Notes under the pieces: model-generated | Told to the model about the DNA's origin: nothing | The model's database searches: none | Seen by the model: the letters and a program-made list of their open reading frames with translations, nothing else | Position numbers and translations under genes: made by a program | Assembly: GCA_027036015.1 (NCBI GenBank) | Contig: JALVTH010000004.1 | Coordinates: 1 to 56,701, forward strand | Reading direction: 5' to 3' | DNA length: 56,701 nucleotides | From: Campylobacteraceae bacterium | GTDB taxonomy: Bacteria > Campylobacterota > Campylobacteria > Campylobacterales > Sulfurovaceae | In this document: positions 1 to 56,701 of the stretch, piece after piece | Position numbering within the stretch: position 1 is the first letter of the stretch | How the letters are laid out: the number at the start of each line of letters is the position of its first letter

Positions 1-809
1 ATTTAATACATCATTGTTGGTGTGCAAAATATTATCTATTTCATAGATAATTTGATTAGCTATAGATTTTTCTTTATCTGTGTCTAAAATTAAGGCATCT
101 AATGAATTTGCTAAAATATGTGCAGAAAAATTTTCTAAGAGATTTAACAATTTATTATATTGTTCATTGTTCGTTTTGATTTTAGCAGTAGTATAGTTTC
201 TTTCAAATGAAGTTAAAACATAATTTAGGTTGGCTAAATCTAAATAATCTTTTAAATCAATAATTTCATATTTACCGCTATAATTATTTTCTTCAATAGG
301 TTTTACCAATTCTTTAGCAAATAAAATTTTTTCTATTTTATCATTATCATTAAAATTTACCATAATTATATCTATTAGCATCAATAGCGGCAGGTGTCTA
401 AAACCATGCGTTACATCAATAATAAGTTTTTCATATTTGCTATTATTGATAACTTCATCAATTTTAGAGAATATATCATTAAAATTATTTTCATCTTCTA
501 TTTCTATTCCTTTATCAAGTAAAGGAACATACTCTTTTTTACACTCTAATTTTTCTAAAACTTTTTTCTGTATTGTTTGAGCTTCTTTTGTATAAATAGG
601 AATAATTTCATATTCTTCATTATATAAATCTATAAGCATAGGGAAAGTATTAACATACAAACTTTTCTTTTTTAAATATTTTTCTATAGAATCTATTTTA
701 CTTTGATATAAACTTTTATTTGTTGATTCTACAAAAACAAACTCTTTTTTGTTTTGGTCAAATCTTCCTCCAATAGTGCCAAGAATTGTAATAACTGCTT
801 TTTTTTCAT
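1..809 (-). CDS. CARF-domain CRISPR ancillary protein (Csx1/Csm6/Csx2 group), partial
   Basis: A reading frame runs from an ATG at 809 off the left edge of the window (269 codons, no stop), so the C-terminus is missing. The N-terminus has the Rossmann start AVITILGTIGG, then EIIPIYTKEA near residues 68-77 and IDVTHGFRHLP near 131-141, which is the DxTHG motif of the Csx1/Csx2/Csm6 family. These proteins sense cyclic oligoadenylate made by Cas10 through the CARF domain and usually act as a HEPN RNase. The HEPN part with its RxxxxH motif would lie off the edge, so the effector activity cannot be stated. An AAGGA ribosome site sits 6 nt before the ATG, and the gene starts 13 nt after the preceding cas gene, so it is the last visible gene of the operon. 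Confidence 0.85.
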
Positions 810-822
810 ATTATTCCTTTTT

Positions 823-2880
823 TTAATTACTCTTTCTTTTGTATAAGTTTTTATATACCTTTTGAAGTAAATTGATAAGTTTTTCTTTTTCGATATAGCT
901 CAATTTATTATTACAATATTTTTTTAATAAAGGTTCGATTTTTTCTGAATAGTTTGGTAAATCATATAAAACACTATCATAAGCAAAAAGCAAGTCTTCC
1001 TCTAACTCTTCATTATTGATATATTTGCATAAATCTCTAGAATTGTATTTTGTCTCTTTCAAACCTTTTTGAATGACCATTTGTAAAATCTCTTCCAATT
1101 TTTTATCTATCTCTTTTTTAAACCCTTCTATTTCATCTTGGCTAACTAAAGAGTGGATATTTTGGCTACATCCTTGATTTTGCCACTGTGAGTATCTTTT
1201 TAGATATTTTCTTGCTTTTTTATCCTCTACAAAATCATTTTTATCTTGACTATTTTTTAACTTTTGATATACCAATTTGCCATCATTGTTTGTATTTGCA
1301 CAAGTTGTGGCAAATAACTCTTTTATTGGATTGCTTTGTAGCCAATTTGGTTCGAAAAGTCTCATAGTTTTTTCAAACTCTTTAAGATAATGTTCTATTT
1401 CTCTATTTTCAATGGTGTTATCGCTATATTTGTGTGTAATAATAGTATTGATATTTATTTTTACTTTACCGTAACCCAAAGGTTTTGCCATACCAAGATT
1501 TAGATAGTGGGTATTGTTATTTCCATGAAGAGTTAATGCACTAATTAATGCCCCTATCTCTTGCGGTTTTAAGTTGTGAAATCTAATTTTCCCTTTAAAA
1601 GTAGTTCCGCTATCTAAAGGCTTAAATTTTGTTGCAACATTTTCATTTTCTACTCCATCATCATTTGTAGATACAGGATTTGTAGTTATGGTTTGTCTTA
1701 ATGGGTATCTTTTTCTACCGCTAATATGAGCATCTTCATCCATTAAGGTTTTGTATTTGTTTACTCTGTTTCCACTTATATCGGTTTGCTCTATGTAGTT
1801 TGGATAATAAGTTGGCTTTGGCTCACCTAAAACCTCTTCTTTTGGTTCTAGTCTTTCATAATTACTTGCTTCAAATCTAATTGTTGTAGCTTTAAAGTGA
1901 CTAAATTGCACTCTTCCTTTGAGTGCTTTTTTATCTTTTGTATATCCAAAAATAGCCTCTGCCAAATCTGTTTTATCTTGAATATCTTGTTCTATGGCTT
2001 GGGCGATTGATTTGTTGTATGGTAATTTAAATAGTTGAGTCAGCCCTATAGCTACAATTTGATTGTTTATTTTTTTATAAAATACAGGTATTTTACCGGT
2101 TTCTTTAAATTTCTTTTGCCAATACATACCATCTACAGAGTTTTCATTAAAATAGACTGTTTTAAAGTTTTCAACAACTCTTTGTGAAACTGGAATAAAA
2201 TCATTTTTTGAAATAAATATAAATTCATTTTTCTTTTTATTTATATCCCCGGTAAAAACAAGTATACCTTTTTTATCGGATGATAGATCATATTTAGCTA
2301 TTTGTTTTGGTATAGTATTGCCTCTTATGTTCATCATCTTTTTTTCCAACTTGATTGGTATCTGTTTTAAACAGCTATTCATTGCATCATATTTTTCTGA
2401 TGCACTTTTAAAGTTTTTTGTGTAAACTTTGGTAGCTTTTTTTATTTCATTAAAAGAAATTGTTATAGGTTTGCCACAATCTTCGATAACATAACTATTT
2501 TCTCTTTTTATTAAAAAACCACATCCATTAGCCTGTCCAACAAGATTTTTTCTATCAGTCATATCCCTAACACTAAATCTTTTATCATCAAAAAAGTTTA
2601 GTTTAGCAAAACCCATAATCTCCAAAACACTTCTAACTGCCCCTTTAAATGAACTTCCGGGTATATAAAACTCTTTTGCACCATTCTTATTAATAAAATG
2701 ACAAAACTCTTCATCGTTTTTGCCATCTCTTATAAATATAGGGCTTTTTGCTTCTATAGTTATCTCTATCTCTCCGCTCTCACCGTCGCTAAATGGGATG
2801 TCGTGGCTGATGTCTTCTGTCCATGGCGGATAAAATACTTTTTTGTTTAACGGAATAAAGTTATATGGTGCAGTTATCAT
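823..2880 (-). CDS. RAMP protein, Cas7 with large insertion (TIGR03986-like)
   Basis: A 685-residue RAMP-superfamily protein. The first Cas7/RAMP half has a glycine-rich FYIPGSSFKGAVR near residues 71-83. The middle has AIFGYTKDKKALKGRVQFSH near 309-328, the usual RAMP 'lFG...G.v.f' segment, then ISGRKRYPLR near 386-395. A second glycine-rich stretch, LGMAKPLGYGKVKI, lies near 462-475. Residues 490-685 look mostly helical. The long inserts between the RAMP strands and the position after the 142-residue gene match the Cas7-insertion subunit of type III-Dv complexes. It probably forms the distal backbone subunit binding the crRNA 3' region. The start has a perfect AGGAGGT 5 nt upstream and overlaps the previous stop by 4 nt. 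Confidence 0.8.
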   Translation of the reverse strand: MITAPYNFIPLNKKVFYPPWTEDISHDIPFSDGESGEIEITIEAKSPIFIRDGKNDEEFCHFINKNGAKEFYIPGSSFKGAVRSVLEIMGFAKLNFFDDKRFSVRDMTDRKNLVGQANGCGFLIKRENSYVIEDCGKPITISFNEIKKATKVYTKNFKSASEKYDAMNSCLKQIPIKLEKKMMNIRGNTIPKQIAKYDLSSDKKGILVFTGDINKKKNEFIFISKNDFIPVSQRVVENFKTVYFNENSVDGMYWQKKFKETGKIPVFYKKINNQIVAIGLTQLFKLPYNKSIAQAIEQDIQDKTDLAEAIFGYTKDKKALKGRVQFSHFKATTIRFEASNYERLEPKEEVLGEPKPTYYPNYIEQTDISGNRVNKYKTLMDEDAHISGRKRYPLRQTITTNPVSTNDDGVENENVATKFKPLDSGTTFKGKIRFHNLKPQEIGALISALTLHGNNNTHYLNLGMAKPLGYGKVKININTIITHKYSDNTIENREIEHYLKEFEKTMRLFEPNWLQSNPIKELFATTCANTNNDGKLVYQKLKNSQDKNDFVEDKKARKYLKRYSQWQNQGCSQNIHSLVSQDEIEGFKKEIDKKLEEILQMVIQKGLKETKYNSRDLCKYINNEELEEDLLFAYDSVLYDLPNYSEKIEPLLKKYCNNKLSYIEKEKLINLLQKVYKNLYKRKSN

Positions 2881-3305
2881 TTTTGACCTCCTGTTTCAAA
2901 ACCGGCAAAAAGCAGGGTTTTTGGGCTTAAAGTTTTTAATCCTAAACAAAATTCATCTTTTTCTTCTTGCCAAATTTGGGCTATTTTTGCTTTTAGTTTA
3001 TCTTTAAGAGTATAGAAACTATCTGTAGTGTTTATTTCGTCTTCTGTTAAAACTTTTTCTATCACAACCCACTTGTCATTTGTTTGACGAACCAATATAC
3101 TTTTTTTGCTCTTTGGTTCAAAGAGTGCCATTTCTAAAATATAGTTAATACCATTGTGCAAATCGCTCCAACTTGGAAGTTTAGAAGCACTTCTAAAAAT
3201 ATGCTCAATCGGGCTATCAGACATTTGGATATAGCCTTCATACTCTTCTTGCAAAGTCTCATAAAACTGTTGCAATTGCTTATCTGTTTTAATGCTATTT
3301 GTCAT
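2877..3305 (-). CDS. Small type III CRISPR protein in the csx19 position
   Basis: A 142-residue acidic protein that I do not recognise by sequence alone. It has a helical N-terminus, a central beta segment (SILVRQTNDKWVVIEKVL, about residues 70-87) and a helical lysine/glutamate-rich stretch before a C-terminal SPKTLLFAGFE. It overlaps the frameshifted double-Cas7 gene by 11 nt upstream and the 685-residue RAMP gene by 4 nt downstream, with AGGGGG before its ATG, so translation is coupled. In the type III-Dv locus this slot between cas7-2x and cas7-insertion is held by csx19, a small crRNA-binding accessory subunit. Csx19 is therefore the best guess; a Cas11-like small subunit is the alternative. 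Confidence 0.6.
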   Translation of the reverse strand: MTNSIKTDKQLQQFYETLQEEYEGYIQMSDSPIEHIFRSASKLPSWSDLHNGINYILEMALFEPKSKKSILVRQTNDKWVVIEKVLTEDEINTTDSFYTLKDKLKAKIAQIWQEEKDEFCLGLKTLSPKTLLFAGFETGGQK

Positions 3306-4630
3306 TTTTGCCCCCTTCTTTTTTCCACCCGTTTGGACTTATAAATACTCCATGTCCTCTATTTACCTTGCCACCAAGCGGCAGCCACCCTTTTGCCAAA
3401 TCATCAAGCGTTGCTTCAAAAGCTTTGACTATCGTTTCATCTTCGATATCTTGAGATAATACAATCTCTATTTTCCATGCTTCATCGTTTGCAATAACCT
3501 TTTCATTAAATAAAGCCCCCTCCATAGCACCCCCCTGTAAAGCGGTCTATCTTTACATGGTCAAATATTTTTGTTTTGTTTTCATCATAATTTTGATACA
3601 TATCCGAAAATAGCGCTTTTCCCTTACCTTCATTTTGATGCCCCTTTTCGGCACCAAAAATTGTTGCAACTGCTTTGTTATTTGTGCCTATATATTTTGA
3701 TATATCATCTACCTCATCGGCAAAAGTTTTTGTTAATCGGTTATAGTGAAACGCAACTCTATGCGATAAGGCACCTTTTAGCGAAGATACCGGAAATAAA
3801 ACCTTTTTGCTGCTAAATTCGCCTTTTTCGTTTTTCCACTCTACAACCTCTTCGGTTACGGCAACATCATCCACCTCATCATCTCCAAATCCTGCACCAA
3901 AAATAAAAAAGTTTTCAGGAACAAGCTCTATGGTATATTTTAAAGGCTTGTTTTGCGAAGAGAGTGTTATTTTTTTGCCGGCTTTTATATTTAAATCGCT
4001 TGGTTTTTCATGGTAATTTACCCCCATTTCATAACTACTCTCCAAGCATTCTACAACTTTAAACTCTCCAAACCCTTTGGTACTTCCGCCGCCTATCCTA
4101 AAAAGCGGATCGCTTAATTTGCTTAAAATATTTTGCCAAGCTTCAAAGCTTTCTTGCTCGTTATCGCTTAAAAATTCAAGCTCAAATTTAAAACGGCTTC
4201 CAGCAAATACCACTTCTTCATCAAATTTGCTTTTATCTTTAGCAACGCCTTTGTTGTTAATTGCCGTGTGTTCTCTTATAGGCAAATTGTTGTATTTTTC
4301 TAAAAATCGGCTTTGTGGCAAACCAAGTCCTTGATAAATTTTTCCATCTTCATCACAAAGGTGGGCATTGCTTACTATAATTCTAGAGCCAAACCCTTCA
4401 TCTTTTTTATTTTTTTCATAGCCAAAATATTTTTTGGCAAATTCTTTATTGAAACTATGTCTTAACACTCCTGCTATGGAGCTTCCTAAAATCATAGGCA
4501 ATCCATTCCAATCTTTTAAAACAGGTGCATCAATAAATATATCGCTTTTTCCACTTGCGGTTTTAAGTGGCGTGGTAGCCTCTATAGTGATTTGTGCCAC
4601 ATAGCGATAATTATATGTTTTTTCATCCAT
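3295..4630 (-). pseudogene. Double-RAMP Cas7-2x protein, frameshifted in a G6 tract
   Basis: Two overlapping frames (4630-3506 and 3525-3295) belong to one protein of about 444 residues. The first RAMP half has a Csm3-like SGKSDIFIDAPVLKD with candidate catalytic Asp, ILGSSIAGVLR, and glycine loop FRIGGGSTKGFGEF. The second half has FPVSSLKGALSHR and DHVKIDRFTGG. The frame then runs into CYGGGFI and a stop, while the other frame continues as AMEGALFNEKV and ends with the second glycine loop LGGKVNRGHGVF. Deleting one base from the run of six G (plus-strand C at 3530-3535) restores TGGAMEGALF, the normal RAMP sequence. The start at 4630 has AAGGAG 7 nt upstream and lies 1 nt after the csx10 stop. 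Causes could be a true mutation, +1 frameshifting or a homopolymer sequencing error. Confidence 0.8.
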
Positions 4631-4631
4631 G

Positions 4632-6086
4632 TCAAGTCTCCTTGTCATCCTCTTTTGGTGCATAGATAGAGAGAAGCTTTATAAATTTTAAATAGTTACC
4701 GTTTTCTTTTTCATTACGAATGGCCTCTATAAGAGCATTGCTCCATTTCTCTTTTGCTTTACCGTGCAGCAAAAAACCCTTAGGGTGGTTATGAACCATC
4801 TCTTCACTAAAAAGTTTCTCAAATATCTCATCATCGTTTTGAGAGATATTGCATAAAGAACGAATTTGCCCCCACTGGCTCTTTTTGTTTTTTATATCTT
4901 CTTTATGGTTTTTAATAAACACTTTTACTCTTTTGAGAAGTTCATAGTTTTGTATTTCTTCCTCTTTTTGAGCTTGCAGCCAGCTAACAAGCGGACTTGC
5001 CTCTGTTTTAATCTTGCTGTTATTTTCTTTTTTCTCTAATTTTGCAAATGGATTTTTTTGAGTAACAAATGTCGGGTTAACTATTACCTTCCCAAGCCCT
5101 TCGCTTAAATATAATCCTATGCCTTTGGATATCTTTTCTTGATAAGCTTTTACATCAAAATCTTTTGTAACCTCTATGGCTATTACACTTCCTTTATTAA
5201 TAACAAGTCTTTCAAAATCAAAATTGGCTCTAATATCAACATAAGGGGTATAGCGGCTGGTTCTTATGTAGGATTTTTCATAATCTATTTTAATTGCGCC
5301 ATTTGTTATTTGCAAAGAGTTTAAAGATGGAGTATAACTATTGATATTTAAATCATCTGTTAAGGCTAAACGGCTTAAGGCATAAAGAAAAATATAATAT
5401 TTGCCCTCTATTTGGATAGGGTTTAGCTCTTGTGTTAAATTATCATTTGGCTTATCAATGTTTTCTATTTTAATATTGCCATACTCTGCATTTCTTGCTT
5501 TGCCAAGATATTTTGCAGTTGTTAACAATTTTATAATTTTATCTTTATATTTATCATCATCAAGCTCAACGCTAAAGATCCATTCCAAATCTTTAGGTAG
5601 CGCAAAAAAACCAAACATTTGTGATTTTTTAGAGCGGCGTTTTTTTCTATCGTAAGCAGACTTTTGACGATAGATATAAGAGAGTTTTGTGAACTTACCA
5701 TCTGTGGTAAAATAGCCCTCTCTTTGCTGTTTTGGTTGTTTATTTTTTTGTATAAACTCTTCATACTCCTCTTTTGTTAAATGGTATTCGTTATAAAGTT
5801 CGTTATTTGCTTTTTCTAAAGGTGTACCTTTAGGGGCATACCAAGAAAACGGTACATGGTAAGTAATATTACCATTTATTGCTATAGTTGCATCATTAAA
5901 CCTTACCGCACCGTCATGAAATACCTTTTTAGCATCTTTATCAAAACTTTTATAATCTCTTGCAACCATGCCTAAAAAGTTAGAACCCGGAATGAAATCT
6001 AATCTTTCAATTTTTCCTTCTGTATTAGAAGAAGCATGCAAAATTACATCGCTTAAAAATGTGCATTTAAAATAGATTTTACTCAT
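4632..6086 (-). CDS. csx10: Csx10-type Cas5 RAMP with helical Cas11-like tail
   Basis: A 484-residue RAMP protein. The N-terminal Cas5-like part starts FKCTFLSDVILHASSNTEG and has the loop DFIPGSNFLGMVARDY near residues 31-46. A second RAMP-like piece around 190-330 includes KYLGKARNAEYGNIKI and a glycine-rich GIGLYLSEGLGKVIV near 323-337. From about residue 350 the sequence is helical and charged, with SQWGQIRSL and GFLLHGKAKEKW, as in Csx10 C-termini, consistent with a Cas11-like small-subunit domain. In type III-D complexes this group caps the crRNA 5' tag. GGAGGAG precedes the ATG by 4 nt, and the start overlaps the cas7 stop by 8 nt. In III-Dv the equivalent segment is fused to the upstream Cas7; here it is separate. 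Confidence 0.8.
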   Translation of the reverse strand: MSKIYFKCTFLSDVILHASSNTEGKIERLDFIPGSNFLGMVARDYKSFDKDAKKVFHDGAVRFNDATIAINGNITYHVPFSWYAPKGTPLEKANNELYNEYHLTKEEYEEFIQKNKQPKQQREGYFTTDGKFTKLSYIYRQKSAYDRKKRRSKKSQMFGFFALPKDLEWIFSVELDDDKYKDKIIKLLTTAKYLGKARNAEYGNIKIENIDKPNDNLTQELNPIQIEGKYYIFLYALSRLALTDDLNINSYTPSLNSLQITNGAIKIDYEKSYIRTSRYTPYVDIRANFDFERLVINKGSVIAIEVTKDFDVKAYQEKISKGIGLYLSEGLGKVIVNPTFVTQKNPFAKLEKKENNSKIKTEASPLVSWLQAQKEEEIQNYELLKRVKVFIKNHKEDIKNKKSQWGQIRSLCNISQNDDEIFEKLFSEEMVHNHPKGFLLHGKAKEKWSNALIEAIRNEKENGNYLKFIKLLSIYAPKEDDKET

Positions 6087-6669
6087 TTTTCTCCTCCTTT
6101 ATCTCAACCACCTCAACTTCACATCTTCCCCAGCCTCTTGTGCGGTTTAATCCAATTCTTTTAACCTGCCCAAGAGCCTTTTGCATCAAATCTTTATATT
6201 GCTCCGGAATATGTAAAATTTTTGCTGTTAAAGTTAGTGGTACAACTGCTTCTATCTCTCTTAAAGAGCTGGTTTTTGCAATACCATTTTTTTCTATTGC
6301 AGTTGAGGCAATGGAGTGGTAAAGATATTGGCTTAACTCTTCATCTATTTTCTCTTTTAAAGTTGCATTTGTAAAGTAGCATTTGCCTTCTCTATTTCTG
6401 TTTGGTTTATCTAAAACAGTTTTATCATAACCAAACTCCCCTTCATGGGTATTATAACCAAAACACTCATTTACAAACTGTTCATTCCCAAATGTTTCTG
6501 CCATTTCACGAATATGTCCTTTGAGTGTTTTGCCGGGGATAAATGGCAGATTGTTTTTATCTCTTGCAACCATTGCATCAAGACGGCTTCCGCCGCTGCT
6601 ACCTGAACTGCAGTGCCAATAAGTAAAAAATTTTATTTCTAATTCAAAAGTGTAATTGCTATTACTCAT
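6079..6669 (-). CDS. cas7: Cas7-family RAMP protein (Csm3-like backbone subunit)
   Basis: A single-RAMP protein of 196 residues from the ATG at 6669, chosen over an in-frame ATG at 6708 because AGAGGAG lies 6 nt upstream and the start overlaps the cas10 stop by 8 nt. Visible features: the beta strand NYTFELEIKFFTYW, a loop GGSRLDAMVARD with an Asp at the usual position of the target-RNA-cleaving Asp of Csm3, LPFIPGKTLKGHIREM, and a C-terminal glycine loop KRIGLNRTRGWGRCEV. It should bind the crRNA guide and cut target RNA. It is the unfused counterpart of the Cas7 domain of III-Dv Cas7-5-11. Confidence 0.85.
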   Translation of the reverse strand: MSNSNYTFELEIKFFTYWHCSSGSSGGSRLDAMVARDKNNLPFIPGKTLKGHIREMAETFGNEQFVNECFGYNTHEGEFGYDKTVLDKPNRNREGKCYFTNATLKEKIDEELSQYLYHSIASTAIEKNGIAKTSSLREIEAVVPLTLTAKILHIPEQYKDLMQKALGQVKRIGLNRTRGWGRCEVEVVEIKEEKNE

Positions 6670-8170
6670 ATTTTGCTCCTCTAATAGAGAGATACGAAAT
6701 AATGTCATATATCGGTGTTGCCTGTTTTACAAAAGGGTTTTGCAAAGAGAGTTTTTCATGCAATCTACTCAATGCATCGTCAAGTTTTTCTTTTTGTTTT
6801 TTATCTAATACAGCAACAATTCTTTCCATAAAAAGCTCTGCATATTCTATATTTTTATGCACCTCTCCTACCCAAGTTCTAAACTTTCCTCTTGGTATAT
6901 CATCACTTCCAAATTTTTCTGCGGCATTTAAAAAGTCATCTATCGATGGGGCTTTATTGGTATAGTATGGAGCAAATTGCAATTTGTAGCCCTCTTTAGT
7001 TGTTAATTCATTCTTTATATAGTTGTTATAATCGATAAAATAAGAGCTTTGAACATTATGGAACATTAAACATGAAGCTTTTCTATCTGATATTTTTTTA
7101 GCTTCCGAACATAATGCTTCTGCCAAATCCACTGCATAATGAAATGGAAACTTTTCATTACAAAAAGCAATACCGGCACAAGCGGTTAAGCCGTTTTCAA
7201 ACTCTTTTAAACCAAACTCTTTGGCATTCTCTTCAAAGTTTTTTTTCGTAAGCTCTTCAAATTTTTTTAGATAAATATTTGCAAACTCTATCGCTTCATC
7301 TGCGTTACATACAAAAGTAACATCATCTCCACCAATAATAATTGGACGAAACGGGATATTTTCGAAATTTTTATCTTGTTCGTATTTTTTAAAAACTTTC
7401 TCATAAGCAATTTTTACCGCTTCTATAGTTGAAGACTCTATAGCTTTTGAGATGGTTTTATAAGCATCTTGTATTTCTGTTGGGTTTTTGTTTTGCTCTA
7501 AAAGGGAATTTTTCATCTGTTGTAGCAAAAGCCCCATTTTATTGCCATCGGCATGGATGATAGCCACTTTATTTTTCTTGTTAGATATGCTTTCCATATC
7601 TATATCAAATTTTGAATATAACTTATTAGGAATTTCTAATTTTTTAAGCAGCATTTCAAAGTGAGCATCATCGGCATCTGCCATTTTTTGCCATGATCCT
7701 TTATCGTATTGGGTATCATGCTTTATCTCATATAAAGGTTTCCCAGTCCTTCCACACTGTTTTAATATATTAAACCTAGCGTCCAAAGGATATGCAGCTT
7801 TATTTCTTGCATAAATTAATTTTCTTTCTAACTCTTCAACTATGTCTAAATATTCTTTACCGCTGCAATTTGCGTTATACTCAACAACAGCTTGGGAAAC
7901 TGTAATACCGTAAGCTCTTTGCATAATATATTTAGGAAAATATTTAACCATAAATTCTAAATCTTGAATATCTTCAAATAAAAGCCGTATATTCCCGCCT
8001 GCATTTCTTAAAATTTTATATTTTTCTTCGCCATTAAAAAAGTTTTTAATAAATTGCTCTGAAACAAACCACTCTATTAAATTGCTAGCTCCTGCAATCT
8101 CTTTGAGTTTATTGGTTTCAAAAATAAACCCCTGTATCCCTTGAATACTTGCCCCGTATAAATAATTCAT
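6662..8170 (-). CDS. cas10: Cas10 large subunit, short, GGDD present, no HD domain
   Basis: A 502-residue Cas10/Cmr2-type protein. It begins directly with the palm region (YGASIQGIQGFIFETNKLKE, residues 5-24), so the usual N-terminal HD nuclease is absent. A second palm contains IIHADGNKMG (205-214) and the cyclase motif IIGGDDVTFV (278-287, GGDD at 280-283), followed by the C-terminal helical part. An intact GGDD suggests cyclic oligoadenylate synthesis, which fits the CARF gene at the operon end. Loss of HD implies no Cas10 DNase activity. AAAGGAG precedes the ATG by 7 nt. The length is well below typical HD-containing Cas10 (roughly 750-1000 residues). Confidence 0.88.
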   Translation of the reverse strand: MNYLYGASIQGIQGFIFETNKLKEIAGASNLIEWFVSEQFIKNFFNGEEKYKILRNAGGNIRLLFEDIQDLEFMVKYFPKYIMQRAYGITVSQAVVEYNANCSGKEYLDIVEELERKLIYARNKAAYPLDARFNILKQCGRTGKPLYEIKHDTQYDKGSWQKMADADDAHFEMLLKKLEIPNKLYSKFDIDMESISNKKNKVAIIHADGNKMGLLLQQMKNSLLEQNKNPTEIQDAYKTISKAIESSTIEAVKIAYEKVFKKYEQDKNFENIPFRPIIIGGDDVTFVCNADEAIEFANIYLKKFEELTKKNFEENAKEFGLKEFENGLTACAGIAFCNEKFPFHYAVDLAEALCSEAKKISDRKASCLMFHNVQSSYFIDYNNYIKNELTTKEGYKLQFAPYYTNKAPSIDDFLNAAEKFGSDDIPRGKFRTWVGEVHKNIEYAELFMERIVAVLDKKQKEKLDDALSRLHEKLSLQNPFVKQATPIYDIISYLSIRGAKYE

Positions 8171-8183
8171 AAACAGTCTCCTT

Positions 8184-8996
8184 TTAAATTAAATCCTCTA
8201 CTTTGATTTTTCCAAGTCCAAAGGTGTTGAGTTTACCAATACCGCTGATTTGTCCATATTGAAGCAAGCGGTAGGTTTGGGGTGTTAAATTATTTAAAAT
8301 AACTTCTCCCATAATGCCTCCTATTTGCATTTTGGTTTTTTGGCGGTTGGAATAGCGTCCAACATCTACCATAAAAAGATTTTTACTAACAATTTGTGGG
8401 AAAGTTTCTATTTTTTCTTCTTTTTGAGAGTAAAACTTTTGTTTTTGCAAAATAGATAAAAAGATATCTTTACTCTCAAGTTTTAAAGCTGTTAAGAGTT
8501 TTCCTTGTTTTTTTGCGCGAAACTGGGTTTGAAACGTTAGTTTTACAACAGGGCTAAAGGAGCTATTTTCAAATTTTTTAATTACTGGGCTAAACTTTTT
8601 AAATTCTTTATTTTCATAAATAAGGCGATTTTCATGATAGATTTTAAAATTTTGCGTTGTAACTCTTTCTTTGCCAAGCCCTTTTTTGCGAAAGAGTTTT
8701 TCAATTGCGCTTAAGATATAAGGGCTTTTATTGGCGGCATCATTAAAAAGATAAAGAGCAAAATTTACATAAGGGCTGTTTGGCAAAAAATCCAAGCGAA
8801 AATTATGAAAGGTGCTTTTTGTTTCGTAAAACTCATAAAAGAGGCAATTATTTTTAGCAAAACAATTTTCACACTTAAAAGAAGGATTAATGCAAACTAC
8901 CTCTTTTAAAGCAGGACCTAAAGCTCCTCTAACCATTGAACCCATAAACTTTGGTGCTTTTATATCGCTTGTAATAAAAAATGTTGTATAATCCAC
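8184..8996 (-). CDS. cas6: Cas6 pre-crRNA endoribonuclease
   Basis: A 270-residue RAMP endoribonuclease of the Cas6 C-terminal-domain type, first gene of the operon. Near the N-terminus are MGSMVRGALG and a cysteine cluster (Cys 35, 42, 45 and 51, numbered from the GTG), a pattern common in this Cas6 subgroup. The C-terminus has the glycine-rich GIGKLNTFGLGKIKVEDLI. It would cut the CRISPR transcript into crRNAs; no array is visible in this window, so the target repeat is unknown. The start is ambiguous: GTG at 8996 has AAAGG 7 nt upstream, while TTG at 8999 has only 4 nt spacing; I prefer the GTG. Confidence 0.85.
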   Translation of the reverse strand: MDYTTFFITSDIKAPKFMGSMVRGALGPALKEVVCINPSFKCENCFAKNNCLFYEFYETKSTFHNFRLDFLPNSPYVNFALYLFNDAANKSPYILSAIEKLFRKKGLGKERVTTQNFKIYHENRLIYENKEFKKFSPVIKKFENSSFSPVVKLTFQTQFRAKKQGKLLTALKLESKDIFLSILQKQKFYSQKEEKIETFPQIVSKNLFMVDVGRYSNRQKTKMQIGGIMGEVILNNLTPQTYRLLQYGQISGIGKLNTFGLGKIKVEDLI

Positions 8997-9020
8997 CAAT
9001 ATGCCTTTAGAAAAAACTTT

Positions 9021-9049
9021 TTTATAAGTATAATAAAAATTTGCGTCAA
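9021..9049 (-). promoter_or_regulatory. Promoter of the type III CRISPR-Cas operon
   Basis: On the minus strand, -35 TTGACG (9049-9044) and -10 TATAAA (9026-9021) are separated by 17 nt. The predicted transcript begins about 9014, leaving a short leader before cas6. It is the only promoter-like site before the cas genes, which overlap or nearly touch, so they are probably one transcript. It lies back to back with the yjbQ promoter. Confidence 0.65.
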
Positions 9050-9072
9050 AAGTTGACGAGCAAAGAGAACTT

Positions 9073-9100
9073 TTGAAATTTTTTAAAAAATTTATATTAT
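9073..9100 (+). promoter_or_regulatory. Promoter for yjbQ operon
   Basis: TTGAAA at 9073-9078 and TATTAT at 9095-9100, spacing 16 nt, upstream of the TTG start of yjbQ. The region is very AT-rich, so the -35 could be chance. Confidence 0.45.
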
Positions 9101-9145
9101 ATTGAGAGCTATATTACGAAATTACACATTAAAAAAGGAGCTATT

Positions 9146-9559
9146 TTGCAAATTGAGCAATTTGAAATAATCCTCAAACCAAGAAGCAGAGGCTTTCATT
9201 TGATTACAGATGAAATTGAAAGTCAACTTCCTTTTATAAAAAAAGGGATTGCTCATATCTTTTTAAAGCATACTTCAGCATCGTTAAGCTTAAATGAAAA
9301 TGCTGATTTTAGTGTAAGAGTTGATGCTGAGAATTTTTTTAATCATTTGGTTCCTGATGGCAATAGCCTTTTTACCCATACACTTGAAGGAGCTGATGAT
9401 ATGCCAGCGCATATTAAAAATATGATTTTAGGAAGTTCTCTTACACTTCCAATAAGTGAAGGAAGATTTAATTTAGGTACTTGGCAAGGAATTTATTTGT
9501 GTGAGCATAGAAACTATGGGGGTTCACGAAAAGTAGTAATAACGATAATAGGAGAGTAG
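9146..9559 (+). CDS. YjbQ family protein (UPF0047)
   Basis: A 137-residue protein of the YjbQ/UPF0047 family. Family signatures are visible: GIAHIFLKHTSASLSLNEN (residues 35-53), HTLEGADDMPAHIKN (81-95) and GTWQGIYLCEHR (115-126). Some members have weak thiamine-phosphate synthase activity; the physiological role is not settled. The start codon is TTG at 9146 with AAAGGAG 5 nt upstream, and no better ATG exists near it. Its stop is immediately followed by the next gene, so it starts a four- or five-gene operon. Confidence 0.85.
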   Translation: MQIEQFEIILKPRSRGFHLITDEIESQLPFIKKGIAHIFLKHTSASLSLNENADFSVRVDAENFFNHLVPDGNSLFTHTLEGADDMPAHIKNMILGSSLTLPISEGRFNLGTWQGIYLCEHRNYGGSRKVVITIIGE

Positions 9560-10501
9560 ATGGAAATCGTATTTTTAGATGCAAAAACTCTTGGAAGTGA
9601 TGTATCATTAGAAAAAATTAAAGAATTTGGCACACTTACAATTTATGAAACAACTTTGCCACATCAAACAAAAGAGCGCATAAGTAGTGCTGATATTGTT
9701 ATTACAAATAAAGTAGTAATTGATAAAGAGTTGATGCAAAGTGCTAAAAATTTAAAACTAATTTGCGTGGCAGCAACTGGGATGAATAATATCGATTTGG
9801 ATGCAGCCAAAGAGTTTGGAATTGAAGTAAAAAATGTTGCGGGTTATTCAACAAACTCAGTTGTGCAACACACCTTTGCAATGCTTTTTTATCTCCTTGA
9901 GCATTTGCGCTATTATGATGAGTTTGTAAAAAGCGGAGCTTGGGAGCAAAGCCAAATTTTTACCAATGTTTCACACCCATTTTATGAGATAAAAGATAAA
10001 AATTGGGGGATTATTGGGCTTGGAGCTATTGGCAAAGAGGTGGCACGTGTTGCAACAAGCTTTGGAGCAAATGTGAGTTACTACTCTACAAGTGGGCAAA
10101 ATAAAGATGCTTCTTATCCTCATAAAGAACTTGATGAGCTTTTATTAAGCAGTGATATTATTTCAATTCATGCACCATTAAATGAAAAAACAAAAAATTT
10201 ATTAAATGCTTCTAATTTATCACTCTTAAAAGAGAAAGCCATTCTTCTTAATCTTGGGCGAGGCGGCATTATTAATGAAATAGATTTAGCAAACATTATA
10301 GATGAAAAAGAGATTTACGCAGGGCTTGATGTAACAAGCAAAGAGCCATTGCCAAAAAATAGCCCTTTGATGCAAATAACTCATAAAGAGCGTCTTTTCA
10401 TTACACCACATATTGCATGGACCAGTATTGAAGCAAGAAAGAAACTTATTGAAGGAATTTATCAAAATATTAAAGATTTTCTTAGGAGTATGAATGATTG
10501 A
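9560..10501 (+). CDS. D-2-hydroxyacid dehydrogenase (NAD-dependent)
   Basis: A 313-residue cytosolic oxidoreductase of the D-isomer 2-hydroxyacid dehydrogenase family. The Rossmann motif GIIGLGAIGKEVARV lies near residues 154-168. The catalytic set is visible as the Arg in LLNLGRGGIINEIDL, the Glu in AGLDVTSKEPLP and the His in FITPHIAWTS. It reduces 2-oxo acids such as hydroxypyruvate or glyoxylate; the substrate cannot be read from sequence. It starts directly at the yjbQ stop and overlaps the next gene by 8 nt. Confidence 0.87.
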   Translation: MEIVFLDAKTLGSDVSLEKIKEFGTLTIYETTLPHQTKERISSADIVITNKVVIDKELMQSAKNLKLICVAATGMNNIDLDAAKEFGIEVKNVAGYSTNSVVQHTFAMLFYLLEHLRYYDEFVKSGAWEQSQIFTNVSHPFYEIKDKNWGIIGLGAIGKEVARVATSFGANVSYYSTSGQNKDASYPHKELDELLLSSDIISIHAPLNEKTKNLLNASNLSLLKEKAILLNLGRGGIINEIDLANIIDEKEIYAGLDVTSKEPLPKNSPLMQITHKERLFITPHIAWTSIEARKKLIEGIYQNIKDFLRSMND

Positions 10502-12104
10502 TGTTTTAGTTATTGGAAGCGGGGGCGCTGGGCTTAGCGCTGCAATAAATGCTGCAAAAGAAAAAGCCAAAGTTGTTGTTGTGAGTAAATCAAAACTCTC
10601 AAATAACCATACGGTTATGGCTCAAGGTGGGATTAATGCAGCTCTTGGCAATGTTGAGTCAGATTCGGTTAATAAGCATATTGAAGATACCCTCAAAGCG
10701 GCGCATGGCTTAGCAAGCCCCGATATGGTGAAGTTGCTTTGTGAAAGCGCAAAAGGGGCAATTGAGTTTTTAGATAGCTGTGGAGTTGTTTTTTCACGAT
10801 TAAAAGAAGCAAAAGAGAAAATTAAATCAATTGCACAGCGAAGACTTGGAGGAGCAAGTGCCAAAAGAGCTTGTTATGGCAAAGATTTTACAGGGCTTAG
10901 GATTTTTCACTCACTTTTAGATTGTGCTATTAAAGAGGGGATTAATTTTTTAGAAGATATGCTTTTGCTTGATTTGATTGTGGAAGAGGGCAAGGTAAAA
11001 GGAGCAATTTTTTTTGATGTAAAAGAGGGACTCATTCAAGAGCTTTGGGCAAAAACAACAATTTTAGCTACAGGCGGTTTTGGGGGGCTTTATTTAAATG
11101 AGAGTACCAATATTGATTTAGCAAGTGGAGATGGGCTTGTTGCAGTGCTTCAAAATGGTGGAGCAGTGAGTGATTTAGAATTTATTCAATTTCATCCAAC
11201 AGCGCTTAAAAGCAGTGCTATATTAATTAGTGAGAGTGCAAGAGGCGAGGGTGGCTATTTGGTAAATAGTGATGGCAAACGTTTTGTAAACGAGCTTGCT
11301 CCACGAGATGAAGTTGCAAGAGCAGTTTATAAAGAGCTTCAAGAAGGAAGAGAAGTTTTTTTAGATTTGCGCCATTTAGGCAAAGAAAAATTGCTTGAAT
11401 TGATGCCCCAAGAGCTTGAACTTGCAAGATTATATGAAGGAGTTGATGCAAGTTGTGAACTTGTTCCAATTAAGCCGGTTGTGCACTATAGTATGGGTGG
11501 AATTCCTGTTAATGAAAAAATGGAAGCAATTGGTTTTGAAAATTGTTTTGTCGTGGGTGAGGCAGCAAATGCAAAGGTGCATGGTGCAAATCGCCTTGGT
11601 GGTAATTCTTTGCTTGAAATTATTGCTTTTGGAAAAATTGCTGGTAAAAATGCAGCCCAAAAAGCAAAAGAGATAAAGTTTCAAAATCCAAACCAAAGCC
11701 ATATCAAAAAGGCTCAAAGTGAGCTTAATCACTATTTTAACAAGCCAATAAGAATCAATTTTTATAGTGCAAGAGAGCGGCTTGCGAAGATTTTTTATGA
11801 ATATGTAGGAATTATAAGAGATGAAGCGTCTTTGCAAAAAGCACTTATTGAAGTAAAAAAACTTCAAAATCAATTTGAATTTATGGGAATTATGGATAAA
11901 TCGCGAAAAAATAATGCAAATGTAGTTGATTTTTATAGTTTTAAAAATTTACTCCAGCTTGCTCCACTTGTTATTCATGCAGCCTTGCTTCGCAAAGAGA
12001 GCCGTGGAGCGCACTTTAGAAGCGACTATCCAAATGAAGATGCTAAATTTAACTACCATATTCTATTAAAAGCAAGAGAGGAAAAAAATGCAGATAAAAA
12101 TTAA
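10494..12104 (+). CDS. Fumarate reductase/succinate dehydrogenase-like flavoprotein
   Basis: A 536-residue flavoprotein of the FrdA/SdhA/L-aspartate oxidase group. FAD-binding VLVIGSGGAGLSAAI starts at residue 4. NNHTVMAQGG carries the His (residue 39) at the position that binds FAD covalently in FrdA/SdhA. Active-site motifs are FIQFHPTAL, SARGEGGYLVNSDG, LAPRDEVARAV, VHYSMGGIPV and HGANRLGGNSLLEI. There is no Tat signal, so it is cytoplasmic. It is shorter than membrane-complex FrdA and closer in length to TfrA of thiol:fumarate reductase. It overlaps the iron-sulfur gene by 17 nt. No membrane-anchor gene is adjacent. Fumarate reduction is expected; the electron donor is open. Confidence 0.82.
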   Translation: MIDVLVIGSGGAGLSAAINAAKEKAKVVVVSKSKLSNNHTVMAQGGINAALGNVESDSVNKHIEDTLKAAHGLASPDMVKLLCESAKGAIEFLDSCGVVFSRLKEAKEKIKSIAQRRLGGASAKRACYGKDFTGLRIFHSLLDCAIKEGINFLEDMLLLDLIVEEGKVKGAIFFDVKEGLIQELWAKTTILATGGFGGLYLNESTNIDLASGDGLVAVLQNGGAVSDLEFIQFHPTALKSSAILISESARGEGGYLVNSDGKRFVNELAPRDEVARAVYKELQEGREVFLDLRHLGKEKLLELMPQELELARLYEGVDASCELVPIKPVVHYSMGGIPVNEKMEAIGFENCFVVGEAANAKVHGANRLGGNSLLEIIAFGKIAGKNAAQKAKEIKFQNPNQSHIKKAQSELNHYFNKPIRINFYSARERLAKIFYEYVGIIRDEASLQKALIEVKKLQNQFEFMGIMDKSRKNNANVVDFYSFKNLLQLAPLVIHAALLRKESRGAHFRSDYPNEDAKFNYHILLKAREEKNADKN

Positions 12105-12777
12105 AAGAGGCGATGAATTTAAAGCATATAAAATAGAAAAAGCAAAACTTTTGCTTGAAGCGTTGCTTGAGATAAAACACAATATTGATTATACTTTGGC
12201 ATTTGATTATGGATGCAAAAGCAAAGTGTGTGGAACTTGCGCAGTTAGAGTTAATGGCAAAGAGACTTTAGCATGTGCTCATAGAATAAAAGATGGCGAT
12301 GAGGTTGAACCGCTTCGATATGAAAAACATTTAAAAGATTTAAAAGTTGAGCAAGCAAGTATACAAAAAATAGCACAAACTCAAGGCTATTTGCATGAAT
12401 TTTGTGAGTATACAATGGATGCACAAGATGAGGCAAAAAATGATATTCAAAGTGATTGTATCTTGTGTAGCTCTTGCTTTAGTGCCTGTCCGGTTTTAGA
12501 AGTAAATCAAAATTTTGCCGGTCCTTATGCGCTAACAAGAGCCTATCGGTATGCGGTTGATAAAAGAGAAGCAAATGCAAAATCAATTATTGAAGCTGTG
12601 CAAAAAGATGGAGTGTGGGATTGTACGCTTTGTGGGGAGTGCACTTTGGTTTGTCCAAAAGGGATTGATCCAAAATCTGATATCATGCAGCTAAGAAACA
12701 TTAGTGCTCAACATGGCTATTTTGATCCAAATTTTAGTAATAACTTTGGAGGTTTTGATCCAAATTTTACTTTTTAA
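12088..12777 (+). CDS. FrdB/SdhB-like iron-sulfur subunit
   Basis: A 229-residue iron-sulfur protein paired with the flavoprotein. The N-terminal plant-type [2Fe-2S] domain has GCKSKVCGTCAVRVNG with a later Cys (LACAHR). The C-terminal part has two clusters, CILCSSCFSACP and CTLCGECTLVCP. The second is CxxCxxCxxxCP, a [4Fe-4S] pattern rather than the [3Fe-4S] pattern of typical SdhB/FrdB. The tail carries a short repeat, FDPNF twice. It would pass electrons to FAD in the flavoprotein. Start overlaps the upstream gene with AGAGGAAAAAAATG spacing. Confidence 0.82.
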   Translation: MQIKIKRGDEFKAYKIEKAKLLLEALLEIKHNIDYTLAFDYGCKSKVCGTCAVRVNGKETLACAHRIKDGDEVEPLRYEKHLKDLKVEQASIQKIAQTQGYLHEFCEYTMDAQDEAKNDIQSDCILCSSCFSACPVLEVNQNFAGPYALTRAYRYAVDKREANAKSIIEAVQKDGVWDCTLCGECTLVCPKGIDPKSDIMQLRNISAQHGYFDPNFSNNFGGFDPNFTF

Positions 12778-12780
12778 GGG

Positions 12781-12915
12781 GTGTATGCAAAATTACAAGA
12801 TTTATGGGGAGCAAAGATGTTTCGTAAATATTTAGAAGAAAACAACTTTCTAACCCAAGATAAAAACTTTTTCACTTTGTTAAAAGAGTTACATAAAGAA
12901 GGAATTGTTATTTAA
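12781..12915 (+). CDS. Possible 44-residue small protein downstream of the FrdB-like gene
   Basis: A GTG-started frame begins 3 nt after the iron-sulfur subunit stop and encodes 44 residues (start YAKLQDLWGAKMFRKYL, end LHKEGIVI). Composition is protein-like: amphipathic, with charged helices. The stop is TAA at 12913-12915, just before the convergent ATPase gene. AAGGGG adjoins the start, which is close for a ribosome site; an internal ATG (12817) with GGGAG upstream would give 32 residues. I do not recognise it. It could be a real small subunit or a remnant. Confidence 0.35.
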   Translation: MYAKLQDLWGAKMFRKYLEENNFLTQDKNFFTLLKELHKEGIVI

Positions 12916-12927
12916 GTATTAAATGAA

Positions 12928-14193
12928 TCATAAATTTTTAAAATGGCCTATATCTATTGCAAAATCTTCATACTTGATAATATCTATATCATCTATTTTA
13001 TCTTCGCTCTCATAAGTTATTAAAACTTTTTTATCGCCTTTAAAATGTTTAAAGGCATTTATTTCGCGCTTTAGTGTTTTTTGGCTGCTTATATCATATG
13101 ATACTTGAACTAAGGTATTATCAAAACAAAAATCTATTTCATATTTATCTTTACAATAAGTTATATCTTTGTAATTTTCATTTAGTAGATTAAAAACACT
13201 ATTTTCTAACATTGCGCCTAAATTTAAACTCCCTTTTGTGGCAATTTGCAAAAAGCCGTTATCTAAAACATAAAGTTTTTTACTCGATTTAATTTGTTCT
13301 TTTAATTTATTGTGAAATTTATCTATTCGCTTAAACATAAAGGTATCTTCAAAATAGTTTATATACTCTTTTATAGTTTTATCGCTTACCTCAAAAGTTT
13401 TAGAAAGGTTTGTATAATTGATAATATTGGTGGCATTAGAAAGTAGATAAAAAAAGAGTCTCTCTATAATTTGATAATTTCTAATACCATATCTTGGAAT
13501 TATATCTTGATAAATAATGTTTTTGGCATAGCTTATTAGCAAATCTTTTTTAATACTCTCATCATTTGCATCAAAAACTTCATAAAAACCGCCCCATTTT
13601 AAAAACTCATCTTTTGCTCTTTCAATTGCTATACGGTTTGCAACTCTTTCGATTTTATCTTTATATTCAATCCCTTTATAATTTAAAAATTCCCTAAAAT
13701 TAAAGGTGCTAAGATGAATATTTAAGCTTCTTCCACTTAAAAGTGTATTGAGCTCATTTGAGAGCATAGAAGAGTTAGAACCTGTGATTATAAATTTTAT
13801 ATCGGTTGTTTCATAGCGATTTTTAATGTAAACTTGCCAATTGTTAAAATATTGAATTTCATCTAAAAAGCAGTAAACTTTTCCTTGTGGATTTATGAGT
13901 TTTAAATACTCATCATAAATTTTATTTAAAAAATTTGGATTATCTCTAAATTCCAAAAAGTATGGATGCTCCAAGTTGATAAAAAGGATATTTTTTGCAT
14001 TCACACCGCTTTTGATTAAATAATTGATTGCTTGTTTTAAAAGAGTGCTTTTGCCGCAGCGTCTGATTCCTGTAATTGTAATTATTTGTTTAAGTGGCAA
14101 ATAAGATATAAGCTTTTGTAGTTTCTCTCGTTTTATACTTTTATAGCTTTTGCCGCGCCAATGAATGTTTTGTTCAATTAAGATATTTTTCAT
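12928..14193 (-). CDS. AAA ATPase with DUF4143 domain
   Basis: A 421-residue protein. The N-terminal AAA_14 ATPase has Walker A GIRRCGKSTLLKQ near residues 42-54 and Walker B VYCFLDEIQYF near 106-116, then the sensor segment FIITGSNSSML. The C-terminal DUF4143-type region includes YVLDNGFL and a nuclease-like EIDFCFDN. Such ATPases are widespread, often repeated in a genome and without a settled role; links to defence or toxin systems have been proposed. It stands alone on the minus strand, converging on the FrdB-like gene, with GGAAG 5 nt before the ATG. Confidence 0.85.
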   Translation of the reverse strand: MKNILIEQNIHWRGKSYKSIKREKLQKLISYLPLKQIITITGIRRCGKSTLLKQAINYLIKSGVNAKNILFINLEHPYFLEFRDNPNFLNKIYDEYLKLINPQGKVYCFLDEIQYFNNWQVYIKNRYETTDIKFIITGSNSSMLSNELNTLLSGRSLNIHLSTFNFREFLNYKGIEYKDKIERVANRIAIERAKDEFLKWGGFYEVFDANDESIKKDLLISYAKNIIYQDIIPRYGIRNYQIIERLFFYLLSNATNIINYTNLSKTFEVSDKTIKEYINYFEDTFMFKRIDKFHNKLKEQIKSSKKLYVLDNGFLQIATKGSLNLGAMLENSVFNLLNENYKDITYCKDKYEIDFCFDNTLVQVSYDISSQKTLKREINAFKHFKGDKKVLITYESEDKIDDIDIIKYEDFAIDIGHFKNL

Positions 14194-14305
14194 CTATACT
14201 TCCAAAAAAGTAGTATTTATTAGGTAGTATATTACCGAAATTCTAAGAAAAAATCAATAGTATAGTTTAAAAAGTTCGTTAATTCATTGTTATAAAAATT
14301 AAGTA

Positions 14306-15271
14306 TTATAGTGGAATATAGATTTTGTCGATTAATTCTTGATACTCATCTTTTGCATTTGAATCAAGTGTAATGCCACCGCCGCTGTAATAAAAAAGGC
14401 TGTTTTTTTCTTTTGAGATAGCACGAATCATAACTGCTGAGATTAAGCTTTTTCCATCAAACAAGCCAAAAATTCCAGTGTAAAATCCTCTATCATAATT
14501 TTCTACTTCTTTTATTATTTCAATAGTCTTTTTTTTGGGTGTTCCACTGATTGAGCCAGCTGGAGTTAGGGTATCTAAAATTGTACCAATATTTTCGTGC
14601 CAATTAGAAGGTAAAGTAGCGCTAATTTTGGAGCTAACTTGCAAAAGTTCTTTATTACCAGCTTTAATTTTGTCGATATAGCGGAATGAGTCAACTTTTG
14701 TTTTAATGCCAACCATATTAAGGTCATTTCGCATTAAATCAACAATCATTGTGTGTTCTGCCAACTCTTTTTTATTGTTTAAAATTTTCTCTTTTGCATT
14801 AGGGATTGAAGCATCTATTGTGCCTTTCATAGGATAGGTGCTAATTTGATTATTGTCAATTTCGATAAATTTTTCTGGTGAGAAGCAAACAAAAGAGTCG
14901 TTAATTAAAAGTTTAAAAGGTGCTTTTGCATAGGTAAAAATTTCTTTTAAGCTTAAAGAAGTTGTAATTTTGCTTTTAAAGGTTAAATTGAGCAAATAAG
15001 TATTGCCATTTTTTATTTCTTGGATAACTTTACTAAATGCATTGCAATATGTATGAAAAGAGGGGGGGTATTTAATTAAAAAGCTTTTTTTTCCTTGCTC
15101 TTTTGGATAAGAATTGAAGCTGTAAGCAATTTCTTTATCTAAAGATGCAAGCTCTTTTGCATAGATTTTTTCTTTATCAAATGAAACAATAAATAAAAAG
15201 GGCTTTCTTGCTTTACCAAGTGCATTGATTTTGGCAAAGCCTTCCTCTTTAGCTAAAAACTTAAGCTCCAT
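14306..15271 (-). CDS. pabB: Aminodeoxychorismate synthase component I
   Basis: A 321-residue chorismate-binding enzyme that makes aminodeoxychorismate for folate synthesis with a PabA glutamine amidotransferase. The chorismate-binding signatures are YPMKGTIDASIP, MIVDLMRNDLNMVG, TLTPAGSISGTPKKKTIEII and GFYTGIFGLFDG. It is short because it lacks the extended N-terminal region of TrpE-like proteins, and there is no fused PabC lyase. Its ATG overlaps the pyrB stop by 11 nt, so the two are co-translated. Confidence 0.88.
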   Translation of the reverse strand: MELKFLAKEEGFAKINALGKARKPFLFIVSFDKEKIYAKELASLDKEIAYSFNSYPKEQGKKSFLIKYPPSFHTYCNAFSKVIQEIKNGNTYLLNLTFKSKITTSLSLKEIFTYAKAPFKLLINDSFVCFSPEKFIEIDNNQISTYPMKGTIDASIPNAKEKILNNKKELAEHTMIVDLMRNDLNMVGIKTKVDSFRYIDKIKAGNKELLQVSSKISATLPSNWHENIGTILDTLTPAGSISGTPKKKTIEIIKEVENYDRGFYTGIFGLFDGKSLISAVMIRAISKEKNSLFYYSGGGITLDSNAKDEYQELIDKIYIPL

Positions 15272-16148
15272 TGCAATCTAAAAGGAGATATTTTAAAATT
15301 GCCATACGAATAAACACACCATTTTTTACTTGCTCTAAAACAAGTGTTTGAGGAAGCTCTAAAACCTCATCACTAATATCGATATTGCGCATAACAGGAC
15401 CTGGATGCATAATAATTGCGTGAGAGTTTTTAAGTTTTTCTTTTGTAATGCAATAGTGCGCGGCATACTCATTATAATCTTGAAAAATTGGTTTTTTATG
15501 ACGCTCAAGCTGGGCTCTAAGGCTCATAATAATATCAACTTTTTCAATCACATCATCTAAATTTTCATAACTTGGCAACGGAGTTTTTGGCATAAACTCT
15601 TTAGGGGCTACTAAAATAACTTCTAAACCCATTCTTTGAAGTAATTTAATATTTGAATTTGCAACGCGAGAATTTATAATATCTCCAACAATTGCTATTT
15701 TTTTACCCTCAACTTCACCTTTGAAATACTCATATATGGTAAAAAAATCAAGTAAGGCTTGGCTTGGATGTGCACTTTTTCCTGTTCCAGCATTAATTAC
15801 GGGAGCTAAATTCATTGAAGCAAAAATTTTTGCAGTGTTATCTTCGCTATGGCGCACAATCACTCCATCTGGACCCATTGCACAAAGATTTGCAAAAGTA
15901 TCTTGGAGTGTTTCACCCTTTTTAGTTGAAGATTTTGCCGGGTCTAAATGAACTACACTTGCTCCAAGGCGTTTAGCAGCAACTTCAAATGAACTTCTTG
16001 TTCTTGTTGAGGGTTCAAAAAAAAGTGTTATTAAAAGCTTATCTTGCAAAAGTTTTGGAGGAAGGCGTCTTTTAAAAGATGCGGCATCTTGCAAGATTTG
16101 AAAGATAGCTTCATTGTTTAAATCATCTATTGAGCTTAAATGGTGCAT
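15261..16148 (-). CDS. pyrB: Aspartate carbamoyltransferase catalytic subunit
   Basis: A 295-residue enzyme of pyrimidine synthesis that condenses aspartate with carbamoyl phosphate. Carbamoyl-phosphate binding STRTRSSFEVAAKRLG is near residues 48-63, VIRHSEDNTA and NAGTGKSAHPSQALLDF follow near 98-134, and MSLRAQLERH and HPGPVMRNIDIS are the aspartate-domain motifs. No regulatory pyrI is adjacent. AAGGGG precedes the ATG. It leads the pyrB-pabB operon. Confidence 0.93.
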   Translation of the reverse strand: MHHLSSIDDLNNEAIFQILQDAASFKRRLPPKLLQDKLLITLFFEPSTRTRSSFEVAAKRLGASVVHLDPAKSSTKKGETLQDTFANLCAMGPDGVIVRHSEDNTAKIFASMNLAPVINAGTGKSAHPSQALLDFFTIYEYFKGEVEGKKIAIVGDIINSRVANSNIKLLQRMGLEVILVAPKEFMPKTPLPSYENLDDVIEKVDIIMSLRAQLERHKKPIFQDYNEYAAHYCITKEKLKNSHAIIMHPGPVMRNIDISDEVLELPQTLVLEQVKNGVFIRMAILKYLLLDCNGA

Positions 16149-16362
16149 ACAACCCCTTTTTTAAAATAGTATTTTATCTTAAAGTGCTTTAAAGTGGAGA
16201 GCAAATGAATTTATATAATTGCTATTGCTGAATCTACTAAAGGTATTGAAAAAATGGTGTTACTAAAAGAAATAGCTTTTTTAATAAAAAGAAAAACTAA
16301 GATTTTTTTACTATTAATATACAAAGATTATAATAAAATATAATAAAAAAGAAAGGGAAAAT

Positions 16363-16860
16363 ATGAGAAAAGCTTATATATTAATTTTAGGGACATCTTT
16401 TGCATTTTCATCAACTTTTATGGATGCTAAATGGGCTCATCAAATTTGCAAAGCATGGAATAAAAGTCCTGTTTTAACGCAAAAATTATTTAAATGGGCC
16501 CAAAATAATGGAGGCAAAGGATATAAAATTGTGAGAATGTATCGTGATAATTGTGGTAAACAAAGAGCGATTGAATTAAAAATTGCTCCAAAAAATGGCA
16601 AAGCTGTTTGTGTTGCTTCTGGTAAAGCAACAAAACAAAAAGAAAACTTTGATGTAGATTATTTAATGCACGCAACTGATAAAGATTGGACTTGTATGGG
16701 AAAAGGCAGTTTTGGCTGTGGTCCAATGGGTGCAATGCTTTCTGGTAAATTGAAATTTCAAGGACCTAAGATGGAGGCAATGGGTGTAATGAATCCATTT
16801 GGAGAATTTTTAAAATTAACTGGAAGCATACCTGCAAGTAAAAAATATTGCCCAAGATAA
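16363..16860 (+). CDS. Secreted SCP2-like small protein
   Basis: A 165-residue protein with an N-terminal signal-like segment (MRKAYILILGTSFAFSSTF), probably periplasmic. The mature part is lysine-rich with six cysteines, including the pair in WTCMGKGSFGCGPMGAMLSG. GKLKFQGPKMEAMGVM followed by FGEFLKLTG resembles the C-terminal core of SCP2 sterol-carrier-like proteins. I infer a lipid-binding role only weakly. It is monocistronic, with GAAAGGG before the ATG, and converges on bioD. Confidence 0.6.
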   Translation: MRKAYILILGTSFAFSSTFMDAKWAHQICKAWNKSPVLTQKLFKWAQNNGGKGYKIVRMYRDNCGKQRAIELKIAPKNGKAVCVASGKATKQKENFDVDYLMHATDKDWTCMGKGSFGCGPMGAMLSGKLKFQGPKMEAMGVMNPFGEFLKLTGSIPASKKYCPR

Positions 16861-16885
16861 GTTATGGCATTTTGCCATGACTTAT
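16857..16885. terminator. Bidirectional hairpin between two convergent genes
   Basis: A 13-bp stem (one G-U pair) with a TTT loop spans 16857-16885 and includes the stop codons of both the SCP2-like gene and bioD. There is no good T tract on either side, so it is a weak or factor-assisted terminator. Confidence 0.5.
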
Positions 16886-17512
16886 TAAAAAGCTTAGCAA
16901 CTCTTTTTGTATAAACTCTTCTAAAGTATACCAAGAGTGAAAATAGCTATCATAAAATGGTTTCGTAGCTTGTAAAAAATGCTCTTTTTCTTTGTAAAAA
17001 TTGACACACCAGCGAAAATTTATGTTATAATCCTCTAAGGCTTTTATGCTAAGAAGCGTTTCGTTGATGCAGCCAAGATAACTTGGAGTAATTAAAAGAG
17101 TTTTAAGGTGCATTTCTTTTATAAAGTTGATGAAAAAATAGTTTTGTAAAATAGGAACAAAGAGTCCTCCAGCACCTTCTATAATTAATATATCACTTAT
17201 TTTTTTTAATTCAAAAATTTTTTGTTTGAGTTTATTAATTGAAATGATTTTTTTTGTATCAGCGCAATATGGAGCGGCTGGCAAAGAAAAGGTATATGCG
17301 CTTATGTCAAAGGGCGTTAAGTTTTTAAAAGAGGGGTTATATTGTTGGCATGCTACAAGAAGTTTTTTAGCATCAATAGGCTCATCTTTTACCCCTGTTT
17401 CTATAAGTTTGCATGCACCAACTTTGTAGCCTAATTTACCTAAATAATGAATAATTTTTACAGCTGTATAAGTTTTTCCTATATTTGTATTTGTAGCGCT
17501 TATAAAAAGCAT
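16862..17512 (-). CDS. bioD: Dethiobiotin synthetase
   Basis: A 216-residue ATP-dependent synthetase of biotin synthesis. It has the P-loop-like FISATNTNIGKTYTAVKII at residues 3-21, KLIETGVKD near 37-45 and LIIEGAGGLFVPI near 111-123. No other bio genes are next to it. AAAAAGG lies before the ATG, and the gene ends inside a hairpin shared with the convergent neighbour. Confidence 0.88.
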   Translation of the reverse strand: MLFISATNTNIGKTYTAVKIIHYLGKLGYKVGACKLIETGVKDEPIDAKKLLVACQQYNPSFKNLTPFDISAYTFSLPAAPYCADTKKIISINKLKQKIFELKKISDILIIEGAGGLFVPILQNYFFINFIKEMHLKTLLITPSYLGCINETLLSIKALEDYNINFRWCVNFYKEKEHFLQATKPFYDSYFHSWYTLEEFIQKELLSFLISHGKMP

Positions 17513-17569
17513 TTACAGCCTTTTTTAAAGTGGGTTAAAAGTAAACATTTTTGATAAATTCTACTTAAG

Positions 17570-17600
17570 TTGCACGAAAATTTTATAAATTTGGTATAAT
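17570..17600 (+). promoter_or_regulatory. Promoter for clpS-clpA-aat-tal
   Basis: -10 TATAAT at 17595-17600 preceded by TTTGG, with a possible -35 TTGCAC at 17570-17575 (19-nt spacing, longer than ideal). Confidence 0.5.
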
Positions 17601-17649
17601 TATAATATATAGTATATTAGGGTAAAAAGAAAAAATAGGAGTGCACAAA

Positions 17650-17949
17650 GTGCCAAAAATAAAAAGTGAAAATCAAACAACATTAGAAACAACAAAACCA
17701 CCAATGTATAAAGTAATTTTGCATAATGATGATTATACGCCAATGGATTTTGTTGTTGAAATTTTAATGAAAATATTCCATAAAAGTGAGCAAGAAGCAA
17801 ATGAAATTATGTGGACGGTGCACACAAAGGGCAAAGGAGTATGTGGAGTATATGTAAAAGAGATTGCCCAAACTAAAGTGCATCAGGTTAGAATTAATGC
17901 AAGAAGCAATGGATTTCCGCTTCTTGCTACTATGGAGCTTGAAAGGTGA
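17650..17949 (+). CDS. clpS: ATP-dependent Clp protease adaptor ClpS
   Basis: A 99-residue N-recognin that hands N-degron substrates to ClpA. Conserved core: YKVILHNDDYTPMDFVVEIL with the NDDYTPMDFV signature, then HTKGKGVCGVYVKEIAQTK. I chose the GTG at 17650 because AGGAG (17637-17641) is 8 nt upstream; the GTG at 17641 would overlap that site. It is 4 nt upstream of clpA. Confidence 0.9.
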   Translation: MPKIKSENQTTLETTKPPMYKVILHNDDYTPMDFVVEILMKIFHKSEQEANEIMWTVHTKGKGVCGVYVKEIAQTKVHQVRINARSNGFPLLATMELER

Positions 17950-17953
17950 AAAA

Positions 17954-20137
17954 ATGATTAGTTTAGATTTAAATAGAGTATTTTCTCAAGGACTTATTCT
18001 TGCTAAGAGCTTTAAGCATGAGTATTTAACATTAGAGCATATTTTATTATCGATTGCAAGCTCAAAGCAAGGAAGTAAAATTTTAAAAGATTTAGGAGCA
18101 AATCTGGACAACTTAAAACAAGAGCTTTTAAACTATATTAGTGAGTATGTGCCAAAAGCGCAAGAAGAGATAGAGCCAATTGAGACTTTGGCTTTGTCAA
18201 AAGCCATTAGTCAAATGATGCATCATATCAATAGCTCAGGCAAAAAAGAGGCAACTATTGGTGATATGCTTGCAGCTATGATGGAACAGCACGATAGTTA
18301 TGCCAAAGCGCTTTTGGAAAAAGAAGGCATTAGCCGCTTGGATATTTTAGAATATATCTCTCATGGTGCGGGTGCTACGCAAGAAACAAAAGAAGATACC
18401 CAAGAAAAAGAGGAGTTTGAACATTTAAGCAAATATTGCGTGGAATTAACTGCCCTTGCAAAGCAAGGCAAACTTGATGAGGTTATTGGAAGAGAAGATG
18501 AAATAGATAGAGTAATGCAGATTTTGTGCCGACGCAAAAAAAATAATCCGCTTTTAGTTGGTGAGCCAGGTGTTGGTAAAACGGCAATTGTAGAGGGCTT
18601 AGCAATTAAAATTGATAAGAAAGAAGTTCCTGAAGTTTTGCAAAATGCACGAATTTTTGCCCTTGATATGGGAAGTTTGCTTGCTGGAACTAAATTTCGC
18701 GGCGATTTTGAAAAGCGTATAAAGGGCGTTTTAGAAGAGCTTGGTAAGATAGATAACTCTATATTATTTATTGATGAGATTCATACATTAGTTGGGGCTG
18801 GCAGTACAAATGGCGGAAGTATGGATGCATCAAATCTTTTAAAGCCAGCCTTAGCAAGAGGTGAATTAAAGTGTATTGGCGCAACGACGCATCAAGAGTA
18901 TCGCAACTTTTTTGATAAAGACAAAGCACTTTCACGCCGTTTTGGTAAAGTAGAAGTTAATGAGCCAAGCATAAGCGATACATTTAAAATTTTAAAAGGT
19001 TTACAAGGTAAGTATGAAAATTTTCATAAAATAAGATTTAGCGATGCAGCATTGCAAGAAGCGATTGATTTAAGTGTAAAATATATTCATGATCGCTTTT
19101 TGCCTGATAAAGCAATTGATATTATTGATGATGCGGGAGCATCTTTTATGCTAAAGGGTAAAAAAGATGTAACCGTAACAAAAAAAGATATAGCAAACAT
19201 TGTAGCAAAAATGCTCAAAATTCCATTAAATAATGTAAGTAAAGATGATACAAGTAAGTTGCAAAATTTGCAAAAGCGCTTGCAATCTAAAATTGTGGGA
19301 CAAGATGAGGCAATTAAGAGTGTTGTTAATGCGATTAAACGCTCATATGCAGGACTTAATGGAGAAGATAAACCAATTGGAAGTTTTTTGTTCATTGGAC
19401 CAACAGGTGTTGGAAAAACAGCGCTTTCACGAGAACTTGCTAATGAGCTTGGTATTCATTTTGAGCGTTTGGATATGAGTGAGTATATGGAAAAACACTC
19501 TATTAGCCGCCTTATTGGTGCTCCTCCTGGATATGTTGGGTTTGAGCAGGGTGGATTGCTTACTGAAACAATTAAAAAGCATCCACACGCAGTGCTTTTA
19601 TTAGATGAGATAGAAAAAGCACATCCTGATATTATGAATATCTTGCTTCAAATTATGGATGGAGCAAAATTAACTGATAATAATGGCGTGGTGAGTGATT
19701 TTAAAAATGTAATTTTGATTATGACTTCAAATTTAGGAACTAAAGAGCCAAATGTAATGGGCTTTAAAAAAGATAATACAGCCAAAAGCGATAGAGCAAT
19801 AAAGAGCTTTTTTAGCTCAGAATTTCGAAATAGATTAAGCAAAGTTGTTGAATTTAGTGAGTTAGGATTAAAAGAGCTTGAGGAAATTGTTGCAATTGAA
19901 CTTAAGAAGTTAAATGAGATTTTACAGAGTAAAAAAATTGAAGTTACTTTGAGTAAAAATGCTATTAAAGAGATTGCTAAAGAGGCAAATAATGGCTTTG
20001 GAGCAAGAGAGATTGCAAGAATTTTAGATGAAAAAATCAAAGAGCCATTAACTGATGAGATTTTATTTGGAAAGCTTAAAAAAGGCGGCAAAGTAAATGT
20101 AGATTTTAAAAATAACGATTTTATCTTTGAGGTATAG
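17954..20137 (+). CDS. clpA: ATP-dependent Clp protease ATP-binding subunit ClpA
   Basis: A 727-residue double-AAA+ unfoldase. The N-domain (about 1-145) is followed by the first AAA+ module with Walker A GEPGVGKTAIVEG and IDEIHTLVGAG. The second module has GPTGVGKTALSREL, GAPPGYVGFEQGG and LLLDEIEKAHPDIM. The absence of the long ClpB middle coiled coil supports ClpA. It works with ClpP and ClpS. The ATG at 17954 has AAAGGTG 5 nt upstream and lies 4 nt after clpS. Confidence 0.93.
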   Translation: MISLDLNRVFSQGLILAKSFKHEYLTLEHILLSIASSKQGSKILKDLGANLDNLKQELLNYISEYVPKAQEEIEPIETLALSKAISQMMHHINSSGKKEATIGDMLAAMMEQHDSYAKALLEKEGISRLDILEYISHGAGATQETKEDTQEKEEFEHLSKYCVELTALAKQGKLDEVIGREDEIDRVMQILCRRKKNNPLLVGEPGVGKTAIVEGLAIKIDKKEVPEVLQNARIFALDMGSLLAGTKFRGDFEKRIKGVLEELGKIDNSILFIDEIHTLVGAGSTNGGSMDASNLLKPALARGELKCIGATTHQEYRNFFDKDKALSRRFGKVEVNEPSISDTFKILKGLQGKYENFHKIRFSDAALQEAIDLSVKYIHDRFLPDKAIDIIDDAGASFMLKGKKDVTVTKKDIANIVAKMLKIPLNNVSKDDTSKLQNLQKRLQSKIVGQDEAIKSVVNAIKRSYAGLNGEDKPIGSFLFIGPTGVGKTALSRELANELGIHFERLDMSEYMEKHSISRLIGAPPGYVGFEQGGLLTETIKKHPHAVLLLDEIEKAHPDIMNILLQIMDGAKLTDNNGVVSDFKNVILIMTSNLGTKEPNVMGFKKDNTAKSDRAIKSFFSSEFRNRLSKVVEFSELGLKELEEIVAIELKKLNEILQSKKIEVTLSKNAIKEIAKEANNGFGAREIARILDEKIKEPLTDEILFGKLKKGGKVNVDFKNNDFIFEV

Positions 20138-20140
20138 CCA

Positions 20141-20875
20141 ATGGCCTCAATGTTTGATGAAGATTACTTTATCGTGCCACTTTCGAAATTTAGCTATGCT
20201 TTCCCAAATCCGCGCAATGCAAGCGATGAAGGCTTGCTTGCGTATGGAGGAGGCTTAGAGCCAAATAGAATCTTAAGTGCTTATCGACATGGTATCTTTC
20301 CTTGGTTTAATGAAGGCGATCCTATTTTGTGGTGGTCGCCAAATCCGCGCTTAGTGCTTTATCCAAACGAGTTAAAAGTGCATAAATCCTTTCGTAAAAT
20401 TTTAAAGAAAAAAAACTATAAAGTTTCATTTGATAAAGATTTTGAGCATACTATTAAAATGTGTGCTAAAATAAGAGAGCAAAAAGAGGGAACTTGGCTT
20501 ATTCCTGCTATGCAAGAAGCTTATATTACACTTCATGAAATGGGTTTTGCTCATTCAGTTGAGGTGTATGATTTAGAGGATAACTTTTTGGGTGGTCTTT
20601 ATGGTATTGCAATGGGAAGAGCTTTTTTTGGAGAGAGCATGGTCTCTTTAAAACCAAATGCTTCTAAAATTGCCCTTAAAGCTTTAAGTGATGTTTTAGT
20701 TGTAAGAGGTTATCATTTCATCGATTGCCAAGTTCCAACCCACCATTTGCAACGCATGGGAGCGCGTTTGATTAGTAGAGACCAATTTTTAGATGAATTG
20801 GAAGTTGCACTAAGTAGCGGGGGAGACGATGGCAAAAAATGGGATTTTATAAAATGGGAGTATAGTGATGGTTGA
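20141..20875 (+). CDS. aat: Leucyl/phenylalanyl-tRNA-protein transferase
   Basis: A 244-residue aminoacyl transferase that adds Leu or Phe to N-terminal Lys/Arg of proteins, creating the degron read by ClpS. Family motifs: YRHGIFPWFNEGDPILWWSPNPR near residues 47-69 (ILWWSPNPR is diagnostic), EGTWLIPAMQEAY, and GGLYGIAMGRAFFGESM. It starts 3 nt after the clpA stop and overlaps tal by 8 nt. Confidence 0.93.
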   Translation: MASMFDEDYFIVPLSKFSYAFPNPRNASDEGLLAYGGGLEPNRILSAYRHGIFPWFNEGDPILWWSPNPRLVLYPNELKVHKSFRKILKKKNYKVSFDKDFEHTIKMCAKIREQKEGTWLIPAMQEAYITLHEMGFAHSVEVYDLEDNFLGGLYGIAMGRAFFGESMVSLKPNASKIALKALSDVLVVRGYHFIDCQVPTHHLQRMGARLISRDQFLDELEVALSSGGDDGKKWDFIKWEYSDG

Positions 20876-21869
20876 TGATAGAAGTGGCTTTTCGTTGTGG
20901 GTGGATTTTATTGAAAGAGAGTTTATTCATACTATATTAAAAGAGTTGGTAGCACAAAATATTATTGATGGAGCAACAAGTAATCCTTCAATTTTTGCAA
21001 ATGCTATAACAACTTCACAAGCTTACAAAGAGCAATTAAGTAAGCTTAAAGACTTAAGTGCCAAAGAAAAATATGAAGCTTTAGCTATTAAAGATATTAA
21101 AGATGCTGCAAAGGTGCTTCGAGTTTGTTATGATAAGGCGCTTGAGGGATATGTGAGCATTGAAGTTGATCCCTTTTTGTGTGATGATACCCAAAAAACA
21201 ATTAAAGAGGGGAAAAGACTTTTTCAAGCTATTAATGAGCCAAATGTAATGATTAAAGTACCAGCAACAAAAGCTGGGTATGAGGCGATGACTGAATTGA
21301 TGAGTCAAGGAATAAGTGTTAATGCAACGCTTGTATTTTCGCTTGAACAGGCAAAAAAGACTCTTGAAGCAATGGTAAAGGGGATTAATCGATTTGGCGA
21401 GTTTGATGAAGGAAGAGTAGAAGGGGTTATTAGTATATTTGTTAGCCGCTTTGATAGAAAGTTAGATCCTATTTTAAAAGAAAAAGGGCTTATTACAAGT
21501 AAAACTGGTATTTTAAATGCAGCAAATATCTATAATTATATATCAGAGCATGCACATCCAGCAATTAAGCCACTTTTTGCAAGCACTGGTGTAAAAGAGG
21601 GGCAAGATTTGCCAAAAGATTACTATATTACTTCACTTTGTGCAAAAAAAAGCATCAATACTGCTCCACTTGAAACGATTATGGCTTATGAAGAAAATCC
21701 AAATAAAGCTAAACTCGCTTTACCAATTGAGCAAAGCAAAATTGATGAATATTTTGCCTTGTTAAAAGAAAATGGTATTGATATGGAACAAGTGTATGAT
21801 GAGTTGATGAGTGAAGGATTACAAGCGTTTAAAGATGCTTTTAGTAAGCTGTTAAAGAGTTTAGAATAG
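20868..21869 (+). CDS. tal: Transaldolase
   Basis: A 333-residue pentose phosphate enzyme. Motifs: GATSNPSIFANAI near the N-terminus, VSIEVDPFL, NVMIKVPATKAGYEAM with the Schiff-base Lys in the IKVPAT motif, and GISVNATLVFSLEQA. The ATG at 20868 is preferred over the GTG at 20865 because GGGAG is 7 nt upstream of it. It overlaps the end of aat by 8 nt. Confidence 0.9.
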   Translation: MVDDRSGFSLWVDFIEREFIHTILKELVAQNIIDGATSNPSIFANAITTSQAYKEQLSKLKDLSAKEKYEALAIKDIKDAAKVLRVCYDKALEGYVSIEVDPFLCDDTQKTIKEGKRLFQAINEPNVMIKVPATKAGYEAMTELMSQGISVNATLVFSLEQAKKTLEAMVKGINRFGEFDEGRVEGVISIFVSRFDRKLDPILKEKGLITSKTGILNAANIYNYISEHAHPAIKPLFASTGVKEGQDLPKDYYITSLCAKKSINTAPLETIMAYEENPNKAKLALPIEQSKIDEYFALLKENGIDMEQVYDELMSEGLQAFKDAFSKLLKSLE

Positions 21870-21897
21870 ATTTGGCATCCTTTTTTTAAGGAAATTT

Positions 21898-21906
21898 TGC
21901 TAAAAT
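21898..21906 (+). promoter_or_regulatory. Extended -10 promoter before rplY
   Basis: TGC followed by TAAAAT (21901-21906), about 30 nt before the rplY start. No clear -35, typical of Campylobacterota sigma70 promoters. Confidence 0.5.
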
Positions 21907-21937
21907 CACGCTTCAAAATTGATTGAAGGATAATAAG

Positions 21938-22474
21938 ATGTTAGAAGGAATTATTAGAGAGAGTATCGGTAAAAGCAATGCTAAAAAGCTTCGCCGAGAT
22001 GGTTATCTAATTGCAAACATCTATGGAAAAGACGTTGAAAATGTTCATTGTGCTTTTAAACATGGAGAGTTTGTAAGAGCTGTAAGAAACAAAGAGAGCC
22101 TTGATTTTCCAGTGAAAGTTGGTGATAAAGAGTATAATGTTGTTGTACAAGAGTATCAGCTTCATCCAGTAACTGGAATGATTTTACATGTTGATTTAAG
22201 AGTTGCAAAAAAAGGTGAAGTGAGCGATTATTTAGTGCCAATTGAAACTAAAGGAACACCAAAAGGTATTAAGAATAAAGGTGTTTTAGTAATTACAAAA
22301 AGAAGAGTGAGAGTGAGAGGAAAAATCGAAGATATTCCAGCAAAAATTGTTTTAGATGTTAGCCATTTAGATAGAAATGAATCTATTTTAATTAGAGATA
22401 TGGAAGCTCCAGCTAACTGCAAATTGATGGATAAACCGCACGTATCTGTATGTGGTGTAATTAAAGCTCGCTAA
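21938..22474 (+). CDS. rplY: 50S ribosomal protein L25 (long, CTC-type)
   Basis: A 178-residue L25 with the extra C-terminal CTC domain. The N-terminal 5S-rRNA-binding domain contains GYLIANIYGKDVENVH, followed by FKHGEFVRAVRN and VVVQEYQLHPVTGMILHVDL. The C-terminal domain has TKGTPKGIKNKGVLVI and ESILIRDMEAPANCKL. The start is the ATG at 21938 with AAGGAT upstream; an upstream in-frame TTG overlaps that site. The stop overlaps the pth start (TAATG). Confidence 0.92.
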   Translation: MLEGIIRESIGKSNAKKLRRDGYLIANIYGKDVENVHCAFKHGEFVRAVRNKESLDFPVKVGDKEYNVVVQEYQLHPVTGMILHVDLRVAKKGEVSDYLVPIETKGTPKGIKNKGVLVITKRRVRVRGKIEDIPAKIVLDVSHLDRNESILIRDMEAPANCKLMDKPHVSVCGVIKAR

Positions 22475-23043
22475 TGAAACTTATCGTCGGATTGGGCAAT
22501 CCCGGCCCGACATATCAAAAGAACCGCCACAATATTGGCTTTATGGTGGTTGATAAAATTTTGCAAGAATCCTCTTTTAATAATATAAGCAGTAAAAAAT
22601 TTTTAGGTGAACTTTATAAAAAGAGTGATTTACTCCTTTTAAAGCCAACTACTTTTATGAATCTCTCAGGCAAAAGCATTGCAGCTGTTAGCAGTTTTTA
22701 TAAAATTCCTTTAGAAAATATTTTAGTTATTCATGATGATATCGATTTGCCTTTTGGTGCCTTAAAGCTTAAAAGAGGTGGCGGAAATGGTGGGCATAAT
22801 GGCTTAAAATCGATTGATAATTTATTAGGAAAAGAGTATAATAGATTGCGACTTGGCATTGGAAAACCTCCAAAAAAAGAGATGGTGCCAAGTTATGTAT
22901 TGAGTGATTTTAATAATAAAGAGCAAGAAGTATTGGATAAATTTATTGAGTATGCAGCAAATGTTGCATTAAAATTTTTTCATGAACCTTTATCTAAATT
23001 GCAATCGCTCTATTCTAAAAAGGATGGCTCTTATTTAGTATGA
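22474..23043 (+). CDS. pth: Peptidyl-tRNA hydrolase
   Basis: A 189-residue enzyme that releases peptide from stalled peptidyl-tRNA. Motifs: IVGLGNPGPTYQKNRHNIGF (residues 3-22; catalytic His at 20), LLKPTTFMNLSGKSI and VIHDDIDLPFGALKLKRGGG, then GHNGLKSI. It shares one base with the rplY stop and overlaps the next gene by 4 nt. Confidence 0.94.
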   Translation: MKLIVGLGNPGPTYQKNRHNIGFMVVDKILQESSFNNISSKKFLGELYKKSDLLLLKPTTFMNLSGKSIAAVSSFYKIPLENILVIHDDIDLPFGALKLKRGGGNGGHNGLKSIDNLLGKEYNRLRLGIGKPPKKEMVPSYVLSDFNNKEQEVLDKFIEYAANVALKFFHEPLSKLQSLYSKKDGSYLV

Positions 23044-24095
23044 AACTTTTTTGGTATGTAAGTAAACACTATTTTAAAAATAGCCTTCTTTTTTTATTTG
23101 GTATTACCTTCGCAACGGCTCTAACACAATTTGTCCAATATGCTAAACGACTTGATGGGTTTAATAGAAAGCTGCTTTACTTTTTTTATAGTTTTGAGGA
23201 TTTTAGTAATTTTGTTTTTCCTTTAGCGCTTATTTTTGCTGCCATTTATACACTCTATTCCTTTGTAAATAAAAACAATTTAGTTGCAATTTATGCCTTA
23301 GGATATAGTAAAAAAGCACTCTTAAAGCCATTTTTAGCCGTTTTTTTCTTGATTTATTTTATTTTTATTGCCCTAAACTTTACTAATTTTGCTTATGCAA
23401 ACAATTATGCAAATGCTTTGCTTGAGAGAGGCAGTTCGCAAAACGAAGTAAAAGATCTTTTTTTTAAATACAATAAAAGTTTTGTCTATGCAAAAGAGCT
23501 TGATGTGGTTAAAAAAGAGTTTGATAATCTTACACTTTATCATATCAAAAATATAAAATTAGATTACCTTTTACAAGCAAAAAAGGCTTTTTTTTCTCAC
23601 AATCAGTGGATTGCAAAAGATGTTGTGAAAAAAAGTATTATTTATGATAAAAATGGGATGCCAAAAGGCTTTAGGGTAGAGCATCTTAAAAAGATTGCCA
23701 TTTTGTCCGGATATATGCCAAAAGTAATAAAGCTGCTGTATCAAGGCAAAAGAATGAGCCTTTATGATGGATTAAGAGCTTTGCTTCTTTTAAAAAAGCA
23801 AGATATTGATAATTCAAAAATTCTTTCTTTATTGCTTAATAAAACAATTATGCCTCTTTTTGTTCCTATATATTTAGTCTTTTTAGTCTATCTTTTTCCT
23901 TTGCATAAACGCTTTATTAAGCCTTTTATTTTGATTTTAAGTTCTATTGGAGTTGCTTTAATTATTTGGACACTTTTTTATGCACTTAATATGCTTGGCA
24001 TTACTGGTGTTATTGCTCCAAGTTTAGGACAACCATTGCTTTTAGCACTTTTGCTTTTTTCTTTATTTTTCTTTTTAAAACGACCTTCTTTTTAA
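23040..24095 (+). CDS. LptF/LptG family permease
   Basis: A 351-residue inner-membrane protein of the YjgP/YjgQ family with an N-terminal membrane segment (about residues 12-32), two more before a periplasmic domain at about 125-260, and three membrane segments at the C-terminus. With LptB it would extract lipopolysaccharide for export. Its place after pth matches the lptG-like gene (Cj0313) in C. jejuni. Start overlaps the pth stop by 4 nt. Confidence 0.82.
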   Translation: MKLFWYVSKHYFKNSLLFLFGITFATALTQFVQYAKRLDGFNRKLLYFFYSFEDFSNFVFPLALIFAAIYTLYSFVNKNNLVAIYALGYSKKALLKPFLAVFFLIYFIFIALNFTNFAYANNYANALLERGSSQNEVKDLFFKYNKSFVYAKELDVVKKEFDNLTLYHIKNIKLDYLLQAKKAFFSHNQWIAKDVVKKSIIYDKNGMPKGFRVEHLKKIAILSGYMPKVIKLLYQGKRMSLYDGLRALLLLKKQDIDNSKILSLLLNKTIMPLFVPIYLVFLVYLFPLHKRFIKPFILILSSIGVALIIWTLFYALNMLGITGVIAPSLGQPLLLALLLFSLFFFLKRPSF

Positions 24096-24126
24096 CATTT
24101 TTTTATAAAAATTTATCTATTTTGGG

Positions 24127-24132
24127 TAAAAT
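24127..24132 (+). promoter_or_regulatory. -10 element before lysA
   Basis: TAAAAT preceded by TTGGG, 31 nt before the lysA ATG. No convincing -35. Confidence 0.4.
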
Positions 24133-24163
24133 CTTTCTACATTAAAGGGCAAAGGTTTGTAAG

Positions 24164-25384
24164 ATGAGTAAGATAGATTTTGAAGCTTTGGCACAAGAGT
24201 TTAAAACGCCACTTTATGTTTACGATTTAGATTATATGAAAAGTCAATATAAAGCCCTAAAAAGTGCATTTGAAGGGGAAAAGTCACTCATTTGTTATGC
24301 CATTAAGGCAAACTCTAATTTAAGTGTTATTCAAACGTTTGCAAAAGAAGGAAGTGGGGCAGATTGTGTTAGTATTGGAGAGGTAAAAAGAGCACTTAAA
24401 GCTGGAATACAGCCATATAAAATCATTTTTTCAGGCGTTGGAAAGAGTGATGAAGAGATTAAAGAAGCTTTAAATCTTAAAATTTTAATGATTAACGTTG
24501 AGAGTGAAGCAGAGCTTAAAAGAGTAGAAGCCGTTGCAAAAGAGATGAAGATTGAGGCAAGAATTTCTATTAGAGTGAATCCAAATGTTGATCCAAAAAC
24601 GCATCCATATATCTCAACAGGACTTAATGAAAATAAATTTGGTGTTGAGATTGATTTGGCTAAACGCATGTATATTTATGCAAAAAATTCATCAAATTTA
24701 GAGCCAGTTGGCATTCATTTTCACATTGGCTCACAATTAACCGATTTATCACCAATTAAAGAAGCAGCTGAGATTGTAGCAGATTTAGTAAGAAGTCTTA
24801 GAGCCATTGATGTTGATATTCGCTTTTTTGATGTAGGGGGTGGACTTGGTGTTGTTTATGATAATGAAAAGCCAATTGATTTAAAAGAGTATGCAAATGC
24901 AATTAAAAGTGCTATTAGAGGACTTGATTTAACAATCGTTTGTGAGCCAGGGCGCTTTTTGGTTGCAAATGGAGGATATTTGCTAACAAAAGTGCTTTAT
25001 GAAAAATATAATGGAGAGAAACGTTTTGTTATTGTTGATGGTGCAATGAATGATTTACTTCGTCCATCACTTTATAATGCCTACCATAAAATAGAAGTGC
25101 TTGGTAAAGAGAATGAAAAAAATTTGAGTAAAGCTGACATTGTTGGACCAATTTGTGAAAGTGGTGACTTTTTGGCAAAAGATGTAGAGTTGCCTCCTAT
25201 GCAAAGTGGCGATTTAATTGTAGTTAAAAGTGCTGGAGCGTATGGTTTTAGTATGGCAAGCAATTACAATACGCGCCCAAGAGCAGCTGAAGTAGCATGT
25301 GAAGATGGAGAGTGTAGGCTTGTGAGAAAAAGAGAGAGTTTTGAAGATTTAATTAAATTAGAAGAGCTCTATTTAAAGGAATAA
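24164..25384 (+). CDS. lysA: Diaminopimelate decarboxylase
   Basis: A 406-residue PLP enzyme that makes lysine from meso-diaminopimelate. The PLP lysine is in LICYAIKANSN near residue 48. The glycine-rich phosphate-binding loop is FDVGGGLGVVYD, and CEPGRFLVANGG and GPICESGDFLAKD complete the active site. Position after the Lpt permease follows the C. jejuni order, without the intervening HAD gene before pheA. It begins the lysA-pheA-hisC-dxs-metK run. Confidence 0.94.
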   Translation: MSKIDFEALAQEFKTPLYVYDLDYMKSQYKALKSAFEGEKSLICYAIKANSNLSVIQTFAKEGSGADCVSIGEVKRALKAGIQPYKIIFSGVGKSDEEIKEALNLKILMINVESEAELKRVEAVAKEMKIEARISIRVNPNVDPKTHPYISTGLNENKFGVEIDLAKRMYIYAKNSSNLEPVGIHFHIGSQLTDLSPIKEAAEIVADLVRSLRAIDVDIRFFDVGGGLGVVYDNEKPIDLKEYANAIKSAIRGLDLTIVCEPGRFLVANGGYLLTKVLYEKYNGEKRFVIVDGAMNDLLRPSLYNAYHKIEVLGKENEKNLSKADIVGPICESGDFLAKDVELPPMQSGDLIVVKSAGAYGFSMASNYNTRPRAAEVACEDGECRLVRKRESFEDLIKLEELYLKE

Positions 25385-25385
25385 T

Positions 25386-26459
25386 ATGAATGAAAAACTT
25401 TTAGAGCTTAGAAAAAAGCTTGATGAAATTGATAATGAGTTGTTGCGACTTTATAATAAGCGCTTACAAATTGTGAATGAAGTAGGAAAGCTTAAACACA
25501 AAAGCAATACGCCAATATATCGACCAGAGCGAGAAAAAGAGATTTTAGATAGGCTTAAAAAAATTAATAAAGAAGAACATGGGCTTTTGAGTGATGATGC
25601 TATTGAAGCTCTTTTTTTAGAGCTTATTTCAGTTTCTAGAAATTATGAAAAGCCAGAAAAAATTGCCTATTTAGGACCTGAGGCAAGTTTTTCGCATCAA
25701 GCCGCAGAAATTAAGTTTGGTACCTTGGGTGAATATTTGCCAATTACTACTATTAAAGGTGTTTTTAGAGAAGTTGCCAGTGGTAAAGTAAAGTTTGGAG
25801 TTGTGCCAATAGAAAATAGCACAAATGGTCTTGTTGGTGATACAATCAAGTGTTTGAGTGAATATGACTTAAAAATAGTAGCAGAAGTTGTTTTGGATGT
25901 GCATCATGTTTTTGCTTCATGTAATGAAGATATCAAAGCCATTAAAAGAATCTATTCAAAAGATATCGCTTTTGGACAATGTAGCAACTTTTTAGAAGAT
26001 TTTGGGTTTGATGTGGTTGAGCAAATTCCAGTAGAATCAACAGCAAAAGCTGCGCAACTTGCAAAAGGTGATAAAGAAGCAGCAGCAATCTGTTCAGAGG
26101 TTGCAGCTAAACTTTATAAAATACCGGTTCTTTTTAAAAATATTGAAAATGATGAAAAAAACAAAACACGCTTTTTTATAATAAGTGATTTTGAAAATGC
26201 ACCAAGCGGGAGTGATAAAACGACGATTTTAGCAAAACTACCTAATAGACCTGGAAGTTTGGTTGACTTTTTACTTGATTTTAAAGCGCATAAAATCGAT
26301 TTAACCAAAATTAAATCGCATATTGTTGGAGGCGTTTCAATTTTCTTTTTAGAATTTAATGGGCACAAAAGCGATAAAGCAATAAGTACTATTTTTAATA
26401 AATATAAAGATAACATCAAATTTTTGGGATCTTATGTGAAAGAGGCTGATGATGTTTAA
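25386..26459 (+). CDS. pheA: Bifunctional chorismate mutase/prephenate dehydratase
   Basis: A 357-residue phenylalanine-pathway enzyme. Chorismate mutase (AroQ type) covers about residues 1-85, with LDEIDNELLRLYNKRLQIVN. Prephenate dehydratase follows from IAYLGPEASFSHQAA, with VPIENSTNGLVGDT and the TRF motif in KNKTRFFIISD. The ACT domain (about 275-350) has LPNRPGSLVDFL and the ESRP-like IKSHIVGG for feedback by Phe. It starts 1 nt after lysA and overlaps hisC. Confidence 0.94.
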   Translation: MNEKLLELRKKLDEIDNELLRLYNKRLQIVNEVGKLKHKSNTPIYRPEREKEILDRLKKINKEEHGLLSDDAIEALFLELISVSRNYEKPEKIAYLGPEASFSHQAAEIKFGTLGEYLPITTIKGVFREVASGKVKFGVVPIENSTNGLVGDTIKCLSEYDLKIVAEVVLDVHHVFASCNEDIKAIKRIYSKDIAFGQCSNFLEDFGFDVVEQIPVESTAKAAQLAKGDKEAAAICSEVAAKLYKIPVLFKNIENDEKNKTRFFIISDFENAPSGSDKTTILAKLPNRPGSLVDFLLDFKAHKIDLTKIKSHIVGGVSIFFLEFNGHKSDKAISTIFNKYKDNIKFLGSYVKEADDV

Positions 26460-27540
26460 TAAATATTTAGAGAAAATAAAAACCTATGAAGCTGGAAAAC
26501 CAATTGAGTTAGTTGTAAGAGAATTTGGTATTAAACCAGAAAATGTTATTAAACTTGCATCAAATGAAAATCCTTTGGGTGCATCACCAAAAGCAGTCGA
26601 AGCAATAGTGCAAAATGCAAAAAAAGCTTCTATCTATCCAGATGATAGCATGTATGAGTTAAAAGAAAAGCTTGCAAAGCGTTTTGATGTAAAGAGTAAA
26701 GAAATTATCATTGGCGCTGGAAGTGACCAGGTTCTTGAATTTATTTCTCATATTAAGCTAAATTCTAATGCCAAAATTTTACGCAGTGCCGTAACATTTG
26801 CAATGTATGATATTTATGCAAAGCAATTTGGTGCAAAAATTATTAAAACACCAAGTTATGAGCATAAAGTTGATGAGTTTATTCTACTGATAAAGCAAGA
26901 AAAGCCTGATATTATCTATATATGTACACCTAATAATCCAACTGGTGATGCAACAAAAAAAGAAGATGTTTTTCAAATTATTGAGGCTGCTCCTAAAGAA
27001 AGCCTTGTCGTTGTAGATTGTGCTTATATGGAGTATGTGCAAGATAAAGAGTATAAAATTAGTCCAAAAGAGTTGCTTGAGTTTGAAAATACAATTTATC
27101 TTGGAACCTTTTCTAAAGCATATGGGCTTGGTGGAATGAGAGTAGGATATGGCATTGCTAATGAAAAGATAATGCACTATCTTTATAAAGTAAGACCACC
27201 TTTTAATATAACAACATTAAGCCTTGCAGCAGCTATTGCAGCTTTGGATGATGAAGCATTTTTACAAGAGACTTTAGCACTTAATAAAAAAGAGATGAAG
27301 CGTTATGAAGCATTTGCAAAAGAAAATAATATTGCGTTTCAAAAAAGTTTTACAAACTTTATTACATACTTTTTTCATCTACCGCTTCAATCAAGTCAAA
27401 TTGCTAATAACTTAATGAAAAAAGGAATTATTGTAAGAGATCTTTCAAGTTATAATCTCAATGCTATACGAATTACTATTGGTTTACCAAAACAAAATGA
27501 GAAAGTATTACAAGAGCTTAAAAAGGAGCTAAAGGGATAG
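26452..27540 (+). CDS. hisC: Histidinol-phosphate aminotransferase
   Basis: A 362-residue class II PLP aminotransferase. Motifs: KLASNENPLGASPKAVEAI near the N-terminus, YICTPNNPTGD and the PLP-lysine site YLGTFSKAYGLGGMRVGYGI. Two adjacent ATGs exist; the second (26452) has AGAGG at the better 6-nt spacing. It overlaps the pheA stop. In Campylobacter fliF follows hisC; here dxs begins 8 nt downstream. Confidence 0.92.
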   Translation: MFNKYLEKIKTYEAGKPIELVVREFGIKPENVIKLASNENPLGASPKAVEAIVQNAKKASIYPDDSMYELKEKLAKRFDVKSKEIIIGAGSDQVLEFISHIKLNSNAKILRSAVTFAMYDIYAKQFGAKIIKTPSYEHKVDEFILLIKQEKPDIIYICTPNNPTGDATKKEDVFQIIEAAPKESLVVVDCAYMEYVQDKEYKISPKELLEFENTIYLGTFSKAYGLGGMRVGYGIANEKIMHYLYKVRPPFNITTLSLAAAIAALDDEAFLQETLALNKKEMKRYEAFAKENNIAFQKSFTNFITYFFHLPLQSSQIANNLMKKGIIVRDLSSYNLNAIRITIGLPKQNEKVLQELKKELKG

Positions 27541-27548
27541 GAGTGTGA

Positions 27549-29375
27549 ATGGAGTTGACAAATATTAAAAATTATACCATTGAGCAATTAGAAGAGTTAG
27601 CAAGCAAGATTCGTCAAAAGATTTTAGAAACAGTTAGTAAAAATGGTGGACATTTAAGTTCAACACTTGGTGCTGTTGAGCTTATTATTGGGATGCATTA
27701 TGTTTTTGATGTAACAAAAGATCCATTTATTTTTGACGTAAGCCACCAAGCCTATGCGCATAAACTTTTAACTGGACGCTGGAAAGAGTTTGATACCTTA
27801 AGAAAATTTGGTGGAATTGGAGGATATACCAATCCAAAAGAGAGTCCATATGATTATTATAAAGCTGGACATAGTTCAACTTCTATCTCTTTAGCTGTGG
27901 GTGCAGCCAAAGCAATTAAGTTAAAAGGAGAAGATAGAATTCCAGTCGTTTTAATTGGCGATGGGGCAATGAGTGCTGGAATGGTTTATGAAGCTTTGAA
28001 TGAGCTTGGAGAGAGGAAATATCCAGTCGTTATTATTCTAAATGATAACGAAATGTCTATTTCGAAACCAATTGGTGCAATTAGCCGCTATCTTTCAAAA
28101 GGAATGGCTTCATCATTCTATCAAAAATTTAAGAAAAAGATTGAATCACTATTGGAGCATTTGCCAGAGAGTGCAACTTATATGGCAAAAAGAGCCGAAG
28201 AATCACTCAAACTTATAACACCTGGAATTTTGTTTGAAGAGTTTGGGCTTGATTATATTGGACCAATTCGAGGGCACAATTTAGAAGGAATTATTGATGC
28301 TTTAACTTTGGCAAAAGAGATGAAAAAGCCAGTTATTGTGCATGCGCAAACTATTAAGGGAAAAGGTTATAAAATTGCAGAGGGTCCAAAAGAGCATTGG
28401 CATGGTGTTGGATCATTTGATATTAAAACGGGAAAAAGTTTAAAAAAATCAAGTAAAAAGAGTGCTACGCAAATTTTTAGCCAAACTCTGCTTGAACTTG
28501 CAAGCAAAGATGAAAAAATCGTTGGAGTTACCGCGGCAATGCCAAGTGGAACTGGACTTGCTCCATTAATAGAAAAATATCCAGAGCGCTTTTGGGATGT
28601 TGCAATTGCTGAACAGCATGCAGTAACTTCGATGGGGCCTTTGGCAAAAGAAGGTTTCAAACCTGTGTGTGCAATCTATTCTACCTTTTTGCAAAGAGGG
28701 TATGATCAAGTTATTCATGATATTGCATTAATGAATCTTGGAGTAGTGTTTGCTCTTGATAGAGCAGGAATTGTTGGAGAAGATGGAGAGACGCATCAAG
28801 GAGCTTTTGATATAAGTTATTTAAGAGCTATTCCAAATATGACTTTAGCAGCTCCTTTCAATAAGGATAGTTTAAAAAAGCTTTTGCATTTTGCCATCGA
28901 TTTTCCAACACCAATTGCTATTCGATATCCAAGAGGAGCTTTTATTGCCGAAGATTTTGAAGTAAAAGAGTATGAACTTGGCAAAGGTGATATTTTGCAA
29001 GAGGGAGAAAAAATTGCTTTAATTGGTTATGGTAATGGGGTTGGAAGAGCAATAGAGTGTGCTAAATATTTAGATTTTAAGCCAGCCATTGTAGATTTGC
29101 GTTTTGTAAAACCGCTTGATAAAAAGCTTTTACAAGAGCTTGCCAAAAAATATAAAAAATGGTATGTTTTAAGTGATAGTGCATATAAAGGTGGAGTTGC
29201 AAGTGCAATTTTAGAAGAGTTAGAAAAAATGAAGATTAAAGATATCAAAGTAAAAAGTTTTGAGTATGAAGATATCTTTATTCCTCATGGTTCTACAGCA
29301 GATGTTGAGCAATATCTTGGTATTATGCCAGAACAAATCGCACAAAAAATTACAAAAGATTTAACAATGGAGTAG
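27549..29375 (+). CDS. dxs: 1-deoxy-D-xylulose-5-phosphate synthase
   Basis: A 608-residue thiamine-diphosphate enzyme starting the MEP isoprenoid pathway. It has NGGHLSSTLGAVEL, FDVSHQAYAHKLLTGR, GDGAMSAGMVYEALNELG for ThDP/Mg2+ binding, and DVAIAEQHAVTSMGPLAKEG with the catalytic Glu. Length is normal for Dxs. It lies 8 nt after hisC and 3 nt before metK, so this is one operon. Confidence 0.95.
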   Translation: MELTNIKNYTIEQLEELASKIRQKILETVSKNGGHLSSTLGAVELIIGMHYVFDVTKDPFIFDVSHQAYAHKLLTGRWKEFDTLRKFGGIGGYTNPKESPYDYYKAGHSSTSISLAVGAAKAIKLKGEDRIPVVLIGDGAMSAGMVYEALNELGERKYPVVIILNDNEMSISKPIGAISRYLSKGMASSFYQKFKKKIESLLEHLPESATYMAKRAEESLKLITPGILFEEFGLDYIGPIRGHNLEGIIDALTLAKEMKKPVIVHAQTIKGKGYKIAEGPKEHWHGVGSFDIKTGKSLKKSSKKSATQIFSQTLLELASKDEKIVGVTAAMPSGTGLAPLIEKYPERFWDVAIAEQHAVTSMGPLAKEGFKPVCAIYSTFLQRGYDQVIHDIALMNLGVVFALDRAGIVGEDGETHQGAFDISYLRAIPNMTLAAPFNKDSLKKLLHFAIDFPTPIAIRYPRGAFIAEDFEVKEYELGKGDILQEGEKIALIGYGNGVGRAIECAKYLDFKPAIVDLRFVKPLDKKLLQELAKKYKKWYVLSDSAYKGGVASAILEELEKMKIKDIKVKSFEYEDIFIPHGSTADVEQYLGIMPEQIAQKITKDLTME

Positions 29376-29378
29376 AAA

Positions 29379-30539
29379 ATGAAAGAATACATTTTTACGA
29401 GCGAATCGGTAACTGAGGGTCATCCAGATAAGATGGCTGATCAAATAAGCGATGCGATTTTAGATTACATTATTGAGCGAGACAAAAAAGCAAGAGTAGC
29501 TTGTGAGACACTTGTTAGTAATGGTTTTTGCGTTATTACAGGGGAGCTAAAAACGACAACTTATGCACCAATGCAAGAGATTGCAAGAGAGGTGATTCGA
29601 GAAATTGGTTATACCGATGCAACGTTTGGATTTGATTACCGAACAGCAGGGGTGTTAAATGGTGTAGGTGAGCAAAGTCCAGATATTAATCAAGGAGTTG
29701 ATCAAGAAAGTGGTGAAATTGGAGCAGGAGATCAGGGCTTAATGTTTGGATATGCTTGCACAGAAACGCCAGAGTTGATGCCGCTTCCAATTTCACTTGC
29801 GCACAAACTTACAATGCAACTTGCAAAAGTGAGAAAAGATGGAACTTTGCCTTATTTGCGTCCAGATGGGAAGGCGCAAGTGAGCGTATTATATCGTAAC
29901 AATAAGCCCATTGAGGTAAAAACAGTTGTTGTATCAACCCAACATGCTCCAGAAATTGAGCAAAAACAGCTTCACAAAGACATAATCAAAGAGGTTATTG
30001 AAGCTGTAATTCCAGAGCATTTACGAGCTAAAGATATTGTTTATCATATAAATCCTACAGGGCGCTTTGTAATTGGTGGACCGCAAGGAGATGCTGGACT
30101 AACGGGAAGAAAAATTATTGTCGATACTTATGGTGGAAGCTGTCCTCATGGAGGTGGAGCTTTTAGTGGGAAAGATCCAACTAAGGTTGATAGAAGCGGA
30201 GCTTATATGGCGCGCTACATCGCAAAAAATTTAGTTGCGGCTGGAGTGAGTGAGAGAGTAACGGTTCAGCTTGCATATGCCATTGGAGTGGTTGAGCCAG
30301 TATCGGTAATGGTTGATACGCACGAAGATGATCGTTACGATTCGAAACTTTTGGAAGCGTGCGTTAGAGATGTTTTTGATTTGCGTCCAGCCGGTATTAT
30401 TAAAGAGCTTGACTTACTGCGTCCAATTTATAGAAAAACGGCAGCATATGGACACTTTGGAAGAGAAGATAGCGATTTTACTTGGGAAAAAACTAATAAA
30501 GTAGATGAGATAAAATCCTACTTAGGAGTAAAAAATTAA
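29379..30539 (+). CDS. metK: S-adenosylmethionine synthetase
   Basis: A 386-residue enzyme making AdoMet from ATP and methionine. Signatures: [20 protein letters not shown] near the N-terminus, [12 protein letters not shown], and [20 protein letters not shown]. It is the last gene of the lysA-metK operon; the T-rich stretch after the stop has no clear hairpin. Confidence 0.96.
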
Positions 30540-30578
30540 CATTTTTTTTGCTTTTTTAAAAAAAAATTTAAAATCTTG

Positions 30579-30587
30579 TGCTATAGT
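30579..30587 (+). promoter_or_regulatory. Extended -10 promoter for fdxA
   Basis: TGC TATAGT with the hexamer at 30582-30587, about 31 nt before the ATG; upstream sequence is A/T-rich. Confidence 0.5.
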
Positions 30588-30618
30588 GTTAAAGTAAATT
30601 CAGCAAAGGAGAAAAGCT

Positions 30619-30906
30619 ATGGCAGTAATTATTACAGATATTTGCATTTCTTGTGGAGCATGTATTGATGAATGTCCAGTAGAAGCTATTGTAGATGATG
30701 ATGATAACCCAACTGGAGAAGATATTTATTACGTATATGCAGATAAATGTGTTGAGTGTGTAGGATACCACGATACTCCAGCTTGTGCAGAAGCATGTCC
30801 AACTGAAGGTTGTATTGTTTGGGGTGACTGCGAAGAAGGTCAACCTTGCAGAGAAGATGTGCCTGCAGAAGCAAGAGCAGAGAGAAAACCAGTTATTGAA
30901 GATTAA
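30619..30906 (+). CDS. fdxA: 2[4Fe-4S] ferredoxin
   Basis: A 95-residue acidic ferredoxin. First cluster CISCGACIDECPVEAI (residues 9-24); second CVECVGYHDTPACAEACP with an insert between the Cys residues, as in Campylobacterota and Alvin-type ferredoxins. The C-terminus is glutamate-rich. Its low-potential clusters suit 2-oxoacid:ferredoxin oxidoreductases of the reductive TCA cycle, though these are not in the window. It has its own promoter and terminator and precedes ndk as in C. jejuni. Confidence 0.93.
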   Translation: MAVIITDICISCGACIDECPVEAIVDDDDNPTGEDIYYVYADKCVECVGYHDTPACAEACPTEGCIVWGDCEEGQPCREDVPAEARAERKPVIED

Positions 30907-30916
30907 TTTCTCTTTT

Positions 30917-30944
30917 GCCCCTTTTATGGGGCAGCTTCTTTTTT
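30917..30944 (+). terminator. Rho-independent terminator after fdxA
   Basis: GCCCC-TTTTAT-GGGGC hairpin (30917-30932) followed after a few bases by TTCTTTTTT. Confidence 0.7.
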
Positions 30945-31007
30945 CTAACTTTCCTCGTTTTTCTTAAAAAAACTTAATAAAATTAATGCTTACTTTAGTT
31001 AGATTAT

Positions 31008-31015
31008 GCTACTAT
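31008..31015 (+). promoter_or_regulatory. Extended -10 promoter for ndk operon
   Basis: TATGC then TACTAT (31010-31015), about 34 nt before the ndk ATG; AGGTAGGAG serves as ribosome site. Confidence 0.45.
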
Positions 31016-31049
31016 TCCTTTCAAATTTTTTAGTAAAGGTAGGAGCACA

Positions 31050-31469
31050 ATGGCAGTTGAACAAACTTTATCAATTATTAAGCCAGATGCAGTAAAAAAA
31101 GGCGTAATTGGAAAAATTTTTGATAGATTTGAAAGCAATGGCTTAAGAATTGCTGCAACTAAAATGGTTTATTTAAGCAAAGAAGATGCAAAAGCATTTT
31201 ATGCAGTGCATAGTGATAAGCCTTTCTTTAATGATTTAGTAGAGTTTATGACAAGTGGACCTGTTGTTGTTTCTGTGCTTGAGGGAGAAAATGCAGTAAC
31301 AAAAAATAGAGAACTTATGGGTGCAACAAACCCAAAAGAAGCAGCTCCTGGAACTATTAGAGCAGACTTTGCCGAAAGCATTGACGCAAACGCAGTGCAT
31401 GGAAGCGATTCTTTAGAAAACGCCAAAAAAGAGATTGCGTTTTTCTTTGCACAAAGGGAGATTTTTTAA
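31050..31469 (+). CDS. ndk: Nucleoside diphosphate kinase
   Basis: A 139-residue kinase that balances NTP pools. Motifs: [18 protein letters not shown] at the N-terminus, and the active-site [12 protein letters not shown] with the phospho-accepting His near residue 118. It leads ndk-DUF177-rpmF-plsX. Confidence 0.96.
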
Positions 31470-31474
31470 TAACG

Positions 31475-31849
31475 ATGCAAATAGCATTTAATAAAATTAG
31501 AAATGCCCAAATAGACATTGATTATTCAAAAGATGAAAGTAATATTTTAGGGCATTTAGAAAGAATTAATAAAGATAGTGTAAAATTAGAAGCTAATTTT
31601 AGTACGAAAGTAATGCTAACTTGTAATCGTTGTGGTAAGGAGTTTGAAAAAGAGATTTCTTATCCTCTTAATTTACTTCTTACCGATGGAGCTTATAGCG
31701 ATAAAGATGAAATTGATATTGTAGAATTTTTTGAAGGTAAAATCGATTTTGATTACCTTCTAAAAAGTGAGCTCTCTTTGATTGAAGGTGATTATAATTA
31801 TTGTGATGAATGCAAAGAGAGTGACGAAGATTTTGAAATGGAATTTTAA
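31475..31849 (+). CDS. YceD/DUF177 family protein
   Basis: A 124-residue acidic protein of the DUF177 (YceD) family, nearly always encoded before rpmF, as here. Two CxxC pairs (CNRCGKEF near residues 50-57 and CDECKE near 110-115) could bind zinc. Members are linked to 23S rRNA maturation and plastid ribosome assembly; the exact role is open. It lies 5 nt after ndk. Confidence 0.85.
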   Translation: MQIAFNKIRNAQIDIDYSKDESNILGHLERINKDSVKLEANFSTKVMLTCNRCGKEFEKEISYPLNLLLTDGAYSDKDEIDIVEFFEGKIDFDYLLKSELSLIEGDYNYCDECKESDEDFEMEF

Positions 31850-31870
31850 ATTTAACTGAAAGGATAAACA

Positions 31871-32044
31871 ATGGCAGTACCAAAGCGAAGAAATTCAAAA
31901 ACAAGAGCGGCAAAAAGAAGAACGCATTATAAATTAACACTTCCAAGACCAATCAAAGAGGCTGATGGAACTTGGAGAATGCCTCATAGAATGAATCTAA
32001 CTACTGGTGAATATATTAAAGTAAAAAAAGACGAAAAAAAATAA
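31871..32044 (+). CDS. rpmF: 50S ribosomal protein L32
   Basis: A 57-residue basic ribosomal protein starting [17 protein letters not shown], the L32 signature, and ending VKKDEKK. The later part reads [19 protein letters not shown], and the zinc-binding Cys residues of some L32s are absent (C-minus form). It sits between the DUF177 gene and plsX, with AAAGGAT before the ATG. Confidence 0.95.
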
Positions 32045-32068
32045 AAAATCTAAATCTGAAAAAGCTGA

Positions 32069-33067
32069 ATGAAAGAAAAAGTAACGATCGCTATTGATGC
32101 AATGGGTGGAGATTTTGGTCCTAAACCCATTGTTGAAGGTCTGATTCAAGCATTACATGAAAAGGAATTTAATACTATATTAGTTGGGGATAAAGAAAAA
32201 ATTGTGCAATATCTTCCATCAGGCCATTTAAAAAGAGTAAGAATTCACCACTGCAATGATGTAATTGGCATGCATGAAAGTGCTTCAGTTGCACTTAAAC
32301 GTAAAGACTCATCCATTTATCAAGCTGTAGAGCTTGTACGAAGTAAAGAAGCTGATGCAGTAGTTTCAGCTGGGCATAGTGGTGCAACAATGGCTGTTTC
32401 AATTTCACGAATTGGAAGATTAAGTAATGTAAAGCGTCCACCTCTTGCAACGCTTATGCCAAATATCAACTTAGAGCATTCACTCTTGCTTGATGTTGGA
32501 ATTGTTGTTGATGCAACACCGCAAAATCTTTTTGAATTTGCCATAATGGGTAAAGTTTATGCAAAAGAAGTTATGGGTGTTACTTCACCAAAAATTGGAC
32601 TTTTAAGTAATGGTGAAGAAGATAGCAAAGGGAATGAATTAACAAAAGAGGCCTTTAAACTAATGCAAAAGCTTGAAGGTTTTGTTGGAAATGTTGAAGG
32701 GCGCGATATATTTAATGGAGAGGTTCACGTTATCGTTACTGATGGATTTACAGGAAATGTTGTGCTTAAAACTAGTGAAGGTGTAGCAAAAACAATAACT
32801 GATTTTATGCGCCAAGAGATAGAAAAATCGCTTTCAGCTAAAATTGGTGCGCTTTTAATGAAACGAAAAGTTTTTAAGCATTTAAAAAAGCGAATTGATT
32901 ATGCAGAATATGGCGGAGCTCCTTTGCTTGGAATTAAAGGATGTTCAATCGTAAGCCATGGAAGCTCTAATGCAAAAGCAATTAAAAATGCAATTTTCCA
33001 AGCAATCAAATTTTCTCGCTTAGATATCTCTCATAAAATTGAAGAGGCTTTAAATCGCTACCAATAA
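32069..33067 (+). CDS. plsX: Phosphate acyltransferase PlsX
   Basis: A 332-residue enzyme making acyl-phosphate from acyl-ACP for phospholipid synthesis. Motifs: IAIDAMGGDFGPKPIVEG at the N-terminus, AVVSAGHSGATMAVS, and VIVTDGFTGNVVLKTSEG. Its 3' end contains the 5' arm of a terminator. fabH, which normally follows plsX, is absent. Confidence 0.95.
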   Translation: MKEKVTIAIDAMGGDFGPKPIVEGLIQALHEKEFNTILVGDKEKIVQYLPSGHLKRVRIHHCNDVIGMHESASVALKRKDSSIYQAVELVRSKEADAVVSAGHSGATMAVSISRIGRLSNVKRPPLATLMPNINLEHSLLLDVGIVVDATPQNLFEFAIMGKVYAKEVMGVTSPKIGLLSNGEEDSKGNELTKEAFKLMQKLEGFVGNVEGRDIFNGEVHVIVTDGFTGNVVLKTSEGVAKTITDFMRQEIEKSLSAKIGALLMKRKVFKHLKKRIDYAEYGGAPLLGIKGCSIVSHGSSNAKAIKNAIFQAIKFSRLDISHKIEEALNRYQ

Positions 33068-33078
33068 GCCTCTTTTTT
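33043..33078 (+). terminator. Terminator at plsX end
   Basis: AGAGGCTT (33043-33050) pairs with AAGCCTCT (33066-33073) across a 15-nt loop that holds the plsX stop, then five more Ts. Confidence 0.7.
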
Positions 33079-33261
33079 CCCACTTTAGAGTATAAGTTTT
33101 AAAAAACTACTTAATAAAAGTTATTACTTCAGAAATATAAACTATTTGTTGTCATAGTCTAAAGATTTAATACATTGTGAGTTTAGGGTTGTTTTTGGGA
33201 GGTTAAAATCATAAGCAAAGCAAGCTATTATGGTAATTAAAAAGGAATTACTTACAAATAA

Positions 33262-33493
33262 CTTGTAAAAAAGTGTTCTAAATGTAATAGCAATTGTGTA
33301 AAAAAGAATGGGAAAAGAGGTGGTATTCAAAGATATAAGTTTACGCTTTGTATGTAGAAGTTTAAACAGGTTTTTACCTTATCTTTTTACATATCAAATG
33401 TATCCAGATTTAAACATAAAAACAACTACAAATTTATTTGATAGAGATTGTTTTTCTTCGCTGAAAGATTTACTAAAAGTTCATAGGGGATAG
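33262..33493 (+). pseudogene. Remnant of an IS transposase (IS1249/IS256-variant-like)
   Basis: Two fused fragments in different frames. The first (about 33262-33370) reads CSKCNSNCVKKNGKRGG then IQRYKFTLCM, a stop, and KFKQVF: the N-terminal zinc ribbon typical of such transposases. The second (about 33371-33493) reads LFTYQMYPDLNIKTTTNLF and then FSSLKDLLKVHRG, which matches the C-terminal '..NIPNTTNsLdG.Fs.LK..l.vHRG' motif. The middle of the gene, including most of the catalytic core, is deleted. The rest of 33079-33561 shows nothing else I can support. It marks the boundary between plsX and the arsenic genes. Confidence 0.7.
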
Positions 33494-33561
33494 GGGGATT
33501 AAGCCTTCCAAATTTGCCTTTAACTCTTTTTTCATAGTTTGTGAAGATGGTGTAATAAAAA

Positions 33562-34812
33562 TTACACCAATCCCAAAAGAGCAATAAATAAAACTGGAGG
33601 CGTTACAACTAAACCAATTTTCATATATTCACCCCAGCCTATTTTAACGCCCTTTTTCTCTAGCACATGCAGCCAAAGAAGGGTTGCTAGCGAGCCTATC
33701 GGGGTCATTTTTGGTCCCAAATTTGCGCCCAAGATGTTTGCGTAAGCTAAAAAGCTATCATTAATTTTATCAACGGCAATATCCATAACCATAATTGTTG
33801 GCATATTATTCATTATAGCACTTAAAATTGCAGACACAAAACCTGTGCCAATCACATAAGCGCTATGCCCTTGTGCTTTTAGCCAAAGCAAGATTGAAGC
33901 AATTTCATCAGTAAGCCCTGCATTTTTTAACCCGTAAATCACCACATAAAGCCCAATACTAAACCAGACAACCTGCCAAGGGGCAATTTTTAGTGTCATA
34001 AGAGGCTTTACAGCTTTATATTTTGCTGCAATTGCCAAAAAGATAAGCGCCCCTCCAAGTGCAAAAACAGATACCGGAATATGATACAAATCGCCAATAA
34101 AATATCCAATAAGCAGTAATCCTAAAAAGAGCCAGCTTAATTTAAACATTGTTTGGTTTTTAATAACAGTGCTAGCTTTTGGAAGCGAGTCGATATCTAT
34201 TTGTTTGGGTATCGACTTTCTAAAAAAGAGCCAAAGTATCGCTACTGAAGCAATTATAGAGAGTAAGTTTGGCAAAAACATCGCTTTGGCATATTCAAAA
34301 AATCCAATTTTAAAATAATCTGCCGTAACAATGTTTGTAAGGTTTGAGATAACCAAAGGGTTAGAGGCGCTGTCCCCAATAAAACCGCCTGCAAGCAAAA
34401 ATGCAAAAATAGCTCTTTTATCCATATTTAAGTAGCGCATATTAGCAAGCAAAATCGGGGTTAAAATAAGTGCAGCGCCATCATTTGCAAAAAGCGCCGC
34501 AACAAAAGCGCCAAGCAATAAAATGTTTACAAACATCAAATTTCCGCTGCCGCGGCTAAGGCGGGTCATCTTAATTGCCGCCCACTCAAAAAAACCTATC
34601 TCATCAAGCACCATAGAAAGAATGATAATCCCAATAAATGCCAAAGTGGCATCCCAAACAATAGAGATTACCTCTTTAATATCATTTAAGTTCACAATCC
34701 CCAAAGCCCAAGCAGCCGCTGCGCCAATTACTGCCGTTGTGCCAATTTGCAATCCCTTTGGCTGAGTAATTACCAGCACCAAAACAATTAAAAAAAGTGC
34801 AAAAGCCAACAT
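33562..34812 (-). CDS. arsB: Arsenite efflux permease ArsB
   Basis: A 416-residue integral membrane protein with about ten or more hydrophobic segments, of the ArsB/NhaD ion-transporter superfamily. Characteristic pieces include LFANDGAALILTPILLANM, GFIGDSASNPLVISNLTNI and MNNMPTIMVMDIA. It exports arsenite or antimonite. Its ATG shares a base with the arsC stop (TAATG), so it is the last gene of the ars operon. Its end overlaps a GGTGTAAT/ATTACACC hairpin (33549-33568). Confidence 0.9.
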   Translation of the reverse strand: MLAFALFLIVLVLVITQPKGLQIGTTAVIGAAAAWALGIVNLNDIKEVISIVWDATLAFIGIIILSMVLDEIGFFEWAAIKMTRLSRGSGNLMFVNILLLGAFVAALFANDGAALILTPILLANMRYLNMDKRAIFAFLLAGGFIGDSASNPLVISNLTNIVTADYFKIGFFEYAKAMFLPNLLSIIASVAILWLFFRKSIPKQIDIDSLPKASTVIKNQTMFKLSWLFLGLLLIGYFIGDLYHIPVSVFALGGALIFLAIAAKYKAVKPLMTLKIAPWQVVWFSIGLYVVIYGLKNAGLTDEIASILLWLKAQGHSAYVIGTGFVSAILSAIMNNMPTIMVMDIAVDKINDSFLAYANILGANLGPKMTPIGSLATLLWLHVLEKKGVKIGWGEYMKIGLVVTPPVLFIALLGLV

Positions 34813-35219
34813 TAGAGCAGCTCTTTTTTTACAAGGTTTACTAATTTTTCTTTAATTAGCTTGTAAGTTTCTTCAAATGCATCATAAGGCTTGCCGTCGG
34901 GGTCTTCAAAGCCAAGATGAAGCTGCTTTTTTGCCCCGGGAAACATAGGGCACACCTCTTTGGCATTGTCGCAAACGGTTACTACTAAATCAAACGGACC
35001 CTCTTTTTCTGCCTCTTCAATCGTTTTAGAGTAATATCTCTCATCCCAAGCCCCGTTTGCTTCTAAAACCTTTTTAGCGTTAGGATTAACCCGTCCGCTT
35101 GGCTTTGAACCTGCACTAAAAGCTTTTACACCTAAAGAGCCTAGCTCTTTATTAATAACCGCTTCGCCAATAATTGATCGGCAGCTATTGCCTGTGCATA
35201 AAATAAGGACTTTTTTCAT
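34812..35219 (-). CDS. arsC: Arsenate reductase, LMW-phosphatase type
   Basis: A 135-residue arsenate reductase of the thioredoxin-linked family. The P-loop CTGNSCRS is at residues 8-15, the paired cysteines lie in VTVCDNAKEVCPMFPG, and FEDPDGKPYDAFEE carries the acid Asp. It reduces arsenate to arsenite for ArsB. GGAGAG lies before the ATG. A REP hairpin lies upstream, separating it from the transposase gene. Confidence 0.92.
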   Translation of the reverse strand: MKKVLILCTGNSCRSIIGEAVINKELGSLGVKAFSAGSKPSGRVNPNAKKVLEANGAWDERYYSKTIEEAEKEGPFDLVVTVCDNAKEVCPMFPGAKKQLHLGFEDPDGKPYDAFEETYKLIKEKLVNLVKKELL

Positions 35220-35268
35220 AACTCTCTCCTATTTTTGCTAAAATTAAATTTTCGCTTCCATTTTTTTT

Positions 35269-35290
35269 GGAACAAAGACTTTAGTCTTTG
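35269..35290 (+). repeat. REP hairpin, left copy
   Basis: GGAA followed by CAAAGAC-TTTA-GTCTTTG (7-bp stem). It shares the core AGACTTYAGTCT and the GGAA guide-like tetranucleotide with the copy at 35827-35848, in the opposite orientation; the two flank the RayT gene. Confidence 0.7.
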
Positions 35291-35302
35291 CTTTTAAAAA
35301 TT

Positions 35303-35818
35303 TTAACCATAAATTCCATAATATCTTTTATCAAAATCATTGAGATTAGCTTTTATAGGATTATTCCTAATATAGTTGTAAACAACTTCAAAATGTTTTT
35401 GATCTCTTATTACTTTATCGTAATATCCACTTGCAAAAAACTTTCCTTTTTTGCCTATCATTTTATTTAATTCATAAGACAAAGTGCCTTTTAAATTTTT
35501 CATTGCTTTGTCTATTTTTATTGTTTCTTTAAAAAGCAAATGAATATGGTTAGGCATAATCACAAACGATACTAAATCAAATAGCTCTGTATTTTTTGAT
35601 AATATAAATTCTTTGGTAAATTTTAAAACTTCACCGTAAAAATATGCACCGTTTACCGATTCATCTAGCTTCTTATCAATTAAATACTGCTTTTTTGCAT
35701 TATCGATATTTAGATTATTGATTTTTTTAATATAGTAATCTAAACTATCGTATGTTCTAAAAGTTACAAATTGATAATATCCAGCCATAGATATATGCGG
35801 TAAATTTTTATGTTTCAT
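35303..35818 (-). CDS. REP-associated tyrosine transposase (RayT, Y1/HUH)
   Basis: A 171-residue single-domain HUH transposase of the IS200-related RayT group. Visible: MAGYYQFVTFRTYDSL, the metal-binding His pair in FVIMPNHIHLLFKE (about residues 85-98), GTLSYELNKMIG, and the catalytic Tyr region FASGYYDKVIRDQKHFEVVY followed by YIRNNPIKANL. Such enzymes bind and cut REP palindromes. It sits between arsP and arsC in the same direction, flanked by inverted REP hairpins, so it inserted into or co-moves with the ars genes. Confidence 0.9.
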   Translation of the reverse strand: MKHKNLPHISMAGYYQFVTFRTYDSLDYYIKKINNLNIDNAKKQYLIDKKLDESVNGAYFYGEVLKFTKEFILSKNTELFDLVSFVIMPNHIHLLFKETIKIDKAMKNLKGTLSYELNKMIGKKGKFFASGYYDKVIRDQKHFEVVYNYIRNNPIKANLNDFDKRYYGIYG

Positions 35819-35826
35819 AATATTTG

Positions 35827-35848
35827 ATGAGACTGAAGTCTCATTTCC
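35827..35848 (-). repeat. REP hairpin, right copy
   Basis: Read on the minus strand: GGAA then ATGAGAC-TTCA-GTCTCAT (7-bp stem), 9 nt upstream of the RayT start. Same GGAA-plus-hairpin layout as the copy at 35269-35290, inverted relative to it. Confidence 0.7.
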
Positions 35849-35853
35849 TTTTT

Positions 35854-36813
35854 CTAGCTCAATATTGCATTAAAAATAAACCCAATCGCCATAATTCCAA
35901 GCGCAACCACGCCAAAGAATATGCTAATTAGCTTAATCGATAAAATCTTTTTTAAAATCATTGCTTCTGGTAGGCTCAAAGCTGTAATTGCCATCATAAA
36001 GCTTAAAGCAGTGCCAAGGAGCATTCCTTTTTGGGTTAAAACTTCAATTAGCGGCATAACGCCGGCTGCATTTGAATACATCGGCACACCTAAAATTGTA
36101 GCAATTGGCACCGCATACCAAGCATCGCCGCCTGCGTATTTTACAATTGTCTCTGTTGGCACATAGCCGTGGATAAATGCGCCTATTCCTACACCTGCTA
36201 TAATATAGAGCCACACTTTTTTGAGTATATCTTTGGTGTAATCCCAAGCCTCTTTGGCGCGCTCTTTAAATGGTATTTTTACCTCTTCTAGTTTTGGCGG
36301 TTTGGCTGCGGGCGGTTTTATTAAAATTTCATCTTCTAAATCCATTTTGCCAATAACAATACCTGCAACTATTGCAACTAAAAGCCCAAAGCCGATATAA
36401 AGCGCCGTAATTTTCCAGCCAAATAGCGCAAAGAGCATCGCTATTGCAATTTCGTTATTCATCGGCGCAGAAATAAGGTAGCTAAAGGTAACTCCAAGTG
36501 GAATTCTAGCCTGAATAAATCCTAAAAAAAGCGGAATAGCCGAGCAAGAGCAAAATGGCGTTATAATCCCAAAAAGCGCTGCAGCAATATGCCCTACAAG
36601 CGGATGCTTACCTTCTAGGTAATCGCGCACCTTTTCGGTTGGGAAATAGCTTCTAATAACCGTTACAACAAATATAATTACCGTTAAAAGCAAAAATATC
36701 TTTGCCGTATCGAAAAGAAAAAAATCCAAAGCGCTTCCAAGCGCGCTTTTGCTATCAAGCCCAAACTTACCATAAACCAGGCTATCTACTATTCTTTGCC
36801 ACCAATCAAACAT
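35854..36813 (-). CDS. arsP: ArsP-type permease (DUF318 family)
   Basis: A 319-residue membrane permease. The first half has the family signature TPFCSCSAIPLFLGF with Cys-x-Cys and YLISAPMNNEIAIAMLF. A charged cytoplasmic loop (about 155-190) separates it from the second half with GVPMYSNAAGVMPLIEVL. ArsP of C. jejuni exports trivalent organoarsenicals; SO_0444-type metal efflux is the alternative. AAGGA precedes the ATG. Position in the ars operon supports an arsenical substrate. Confidence 0.82.
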   Translation of the reverse strand: MFDWWQRIVDSLVYGKFGLDSKSALGSALDFFLFDTAKIFLLLTVIIFVVTVIRSYFPTEKVRDYLEGKHPLVGHIAAALFGIITPFCSCSAIPLFLGFIQARIPLGVTFSYLISAPMNNEIAIAMLFALFGWKITALYIGFGLLVAIVAGIVIGKMDLEDEILIKPPAAKPPKLEEVKIPFKERAKEAWDYTKDILKKVWLYIIAGVGIGAFIHGYVPTETIVKYAGGDAWYAVPIATILGVPMYSNAAGVMPLIEVLTQKGMLLGTALSFMMAITALSLPEAMILKKILSIKLISIFFGVVALGIMAIGFIFNAILS

Positions 36814-36864
36814 TATAATCCTTCTAAAAAGCTAAAAAGCAAAAAGCTTAATGCCTAAAGTTTG

Positions 36865-36883
36865 GTGCGGTGAGGCACCGCAC
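36865..36883. repeat. Strong hairpin in ars operon intergenic spacer
   Basis: GTGCGGTG-AGG-CACCGCAC, a perfect 8-bp stem, in the 119-nt gap between the BFD-like gene and arsP. It is followed by two copies of CTGTCACT (about 36894-36915). No T tract, so more likely an mRNA-stability or palindromic repeat element than a terminator. Confidence 0.5.
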
Positions 36884-36932
36884 ACTACTGCCCACTGTCA
36901 CTGCAAACTGTCACTAAGCACAAATCAACCAA

Positions 36933-37181
36933 TCAAACACTTTCTAACTTTATTAATTGATTTATCTCTTTCGAGCAGCAGCGCTTGTTCGGATTAAGCT
37001 CTTTGCATCTACTGCCTGTGCATGCACCCGTTGCATCTTTTATAAGTGCAAGGGTATTTGCGCCATCTTTTATCGCTTTAACGATTGTTAGCTTATCAAC
37101 CTCGCAGCAGTAGCAAATTAAATCGCTATCATCCAGTGTTGTTACATCATCAAACTTTTTTATTTTTGCAAAAAACTTCAT
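36933..37181 (-). CDS. BFD-like (2Fe-2S)-binding protein
   Basis: An 82-residue cysteine-rich protein. LICYCCEVDKLTIVKAIKDG and TGACTGSRCKEL give a CxC...CxxxxC pattern of the bacterioferritin-associated-ferredoxin [2Fe-2S] domain. Two further Cys follow (NKRCCSKE). It overlaps the thioredoxin-like gene by 4 nt (ATGA), so it is in the ars operon; a redox role with the thioredoxin-like protein and ArsC is an inference. Confidence 0.75.
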   Translation of the reverse strand: MKFFAKIKKFDDVTTLDDSDLICYCCEVDKLTIVKAIKDGANTLALIKDATGACTGSRCKELNPNKRCCSKEINQLIKLESV

Positions 37182-37408
37182 GATATTAAAGCTGCTATTT
37201 CATCTACGCTTAAAAGTTTGCCTGTGCTTACAACTTTGCCGTCAATCACAAGCCCCGGCGTGCTCATTACGCCGTATTCCATAATTTTAGTAATATCTTC
37301 TACCTTTTCAATTAAAGCAAACTTACCGCTTTTTGCAACTGCTTGCTTTGCGTTTTCTTCTAATGCTTTACATTTAGCGCATCCGGTTCCTAAAATTTCT
37401 ATTTTCAT
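37178..37408 (-). CDS. Small thioredoxin-like protein
   Basis: A 76-residue thioredoxin-fold protein of the redox-active disulfide family, with the active site LGTGCAKCKALEENA (CxxC at about 10-13) and the cis-Pro segment YGVMSTPGLVIDGKVV. The ATG at 37408 overlaps the arsR stop (ATGA) and has AAGGAG 5 nt upstream. Such proteins accompany arsP/permease genes and could reduce ArsC. Confidence 0.85.
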   Translation of the reverse strand: MKIEILGTGCAKCKALEENAKQAVAKSGKFALIEKVEDITKIMEYGVMSTPGLVIDGKVVSTGKLLSVDEIAALIS

Positions 37409-37761
37409 TTTTTCTCCTTTGTAGTAATTTGACAACTTTTTGATTCTTTCTTTAAAGGTGGTAAAGAAAGAGACAAAGAGATAATTTCTTGTAAAAGATT
37501 GGCTCTAAAATCATCTAATGGATTTTTAATGGAATAATAAGACCATTTTTTCTCTTTTTTAACCTGTAAAAACTTTGCCTCTTTTAAAATTTTTAAATGT
37601 CTTGAGAGTCTTGATTGAAGCATTCCAAATGAATTTTCTAAATCACATACACATACTGCTTTATGCATGTGGATAAATTTTAATAATTGTACACGTGTTG
37701 GATCATACAATGCACCTATAGTTTTTAAAAATTCTTCTAAAACTTCTTCTTGATTTTTCAT
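37405..37761 (-). CDS. arsR: ArsR-family metalloregulator
   Basis: A 118-residue winged-helix repressor. LYDPTRVQLLKFI opens the DNA-binding domain, VCVCDLENSFG carries the Cys pair of the arsenite-binding CVCDL motif, and MLQSRLSRHLKILKEAKFL is the recognition helix region. It heads the ars operon and should repress its own promoter through the inverted repeat at 37770-37791. No Shine-Dalgarno sequence precedes the ATG, which lies right where transcription would begin, so the mRNA may be leaderless. Confidence 0.9.
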   Translation of the reverse strand: MKNQEEVLEEFLKTIGALYDPTRVQLLKFIHMHKAVCVCDLENSFGMLQSRLSRHLKILKEAKFLQVKKEKKWSYYSIKNPLDDFRANLLQEIISLSLSLPPLKKESKSCQITTKEKK

Positions 37762-37767
37762 GATATA

Positions 37768-37791
37768 ATCATATCAAGATATGTTGATATG
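37768..37791 (-). promoter_or_regulatory. ArsR operator overlapping the ars promoter
   Basis: CATATCAA-GATATG-TTGATATG is a perfect 8-bp inverted repeat (37770-37791), the usual ArsR/SmtB operator form. A -10 candidate TATGAT (minus strand 37773-37768) overlaps it, so binding would block RNA polymerase. Confidence 0.75.
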
Positions 37792-37862
37792 AAGCTGAGT
37801 TTTTTAATTTTTTTAAAATTATCAGATTTTGTGTAAGATATGAACAGGTTAAAAATTAGAAG

Positions 37863-37938
37863 TGGTGGACCCTATCGGGCTCGAACCGACGACCTCCACG
37901 CTGCCAGCGTGGCGCTCTCCCAACTGAGCTAAGGGCCC
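37863..37938 (-). tRNA. tRNA-Ala (GGC anticodon)
   Basis: A 76-nt cloverleaf on the minus strand. Acceptor GGGCCCT pairs with AGGGTCC, the D arm is GCTCAGTTGGGAGAGC, the anticodon stem-loop is CCACG-CTGGCAG-CGTGG giving anticodon GGC, the T loop is GTTCGAGCC, and the 3' ACCA is encoded. It borders the arsenic region, a typical island attachment site. Confidence 0.96.
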
Positions 37939-37950
37939 GTGAGCTTTGCA

Positions 37951-37956
37951 ATTATA
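37951..37956 (-). promoter_or_regulatory. -10 of the tRNA-Ala gene
   Basis: TATAAT on the minus strand, 12 nt before the tRNA 5' end, divergent from the metY promoter. Confidence 0.55.
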
Positions 37957-37975
37957 TCATTTTAATTTTTAAACT

Positions 37976-37983
37976 GCTATGAT
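37976..37983 (+). promoter_or_regulatory. Extended -10 promoter of metY
   Basis: GC TATGAT with TG one base further upstream (hexamer 37978-37983), 22 nt before the metY ATG. Confidence 0.45.
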
Positions 37984-38005
37984 TTTATAAAAAAAAGGAT
38001 ATAAA

Positions 38006-39277
38006 ATGCAAGATAAAACGAAAGCTTTGCGAAGTGGATATAATCCAAAAGAGCACATGGGTGCTATGAGTGTTCCAATTTATCAAACGACTGCTTATGA
38101 ATTTAGAAATAGTCAACATGCGGCAAATTTGTTTGAATTAAAAGAAGAAGGAGCTATTTATACAAGAATTAATAATCCAACAACAGAGATTTTTGAGAAG
38201 CGTTTTTGCTCTTTAGAAGAGGGTGTTGGAGCAGTAGCAACTGCAAGTGGAACAGCGGCAATTTTTTATACTTTTGCAAATGTGGCAGGGTGCGGGGATA
38301 ATATTTTAGTAGCCAAACAAAGCTATGGCGGCACTTTGACAATGGCAGCACATACATTGAAACGCTTTGGCATTGAAGGAAGATTTTTTGATGTTTATAA
38401 TTTAGAGGAGTTAGAGAGTCAAATTGATGAGAAAACAAAAATAATCTTTTTTGAAACAATTCCAAATCCAGCAATTGAAGTTGCCGATGTGCAAAAAATT
38501 GTTGAAATTGCAAAGAAACATAATATTTTACTTTGTGTTGATAATACTGTTGCAACTCCAATTCTTTGCAAGCCACTAAAGCTTGGGGCTGATATAGTGG
38601 TGCATAGCACGAGTAAATATTGTAATGGGAATGGAAGTGCTATTGGAGGTATTATTGTAGAAAGCAGCACTGCAGCGCAAAAAATAAAAGAAAATCCAAG
38701 ATATAGCCATTTTAATGAACCAGATTTAAGTTATCATGGGCTTATTTATAGTGAGCTTGAAGGGGCTATATTTACTTTAAGAGTTCGACTTGCATTGCTT
38801 AGAGATTTTGGAGGTGCACCAAGCCCATTTAATTCGTGGCTCAATTTGCAAGGGCTTGAGACTTTGGCTTTAAGAATGGAGCATATTAGCAAAAGTGCTT
38901 TAGAGATTGCAAAATTTCTTGAGGCTCATCCAAAAGTTAAAAGCGTGAACTATCCAGGGTTAAAAAGCAGTAAAAGTTATGAAAATGCGCAAAAATATCT
39001 TTATAAAGGTATGGCAAGTGGGCTTTTGAGTTTTATTGTTGAAAGTAAAGAAGCAGCACAAAAAGTGGCTGAATCAACAAAAATCTTTTCTTTAGTTGTC
39101 AATATTGGTGATAGCAAATCAATCATTACCCATCCAGCAAGCACTACGCATCAGCAACTAAGCAAAGAAGAGCTTAAGGCAGCTGGAGTTGATGAGGGGC
39201 TTATTCGCTTAAGTATTGGACTTGAAGATACAAAAGATTTAATCAATGATTTAGAACAAGCACTAAGTTTGATTTAA
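38006..39277 (+). CDS. metY: O-acetylhomoserine sulfhydrylase
   Basis: A 423-residue PLP enzyme of the Cys/Met metabolism family, converting O-acetylhomoserine and sulfide to homocysteine. Features: SVPIYQTTAYEF, YTRINNPTTEIFEKR, the PLP-lysine site VVHSTSKYCNGNGSAIGG and the large C-terminal domain with IITHPASTTHQQLS. Followed by metX, which makes its substrate. Confidence 0.9.
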   Translation: MQDKTKALRSGYNPKEHMGAMSVPIYQTTAYEFRNSQHAANLFELKEEGAIYTRINNPTTEIFEKRFCSLEEGVGAVATASGTAAIFYTFANVAGCGDNILVAKQSYGGTLTMAAHTLKRFGIEGRFFDVYNLEELESQIDEKTKIIFFETIPNPAIEVADVQKIVEIAKKHNILLCVDNTVATPILCKPLKLGADIVVHSTSKYCNGNGSAIGGIIVESSTAAQKIKENPRYSHFNEPDLSYHGLIYSELEGAIFTLRVRLALLRDFGGAPSPFNSWLNLQGLETLALRMEHISKSALEIAKFLEAHPKVKSVNYPGLKSSKSYENAQKYLYKGMASGLLSFIVESKEAAQKVAESTKIFSLVVNIGDSKSIITHPASTTHQQLSKEELKAAGVDEGLIRLSIGLEDTKDLINDLEQALSLI

Positions 39278-39363
39278 ATATATCATAAGCTGATATTATA
39301 GAGTGAGCGGTGTTAAGTAATTTTAGGATAAAATAGCACTAAATTTTTTTTAAGAAAGAGTCT

Positions 39364-40476
39364 ATGAGGATAGAGACGAAAAAAGCTCACTTTACCTCCC
39401 CCTTATATTTAGAAAGCGGGCGAATTTTAGAGCCATATGATATTGTATATGAAACCTATGGAGAGCTTAATAAAGATAAAAGCAATGTTGTTTTAGTTTG
39501 TCATGCTCTTAGTGGTTCTCATCATGCAGCAGGATTATATCCAGGCGATAGAAAGCCTGGCTGGTGGGATAAGCTTATTGGCGATGGCAAGGCAATAGAT
39601 ACGAGAAAATATTTTGTTATTTGTTCAAACTCTATTGGCTCTTGTTTTGGAAGTACTGGACCAATGAGCCCTCAATATCCATCGCAAGAGCCCTATAGGC
39701 TGAACTTCCCAGTAATTACTATTAAAGATATGGTCAAAGCACAAAAGCAACTGCTCTCATCTTTAGGAATTCATGAAGTGCACACTATTATTGGTGGTTC
39801 TATGGGTGGTATGCAAGCTTTGCAATTTGGGGTGGATTATCCTCATTTTGCAAAGTCAATTATTGCTCTTGCAGCAACCTATGCAACAAGACCTTGGGCA
39901 ATTGCTTTTAATAAAGTAGCTATTGAAGCAATTAGAAGAGATCCACGCTTTAAAAATGGTAATTACAATAAAGATGATTTTAAAGAGCATGGGTTGGATG
40001 GCTTAGCAATTGGGAGAATTGCTGGGCATATTTCGTATCTTTCACCAGCTTCTATGGAGAAAAAGTTTGGAAGAGCTTATGTTGCAACTGATGGGCTTTT
40101 TGAGCTTTTTGGGCGCTATGAGGTAGAGCGCTATATGGAGTATAATACAAGCAATTTTGCACGAATCTTTGATCCACTAAGTTATTTATATATTGTAAAA
40201 GCAATTAATACTTTTAATTTAGCAAGAGGCTATGGGTCGCTTTATGATGCTATTAGTAGGGTTGAAGCAAAAATTAATTTAATTAGCTTTAAAGGAGATA
40301 TGCTCTTTTTCCCGCAGGAGATGGAGCATTTAGCTAAGATGCTTCAAAGGCTTAATAAAAAGTATAGCTATTATGAAATTGATAGTGACTATGGGCATGA
40401 TGCTTTTTTGGTAGAGATTGAAAAGTTTGAAGATTTAATAAGAGATATGTTAAAGGAAGTTGATGAAAGTAAATAG
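39364..40476 (+). CDS. metX: Homoserine O-acetyltransferase
   Basis: A 370-residue alpha/beta hydrolase-fold enzyme. It has VLVCHALSGSHHAAG, the nucleophile elbow IIGGSMGGMQALQFG with the catalytic Ser, and the C-terminal DYGHDAFLVE with the catalytic His. It makes acyl-homoserine for MetY. It overlaps xseB by 14 nt. Confidence 0.92.
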   Translation: MRIETKKAHFTSPLYLESGRILEPYDIVYETYGELNKDKSNVVLVCHALSGSHHAAGLYPGDRKPGWWDKLIGDGKAIDTRKYFVICSNSIGSCFGSTGPMSPQYPSQEPYRLNFPVITIKDMVKAQKQLLSSLGIHEVHTIIGGSMGGMQALQFGVDYPHFAKSIIALAATYATRPWAIAFNKVAIEAIRRDPRFKNGNYNKDDFKEHGLDGLAIGRIAGHISYLSPASMEKKFGRAYVATDGLFELFGRYEVERYMEYNTSNFARIFDPLSYLYIVKAINTFNLARGYGSLYDAISRVEAKINLISFKGDMLFFPQEMEHLAKMLQRLNKKYSYYEIDSDYGHDAFLVEIEKFEDLIRDMLKEVDESK

Positions 40477-40675
40477 CTTTGAAAAAAAACTTGAAATGAT
40501 TAAAGAAAAAATTGATGCGTTGATGGATCCAAACTTAACTTTAGAAGAATCTATTAAGCTATATAAAGAGGGGCTTAAGATTATTAAAGAGGCGCAAAAG
40601 GAGCTTGAAGAGGCAAAATTAAAAGTTCAAACCATTACTCAAGAAGAGTTAGGAGAATTGAGTGAAAGAGATTAA
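40463..40675 (+). CDS. xseB: Exodeoxyribonuclease VII small subunit
   Basis: A 70-residue helical protein with the XseB pattern FEKKLEMIKEKIDALMDPNL then TLEESIKLYKEGLKII. It forms a complex with XseA (not here) for single-strand DNA degradation. The ATG at 40463 has AAAGGAAG upstream. Its end overlaps the next gene by 14 nt. Confidence 0.87.
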   Translation: MKVNSFEKKLEMIKEKIDALMDPNLTLEESIKLYKEGLKIIKEAQKELEEAKLKVQTITQEELGELSERD

Positions 40676-41468
40676 TATTGGAGCGTTGCAACTTCCAACT
40701 CTGGGAATGAATTATGATAGATTAAACTTTTATTGTAAAAAAGCGAATGAGAGAGAGTGCAAGCTTCTTTTGCTTGGAGAATATGTTATTAATCACTTTT
40801 TTAAAGAGTTAATTACAATTCCAAAAAGAATGGTTAAAGATCAAACCACAAATCATTTAAAAAAATTAAAAGAGTTTAGTAAAGAGTATAATTTAACAAT
40901 AGTAGCACCATTTGTTGAGATAAAAAAAGATAAAATTTATAAAAAGGTGGTAAAACTTTCTCCAAAATCAACATCATATGCGATGCAACAAATCTTAATC
41001 AACTATCCACATTGGAATGAAGAGAGTTTTTTTGATAATCCTATCACAAAACTTATTGAACCGATGATTTTTACTATTGAGGGCTTTAAATTTACCGTTA
41101 TTTTTGGTTTTGAGCTTCATTTTGATTTTTTTTGGGATATTGTAAGGAAAAAAAGAGTTGATGTTGTTCTTTTGCCAACAGCTTCTACTTTTGGCTCAAA
41201 ACAAAGGTGGCAAGAGTTGATTTGTTCGCGCGCTTTTACAAATAGTTGCTATATTTTGCGAGCTAATAGAGTGGGTGATTATTATGAAGATGAGATTAAA
41301 TGGCACTTTTATGGTGAATCGATGCTGGTAAATCCTGATGGAAAGATTGAGATGAAGCTTGAAGATAAAGAATCAATGCTTATTGAGCCAGTGAGCAAAG
41401 AGGTTTTAAGCTATCATAAAAGAGCATGGGGATTTTTAAACCATTTAAGAAGGCGAGGGGAGATTTAA
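40662..41468 (+). CDS. Nitrilase-fold protein lacking the catalytic Cys
   Basis: A 268-residue carbon-nitrogen hydrolase-fold protein. The general-base Glu is present in LLLLGEYVINHF (residue 40). At the place of the nucleophile motif (CYDLRFPE in active enzymes) it has FGFELHFDF, with Gly149 where Cys is expected. The C-terminal part, ICSRAFTNSCYILRANRVGD and ESMLVNPDGKIE, is normal for the family. It starts at GTG with GGAG 6 nt upstream and ends overlapping the ThiF-like gene. It may be a pseudoenzyme. Confidence 0.8.
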   Translation: MKEINIGALQLPTLGMNYDRLNFYCKKANERECKLLLLGEYVINHFFKELITIPKRMVKDQTTNHLKKLKEFSKEYNLTIVAPFVEIKKDKIYKKVVKLSPKSTSYAMQQILINYPHWNEESFFDNPITKLIEPMIFTIEGFKFTVIFGFELHFDFFWDIVRKKRVDVVLLPTASTFGSKQRWQELICSRAFTNSCYILRANRVGDYYEDEIKWHFYGESMLVNPDGKIEMKLEDKESMLIEPVSKEVLSYHKRAWGFLNHLRRRGEI

Positions 41469-42148
41469 TGCAAGAGTATTTCAATCGCCAAATAATGCTG
41501 TGGGGCAAAAAGAGACAAATAGAGCTTCAAAACAAGAGTGTTTTAATTGTTGGAAGCGGTGGACTTGGATGTTCAAATGCTTTAGCACTCAGTGGGAGTG
41601 GAGTAGGGGTGATTGATATTGTTGATTTTGACAAGGTTGAAACACACAATATTCATCGCCAAATTTTGTTTGATATAGCAGATGAAGGTAAATATAAGTG
41701 TGAAGTAGCGGCAAAAAAGATAGCACAAAGAAATCCTTTTGTAAAAGTTAATGCCTATACCCAAAAATTTGAAGATTTTATTGTTTCAAATAGTAACAAA
41801 TATGATATTATAATTGATGCAACAGATAATTTGCAAACAAGAGCTGCAATAGATGCATATGCAAAAGAAAAGAAAACTCCATGGATTTATGGAAGTGTTG
41901 AAGAGTTTTATGGACAAGTTTGCTTTTTTAAAGAGAGTTCATACTCTGCACTTTTTGCTGCTAAAAAGCTTGAGACAAAAGGTATTGCCGCACCAATGGT
42001 TATGCAAATAGCAGCATTGCAAGCAAATTTAGCATTACGATATTTGGCAAATTTGCCAGTTAGGAGTGATTTGTTGTATTATTTATATTATAATAGTGAT
42101 GGTGAATTTGAAATGAAAAAGTTTTTGTTGGCAAAGGATGAATTATGA
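41468..42148 (+). CDS. ThiF/MoeB/HesA-family E1-like protein
   Basis: A 226-residue adenylating protein. The nucleotide-binding motif VLIVGSGGLGCSNALAL is near residues 21-37, then IDIVDFDKVETHNIHRQ and IIDATDNLQTR. MoeB-type zinc CxxC pairs are absent. It would activate a ubiquitin-like sulfur carrier (ThiS or MoaD), neither of which is nearby. The ATG at 41468 has GGGGAG upstream and shares a base with the preceding stop; an upstream in-frame ATG at 41426 lies inside the previous gene. Confidence 0.83.
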   Translation: MQEYFNRQIMLWGKKRQIELQNKSVLIVGSGGLGCSNALALSGSGVGVIDIVDFDKVETHNIHRQILFDIADEGKYKCEVAAKKIAQRNPFVKVNAYTQKFEDFIVSNSNKYDIIIDATDNLQTRAAIDAYAKEKKTPWIYGSVEEFYGQVCFFKESSYSALFAAKKLETKGIAAPMVMQIAALQANLALRYLANLPVRSDLLYYLYYNSDGEFEMKKFLLAKDEL

Positions 42149-42477
42149 AATATCTTGCATTTTTTTTAGGCATTCTTTTTTTACTAAGTGGATGTACACA
42201 AGAATCTCAAAATAAAATTAGTCGCTCCATTCAAAATTGGACAGGGACACATGGGGTTTTAGATGTATATGCAGGAAGCAAATTAGTAAAGCGCTTTATC
42301 CATATTGATAAACTCTCAACTGCTTATGGAACTGATGATAACAAGCCAAGACCTTATCGATATGGGTATGGTTATGATGATGTAAACTTTAATTTTAAAG
42401 TGGATCCGGGAGAAAAAAAGGTTTATTTTGAGTTTTCAGATTATTCAACAAGTTATATTTTTTATGAACACAACTAA
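42145..42477 (+). CDS. Predicted lipoprotein, unknown function
   Basis: A 110-residue protein with a lipoprotein signal: hydrophobic LAFFLGILFLLSGC with the lipobox Cys at residue 17. The mature part has VLDVYAGSKLVKRFIHIDKL, a tyrosine/glycine-rich RPYRYGYGYDD and FEFSDYSTSYIFYE. I do not recognise it. It overlaps the ThiF-like gene and the antiporter gene, so it belongs to the metX-to-antiporter operon. Confidence 0.75.
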   Translation: MKYLAFFLGILFLLSGCTQESQNKISRSIQNWTGTHGVLDVYAGSKLVKRFIHIDKLSTAYGTDDNKPRPYRYGYGYDDVNFNFKVDPGEKKVYFEFSDYSTSYIFYEHN

Positions 42478-43676
42478 TGGATCCACTCTTAATAATTGGC
42501 GTCATCTTTTTGTATGGCGCTTTGGTGAAATTTATTAGTATCAAACTTAAAATTTTATATGTTGTTGGATATTTGTTATTAGGAATTATTATTGGTCCGC
42601 AAGGGCTGAATATTGTTCCAAGAGATTTTATAGAAGAAAATAGTGTAATTATTGATTTATCATTAGCTATTATTTCAGTGCTTGTTGGAGCTAATTTACA
42701 CTATAAGATATTAAAAAATCATATAAAACTTATAGTGTTTATCTCTTTTTTTGAGAGTTTTTTTGCTTTTTTGTTGATAAGTTGCGCTTTTTATTTTTTA
42801 TTTGATTATTTGGAGTTTAATTTTAATAAAGAGTATCGTTTTATTATTGCTATTTTATTTGGAGCACTCTCTTCTGCTACGGCTCCAGCTACAATTTTAG
42901 CCATTATGCATGAATTAAAAATCAAAAACTCTTTTAGCTCTTTTTTGTTAGGAACTGTAGCAATGGATAATGCTTTGGCATTAATTTTTTTTAGTTTTGT
43001 AGTGATGATTCTTAAAGTTACTTTGGCTTCAAGCTCTTTTGAGATAAGTAATTTTTTTGTTATTTTTCCAAAGCTATTTTATTCTTTGCTTTTGGGAATT
43101 GTTGGTGGAATATTTTCTATTTTGATTGATAAAATCTTTCAAAATTATCGCACTATAAAAACAACTTCAACACTTGGAGTTGTTTTTATTGTTTTTAGCT
43201 TGAGTAAAATTTTTAATTTAGAGCCACTTTTGAGTGCATTGATTATGGGTGTAGTGATGGCAAATTTATCAAAAGAGTTTTATTTGGTAAGAAAAGAGTT
43301 TGATCACCATTTAAAAGATATTATTTTTGTTTTGTTCTTTACAGTTTCTGCAATGCACCTTAATTTAGGATTATTAACTCTTATGCCTTTTGTGGTAATT
43401 ACTTATGTGGTATTTCGTGTGATAGGGAAAGTAGTAGGAGCTTTTGTTGGTGGAAAATTAACAAAAAGCAGTTCTTTTATTCAAAAATATTTAGGAATTG
43501 CGCTTTTTCCACAAGCTGGAATTGCAATTGGACTTGCATTTTCTCTAAAAGATGAACCAAGTTTAAGTGCATTTGCTCCAATTGTTATTAATGTCATTAT
43601 TGCAACAACAATTATTCATGAAGTTATCGGGCCATTTTTGACCCGATATGTTTTAAAAAAACAACAAAATTTATGA
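42477..43676 (+). CDS. Cation/H+ antiporter, CPA2 family
   Basis: A 399-residue membrane protein with about 12 hydrophobic segments of the Na+/H+ exchanger (CPA2/KefB-like) fold. It has [14 protein letters not shown] near residues 36-49, [14 protein letters not shown] for the broken-helix region with the nearby MDNALALIF, and [14 protein letters not shown]. No C-terminal TrkA-N domain is attached. It ends 6 nt into the convergent ppsA. Confidence 0.87.
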
Positions 43677-46067
43677 TTGCTCTTTTTTTGATAAAAGTTC
43701 TCTAACTTTAATAACTGAATCAGCATTGAGTGAGATAGAATCAATGCCTTGCTCAACCAAAAAGGTAGCAAGATCAGGATAATCTGAAGGAGATTGTCCA
43801 CAAATTCCAACATATTTATTAAGTTTTTTGCATATTTGAATGACTTGGGCAAATTGATACTTCATAGCTTCATTGCGCTCATCAAAAAGATGAGAGACCA
43901 AATCGCTGTCTCTATCAATGCCAAGAGTGAGTTGTGTTAAATCATTTGAGCCAATAGAGTATCCATCAAAAATTTCTAAAAATTTTTCAGCCAAAATCAC
44001 GTTTGAAGGAATTTCACACATTGCATAAACTTCTAAATTATTTTTCCCTTGAAAAAGACCAGCTTCGTTTAAAAGTGCAATAACCTTTTTGCCTTCTTGG
44101 GGAGTTCTTACAAATGGAATCATAAGTTTAACATTATCAAGTCCCATTTCTTCGCGAACATATCGCAAGGCTTCAAGTTCCCAAAGATATGCTTCTTTAT
44201 ACTCCTTGCTATAATAGCGGCTAGCACCCCTAAAGCCTATCATTGGATTTTCTTCATCTGGTTCAAAGCCTTTTGCACCAATAAGCTTTTTATATTCATT
44301 CGATTTAAAATCACTTGTTCTAACAATAACAGGGCGTGGATAAAAGGCTGCTGCAATCATTCCAACACCCTCACTGATTTTTTTGATAAAAAAATCTTTT
44401 GCATCTTCATATGCATCAATAAGATTTAAAATGTTTTCTTTCTCTTCAACCTCTTCTCCATAATAAATGGCTTTGAGTGCTAATGGATGCACTTTAATAT
44501 AGTTATTGATGATAAATTCCATTCGAGCTAACCCTACGCCATCAACCGGTAAAAATGAAAAGGCAAATGCTTTTGTTGGATTTCCAATATTAAGATAAAT
44601 TTTGGTTTTGAGAGGCTCTTTTTTAATGTGGATAATCTCTTTTGTAAAAGGCACTTTCCCTTCATAGACATACCCAATGTCACCTTGAGAGCAATCTGCA
44701 GTGACAATTTGGTCATTTTGTAACACTTTTGTAGCATTGTGGCACCCGACAATCGCTGGCACTCCAATCTCTCTTGCAACAATTGCGGCATGACACGTTC
44801 TTCCACCTCTATCAGTAATGACTGCACTTGCAATTTTCATTGCTGGTTCCCAATCTGGATCTGTTATTTGAGTAACTAATACATCACCTTTTTTAAAGGC
44901 GTTAAGTTCAGCTAAAGAGTTGATGATTCTTATTTTTCCACTTCCTATTTTTGAACCAATGGCAATTCCTTTTGTAAGTATTTTTTTAGGAGCTTTTTTA
45001 TCTAAAATATAGCGCTCTATTGTAGATATATCTTTATGGCTTTGAACTGTTTCAGGTCTTGCTTGTACAATATAGAGTTTATTATCATTGCCATCTTTTG
45101 CCCATTCAATATCCATTGGCTGGTACTTTTTTGCTTCTTTAGAATAATACTCTTCTATGATGAGAGCTTGGCGGGCTAACTCTTTTACTTCATCATCACT
45201 AATAGAAAAAATTGCTCTTTTACTTGGTGGCGTATCGACATTTATTGTTCGCTTTTCGCTATTGCCGTGAGCATAGATAAGTTTTTTTAATTTACTTCCA
45301 AGTTTTCTTTTAATAATTGCTTCTTTTCCTTCACGCAGTTTTGGTTTATAAACAACAAACTCATCTGGATTAACAATTCCACCAACAATATTTTCACCAA
45401 GTCCCCAAGAAGAAGTGATTAAAATGGCATCCCTAAAACCACTTTGAGTATCAATTGTAAAAATAACTCCACTACTTGCTTTATCGCTTCGAACCATTTT
45501 TTGCACGCAAATTGAAAGCCCAACATCAAAGTGGCTAAAACCTCTGCTTTGACGATAACTAATAGCTCTTGTAGTAAAAAGCGAAGCAAAACAGAGTTTG
45601 ACATACTTAATAAGTTCACTTTCTCCAACAACATTTAAATAGGTATCTTGCTGGCCGGCAAATGAAGCATCGGGTAAATCTTCAGCTGTAGCAGAGCTTC
45701 TAATTGCTACATCTGTGGCATCGCTATTGTATTCTTTGCTTAATATTTTATAAGCGTGCAAAATCTCTTGCAATAAATCTTTTGGTAAAGGAGTAGCAAA
45801 GATAAGTTCTCTAATTTGTTTTGAGCGGTTTTGTAACACTCCAATATCAATGATATCAATATCTGATAAAAGTTCATGGATTTTATCTTTTATTTTCCCT
45901 TTTTCTAAAAGATAAAAATAGGCTTTGGCTGTAATTGCAAAACCATTTGGTATATTAATGCCAAGTGGCGTTAAGTTTTGATACATTTTGCCAAGCGAAG
46001 CATTTTTTCCACCAACTAAAGATAAATCATCCATTTTTATTTCATTAAAAAACTTTATAAACTTCAT
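43671..46067 (-). CDS. ppsA: Phosphoenolpyruvate synthase
   Basis: A 798-residue enzyme making PEP from pyruvate and ATP. N-terminal ATP-binding part: [37 protein letters not shown] and [17 protein letters not shown]. Central phosphohistidine domain: [21 protein letters not shown]-terminal PEP/pyruvate barrel: [33 protein letters not shown] and [13 protein letters not shown]. It fits gluconeogenesis from acetyl-CoA-derived pyruvate in an autotroph. It has its own promoter. Confidence 0.95.
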
Positions 46068-46106
46068 AAGACATCCTTTTATATAATCCCAATTTTTGAA
46101 TATTTG

Positions 46107-46112
46107 ATTATA
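46107..46112 (-). promoter_or_regulatory. -10 of ppsA
   Basis: TATAAT on the minus strand, 39 nt before the ATG; preceded by GTGT, no clear -35. Confidence 0.5.
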
Positions 46113-46153
46113 ACACTACTTTTTCCTTTTAGCAATTTTTTTTAAAAATATTG

Positions 46154-46159
46154 TATAAT
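46154..46159 (+). promoter_or_regulatory. -10 of ridA
   Basis: TATAAT preceded by TTG, about 29 nt before the ridA ATG, which has AAGGAT as ribosome site. Confidence 0.5.
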
Positions 46160-46188
46160 TTTTGCCATCTTTTTAAAAAGGATAAAGA

Positions 46189-46560
46189 ATGCAAGTTGTA
46201 TCAACATCAAATGCACCACAAGCAATTGGTCCATATTCTCAAGCAATTATTGCTAATGGAATGGTTTTTACATCAGGTCAAATTGCACTTGATACAAATG
46301 GAAATATCGTAAGCGATGATGTGAAAGAGCAAACAAAACAGGTATTAAAAAATTTAAGCGAAGTTTTAAAAGCAGCTGGAAGTAGTTTAGATAAAGTAGT
46401 TAAAGCAACAATTTATTTAAGTGATATGAATGATTTTCAAGCTGTTAATGAAGTTTATGGTTCATTTTTTAATGAACATAAACCTGCAAGAAGCACTGTT
46501 GCAGTAAAAACATTGCCACTAAATGTAAAAGTTGAGATAGATTTTATTGCATTAGTGTAA
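46189..46560 (+). CDS. ridA: RidA family reactive intermediate deaminase
   Basis: A 123-residue trimeric enzyme that hydrolyses enamine/imine intermediates from PLP enzymes. Motifs: APQAIGPYSQAIIANGMVFTSG, GSSLDKVVKATIYLSDMNDF, and KPARSTVAVKTLPLNVKVEI with the active-site Arg. Monocistronic. Confidence 0.93.
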   Translation: MQVVSTSNAPQAIGPYSQAIIANGMVFTSGQIALDTNGNIVSDDVKEQTKQVLKNLSEVLKAAGSSLDKVVKATIYLSDMNDFQAVNEVYGSFFNEHKPARSTVAVKTLPLNVKVEIDFIALV

Positions 46561-46591
46561 ATTTTTAAATGAATATTAATAAAGTTTTGGC

Positions 46592-46597
46592 TACAAT
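46592..46597 (+). promoter_or_regulatory. -10 of rplU-rpmA
   Basis: TACAAT preceded by TTGGC (TGGC spacing close to an extended -10), 36 nt before rplU. Confidence 0.4.
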
Positions 46598-46633
46598 TGC
46601 GCACTAAGTCAAAAGTCTAAAAAGGGTAAAGGA

Positions 46634-46942
46634 ATGTATGCAATTATAAAAGCAAGCGGACAGCAATTTAAAGTTAAAGAAGGCGATATTATTTGCTTTG
46701 ATAAAATGGGCTTAGAGCCAAAAACAGAAGTAGAATTTAAAGAAGTGCTTGCCCTTTATAATGATGGAGAGTTAAAAGTTGGAACTCCATATGTAGAGGG
46801 AGCTGTTGTTAAAGGTGAAGTTATTAACGAAGGAAGAGATAAAAAAGTTATTATCTTCAAAAAAAGAAGAAGAAAAGATTCTAAAACAAAAAGAGGTTTT
46901 AGAAGAGATTTTACAAGAGTAAAAATTACTTCAATTGCATAA
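46634..46942 (+). CDS. rplU: 50S ribosomal protein L21
   Basis: A 102-residue L21: [20 protein letters not shown] at the N-terminus and [19 protein letters not shown] near the C-terminus, both conserved. It pairs with rpmA 9 nt downstream. Confidence 0.95.
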
Positions 46943-46951
46943 GGAGAAAAA

Positions 46952-47206
46952 ATGGCACACAAGAAAGGACAAGGTTCAACCCAGAATAACCGTGACTCTG
47001 CAGGACGCCGCCTTGGTATTAAAAAATTTGGTGGTGAAAGAGTAATTCCAGGAAATATTATTGTTCGCCAAAGAGGAACAAAAATTATTCCAGGCACAGG
47101 TGTTGGAATTGGAAAAGATCATACAATTTATGCTTTAATTGAAGGCGTAGTTAAGTTTGACAATAAAACAAGAAACAAAAAAAGAGTTTCTGTAATTCCT
47201 GCATAA
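46952..47206 (+). CDS. rpmA: 50S ribosomal protein L27
   Basis: An 84-residue L27 starting [20 protein letters not shown], with [19 protein letters not shown]. There is no cleavable N-terminal extension. obgE, which often follows rpmA, is not here. Confidence 0.96.
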
Positions 47207-47207
47207 A

Positions 47208-47223
47208 GCAAGCTTTTGCTTGC
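47208..47223 (+). terminator. Hairpin after rpmA
   Basis: GCAAGC-TTTT-GCTTGC directly after the stop, followed by CTTCTGTT; weak T tract. The following 266 nt to icd are AT-rich and show no gene; a TTGACT at about 47348 has no well-spaced -10. Confidence 0.5.
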
Positions 47224-47489
47224 CTTCTGTTACAAATCTACACATAAAAAGAAGCTACATTTTTATAAAAAATCTTTTATTTAATTTTTTTAAATACTTA
47301 TCGAAACAGATAGATTTTATCTAACTATTTTAATAAGAGTTCCTTTTGACTACAATAAGATGTTATGTGTGTTAATATGAAACACAATGAAAGCTTTTAT
47401 ATAAAAGTTTGCGTAGTTAATTAACACTTTATTCTTAAATTGTTAAACTTTATTTTATAAGAAACTAATAAATAAAAGGAGCTTTTTAG

Positions 47490-49658
47490 ATGTCAAAGCC
47501 AAAAATTATATGGACCAAGATTGATGAGGCGCCAGCTTTAGCAACATATTCTCTCTATCCAATTGTAGAGAAGTTTTTAAAAGAAGCAGGTGTTGAGATT
47601 GAACAAAGCGATATTTCACTTGCTGGAAGAGTACTTGCTGCATTTGGTTATATGGATGATGAACTTGCAAAACTTGGTGAATTTGTAAACAAGCCAGAAG
47701 CAAATATTATTAAATTACCAAATATCTCAGCTAGCGTTCCACAGCTTAAAGCATGTATTGCAGAGTTACAAGAAAAAGGATTTGATTTACCAAATTACCC
47801 AGAAAATCCAGAGAGCGAAGAAGAAAAAGAGATTGCCGCAAAATATGCAAAATGTCTTGGTAGTGCTGTAAATCCTGTGCTTAGACAAGGAAATTCAGAT
47901 AGACGTGCAGCTGCCGCTGTTAAAAAATTTGCTCAAAAACATCCACCAAGATTAAAGCCATTTTCACCTGATTGTAAAGCATACGTTGCTTATATGAATG
48001 AGGGTGATTTTTATGAAAATGAACAATCTGTAATTGCGACAAAAGATGATAACTATACAATTGAACTCAATGGAAAAGTAATTAAAACAATTGATAATGT
48101 TGAAAAAGATGAAGTAGTTTCAGCTTCTTTTATGAGTGCAAAAAAATTAAGCACTTTTCTTGCTCAAACTATTGAAGATGCAAAAGCAAAAGATTTGCTA
48201 TGGTCAATTCATCTAAAAGCTACAATGATGAAAGTTAGTGACCCGATTATGTTTGGGCATGCTGTAAAAGAGTTTTTTAAAGAAGTTTTTGAAAAATATG
48301 CTGATGAGTTTGAAAAGCTTGGCGTAAATCCAGATTTAGGAATTGGTGATCTACTCAAAAAAATTGAAAAAAGTGAGAAGAAAGAAGAGATTAAAGCTGA
48401 TATTGAGCGCATTATCAAAGAGGGTAAACCAAACATTGCAATGGTTGATAGCGATAACTTGATTACTAATTTACACTTTTCAAATGATATTATTATTGAT
48501 GCTTCTATGCCACCAGTAATTCGAGAGGGTGGTAAAATGTGGAATAAAGAGGGCGAACTTCAAGAGTGTGTTGCTGTAATTCCAGATAGAAGCTATGCTT
48601 TAATGTATGATGAAATTTTAGAAGATTGTAAAGAAAAAGGACAATTTGACCCATCTACCATGGGACATGTAAGTAATGTTGGATTAATGGCAAAAAAAGC
48701 AGAAGAGTATGGAAGCCACCCATATACTTTTAGAGTGCCAGAAGATGGAGTGGTAGAAGTTAAAGATAGCGATGGCAATGTTTTAATGAGCTTTAAAGTT
48801 GAAAAAGGTGATATTTGGAGAGCTTATAGGGCAAAAGATGATGCAATTAAAGATTGGATTCGCTTAGCACATGAGCGAGGTAAATTAACTGGTGATCCAA
48901 TTGTATTCTGGCTTGATAGCAACAGAGCTCACGATGCTAATATGATTAAAAAAGTAGTAGAATACCTACCTCAATATCTTGAAAAAGAGCCAATTGAATA
49001 TCATATTATGGCGCCAAAACTTGCAATGAGATATACTCTAAAAAGAAGTAGAGCAGGACTTAATACAATTAGCGTTACTGGAAACGTTTTAAGAGATTAT
49101 TTAACTGACCTATTTCCGATTTTAGAGCTTGGAACAAGTGCTAAGATGATGTCAATTGTTCCTCTCCTTGCTGGTGGAGGATTGTTTGAAACTGGTGCAG
49201 GAGGAAGTGCGCCTAAACATGTGCAACAATTCTTAAAAGAGTCTCATTTAAGATGGGATAGCTTAGGTGAATTTTTAGCTTTAGCTGAGAGTCTTAGAAT
49301 GATTTATAACAAAACAGGTAATGAAAAAGTAAAAGAAGTGCTTGATGCTTTAGATAAAGCAAACGAAGCATATTTAGAAAATAATAAAGCTCCAAGCAGA
49401 AAAGCTGGTGAACCAGATAACAAAGCAAGTCATTTTTATTTGGCAATGTATTGGGCAAAAGAGCTTGGAAAAACAAATCCAAAATTTGCTGAAGTTGCTA
49501 AAAAGTTAGAAGAAAACGAAGAAAAAATTTTGCAAGAACTCTTAAGTGTAGAAGGTAAGCCAGCTGATATTGGTGGTTATTATAAGATGGACGATGCAAA
49601 AGCAGAAGCTGCGATGAGACCATCTAAAACCTTTAATGAAATAATTGATTCTATTTAG
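47490..49658 (+). CDS. icd: Isocitrate dehydrogenase (NADP), monomeric type
   Basis: A 722-residue monomeric isocitrate dehydrogenase, start IWTKIDEAPALATYSLYPIV. Diagnostic parts: NPVLRQGNSDRRAAAAVK, GDFYENEQSVIA, LWSIHLKATMMKVSDPIMFG, NVGLMAKKAEEYGSHPYTF and ETGAGGSAPKHVQQF. It interconverts isocitrate and 2-oxoglutarate, and in an autotroph could run reductively. AAAGGAG precedes the ATG. It is followed by a strong terminator, then mdh and fumarase. Confidence 0.95.
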   Translation: MSKPKIIWTKIDEAPALATYSLYPIVEKFLKEAGVEIEQSDISLAGRVLAAFGYMDDELAKLGEFVNKPEANIIKLPNISASVPQLKACIAELQEKGFDLPNYPENPESEEEKEIAAKYAKCLGSAVNPVLRQGNSDRRAAAAVKKFAQKHPPRLKPFSPDCKAYVAYMNEGDFYENEQSVIATKDDNYTIELNGKVIKTIDNVEKDEVVSASFMSAKKLSTFLAQTIEDAKAKDLLWSIHLKATMMKVSDPIMFGHAVKEFFKEVFEKYADEFEKLGVNPDLGIGDLLKKIEKSEKKEEIKADIERIIKEGKPNIAMVDSDNLITNLHFSNDIIIDASMPPVIREGGKMWNKEGELQECVAVIPDRSYALMYDEILEDCKEKGQFDPSTMGHVSNVGLMAKKAEEYGSHPYTFRVPEDGVVEVKDSDGNVLMSFKVEKGDIWRAYRAKDDAIKDWIRLAHERGKLTGDPIVFWLDSNRAHDANMIKKVVEYLPQYLEKEPIEYHIMAPKLAMRYTLKRSRAGLNTISVTGNVLRDYLTDLFPILELGTSAKMMSIVPLLAGGGLFETGAGGSAPKHVQQFLKESHLRWDSLGEFLALAESLRMIYNKTGNEKVKEVLDALDKANEAYLENNKAPSRKAGEPDNKASHFYLAMYWAKELGKTNPKFAEVAKKLEENEEKILQELLSVEGKPADIGGYYKMDDAKAEAAMRPSKTFNEIIDSI

Positions 49659-49684
49659 TAACTAAACTTTAGTATTATTTCTTG

Positions 49685-49707
49685 CACCGCTTTAGGCGGT
49701 GTTTTTT
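49685..49707 (+). terminator. Rho-independent terminator after icd
   Basis: CACCGC-TTTAG-GCGGTG hairpin followed by six Ts, 26 nt after the icd stop. It separates icd from mdh transcription. Confidence 0.85.
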
Positions 49708-49721
49708 ATTTCTACATCATT

Positions 49722-49802
49722 GCACTCTTAGGCTCAAAAAAACACAAAATACAATTAAAAGCTTTCATAGCTTTTAGTTGTGTTTTGAAGGCCTAAGAGT
49801 GC
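49722..49802. repeat. 81-nt imperfect inverted repeat in mdh leader
   Basis: Ends GCACTCTTAGGC and GCCTAAGAGTGC pair perfectly (12 bp). Inside, AAACACAA pairs with TTGTGTTT, and AAAAGCT with AGCTTTT around loop TTCAT. The structure ends 7 nt before the AAGGAG of mdh. No T tract follows, so it is not a simple terminator; it could be a regulatory leader, a small RNA or a MITE-like insertion. Confidence 0.7.
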
Positions 49803-49820
49803 AGCTTACAAGGAGATTTA

Positions 49821-50789
49821 ATGGAGAAAAAGCGAGGAAAGAAAGTTAGCATAATTGGAGCAGGTAATGTTGGAGCAACCGTTGCTTTTATTTTAGCAAT
49901 GAATGGAAATTGTCATGAAATTTGGTTAAGAGATAGAAACCCAGATATCTCAAAAGGAAAAGCGCTTGATATGAGTCAAGCGGCAAATGCAGCAAGAAGC
50001 CATACAATTGTAAAAGTTGCTGAAGAAGCAAGCGATTTAAAAGATAGTGATATTGTTGTAATTACGGCTGGAAGCCCAAGAAAACCTGGTATGAGCAGAG
50101 AAGATTTATTAATGATAAATGCTGAGATTACCAAAGAAGTTGTTTTAGATGTAAAAAAATATGCGCCAGATTCAATTATTGTTATGGTTTCAAACCCGCT
50201 TGATGTGATGACTTATGTTGCGCTTAAAGTTTCTGGTTTTCCAAAAGAGCGCGTTGTTGGAATGGCTGGAATTTTAGATAGCGCAAGAATGGCGCATTTT
50301 ATTTATGAAAAAATTGGATATGGAGCTGGGCAAATTAGAGCAAGTGTTATGGGTGGACATGGTGATTCTATGGTGCCACTTGCAAAATATTCAACTGTTG
50401 CTGGAGTTCCGCTTGGAGATATTTTAAGTAAAGAAGAGATTGATGAAATTGTTGAGCGCACCAGACATGGTGGAGCTGAAATTGTTGGGTATTTAAAAAC
50501 AGGATCAGCCTATTATGCTCCAGCAAAAGCAACGGCAATTATGGTTGAAGCAATTTTAAAAGATACAAAACAAATCTATCCATGTGCTGTTTATTTAGAT
50601 GGGCATTATGGATATAAAGATGTAGTTTCAGGTGTGCCTGTTGCACTTGGAGCAAATGGGGTTGAGAAGCTTTTTGAGATGCATCTTGACGATGAAGAGA
50701 AGATGCTTTTTGATAAGAGCGTAAAATCTGTGAAAAGAATGATTGATGTTTTAAAAGAGCAAAAATTCTTTGATAATTTAAATTCATAA
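49821..50789 (+). CDS. mdh: Malate dehydrogenase
   Basis: A 322-residue NAD-dependent dehydrogenase of the LDH-like malate dehydrogenase group. [18 protein letters not shown] binds [20 protein letters not shown] carries the substrate Arg loop, [12 protein letters not shown] and GHGDSMVPL with the catalytic His follow. It heads mdh-fumarase alpha-fumarase beta. Confidence 0.93.
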
Positions 50790-50801
50790 AAAGGGATAAA
50801 A

Positions 50802-51653
50802 ATGAGAGAAGTACAATATCAAGACATTGTAACAGCCGTTAAGAATTTAATCTTAACAACAGCTACTAATTTGCCAGAAGATACTATTAAAGCGCTTGAG
50901 AAAGCCTATGAAGAAGAAAAATCAGATGTTGCAAGAGAGGTTATTAAGCAACTTTTAGAAAATGCAAAAATTGCAAGAGAAGAAAAGCGTCCACTTTGTC
51001 AAGATACCGGACTTGCGGTTTTCTTTGTAAAGCTTGGACAAGATGTAAGAGTAGTTGGTGGAAACATTAAAGATGCAATTAATGAAGGAACGGAGCTTGG
51101 TTATAAAGAAGGGTATTTGAGAGCTTCTACTTGTAATTGTTTTACAAGAGCTAACTTAAAAGATACAGTGGGTTATAACTTACCTGCAATCATTCATTTT
51201 GATATTGTTGAGGGCGATAAGATAGAGATTGAATATGCTGCAAAAGGTGGGGGAAGCGAGAATGTAAGTCGTGCAAAAGTGCTTCCTCCAGCAGCTGGTA
51301 AACAAGGTATTATTGAATTTGTAAAAGAGGTAATTAGCGATGCTGGTGGAAATCCTTGCCCTCCAATTACCGTTGGCGTTGGAATTGGTGGAACATTTGA
51401 AAAAGCAGCAATCAGTTCAAAGCATGCTCTTTTTAGAGATGTAGGCACAAGAAATCCAGATCCAGAGCTTGATGCTCTTGAGCAAGAGATTCTAGAAGAA
51501 GTAAACAAACTTGGAATTGGAGCAATGGGAATGGGTGGAACTAAAACAGCTTTAGCAGTTCATATTGAAGCTAATCCATGTCACATTGCTTCTTTACCGG
51601 TATCAGTGAATGTTCAATGTCATAGTTCAAGACACAATCATATTACAATTTAA
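50802..51653 (+). CDS. Fumarate hydratase class I, alpha subunit
   Basis: A 283-residue subunit of the iron-sulfur (class I) two-subunit fumarase. Cluster Cys residues lie in RPLCQDTGLAVFF, RASTCNCFTRANL and CHSSRHN near the C-terminus. KGGGSENVSRAKVLPPAAGK and GMGGTKTALAVHIE are conserved. Tartrate dehydratase TtdA is the paralogous alternative; the neighbouring mdh favours fumarase. It starts 12 nt after mdh. Confidence 0.92.
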   Translation: MREVQYQDIVTAVKNLILTTATNLPEDTIKALEKAYEEEKSDVAREVIKQLLENAKIAREEKRPLCQDTGLAVFFVKLGQDVRVVGGNIKDAINEGTELGYKEGYLRASTCNCFTRANLKDTVGYNLPAIIHFDIVEGDKIEIEYAAKGGGSENVSRAKVLPPAAGKQGIIEFVKEVISDAGGNPCPPITVGVGIGGTFEKAAISSKHALFRDVGTRNPDPELDALEQEILEEVNKLGIGAMGMGGTKTALAVHIEANPCHIASLPVSVNVQCHSSRHNHITI

Positions 51654-51663
51654 AGGGTAGAAA

Positions 51664-52221
51664 ATGGCAACATATCATTTAACAACACCACTTAGCGAAG
51701 AAGATGTAAGAAAGCTTAAAGCTGGAGATGTAGTTTATTTAAGCGGAACACTATATACTGCACGTGATGCGGCGCATAAGCGTTTAGTTGAATTGATTGA
51801 AAAAGGAGAGGATCTGCCTTTTGAGCTTGAAGGAAGCGTAATTTATTTTGTTGGTCCTACTCCTCCAAAACCGGGTGAACCAATAGGAAGTGCTGGACCA
51901 ACAACAAGTTATAGAATGGATAGTTATTCACCAACACTTATTAAGCATGGTTCACGCGGTATGATTGGGAAGGGTAAAAGAAATCAAGCAGTAAAAGATG
52001 CATGTGTAAAATATGGAGCCATCTATTTTGGAGCAACTGGAGGTGCTGGAGCATTACTCGGTAAAAAAATTAAATCTGCTGAAGTTATTGCTTATCCAGA
52101 GCTTGGGCCAGAAGCAATTAGAAAAATTGAAGTAGAAGATTTTCCAGTAACCGTTATTAACGATACTTACGGTAACGATTTATACGAAATGGGAAGAGCT
52201 CAGTTTGAAGTAAAAGAATAA
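51664..52221 (+). CDS. Fumarate hydratase class I, beta subunit
   Basis: A 185-residue beta subunit with LSGTLYTARDAAHKRLVELI, YFVGPTPPKPGEPIGSAGPT, YSPTLIKHGSRGMIGKGKR and FGATGGAGALLGKKI. It completes the active site of fumarase for malate-fumarate interconversion. Starts 10 nt after the alpha subunit. Confidence 0.92.
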   Translation: MATYHLTTPLSEEDVRKLKAGDVVYLSGTLYTARDAAHKRLVELIEKGEDLPFELEGSVIYFVGPTPPKPGEPIGSAGPTTSYRMDSYSPTLIKHGSRGMIGKGKRNQAVKDACVKYGAIYFGATGGAGALLGKKIKSAEVIAYPELGPEAIRKIEVEDFPVTVINDTYGNDLYEMGRAQFEVKE

Positions 52222-52226
52222 TCTTT

Positions 52227-52241
52227 GCGGCATTTTGCCGC
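52227..52241 (+). terminator. Terminator after fumarase genes
   Basis: GCGGCA-TTT-TGCCGC hairpin followed by TTTCTTGCTTTTTC, 5 nt after the stop. Confidence 0.65.
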
Positions 52242-52317
52242 TTTCTTGCTTTTTCTTCTTTAATTAAGATAAATTTAATCCTATTTAGCTATCTTTAAGC
52301 AAAAAATAAGGATAGTT

Positions 52318-53701
52318 ATGAAAAAAGTTGCAATTATTGGCGGTGGTGTTGCAGGGGTAAGTGCAGCTTTAATGCTTGAAGAAGATATAACGCTTTTTGA
52401 GAAAAAAGATTCACTTGTTAGCGGTCCACCTTTTTGTCATTTACATGCTGGTGGGAATCTTTATCCAGATATCTCTTTAGATGAGTGTAAACAGCTTTTA
52501 GTTGAATCAATTGAGTTTGCTAAGTTTTATCCTTTTGTTATTGATTATCGTCCAACAATTTTTGCTTTTCCAAAAAGTTGTGAAAAAAGTCCACAATTTT
52601 TATTAAATCGACTTGAGACTTTGCAAGAGCTTTATGAAAATTTAGTTGCAAAAGATAGTTCAAATAAAGTATTAGGTGAACCAAAAAACTATTTTCAAGT
52701 TTTTGAGAAAGAAGATATTCTTGCCCTAAAAAAACTTCCTACTCCAAAAAAGCCTCAAAGTATGCAAGATTGGCTTATACCATTTGCTAAAGAGGTCAAT
52801 ATTGAGGCTTTACAATATCCTATTTTTTTAGTTAATGAATTTGGTATTAATCTTTTTTGTTTTCTCAGCAGGGGTAGAGTGGGTTCTTAAACAAAAAGAA
52901 AATGTAAAACTTTTAACCAATACTAAAGTTATCGATGTAAGAAAAATAAAAGATAAATTTTTGCTTCGCTATACAAGTGGCGATGCATTGTTAGAAGAAA
53001 AATTTGATTATCTTATAAATGCGGCTGGGTTTGAGAGTGGTTTTATTGATAAAAAATTAGGATTCAAGCGCCAAAGGATGGTTGAATTTAAAGCAGCATT
53101 CGTTTGCAAGTGGGAAAAAGCAAAAAGTTATTATCCAGAGATAATTTTTCATGGCAAAAGAGGAACAAAAAGAGGAATGGCACAATTTACTCCATATAAT
53201 GAGGGATATTTTCAGCTTCATGGTATGAGTAAAGATATTACACTCTTTAATGATGGACTTTTTGGAACAAAAGAAGCACATATTACTTTGCCTCAAAAAT
53301 ATTTAGATAAAATTGAAAAAGGCTGGAGTGAAGAAGAAGTGCTAATAAGAGCTCAAAGAGCCATTGAGTTTTTTACAAATTTTATTCCAAGATTTAGCAT
53401 GGAAGCTACTCCAACAAAGGTTCCTCTTTTTGGAGCTCAACAAATTCCGGGTAATAATCCAAGTTTAAGAGCGGCAGAGGTGAGTTTTGAAAAAAATTAT
53501 GCAAGATGTGAAATTGTTAAAGTCTCTTCAGCTCTTGCAATGGTAAGAAGTATTGCAAAAAAGTTTAATTTACATTTAACAAATAAACAAAGTTTAAAAG
53601 TGCCAAAGGAAATTACGCAACGCGCAATGAAGATTGCTCAAAGTAGGGGATTTCCAAAAGAACTTGGAAAAATTTTATACTCTAAAAATTTTTTGCTATA
53701 A
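52318..53701 (+). pseudogene. FAD-dependent oxidoreductase, frameshifted in a T6 tract
   Basis: Two frames (52318-52890 and 52835-53701) make one protein of about 460 residues. The N-terminus has the FAD-binding VAIIGGGVAGVSAALML and acidic TLFEKKDSL; the C-terminal part has LINAAGFESGFIDK and FGAQQIPGNNPSLRAAEVSF. The first frame runs NEFGINLFCFLSRG and stops; the second carries FSAGVEWVLKQ. Removing one T from 52853-52858 joins them as NLFVFSAGVEW. The substrate is unknown. It is either a pseudogene, a slippage-expressed gene or an assembly error. Confidence 0.75.
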
Positions 53702-53702
53702 T
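53695..53702 (+). promoter_or_regulatory. -10 promoter of DAHP synthase gene
   Basis: TGC then TATAAT (53697-53702), overlapping the stop of the preceding oxidoreductase, 30 nt before the ATG. Confidence 0.55.
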
Positions 53703-53731
53703 CTCTTTTAATTTTTCAAAAAGGTTTTATA

Positions 53732-55066
53732 ATGAGTTGGAGTCCAAGCAGTTGGAGAGAGTTTCCAATAAAGCAACAACCAGAATATAAAGACAAAGAG
53801 ACTTTACAAAAGGTTTTAGATGCGCTTAAAACCTATCCACCATTAATTTTTGCTGGTGAGGCAAGAAGATTAAAGCAAGAATTTGCCAAAGTAGCAAGAG
53901 GTGAGGCTTTTATTATTCAAGGTGGAGATTGTGCAGAGAGTTTTGCTGCATTTAATGCAGATACGATTAAAAATTTATTTAAACTTATTTTACAAATGTC
54001 TGTTGTAGTTGCTTATAGTAGCGGCAAAAGTGTTGTAAAAATTGGGCGATTGGCTGGGCAATTTGCAAAGCCAAGAAGTAGCGATTTTGAAGAGAAAGAT
54101 GGAGTAAAGCTTCCAAGTTATCGTGGTGATATTATTAATGATATTGCTTTTGATGCAAAAGCAAGAGAAGCAGATCCAAATAGAATGATAAGAGCTTATT
54201 TTCAAGCAGCAGCGACAATGAACCTTTTAAGAGCTTTTTCGCGTGGAGGGCTTGCAGATTTAAATCAAGTGCATCAATGGAATTTAGATTTTATTAAAAA
54301 TCATCCAATTGGGCAAAAATATGAAGAGATTAGTTGTCAAATTGATAAAGCAATGCGATTTTTAAAAGCGGCTGGACTTACATCTGAAAATACGCCACAA
54401 CTTCGCCAAACAACTGTTTATACATCGCATGAAGCATTGCTTTTACCTTATGAAGAGGCTTTAACAAGATTAGATAGCATTACAAATGAGTGGTATAACA
54501 CTTCAGCTCATATGCTTTGGATTGGTGATAGAACAAGAGATATAAATGGAGCTCATGTTGAATATTTTAGAGGTATACATAATCCAATTGGATGTAAAGT
54601 TGGACCTTCGATGCAACCAGATGAGTTGGTAGAGTTGGTGCAAAAACTCAATCCAAACAATGAAAAAGGCAAACTTAATTTAATTGTTCGAATGGGAGCA
54701 AAAAATATCGATGCACTCTTTCCGCCACTTTTAGAAGCTGTTAAAGAGGCAAAATTAAATGTTGTATGGACCATTGATCCAATGCATGGAAATGTTGAAA
54801 AAACGCAAGATGGCTTTAAAACAAGAGACTTTGAAAACATTTTATCAGAAGTTAAAAGCTTTTTTACTATCCACAAAAAATATGGCACAATTGCAGGTGG
54901 CGTGCATTTGGAAATGACTGGAGAAGATGTAACTGAATGCACAGGAAGCGCTTCGTGTCCAATTACAGTTGATGACCTCTCAAGCCGCTATCACACACAA
55001 TGTGACCCAAGACTCAATGCAAAACAAGCACTTGAACTTGCCTTTATGATATCAGAAAACTTCTAA
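53732..55066 (+). CDS. 3-deoxy-7-phosphoheptulonate synthase, class II
   Basis: A 444-residue plant/Helicobacter-type (class II) DAHP synthase, first step of the shikimate pathway. Motifs: WSPSSWREFPIKQQPEY, FIIQGGDCAESFAAF, GRLAGQFAKPRSS, LPSYRGDIIN and GVHLEMTGEDVTEC. Aromatic feedback elements cannot be judged. Confidence 0.94.
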   Translation: MSWSPSSWREFPIKQQPEYKDKETLQKVLDALKTYPPLIFAGEARRLKQEFAKVARGEAFIIQGGDCAESFAAFNADTIKNLFKLILQMSVVVAYSSGKSVVKIGRLAGQFAKPRSSDFEEKDGVKLPSYRGDIINDIAFDAKAREADPNRMIRAYFQAAATMNLLRAFSRGGLADLNQVHQWNLDFIKNHPIGQKYEEISCQIDKAMRFLKAAGLTSENTPQLRQTTVYTSHEALLLPYEEALTRLDSITNEWYNTSAHMLWIGDRTRDINGAHVEYFRGIHNPIGCKVGPSMQPDELVELVQKLNPNNEKGKLNLIVRMGAKNIDALFPPLLEAVKEAKLNVVWTIDPMHGNVEKTQDGFKTRDFENILSEVKSFFTIHKKYGTIAGGVHLEMTGEDVTECTGSASCPITVDDLSSRYHTQCDPRLNAKQALELAFMISENF

Positions 55067-55080
55067 AGCCTTTTGGCTTT
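55065..55080 (+). terminator. Hairpin at end of DAHP synthase gene
   Basis: AAAGCC-TTTT-GGCTTT overlapping the stop, followed by TGCTTTACTTTTTT. Confidence 0.5.
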
Positions 55081-55101
55081 TGCTTTACTTTTTTAATTTG
55101 A

Positions 55102-55107
55102 TATAAT
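55102..55107 (+). promoter_or_regulatory. -10 of the NDH-2-like gene
   Basis: TATAAT preceded by TTTGA, 29 nt before the ATG at 55136. Confidence 0.5.
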
Positions 55108-55135
55108 TGCTTTTATTTTATAAGGGGTGGAGTAT

Positions 55136-56245
55136 ATGAAAAGTATTTGTATAGTGGGTGGGGGATATGGTGGAATTAAGGCACTTGAAGTTTTAGCCAA
55201 AGCAAAATTAGATGCTAAAGTAACTTTAATTGATAAAAACGCTTATCATTATATGCAAACAGAAAGTTATAATTTTATAACTTCAAATATCTCACTAAAA
55301 GATATAACTCTTTCATTACCTCATTTAGTAAATGCAATTAATAAGGAAGCTTTTTTTGTTCAAGATGAAGCAATAAGTATAAAAGAAAATAGAGTTATAT
55401 GTAAAAATAATACGATAGAATTTGATTATTTAATTTTAGCAGTAGGAAGTATTACAAAACAAATTACAATTTTTAAGGATTTTTTGGAAGTTAAAGAGTT
55501 AGAAAATGCTACAAAAATAAAAGAAAAGTTTGAACAACTTTTATTGGCACACTTAAAAAAGAAAAAAGAGTTTTCTTCTATTGTAATTATAGGTGGTGGC
55601 TCAAGTGGGGTAGAGATTGCGGCTTCTATGCAAGATTTTATTAATGATTTAAAACTTGATAAAGAAATTAGCATAATCTTAATAGCAGATATATTTTTGG
55701 CTGAATTAGATCATAAATCAAGAAAGAAAGTACTTGATATTTTGCAAAATATGGGAATAAAAGTTAAATTAACTTTGGTAAAAAGAGTGCAAGATAATAG
55801 AATTTGGCTTGATAATGAGATAATTAATTTTGACTTGGCATTTGCAGCAACAGGAATTGAGGCAAATGAGTTTATAAAAAATTTGTCTTTTTCAAAAGAA
55901 AATGGCTTTTTGCTGGTAGATGAATATTTGCAAGTTGCTCCAAATATTTTTGCTGTTGGAGATTGTGCACTGATAAAAGATGAAAAAGGAAATATTTTAC
56001 CGCCAACTGCTCAAATTGCAGAGCAAAGCGGTGTTTATGCGGCAAAAAATGTTATTAATTTACTTTTTAATAAACCTATGCAAAAAGCTCGTATTAAAGT
56101 TTATGGACTTGTAATTGCACTTGGCAATAAATTTGCTGTCGCAAAAGCAAAAAATTTTTATTTTGAAGGCTTCTTGGCTTCGCTTGGTAAAAAAGCTATT
56201 GAACATTACTACAAAATTCCTCTTAAAATGAAAATAAATCAGTAA
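55136..56245 (+). CDS. FAD/NAD(P)-binding oxidoreductase, NDH-2/FSP1-like
   Basis: A 369-residue two-dinucleotide-binding flavoprotein. ICIVGGGYGGIKALEVL binds FAD, LILAVGSITK closes that domain, IVIIGGGSSGVEIAASMQD binds NAD(P)H, and FAVGDCALIKDEKG with PPTAQIAEQSGVYAAKNV completes FAD binding. No redox-active CxxC and no paired Cys of sulfide:quinone reductase are seen, so a type II NADH:quinone oxidoreductase or related enzyme is more likely. The ATG at 55136 has AAGGGG upstream and is preferred over the GTG at 55127. Confidence 0.82.
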   Translation: MKSICIVGGGYGGIKALEVLAKAKLDAKVTLIDKNAYHYMQTESYNFITSNISLKDITLSLPHLVNAINKEAFFVQDEAISIKENRVICKNNTIEFDYLILAVGSITKQITIFKDFLEVKELENATKIKEKFEQLLLAHLKKKKEFSSIVIIGGGSSGVEIAASMQDFINDLKLDKEISIILIADIFLAELDHKSRKKVLDILQNMGIKVKLTLVKRVQDNRIWLDNEIINFDLAFAATGIEANEFIKNLSFSKENGFLLVDEYLQVAPNIFAVGDCALIKDEKGNILPPTAQIAEQSGVYAAKNVINLLFNKPMQKARIKVYGLVIALGNKFAVAKAKNFYFEGFLASLGKKAIEHYYKIPLKMKINQ

Positions 56246-56321
56246 TTATTTTTAGTTTTTTACTTGAGTAAGTAAGAAGTAGAGTTAAGTTGAGTTAAAA
56301 AAAAGCAAAAAGTTAAAGGGT

Positions 56322-56410
56322 GTAGGCAAGGAAGGACCGCCACCCCCTCATACAAGTTGCTAACGCAACCTCCGTTGGCACAGCGGATTATTTCCAACTG
56401 TCTTGCCTAC
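56322..56410. other. 89-nt structured element, possible RNA or transposon end
   Basis: GTAGGCAAG (56322-56330) pairs with CTTGCCTAC (56402-56410). Between them lie hairpins GTTGC-TAAC-GCAAC (56356-56369) and CCGTTG-GCA-CAGCGG (56372-56386). It is strikingly GC-rich against its AT-rich surroundings, has no reading frame, and does not match tRNA, SRP or 6S RNA. The strand of transcription is unknown. Confidence 0.55.
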
Positions 56411-56540
56411 TTTTAAAGTATACATTTATTAAGTTAAAAATTAGTTTTGAAATTCTTTTTATTACTTCATTTTTTAAGCTTTTTTGATTTTTTTCTTAAA
56501 AAAGAAAAAGATTCAATCCGTTAAAGTCAGGCAGTCTTTG

Positions 56541-56701
56541 AAGTTAAAAGTTAAAAGTTAAAAGTGAAAAGTTTAGGATTTTTTTAATTAAGTTAAAAAT
56601 GAAAAGTTAAAAATTAAAAGTTTAGGATTTTTTTAAAATATACATTCTCACAATAAGCACTCAACCAATCACTTTTAACTATTCACTATTAACTTTTAAC
56701 T
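56541..56701. repeat. AT-rich short tandem and direct repeats
   Basis: AGTTAAA is repeated in tandem from about 56541, the 17-mer GTTTAGGATTTTTTTAA occurs at 56571 and again at 56620 (49 nt apart), and the end of the window repeats the heptad in inverted form (TTTAACT). The spacing and degeneracy do not fit a CRISPR array. Outside the structured element, 56246-56701 shows no gene. Confidence 0.6.

Follow-up and report, generated by a model that had tools for sequence, protein, structure and literature searches.

Among described CRISPR effectors, the closest counterpart of the locus studied here is the type III-Dv complex of Synechocystis, a complex of similar architecture in which each subunit is present once, with none repeated, and in which D33 and D246 of Cas7-2x are catalytic (PMC11026444). 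For reading frames interrupted in a single lineage, the authors of GeneTack (Antonov et al. 2013) anticipate that singleton frameshifts with BLASTp confirmation will mostly reflect sequencing errors (PMC3711429). In Campylobacter, poly-G tracts are a common means of phase variation; a cut-off of 7 has been used, and switching has been shown for tracts of 8 or more (PMC6321876). When homopolymers are transcribed in E. coli and Buchnera, the insertions that arise all fall in A/T runs (PMC5574713).

The window analyzed here is the whole of a 56,701-base contig (C4) from a 1.69-Mb, 79-contig genome, and the first 9 kb carry, on the minus strand, a type III-D CRISPR operon in which cas10 with its GGDD motif, cas7, cas5/csx10, cas7-2x, csx19, and the cas7 with an insertion (cas7-insertion) co-occur (Table 1). 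The order of cas10, the double-Cas7 gene, csx19, and cas7-insertion is identical to that in Synechocystis, which also has accessory csx1 and cas6 genes nearby, but cas7 and cas5 are separate genes here whereas Synechocystis has a cas7-cas5-cas11 fusion (PMC11026444). A further difference is that cas7-2x and the start of csx1 are out of frame in our genome. We consider the extra G in cas7-2x to be most probably a genuine recent inactivation of the III-D module (probability about 0.57), a loss of function that did not figure among the three options of the initial annotation and that we rate first.

Table 1. Features of the type III-D operon and of its two frame breaks, in window coordinates
Feature	Positions	Strand	Family match
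cas6, intact	8184-8999	-	
cas10 of III-D with GGDD, intact	6662-8170	-	
cas7 of III-D, intact	6079-6675	-	
cas5 of III-D (Csx10-like), intact	4632-6086	-	
cas7-2x 5' part, 374 aa (367 native and 7 out-of-frame residues), then stop	3506-4630	-	PADLOC PDLC02107, 2-354 of 426
cas7-2x 3' part, next frame, 77 residues past the shared TGG	3295-3534	-	PDLC02107, 350-417 of 426; Pfam RAMPs
G6 run throwing cas7-2x out of frame	3530-3535	-	
Internal ATG, potential 76-aa C-terminal fragment; not conserved	3523-3525	-	
csx19 / cas11-like (TIGR04423), intact	2877-3305	-	
cas7 with insertion (TIGR03986), intact	823-2880	-	
csx1 (CARF-HEPN) coding frame, cut by contig end, no in-frame start near 5' end	1-810	-	
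ATG at the start of csx1, then A8; not in the csx1 frame; includes A AAA AAG	798-808	-	

The run that splits cas7-2x, reported in the initial annotation, was confirmed at exactly 3530-3535, where the plus strand reads C6 and the minus strand G6; G6 is not rare in the window, with 4 matches against 3.3 expected. Read from the ATG at 4630, cas7-2x is not a single open frame: 367 native residues ending in DRFTGG are followed by CYGGGFI and a stop at 3506-3508, giving a product of 374 aa whose open reading frame ends ...DRFTGGCYGGGFI before the stop. The next frame encodes GGAMEGALFNEK...LPLGGKVNRGHGVF, with a stop ending at 3295, and the two join as FTGGAMEGALF into one protein of 444 residues. 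The predicted join and full length of about 444 residues held, in that reading through one base past the tract (in a translation that used ACAG=T and acted only at the tract) yields a continuous protein with 442 of the 444 residues retained. The gene had also been correctly identified. A match to Cas7_IIId (PADLOC PDLC02107) runs the length of the family across both frames; the 3' part matches on its own (E 2e-21), as well as to the C-terminal portion of Pfam RAMPs. Since the two pieces match adjoining stretches of one family, we are dealing with a real broken gene and not a chance pair of open reading frames.

What lies beyond the break is the end of the second Cas7 domain, as had been stated, but the loss amounts to 77 native residues, about a third of that domain (Pfam positions ~131-188 of 189) and not the quarter first given; the 3' part carries the GALF motif and a PLGGKVNRGHG loop. 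Both Cas7 domains keep their putative catalytic aspartates in the truncated product (D30; D250/D251), residues that lie upstream of the break and to which alignment with Csm3 and the III-Dv study (PMC11026444) would assign this role. A PDB sequence search with the 5' part recovered relatives of Csm3/Cmr4/Cas7-11 type and one III-D Cas7 paralogue; the same search with the tail gave nothing convincing. AlphaFold models of the read-through protein had a mean pLDDT of 31 and 43 and were set aside.

To place the break in an evolutionary context, cas7-2x was searched for in 60 relatives and in 397 genomes from the class, with one match added from genome_contigs. This gave 28 further cas7-2x-like loci in which a gene of full length covers the break site, mostly 40-60% identical along their length, and in all 28 the joined frame is uninterrupted at this position. 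The glycine codons at the site vary among these relatives, with G runs of at most 5 and mostly 2-4, and neither the tract nor the break occurs in any of them; the codon corresponding to the internal ATG specifies Met in 3 of the 28 and mostly Ile in the others. Unbroken relatives, together with a tract and an internal ATG that are not conserved, count against phase variation at the tract, programmed frameshifting, and a naturally split gene. Our gene thus has a broken frame while intact orthologues exist, as is the case for pseudogenes. The scan of genome_contigs contributed one distant relative, in a Helicobacteraceae assembly, from which we take our organism to be probably a member of the Campylobacterota. 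Matches on plasmids were likewise distant, and viral_contigs, scanned for either tract length, gave no match.

Two further loci of the class are without most of cas7-2x through deletions that fused the remainder to neighboring genes, so loss of cas7-2x does happen in this class. At one, on an 846-kb contig (L174 3203-4009; G376:C50), cas7 is joined in frame with the final ~108 residues of cas7-2x, all that remains of that gene, and no match to cas5 was found at the locus; this fusion is a natural chimera or a remnant of a III-D operon. At the other (L175 2879-3664; G367:C58), where csx19 gave no match, an in-frame fusion links the initial ~65 residues of cas7-2x with cas7-insertion.

The initial annotation took the rest of the operon to be intact, which is incorrect, as a second break lies at the start of csx1. 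The csx1 frame opens at the first codon after a stop and lacks a start codon (ATG, GTG, or TTG) in frame near its 5' end; its sole plausible start, the ATG at 808, reads ATG-A8-GCA and is out of frame. Relatives of csx1 begin in frame with MKRAVITILG or MKKAVITILG, and the csx1 family model matches from its position one, immediately past the A tract. The A AAA AAG at this start is a dnaX-type slippery heptamer. The operon therefore contains two frame breaks within 2.7 kb, both at homopolymers. A search of the assembly with the C-terminal half of a relative did not recover the HEPN half of csx1; this search had no positive control and so does not prove absence.

The homopolymer quality of the assembly was assessed in sampled stretches covering ~25% of the genome (~430 kb) and in 20 further contig starts. 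An ab initio detector of frameshifts based on codon usage missed the known break in cas7-2x and was noisy in GC-richer controls; it was dropped and replaced by tests based on homology and on tracts. Over the ~124 kb with protein homologues, cas7-2x was the only homopolymer frameshift, and the one other place flagged, which contains no homopolymer, resembles an antisense match. The tract test (A/T of 7 or more, G/C of 6 or more) covered 434 kb, in which ~594 sense tracts pass through open frames; its sensitivity to simulated one-base indels was 57%, and the eight other sites it flagged appeared by eye to be ordinary gene starts, overlaps, or antisense. In the 33 contig starts (265 tracts, 63% sensitivity) 12 sites were flagged; a full reading of four of them showed natural gene junctions, and the rest were judged by eye. 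No other homopolymer-broken gene was found outside the operon in any of these three samples, and among the G6 and G7 tracts in long open reading frames of the listed loci only that of cas7-2x breaks its gene, the others being in frame. We conclude that the assembly is not generally prone to homopolymer errors and that the two breaks in the operon stand out, in a comparison that is post hoc and in which a break of the csx1 type falls outside what the tract test scores.

Two explanations carry most of the weight. It is the clean homopolymers elsewhere, together with the second broken gene in the operon, that lead us to favor a real and recent inactivation over a sequencing error, at odds of roughly two to one. 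Under the former, a slippage mutation of one base would have added a G to the tract, leaving Cas7-2x with 367 native residues and lacking the last third of its second domain, and, if every subunit is single as in the similar Synechocystis complex, this loss should halt assembly or target cleavage. On the simplest reading the III-D module was released from selection only recently, while a separate CRISPR locus is kept in the genome, and the youth of the event would explain why the broken tail appears undamaged. Against inactivation stand six other cas genes free of further damage, and the fact that each lesion alters a homopolymer by one or two bases, as sequencing errors also do. The competing explanation is an error of sequencing or assembly at homopolymers close to a contig end with poor support, the cell's own cas7-2x (and csx1) being intact. 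The break is a singleton at a site where 28 relatives are unbroken, the tail is fully conserved in its correct frame, and both anomalies are homopolymers near the contig end, which falls inside csx1. The G tract lies 3.5 kb away from this end and the A tract 0.8 kb away, and the remainder of csx1 was not found; the proximity of the end to both tracts and the missing half of csx1 suggest that this end may be thinly covered. No other broken homopolymer turned up in the sample, 33 contig starts included, which weakens the case for error. Like the singletons and recent pseudogenes treated by Antonov et al., cas7-2x has a one-base break confined to one lineage, confirmed by homologues, and without a conserved recoding signal, but here two breaks fall in a single operon and the rest of the assembly is clean (PMC3711429). 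We keep error at about one chance in three in view of the nearby contig end, the half of csx1 that was not recovered, and what is expected of singletons.

The remaining possibilities would give the tract or the broken frame a function. Recoding could restore full-length proteins if ribosomes slipped by +1 on the G run, or if transcription slipped there, and by -1 slippage or insertion of an A on the A8 of csx1, and both GGG-GGG in cas7-2x and the A AAA AAG heptamer in csx1 are present. A GGG-GGG sequence allows the P-site glycine tRNA to re-pair after a +1 shift. However, the tract, the frame break, and the heptamer are not conserved among relatives, the break and its slippery motif occurring in 0 of 28, and the study of E. 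coli and Buchnera concludes that G/C runs are not prone to transcriptional slippage (PMC5574713); the +1 frameshifting that had been suggested is accordingly disfavored and in our judgment highly improbable. We think as little of reversible phase variation, also proposed earlier, in which replication slippage at the G tract would turn the effector on and off. A mononucleotide tract inside a coding region of a probable Campylobacterota genome does recall the poly-G phase-variable genes of Campylobacter, but this tract of six G is below the cut-off of 7, is missing from all 28 relatives, and lies in a genome whose longest G run is 7 (PMC6321876). Still more doubtful is a split Cas7-2x, in which re-initiation at the ATG at 3525 would yield pieces of 374 and 76 aa that cooperate. 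This ATG lies ~17 nt upstream of the premature stop and is preceded by AGGGGGGTG, a sequence able to pair with the anti-Shine-Dalgarno if two G-U pairs are allowed. The G-rich stretch nonetheless codes for the TGGA motif, and with Met in so few relatives the separate C-terminal product that had been envisaged finds no comparative support. It is just as improbable that Cas7-2x and Csx1 are kept out of frame so that a complex with potential self-toxicity is made in no more than very small amounts, through slippage or re-initiation. We see no sign of a switch or of programmed frameshifting, and apart from its two breaks the operon is an ordinary type III-D system.

Should the breaks prove real, every cas gene would still be recognizable and automated surveys of defense systems would count the genome as defended, but it ought to be left out of tallies of working type III-D systems; if they are errors, they counsel caution about contig ends. 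Either outcome teaches little new about CRISPR, and no novelty is claimed. Even with the III-D module inactivated, adaptive immunity need not be lost. Within the window the operon has neither adaptation genes nor an array beside it, but another contig of the genome carries a separate locus with cas3, cas4, cas1, cas2, and an array of 18 repeats, the names cas3, cas4, and cas2 being ones we assigned from the sequences. Between the cas4 region and cas1-cas2 at that locus there is a RhuM/Fic-like open reading frame (L125 3496-4461; G000:C42) that adjoins the array, the repeat of which is GTCGAACCCAAACAATAGTTGTATTGAAAT.

What the first reader, a model, noticed from the sequence alone, without database searches (positions are those of the whole stretch)
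56322..56410. GC-rich structured element in an otherwise empty AT-rich end
A 9-bp closing stem with two internal hairpins, in a region with no gene, next to heptad repeats. It does not fit RNA families I know. Candidates: a new small RNA, a transposon end with a guide-type RNA, or a repeated palindromic unit.
Basis: seen in the sequence. Interest (0 to 1): 0.55.

Follow-up and report, generated by a model that had tools for sequence, protein, structure and literature searches.

The report
Orphan tRNA-like antidote to phage RNase
The element is a small folded RNA gene whose relatives sit, on the opposite strand, at the end of phage genes for a predicted RNA-cutting toxin and often look like crippled tRNAs; it is probably an RNA antidote, kept here after the toxin gene was lost.

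Summary
The structure is real, single-copy and absent from Rfam. Its functional strand is MINUS (56410 to 56322). Relatives share a cloverleaf (closing stem, three arms, pairing between the loops of arms 2 and 4) with strong covariation and a TATAAT-like box just upstream. They lie antisense at the 3' end of genes for PBECR3-type RNase domains, mostly fused to the phage head protein MuF. In 30 MuF loci drawn by the MuF domain alone, a tRNA-like antisense RNA was detected in 11 of 12 with a PBECR3-like tail (the 12th by eye) and 1 of 18 without. Distant partners (Campylobacter, Helicobacter, Pasteurella, E. coli) are plainly tRNA-like; NCBI calls the E. coli copy 'tRNA-OTHER'. In the three cases examined where the toxin's conserved histidine is lost (Mu, JBD67, a Yersinia prophage) the RNA is absent; where toxin genes have decayed it persists. 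The window copy has no toxin beside it and no MuF or PBECR3 gene was found in its genome. Best reading: an RNA antitoxin that mimics tRNA and blocks a phage-delivered RNase; here an orphan. Structure, linkage and promoter-like box are shown by sequence; transcription, binding and inhibition are inferred.

The parts
56322..56410 (-). RNA gene, 89 nt from closing stem to closing stem; 5' end near 56410
   Evidence: Homologues, covariance model hit 91-93 bits (the window was among the sequences the models were built from), covariation
56402..56410 (-). P1 closing stem, 5' strand (acceptor-like)
   Evidence: 8 of 9 P1 pairs change on both sides among 12 copies
56322..56330 (-). P1 closing stem, 3' strand
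56394..56398 (-). P2, 5' strand GUUGG (D-arm-like position)
   Evidence: 2 of 5 pairs change on both sides; 91.7% of cells paired
56374..56378 (-). P2, 3' strand CCAAC
56383..56386 (-). Loop-loop pairing segment in P2 loop (CCGC)
   Evidence: 100% of cells with letters paired; 2 of 5 pairs change on both sides, 3 invariant
56337..56340 (-). Loop-loop pairing segment in P4 loop (GCGG)
56365..56371 (-). P3, 5' strand (anticodon-arm-like position, variable)
   Evidence: 7-bp hairpin in the minus-strand fold; the window's register differs from the columns counted as P3
56354..56360 (-). P3, 3' strand
56345..56349 (-). P4, 5' strand GAGGG (T-arm-like, abuts P1)
   Evidence: 98.3% of cells paired, 4 of 5 pairs change on both sides
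56331..56335 (-). P4, 3' strand CCUUC
56417..56422 (-). -10-like box TATACT, 6 nt upstream of P1
   Evidence: Same place as TATAAT-like boxes in 37 of 39 RNAs; control 12.3%. The strict two-hexamer scan does not list it.

Best explanation
The element is an orphan member of a new class of structured RNA genes that partner PBECR3-type RNase toxins of phages. In relatives the RNA has its own promoter-like box, runs convergent with the toxin gene, and ends at or near the toxin's stop codon. It folds as a cloverleaf that resembles a tRNA; of 18 tRNA-like copies folded, none has CCA after the stem and at most one has a 7-nt loop in the anticodon position. Most likely it is an RNA antitoxin (immunity RNA): it binds the RNase as a tRNA mimic and keeps it inactive, in the lysogen and during phage assembly, until the toxin enters a new cell with the phage DNA. 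In this genome toxin and phage are gone and the RNA remains, perhaps protecting against incoming phages with such a toxin. Shown: structure, location, promoter-like box, link to toxins with the conserved histidine, survival after toxin loss. Inferred: transcription, binding, inhibition, tRNA as the toxin's target, benefit to the host.
For: Covariation on 12 copies: 92.7% of cells paired, 22 of 30 pairs with double changes, score 0.589 vs 0.230 in shuffles, 0 of 500 as high. At all 20 PBECR3-like places found in 19 of 397 genomes a cloverleaf or tRNA-like RNA lies antisense at the end of the domain, partly judged by eye. Control: 11 of 12 MuF loci with PBECR3-like tails vs 1 of 18 without, Fisher p = 2.5e-6. 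TATAAT-like box in 37 of 39 RNAs. Histidine and RNA both present in B3, a Pasteurella phage, E. coli, Rhizobium and 34 of 34 Pasteurella-type viral loci; both absent in Mu, JBD67 and a Yersinia prophage. RNA kept where the toxin is decayed or absent: 5 of 12 copies whose toxin side could be read. NCBI annotates the E. coli copy as tRNA-OTHER on the opposite strand at the MuF stop.
Against: No expression or binding data. A passively surviving relic is not excluded for any single orphan. The window RNA is not called a tRNA by ARAGORN or Rfam; its tRNA likeness rests on arm order, an abutting P4 and loop-loop pairing, and no model links it by sequence to the tRNA-like forms. The RNase fold is only weakly supported: best Z 4.1, Foldseek nothing significant, PBECR3 Pfam scores near the cut-off in 4 proteins, and 7 of 10 proteins have no PBECR-type Pfam match at E 0.1, so they are tied to the family only through my own profile and the shared histidine motif. 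L064 and L073 keep tRNA-sized anticodon loops (L073 by eye), so a real tRNA is not excluded there. MuF toxins are reported to be followed mostly by small ORFs taken as immunity proteins (PMC5576092, passages read). The host benefit of the orphan is untested.
Confidence: 0.7

Rival explanations
1. The RNA is a cofactor or cargo of the toxin (bound for stability, packaging or activation) rather than an inhibitor; it would travel in the virion with MuF.
For: The same linkage to toxins with the conserved histidine is expected for any obligate RNA partner.
Against: A cofactor should decay with its protein, but the RNA stays intact in 5 of 12 readable copies whose toxin is decayed or absent.
Confidence: 0.12
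2. Type I-like antisense control: the RNA silences toxin mRNA by base pairing or by convergent transcription.
For: It lies antisense with its own -10-like box and mostly overlaps the 3' end of the toxin gene.
Against: Overlap with the coding frame is mostly under 10 nt, with exceptions of 21, 37 and 60 nt in L006, L078 and L074; the conserved features are tertiary pairings and T-loops, not complementarity to mRNA; orphans have no target in cis.
Confidence: 0.08
3. A sacrificial tRNA decoy: the toxin cleaves the RNA, which only soaks up activity.
For: tRNA-like T-arms and D-like loops.
Against: The loop in the anticodon position is rarely 7 nt, so a cut in an anticodon loop is unlikely; conserved loop-loop pairing in type A suggests a specific complex.
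Confidence: 0.07
4. A DNA-level element: a recombination or attC-like cassette site, or a fossil tRNA fragment.
For: Units of toxin plus element can stand alone in chromosomes and in tandem (L006).
Against: Closing stems differ in sequence but keep pairing; -10-like boxes are conserved; the histidine link is not predicted.
Confidence: 0.03

Closest known systems
Type III toxin-antitoxin systems (ToxIN, CptIN; also AvcID)
   Same: A protein toxin, often an RNase, paired with a structured noncoding RNA that neutralises it (abstract starts in the listings).
   Different: Unrelated toxin domain (PBECR3-like), usually fused to a virion protein; usually one RNA copy instead of repeats; RNA on the opposite strand 3' of the toxin with its own promoter-like box; cloverleaf or tRNA-like fold.
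MuF polymorphic toxins (PMC5576092) and PBECR domains (PMC5512222), passages read
   Same: The relatives' proteins are of this kind: MuF with a BECR-type RNase tail.
   Different: In the passages read, immunity is attributed to small proteins; no RNA partner is mentioned.
tRNA and pseudo-tRNA genes
   Same: Cloverleaf order, T-arm with a TTCRANN-type loop abutting or within a few nt of the closing stem, NCBI call tRNA-OTHER.
   Different: Closing stem commonly 8-9 bp; no CCA within 5 nt in 18 of 18 and a 7-nt hairpin loop between closing stem and T-arm in only 3 of 18, at most one of them in the anticodon position; ARAGORN calls only L064 among the relatives tested.
Type I antitoxins at toxin 3' ends (RatA, SR4; recalled, not looked up)
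   Same: Convergent RNA overlapping the toxin 3' end.
   Different: Those act by base pairing with mRNA of small membrane peptides (recalled).

Membership tests
Type III toxin-antitoxin | RNA directly binds and inhibits a protein toxin | not testable with these tools
   Needs biochemistry; only linkage and survival patterns are available.
Type III toxin-antitoxin | Antitoxin RNA as repeats upstream of the toxin in one operon (classical ToxIN-like layout; recalled) | tested here: not met
   RNA 3' of the toxin, opposite strand, usually one copy.
Type III toxin-antitoxin | Toxin of ToxN/CptN/TenpN family (recalled) | tested here: not met
   Twelve relatives' proteins scanned in Pfam: PBECR3, MuF_C or Phage_Mu_F, no ToxN-type family.
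Type I toxin-antitoxin | RNA acts by extended complementarity to toxin mRNA | tested here: inconclusive
   Mostly short overlap at the stop codon; mechanism not tested.
Canonical tRNA | Recognised by tRNA models, with anticodon loop | tested here: not met
   Window element: ARAGORN and Rfam negative. Relatives: ARAGORN only L064; loops and CCA; E. coli copy tRNA-OTHER by NCBI.
Known Rfam RNA family | Match at gathering score | tested here: not met
PBECR3 (PF18812) partner | Toxin gene at the RNA's 3' side | tested here: not met
   Absent beside the window copy; in its genome one weak match, E 0.002, inside an ORF that by eye is a SpoU-type methylase. Present beside 7 of 12 readable relatives.
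Repeated palindromic element (REP-like) | Many copies in the genome | tested here: not met
   One copy.
IS200/IS605 or TnpB-linked RNA | Adjacent transposase or TnpB gene | not tested
   Contig ends 291 nt to the right; no TnpB search was made.
Integron attC | Conserved R boxes and an integrase | not tested
   No integrase search was made.

The most novel reading that the evidence does not exclude
Phages carry tRNA-mimicking immunity RNAs as the antidote to RNases that they pack in the capsid and inject: the first RNA-based immunity of a polymorphic-toxin system as far as my ten paper searches show, present in at least Campylobacterota, Gammaproteobacteria and (one case) Alphaproteobacteria. 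Bacteria keep orphan copies, as in this window, as RNA vaccines against incoming phages.
Probability: 0.5. Interest if true: 0.95.

Novelty: new variant of a known kind. Interest (0 to 1): 0.88.

Why it matters
It would explain how phages and lysogens survive their own MuF-linked RNases where no protein inhibitor is evident, add a tRNA-like RNA to the list of antitoxins, and make the target of PBECR3 toxins testable, since the RNA's shape suggests tRNA. The E. coli form (toxin tail plus RNA, at least 80% of the query) is in 216 of 5,426 complete genomes, in many of the listed records already annotated as a nameless tRNA, so the pair can be tested in a standard laboratory host.

Tried and rejected
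Plus-strand RNA in the toxin's 3' UTR: rejected because the -10-like boxes and T-loops are on the minus strand; G-U against A-C pair counts (P1, P2, P4, loop-loop: 6 against 2) favour it only weakly, and the strict promoter scan found nothing above chance at the right place. Rfam: nothing for the window element; sub-threshold tRNA-Sec and tmRNA pieces in L073, L066 and L134. L050-L052 (R1 model, E 2e-4 to 0.006) lie inside an ORF that by eye is a chemotaxis receptor: taken as chance. L033-L036 and L053 pattern hits: taken as chance, no convincing full element. In one search only L003, L004 and L006 (E 0.037) are real as far as I checked; L005 and the weaker hits were not followed beyond a model search of the fetched ones. 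The own-genome PBECR3 hit (E 0.002) lies in a methylase-like ORF. Model R2 does not find the tRNA-like RNAs beside L059-L074 nor those of L079, L149, L150, L114, L066, L077, so common descent of the two forms is not shown. A first, stricter detector missed several RNAs; the relaxed one gave 26 of 28 toxin 3' ends at score 28 or more, against 5.2% of 1,160 shuffles; it missed L041 and L042, rings on 7 of 29 sense strands, and misses L114, whose RNA I took by eye. Foldseek gave no significant fold match. tblastn of the type-A toxin domain in phages and plasmids gave nothing. One search used a mistyped pattern.

Papers: passages of PMC5512222 and PMC5576092 were read; everything else only in search listings. 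No paper on a tRNA-like or RNA partner of MuF/PBECR toxins appeared among the rows shown by those ten searches; no separate preprint library and few subscription papers were searchable.

Full report
What is in the window. The stretch 56322-56410 has a 9-bp closing stem and internal hairpins as described, folds better than shuffles on both strands, lies in a gene-free region after an oxidoreductase ORF ending at 56245, is single-copy in its 79-contig genome and matches no Rfam family. The window is the whole of contig C4, so the right side cannot be read.

Relatives. BLAST over 199 relative genomes gave two clear homologues (L003, L004); a conserved-core pattern added L032 and showed a weak hit, L006, to be real. 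In these the element follows directly a PBECR3-type gene or, in the second unit of L006, a remnant of one. L003 and L004 proteins score 31.2 and 28.1 bits for PF18812 against a cut-off of 30. Searching with the protein returned 6 loci in genome contigs and 2 in viral contigs; each has the element at the 3' end of the gene, in L041 overlapping its last codons. Two sequence types occur: A (window) and B (L006 first unit, L043).

Strand. Outside the element, on the strand opposite to the toxin, there is a TATAAT-like box. Of 39 RNAs listed by hand, 37 have at least 5 of 6 matches (A at 2, T at 6) 2-18 nt upstream of the closing stem; random places in the same loci do so in 12.3%. The two below are L085 and L149. 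The window has TATACT 6 nt upstream. So the RNA is most likely read from the minus strand, convergent with the place where a toxin would be. A strict two-hexamer promoter scan of the window end was not above chance.

Structure. On that strand the order is P1, P2, P3, P4, P1, with P4 directly abutting P1 and the P2 loop pairing with the P4 loop. Twelve copies were aligned to a nested covariance model built from nine of them; the model did not include the loop-loop helix. On this alignment 92.7% of cells pair, 22 of 30 pairs have changes on both sides, covariation is 0.589 against 0.230 in shuffles (0 of 500), and slid controls reach at most 0.206; the loop-loop helix is paired in all 50 cells with letters, 3 of its 5 pairs being invariant. 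The alignment was fitted to the nested helices, which favours those; the first half of P3 is poorly supported (69.7%). In the two type B rows the loop-loop columns are gaps; there, and in L159 and L160, which were not in that alignment, alternative loop-loop pairs can be written by eye.

Wider family. An alignment of the domain searched in 397 Campylobacterota genomes gave 20 places in 19 genomes at E <= 1e-5. Four are type A/B. The other 16 are more distant; model R2 finds nothing beside them, but at each, antisense at the end of the domain, there is a tRNA-like gene: closing stem and T-arm with a TTCRANN or TGCAANT motif in a loop of 7-8 nt, seen by detector or by eye, and a -10-like box in the 13 of 16 measured. 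ARAGORN calls one of them (L064) and Rfam gives a sub-threshold tRNA-Sec match to another (L073). In L064, L073 and L074, and in phage records L078 and L080, the reading frame runs into the antisense RNA, giving peptides such as GVEPTT. Of 18 tRNA-like RNAs passing the detector with a T-loop motif, folded with closing stem and T-arm fixed, none has CCA within 5 nt and 3 have any 7-nt hairpin loop between closing stem and T-arm, at most one (L066) in the anticodon position; L064 and L073 are not in that set and do have tRNA-sized loops.

Specificity. To avoid choosing loci by toxin or RNA, I drew MuF loci by PF04233 alone: 200 genomes, 43 with matches, 53 places, of which 30 loci were fetched, the higher-scoring ones. 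With an HMM of PBECR3-like tails built from 16 other loci, a tRNA-like RNA (score 28 or more, T-loop motif) was found in 11 of 12 with such a tail and in 1 of 18 without; p = 2.5e-6. The twelfth, L085, has one by eye with a longer linker; the exception, L094, has a weak tail match (E 0.0018) and a clear tRNA-like RNA. One of the 18, L096, is the front part of a gene broken by a stop; its tail, reached separately as L063, has the RNA. Several of these places recur, and the genomes are related, so the p value overstates independence. In Pfam, 7 of 10 proteins scanned have no PBECR-type match at E 0.1; they join the family only through my profile.

Active site. In all 20 PBECR3-like domains that I aligned beside an RNA a histidine is kept in a motif like LSHLxR. 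Pseudomonas phage B3, Pasteurella phage AFS-2018a (RNA by eye), an E. coli plasmid prophage and a Rhizobium plasmid element have the histidine and an RNA. Phage Mu, Pseudomonas phage JBD67 (45% identical to B3 over the tail) and a Yersinia plasmid prophage lack the histidine, and in them the next gene abuts or overlaps the MuF stop and no RNA is detected. The other Pseudomonas phages were not examined. PMC5512222 (passages read) describes the Mu domain as inactive. The E. coli, Rhizobium and Yersinia cases were fetched after the rule was seen and agreed with it. A search with the Pasteurella tail gave 34 viral loci, all 34 with histidine and RNA (some segments identical); these are close relatives and count as few events. 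Eighteen of their RNAs show covariation in the closing stem (7 of 9 pairs with double changes; whole structure 0.272 against 0.073, 0 of 500), while their D-like and T-arms hardly vary and say nothing.

E. coli. The E. coli toxin tail plus RNA matches in 226 of 5,426 genomes, 216 with at least 80% of the query; the RNA stretch alone matches in 168. NCBI annotates it as 'tRNA-OTHER' on the opposite strand at the MuF stop in the two records opened (1508-1587 after a stop at 1506 in L162; overlapping the last base in L163) and in many, not all, listed rows, an independent sign of tRNA likeness without a recognised isotype. It folds into a cloverleaf with a 4-nt loop in the anticodon position.

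Orphans. A scan of 298 relatives with R2 gave 14 matches in 13 genomes; dropping G168, taken as chance inside a chemotaxis-like gene, leaves 13 RNA copies in 12 genomes. Toxin side: PBECR3 present in 7, decayed in 3, absent in 2 (window and G575), unreadable at a contig end in 1. Phage L043 also holds a second RNA with only the last codons of a toxin upstream. In the own genome no MuF was found and no PBECR3 beyond one weak match in a methylase-like gene. Antidotes are often kept after toxin loss (recalled); the pattern fits but does not prove this.

Protein. The model of the L038 domain (pLDDT 76.8, pTM 0.70) has no significant Foldseek match. In the second look the six best rows are two RelE entries, two HigBA entries, a contact-inhibition system and a Salmonella toxin-antitoxin complex, at Z 3.0 to 4.1, which is weak; whether each chain is the toxin was not checked. 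That such toxins share the BECR fold is recalled.

Mechanism. BECR-type toxins such as colicins D and E5 cut tRNA anticodon loops (recalled). An RNA that copies the tRNA body but lacks an anticodon loop could occupy the tRNA-binding face without being cut. Its own promoter would keep it present while the toxin, a late structural gene, is silent. After injection the toxin would be free of RNA unless the cell has its own copy. Binding, inhibition and the tRNA target are inference.

Comparison. It works most like a type III toxin-antitoxin pair but fails two classical features (toxin family; repeat RNA upstream in the operon). I therefore call it a new variant of a known kind; I found no counterpart of the tRNA-like RNA class in ten paper searches.

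Noticed in passing
L038 2740-3893 (contig JALVVX010000025.1): The toxin-plus-RNA unit, with a fragment that by eye resembles a phage portal gene end, lies in a 1.15-kb interval between two repeats of a CRISPR array whose other repeats are about 66 bp apart: an oversized spacer, a rearrangement, or an assembly fault.
   Followed up: partly
L164 1496-1695 (E. coli JNEC-KY179, NZ_AP045176.1 744506-744705): Two tandem tRNA-like genes, annotated tRNA-Tyr and tRNA-OTHER, one about 85% identical to the E. coli RNA, beside a Mor-type regulator gene with no MuF gene within the 1.5 kb shown: a possible orphan array at a Mu-like prophage; ARAGORN calls neither.
   Followed up: partly
L006 1470-2340: Two tandem toxin/RNA units beside a gene that by eye is pyrB-like: a complete standalone PBECR3 gene with a type B RNA, and an internally deleted one with an intact type A RNA.
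   Followed up: yes
L139 1980-2153 and L137: Two copies of the tRNA-like RNA in one viral contig.
   Followed up: no
L134 (same segment in L135): A different tRNA-like RNA with a GTGGGTTCGAGTCCCAC T-arm replaces the usual one beside a close relative of the same toxin: RNA types may be exchanged.
   Followed up: no
L079 1987-2085 (phage B3): B3ORF34, an annotated small hypothetical protein, lies over the RNA gene on the other strand and is probably not a gene; CAM-P21 (L076 2001-2093) has a similar small CDS.
   Followed up: partly
L065 just beyond the first RNA: A second tRNA-like RNA (T-arm TGGGTGCAACTCCCA) follows the first downstream of the same toxin.
   Followed up: no
window 56543-56700: AAAAGTT-like AT-rich repeats fill the contig end; no link to the RNA was found.
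   Followed up: no
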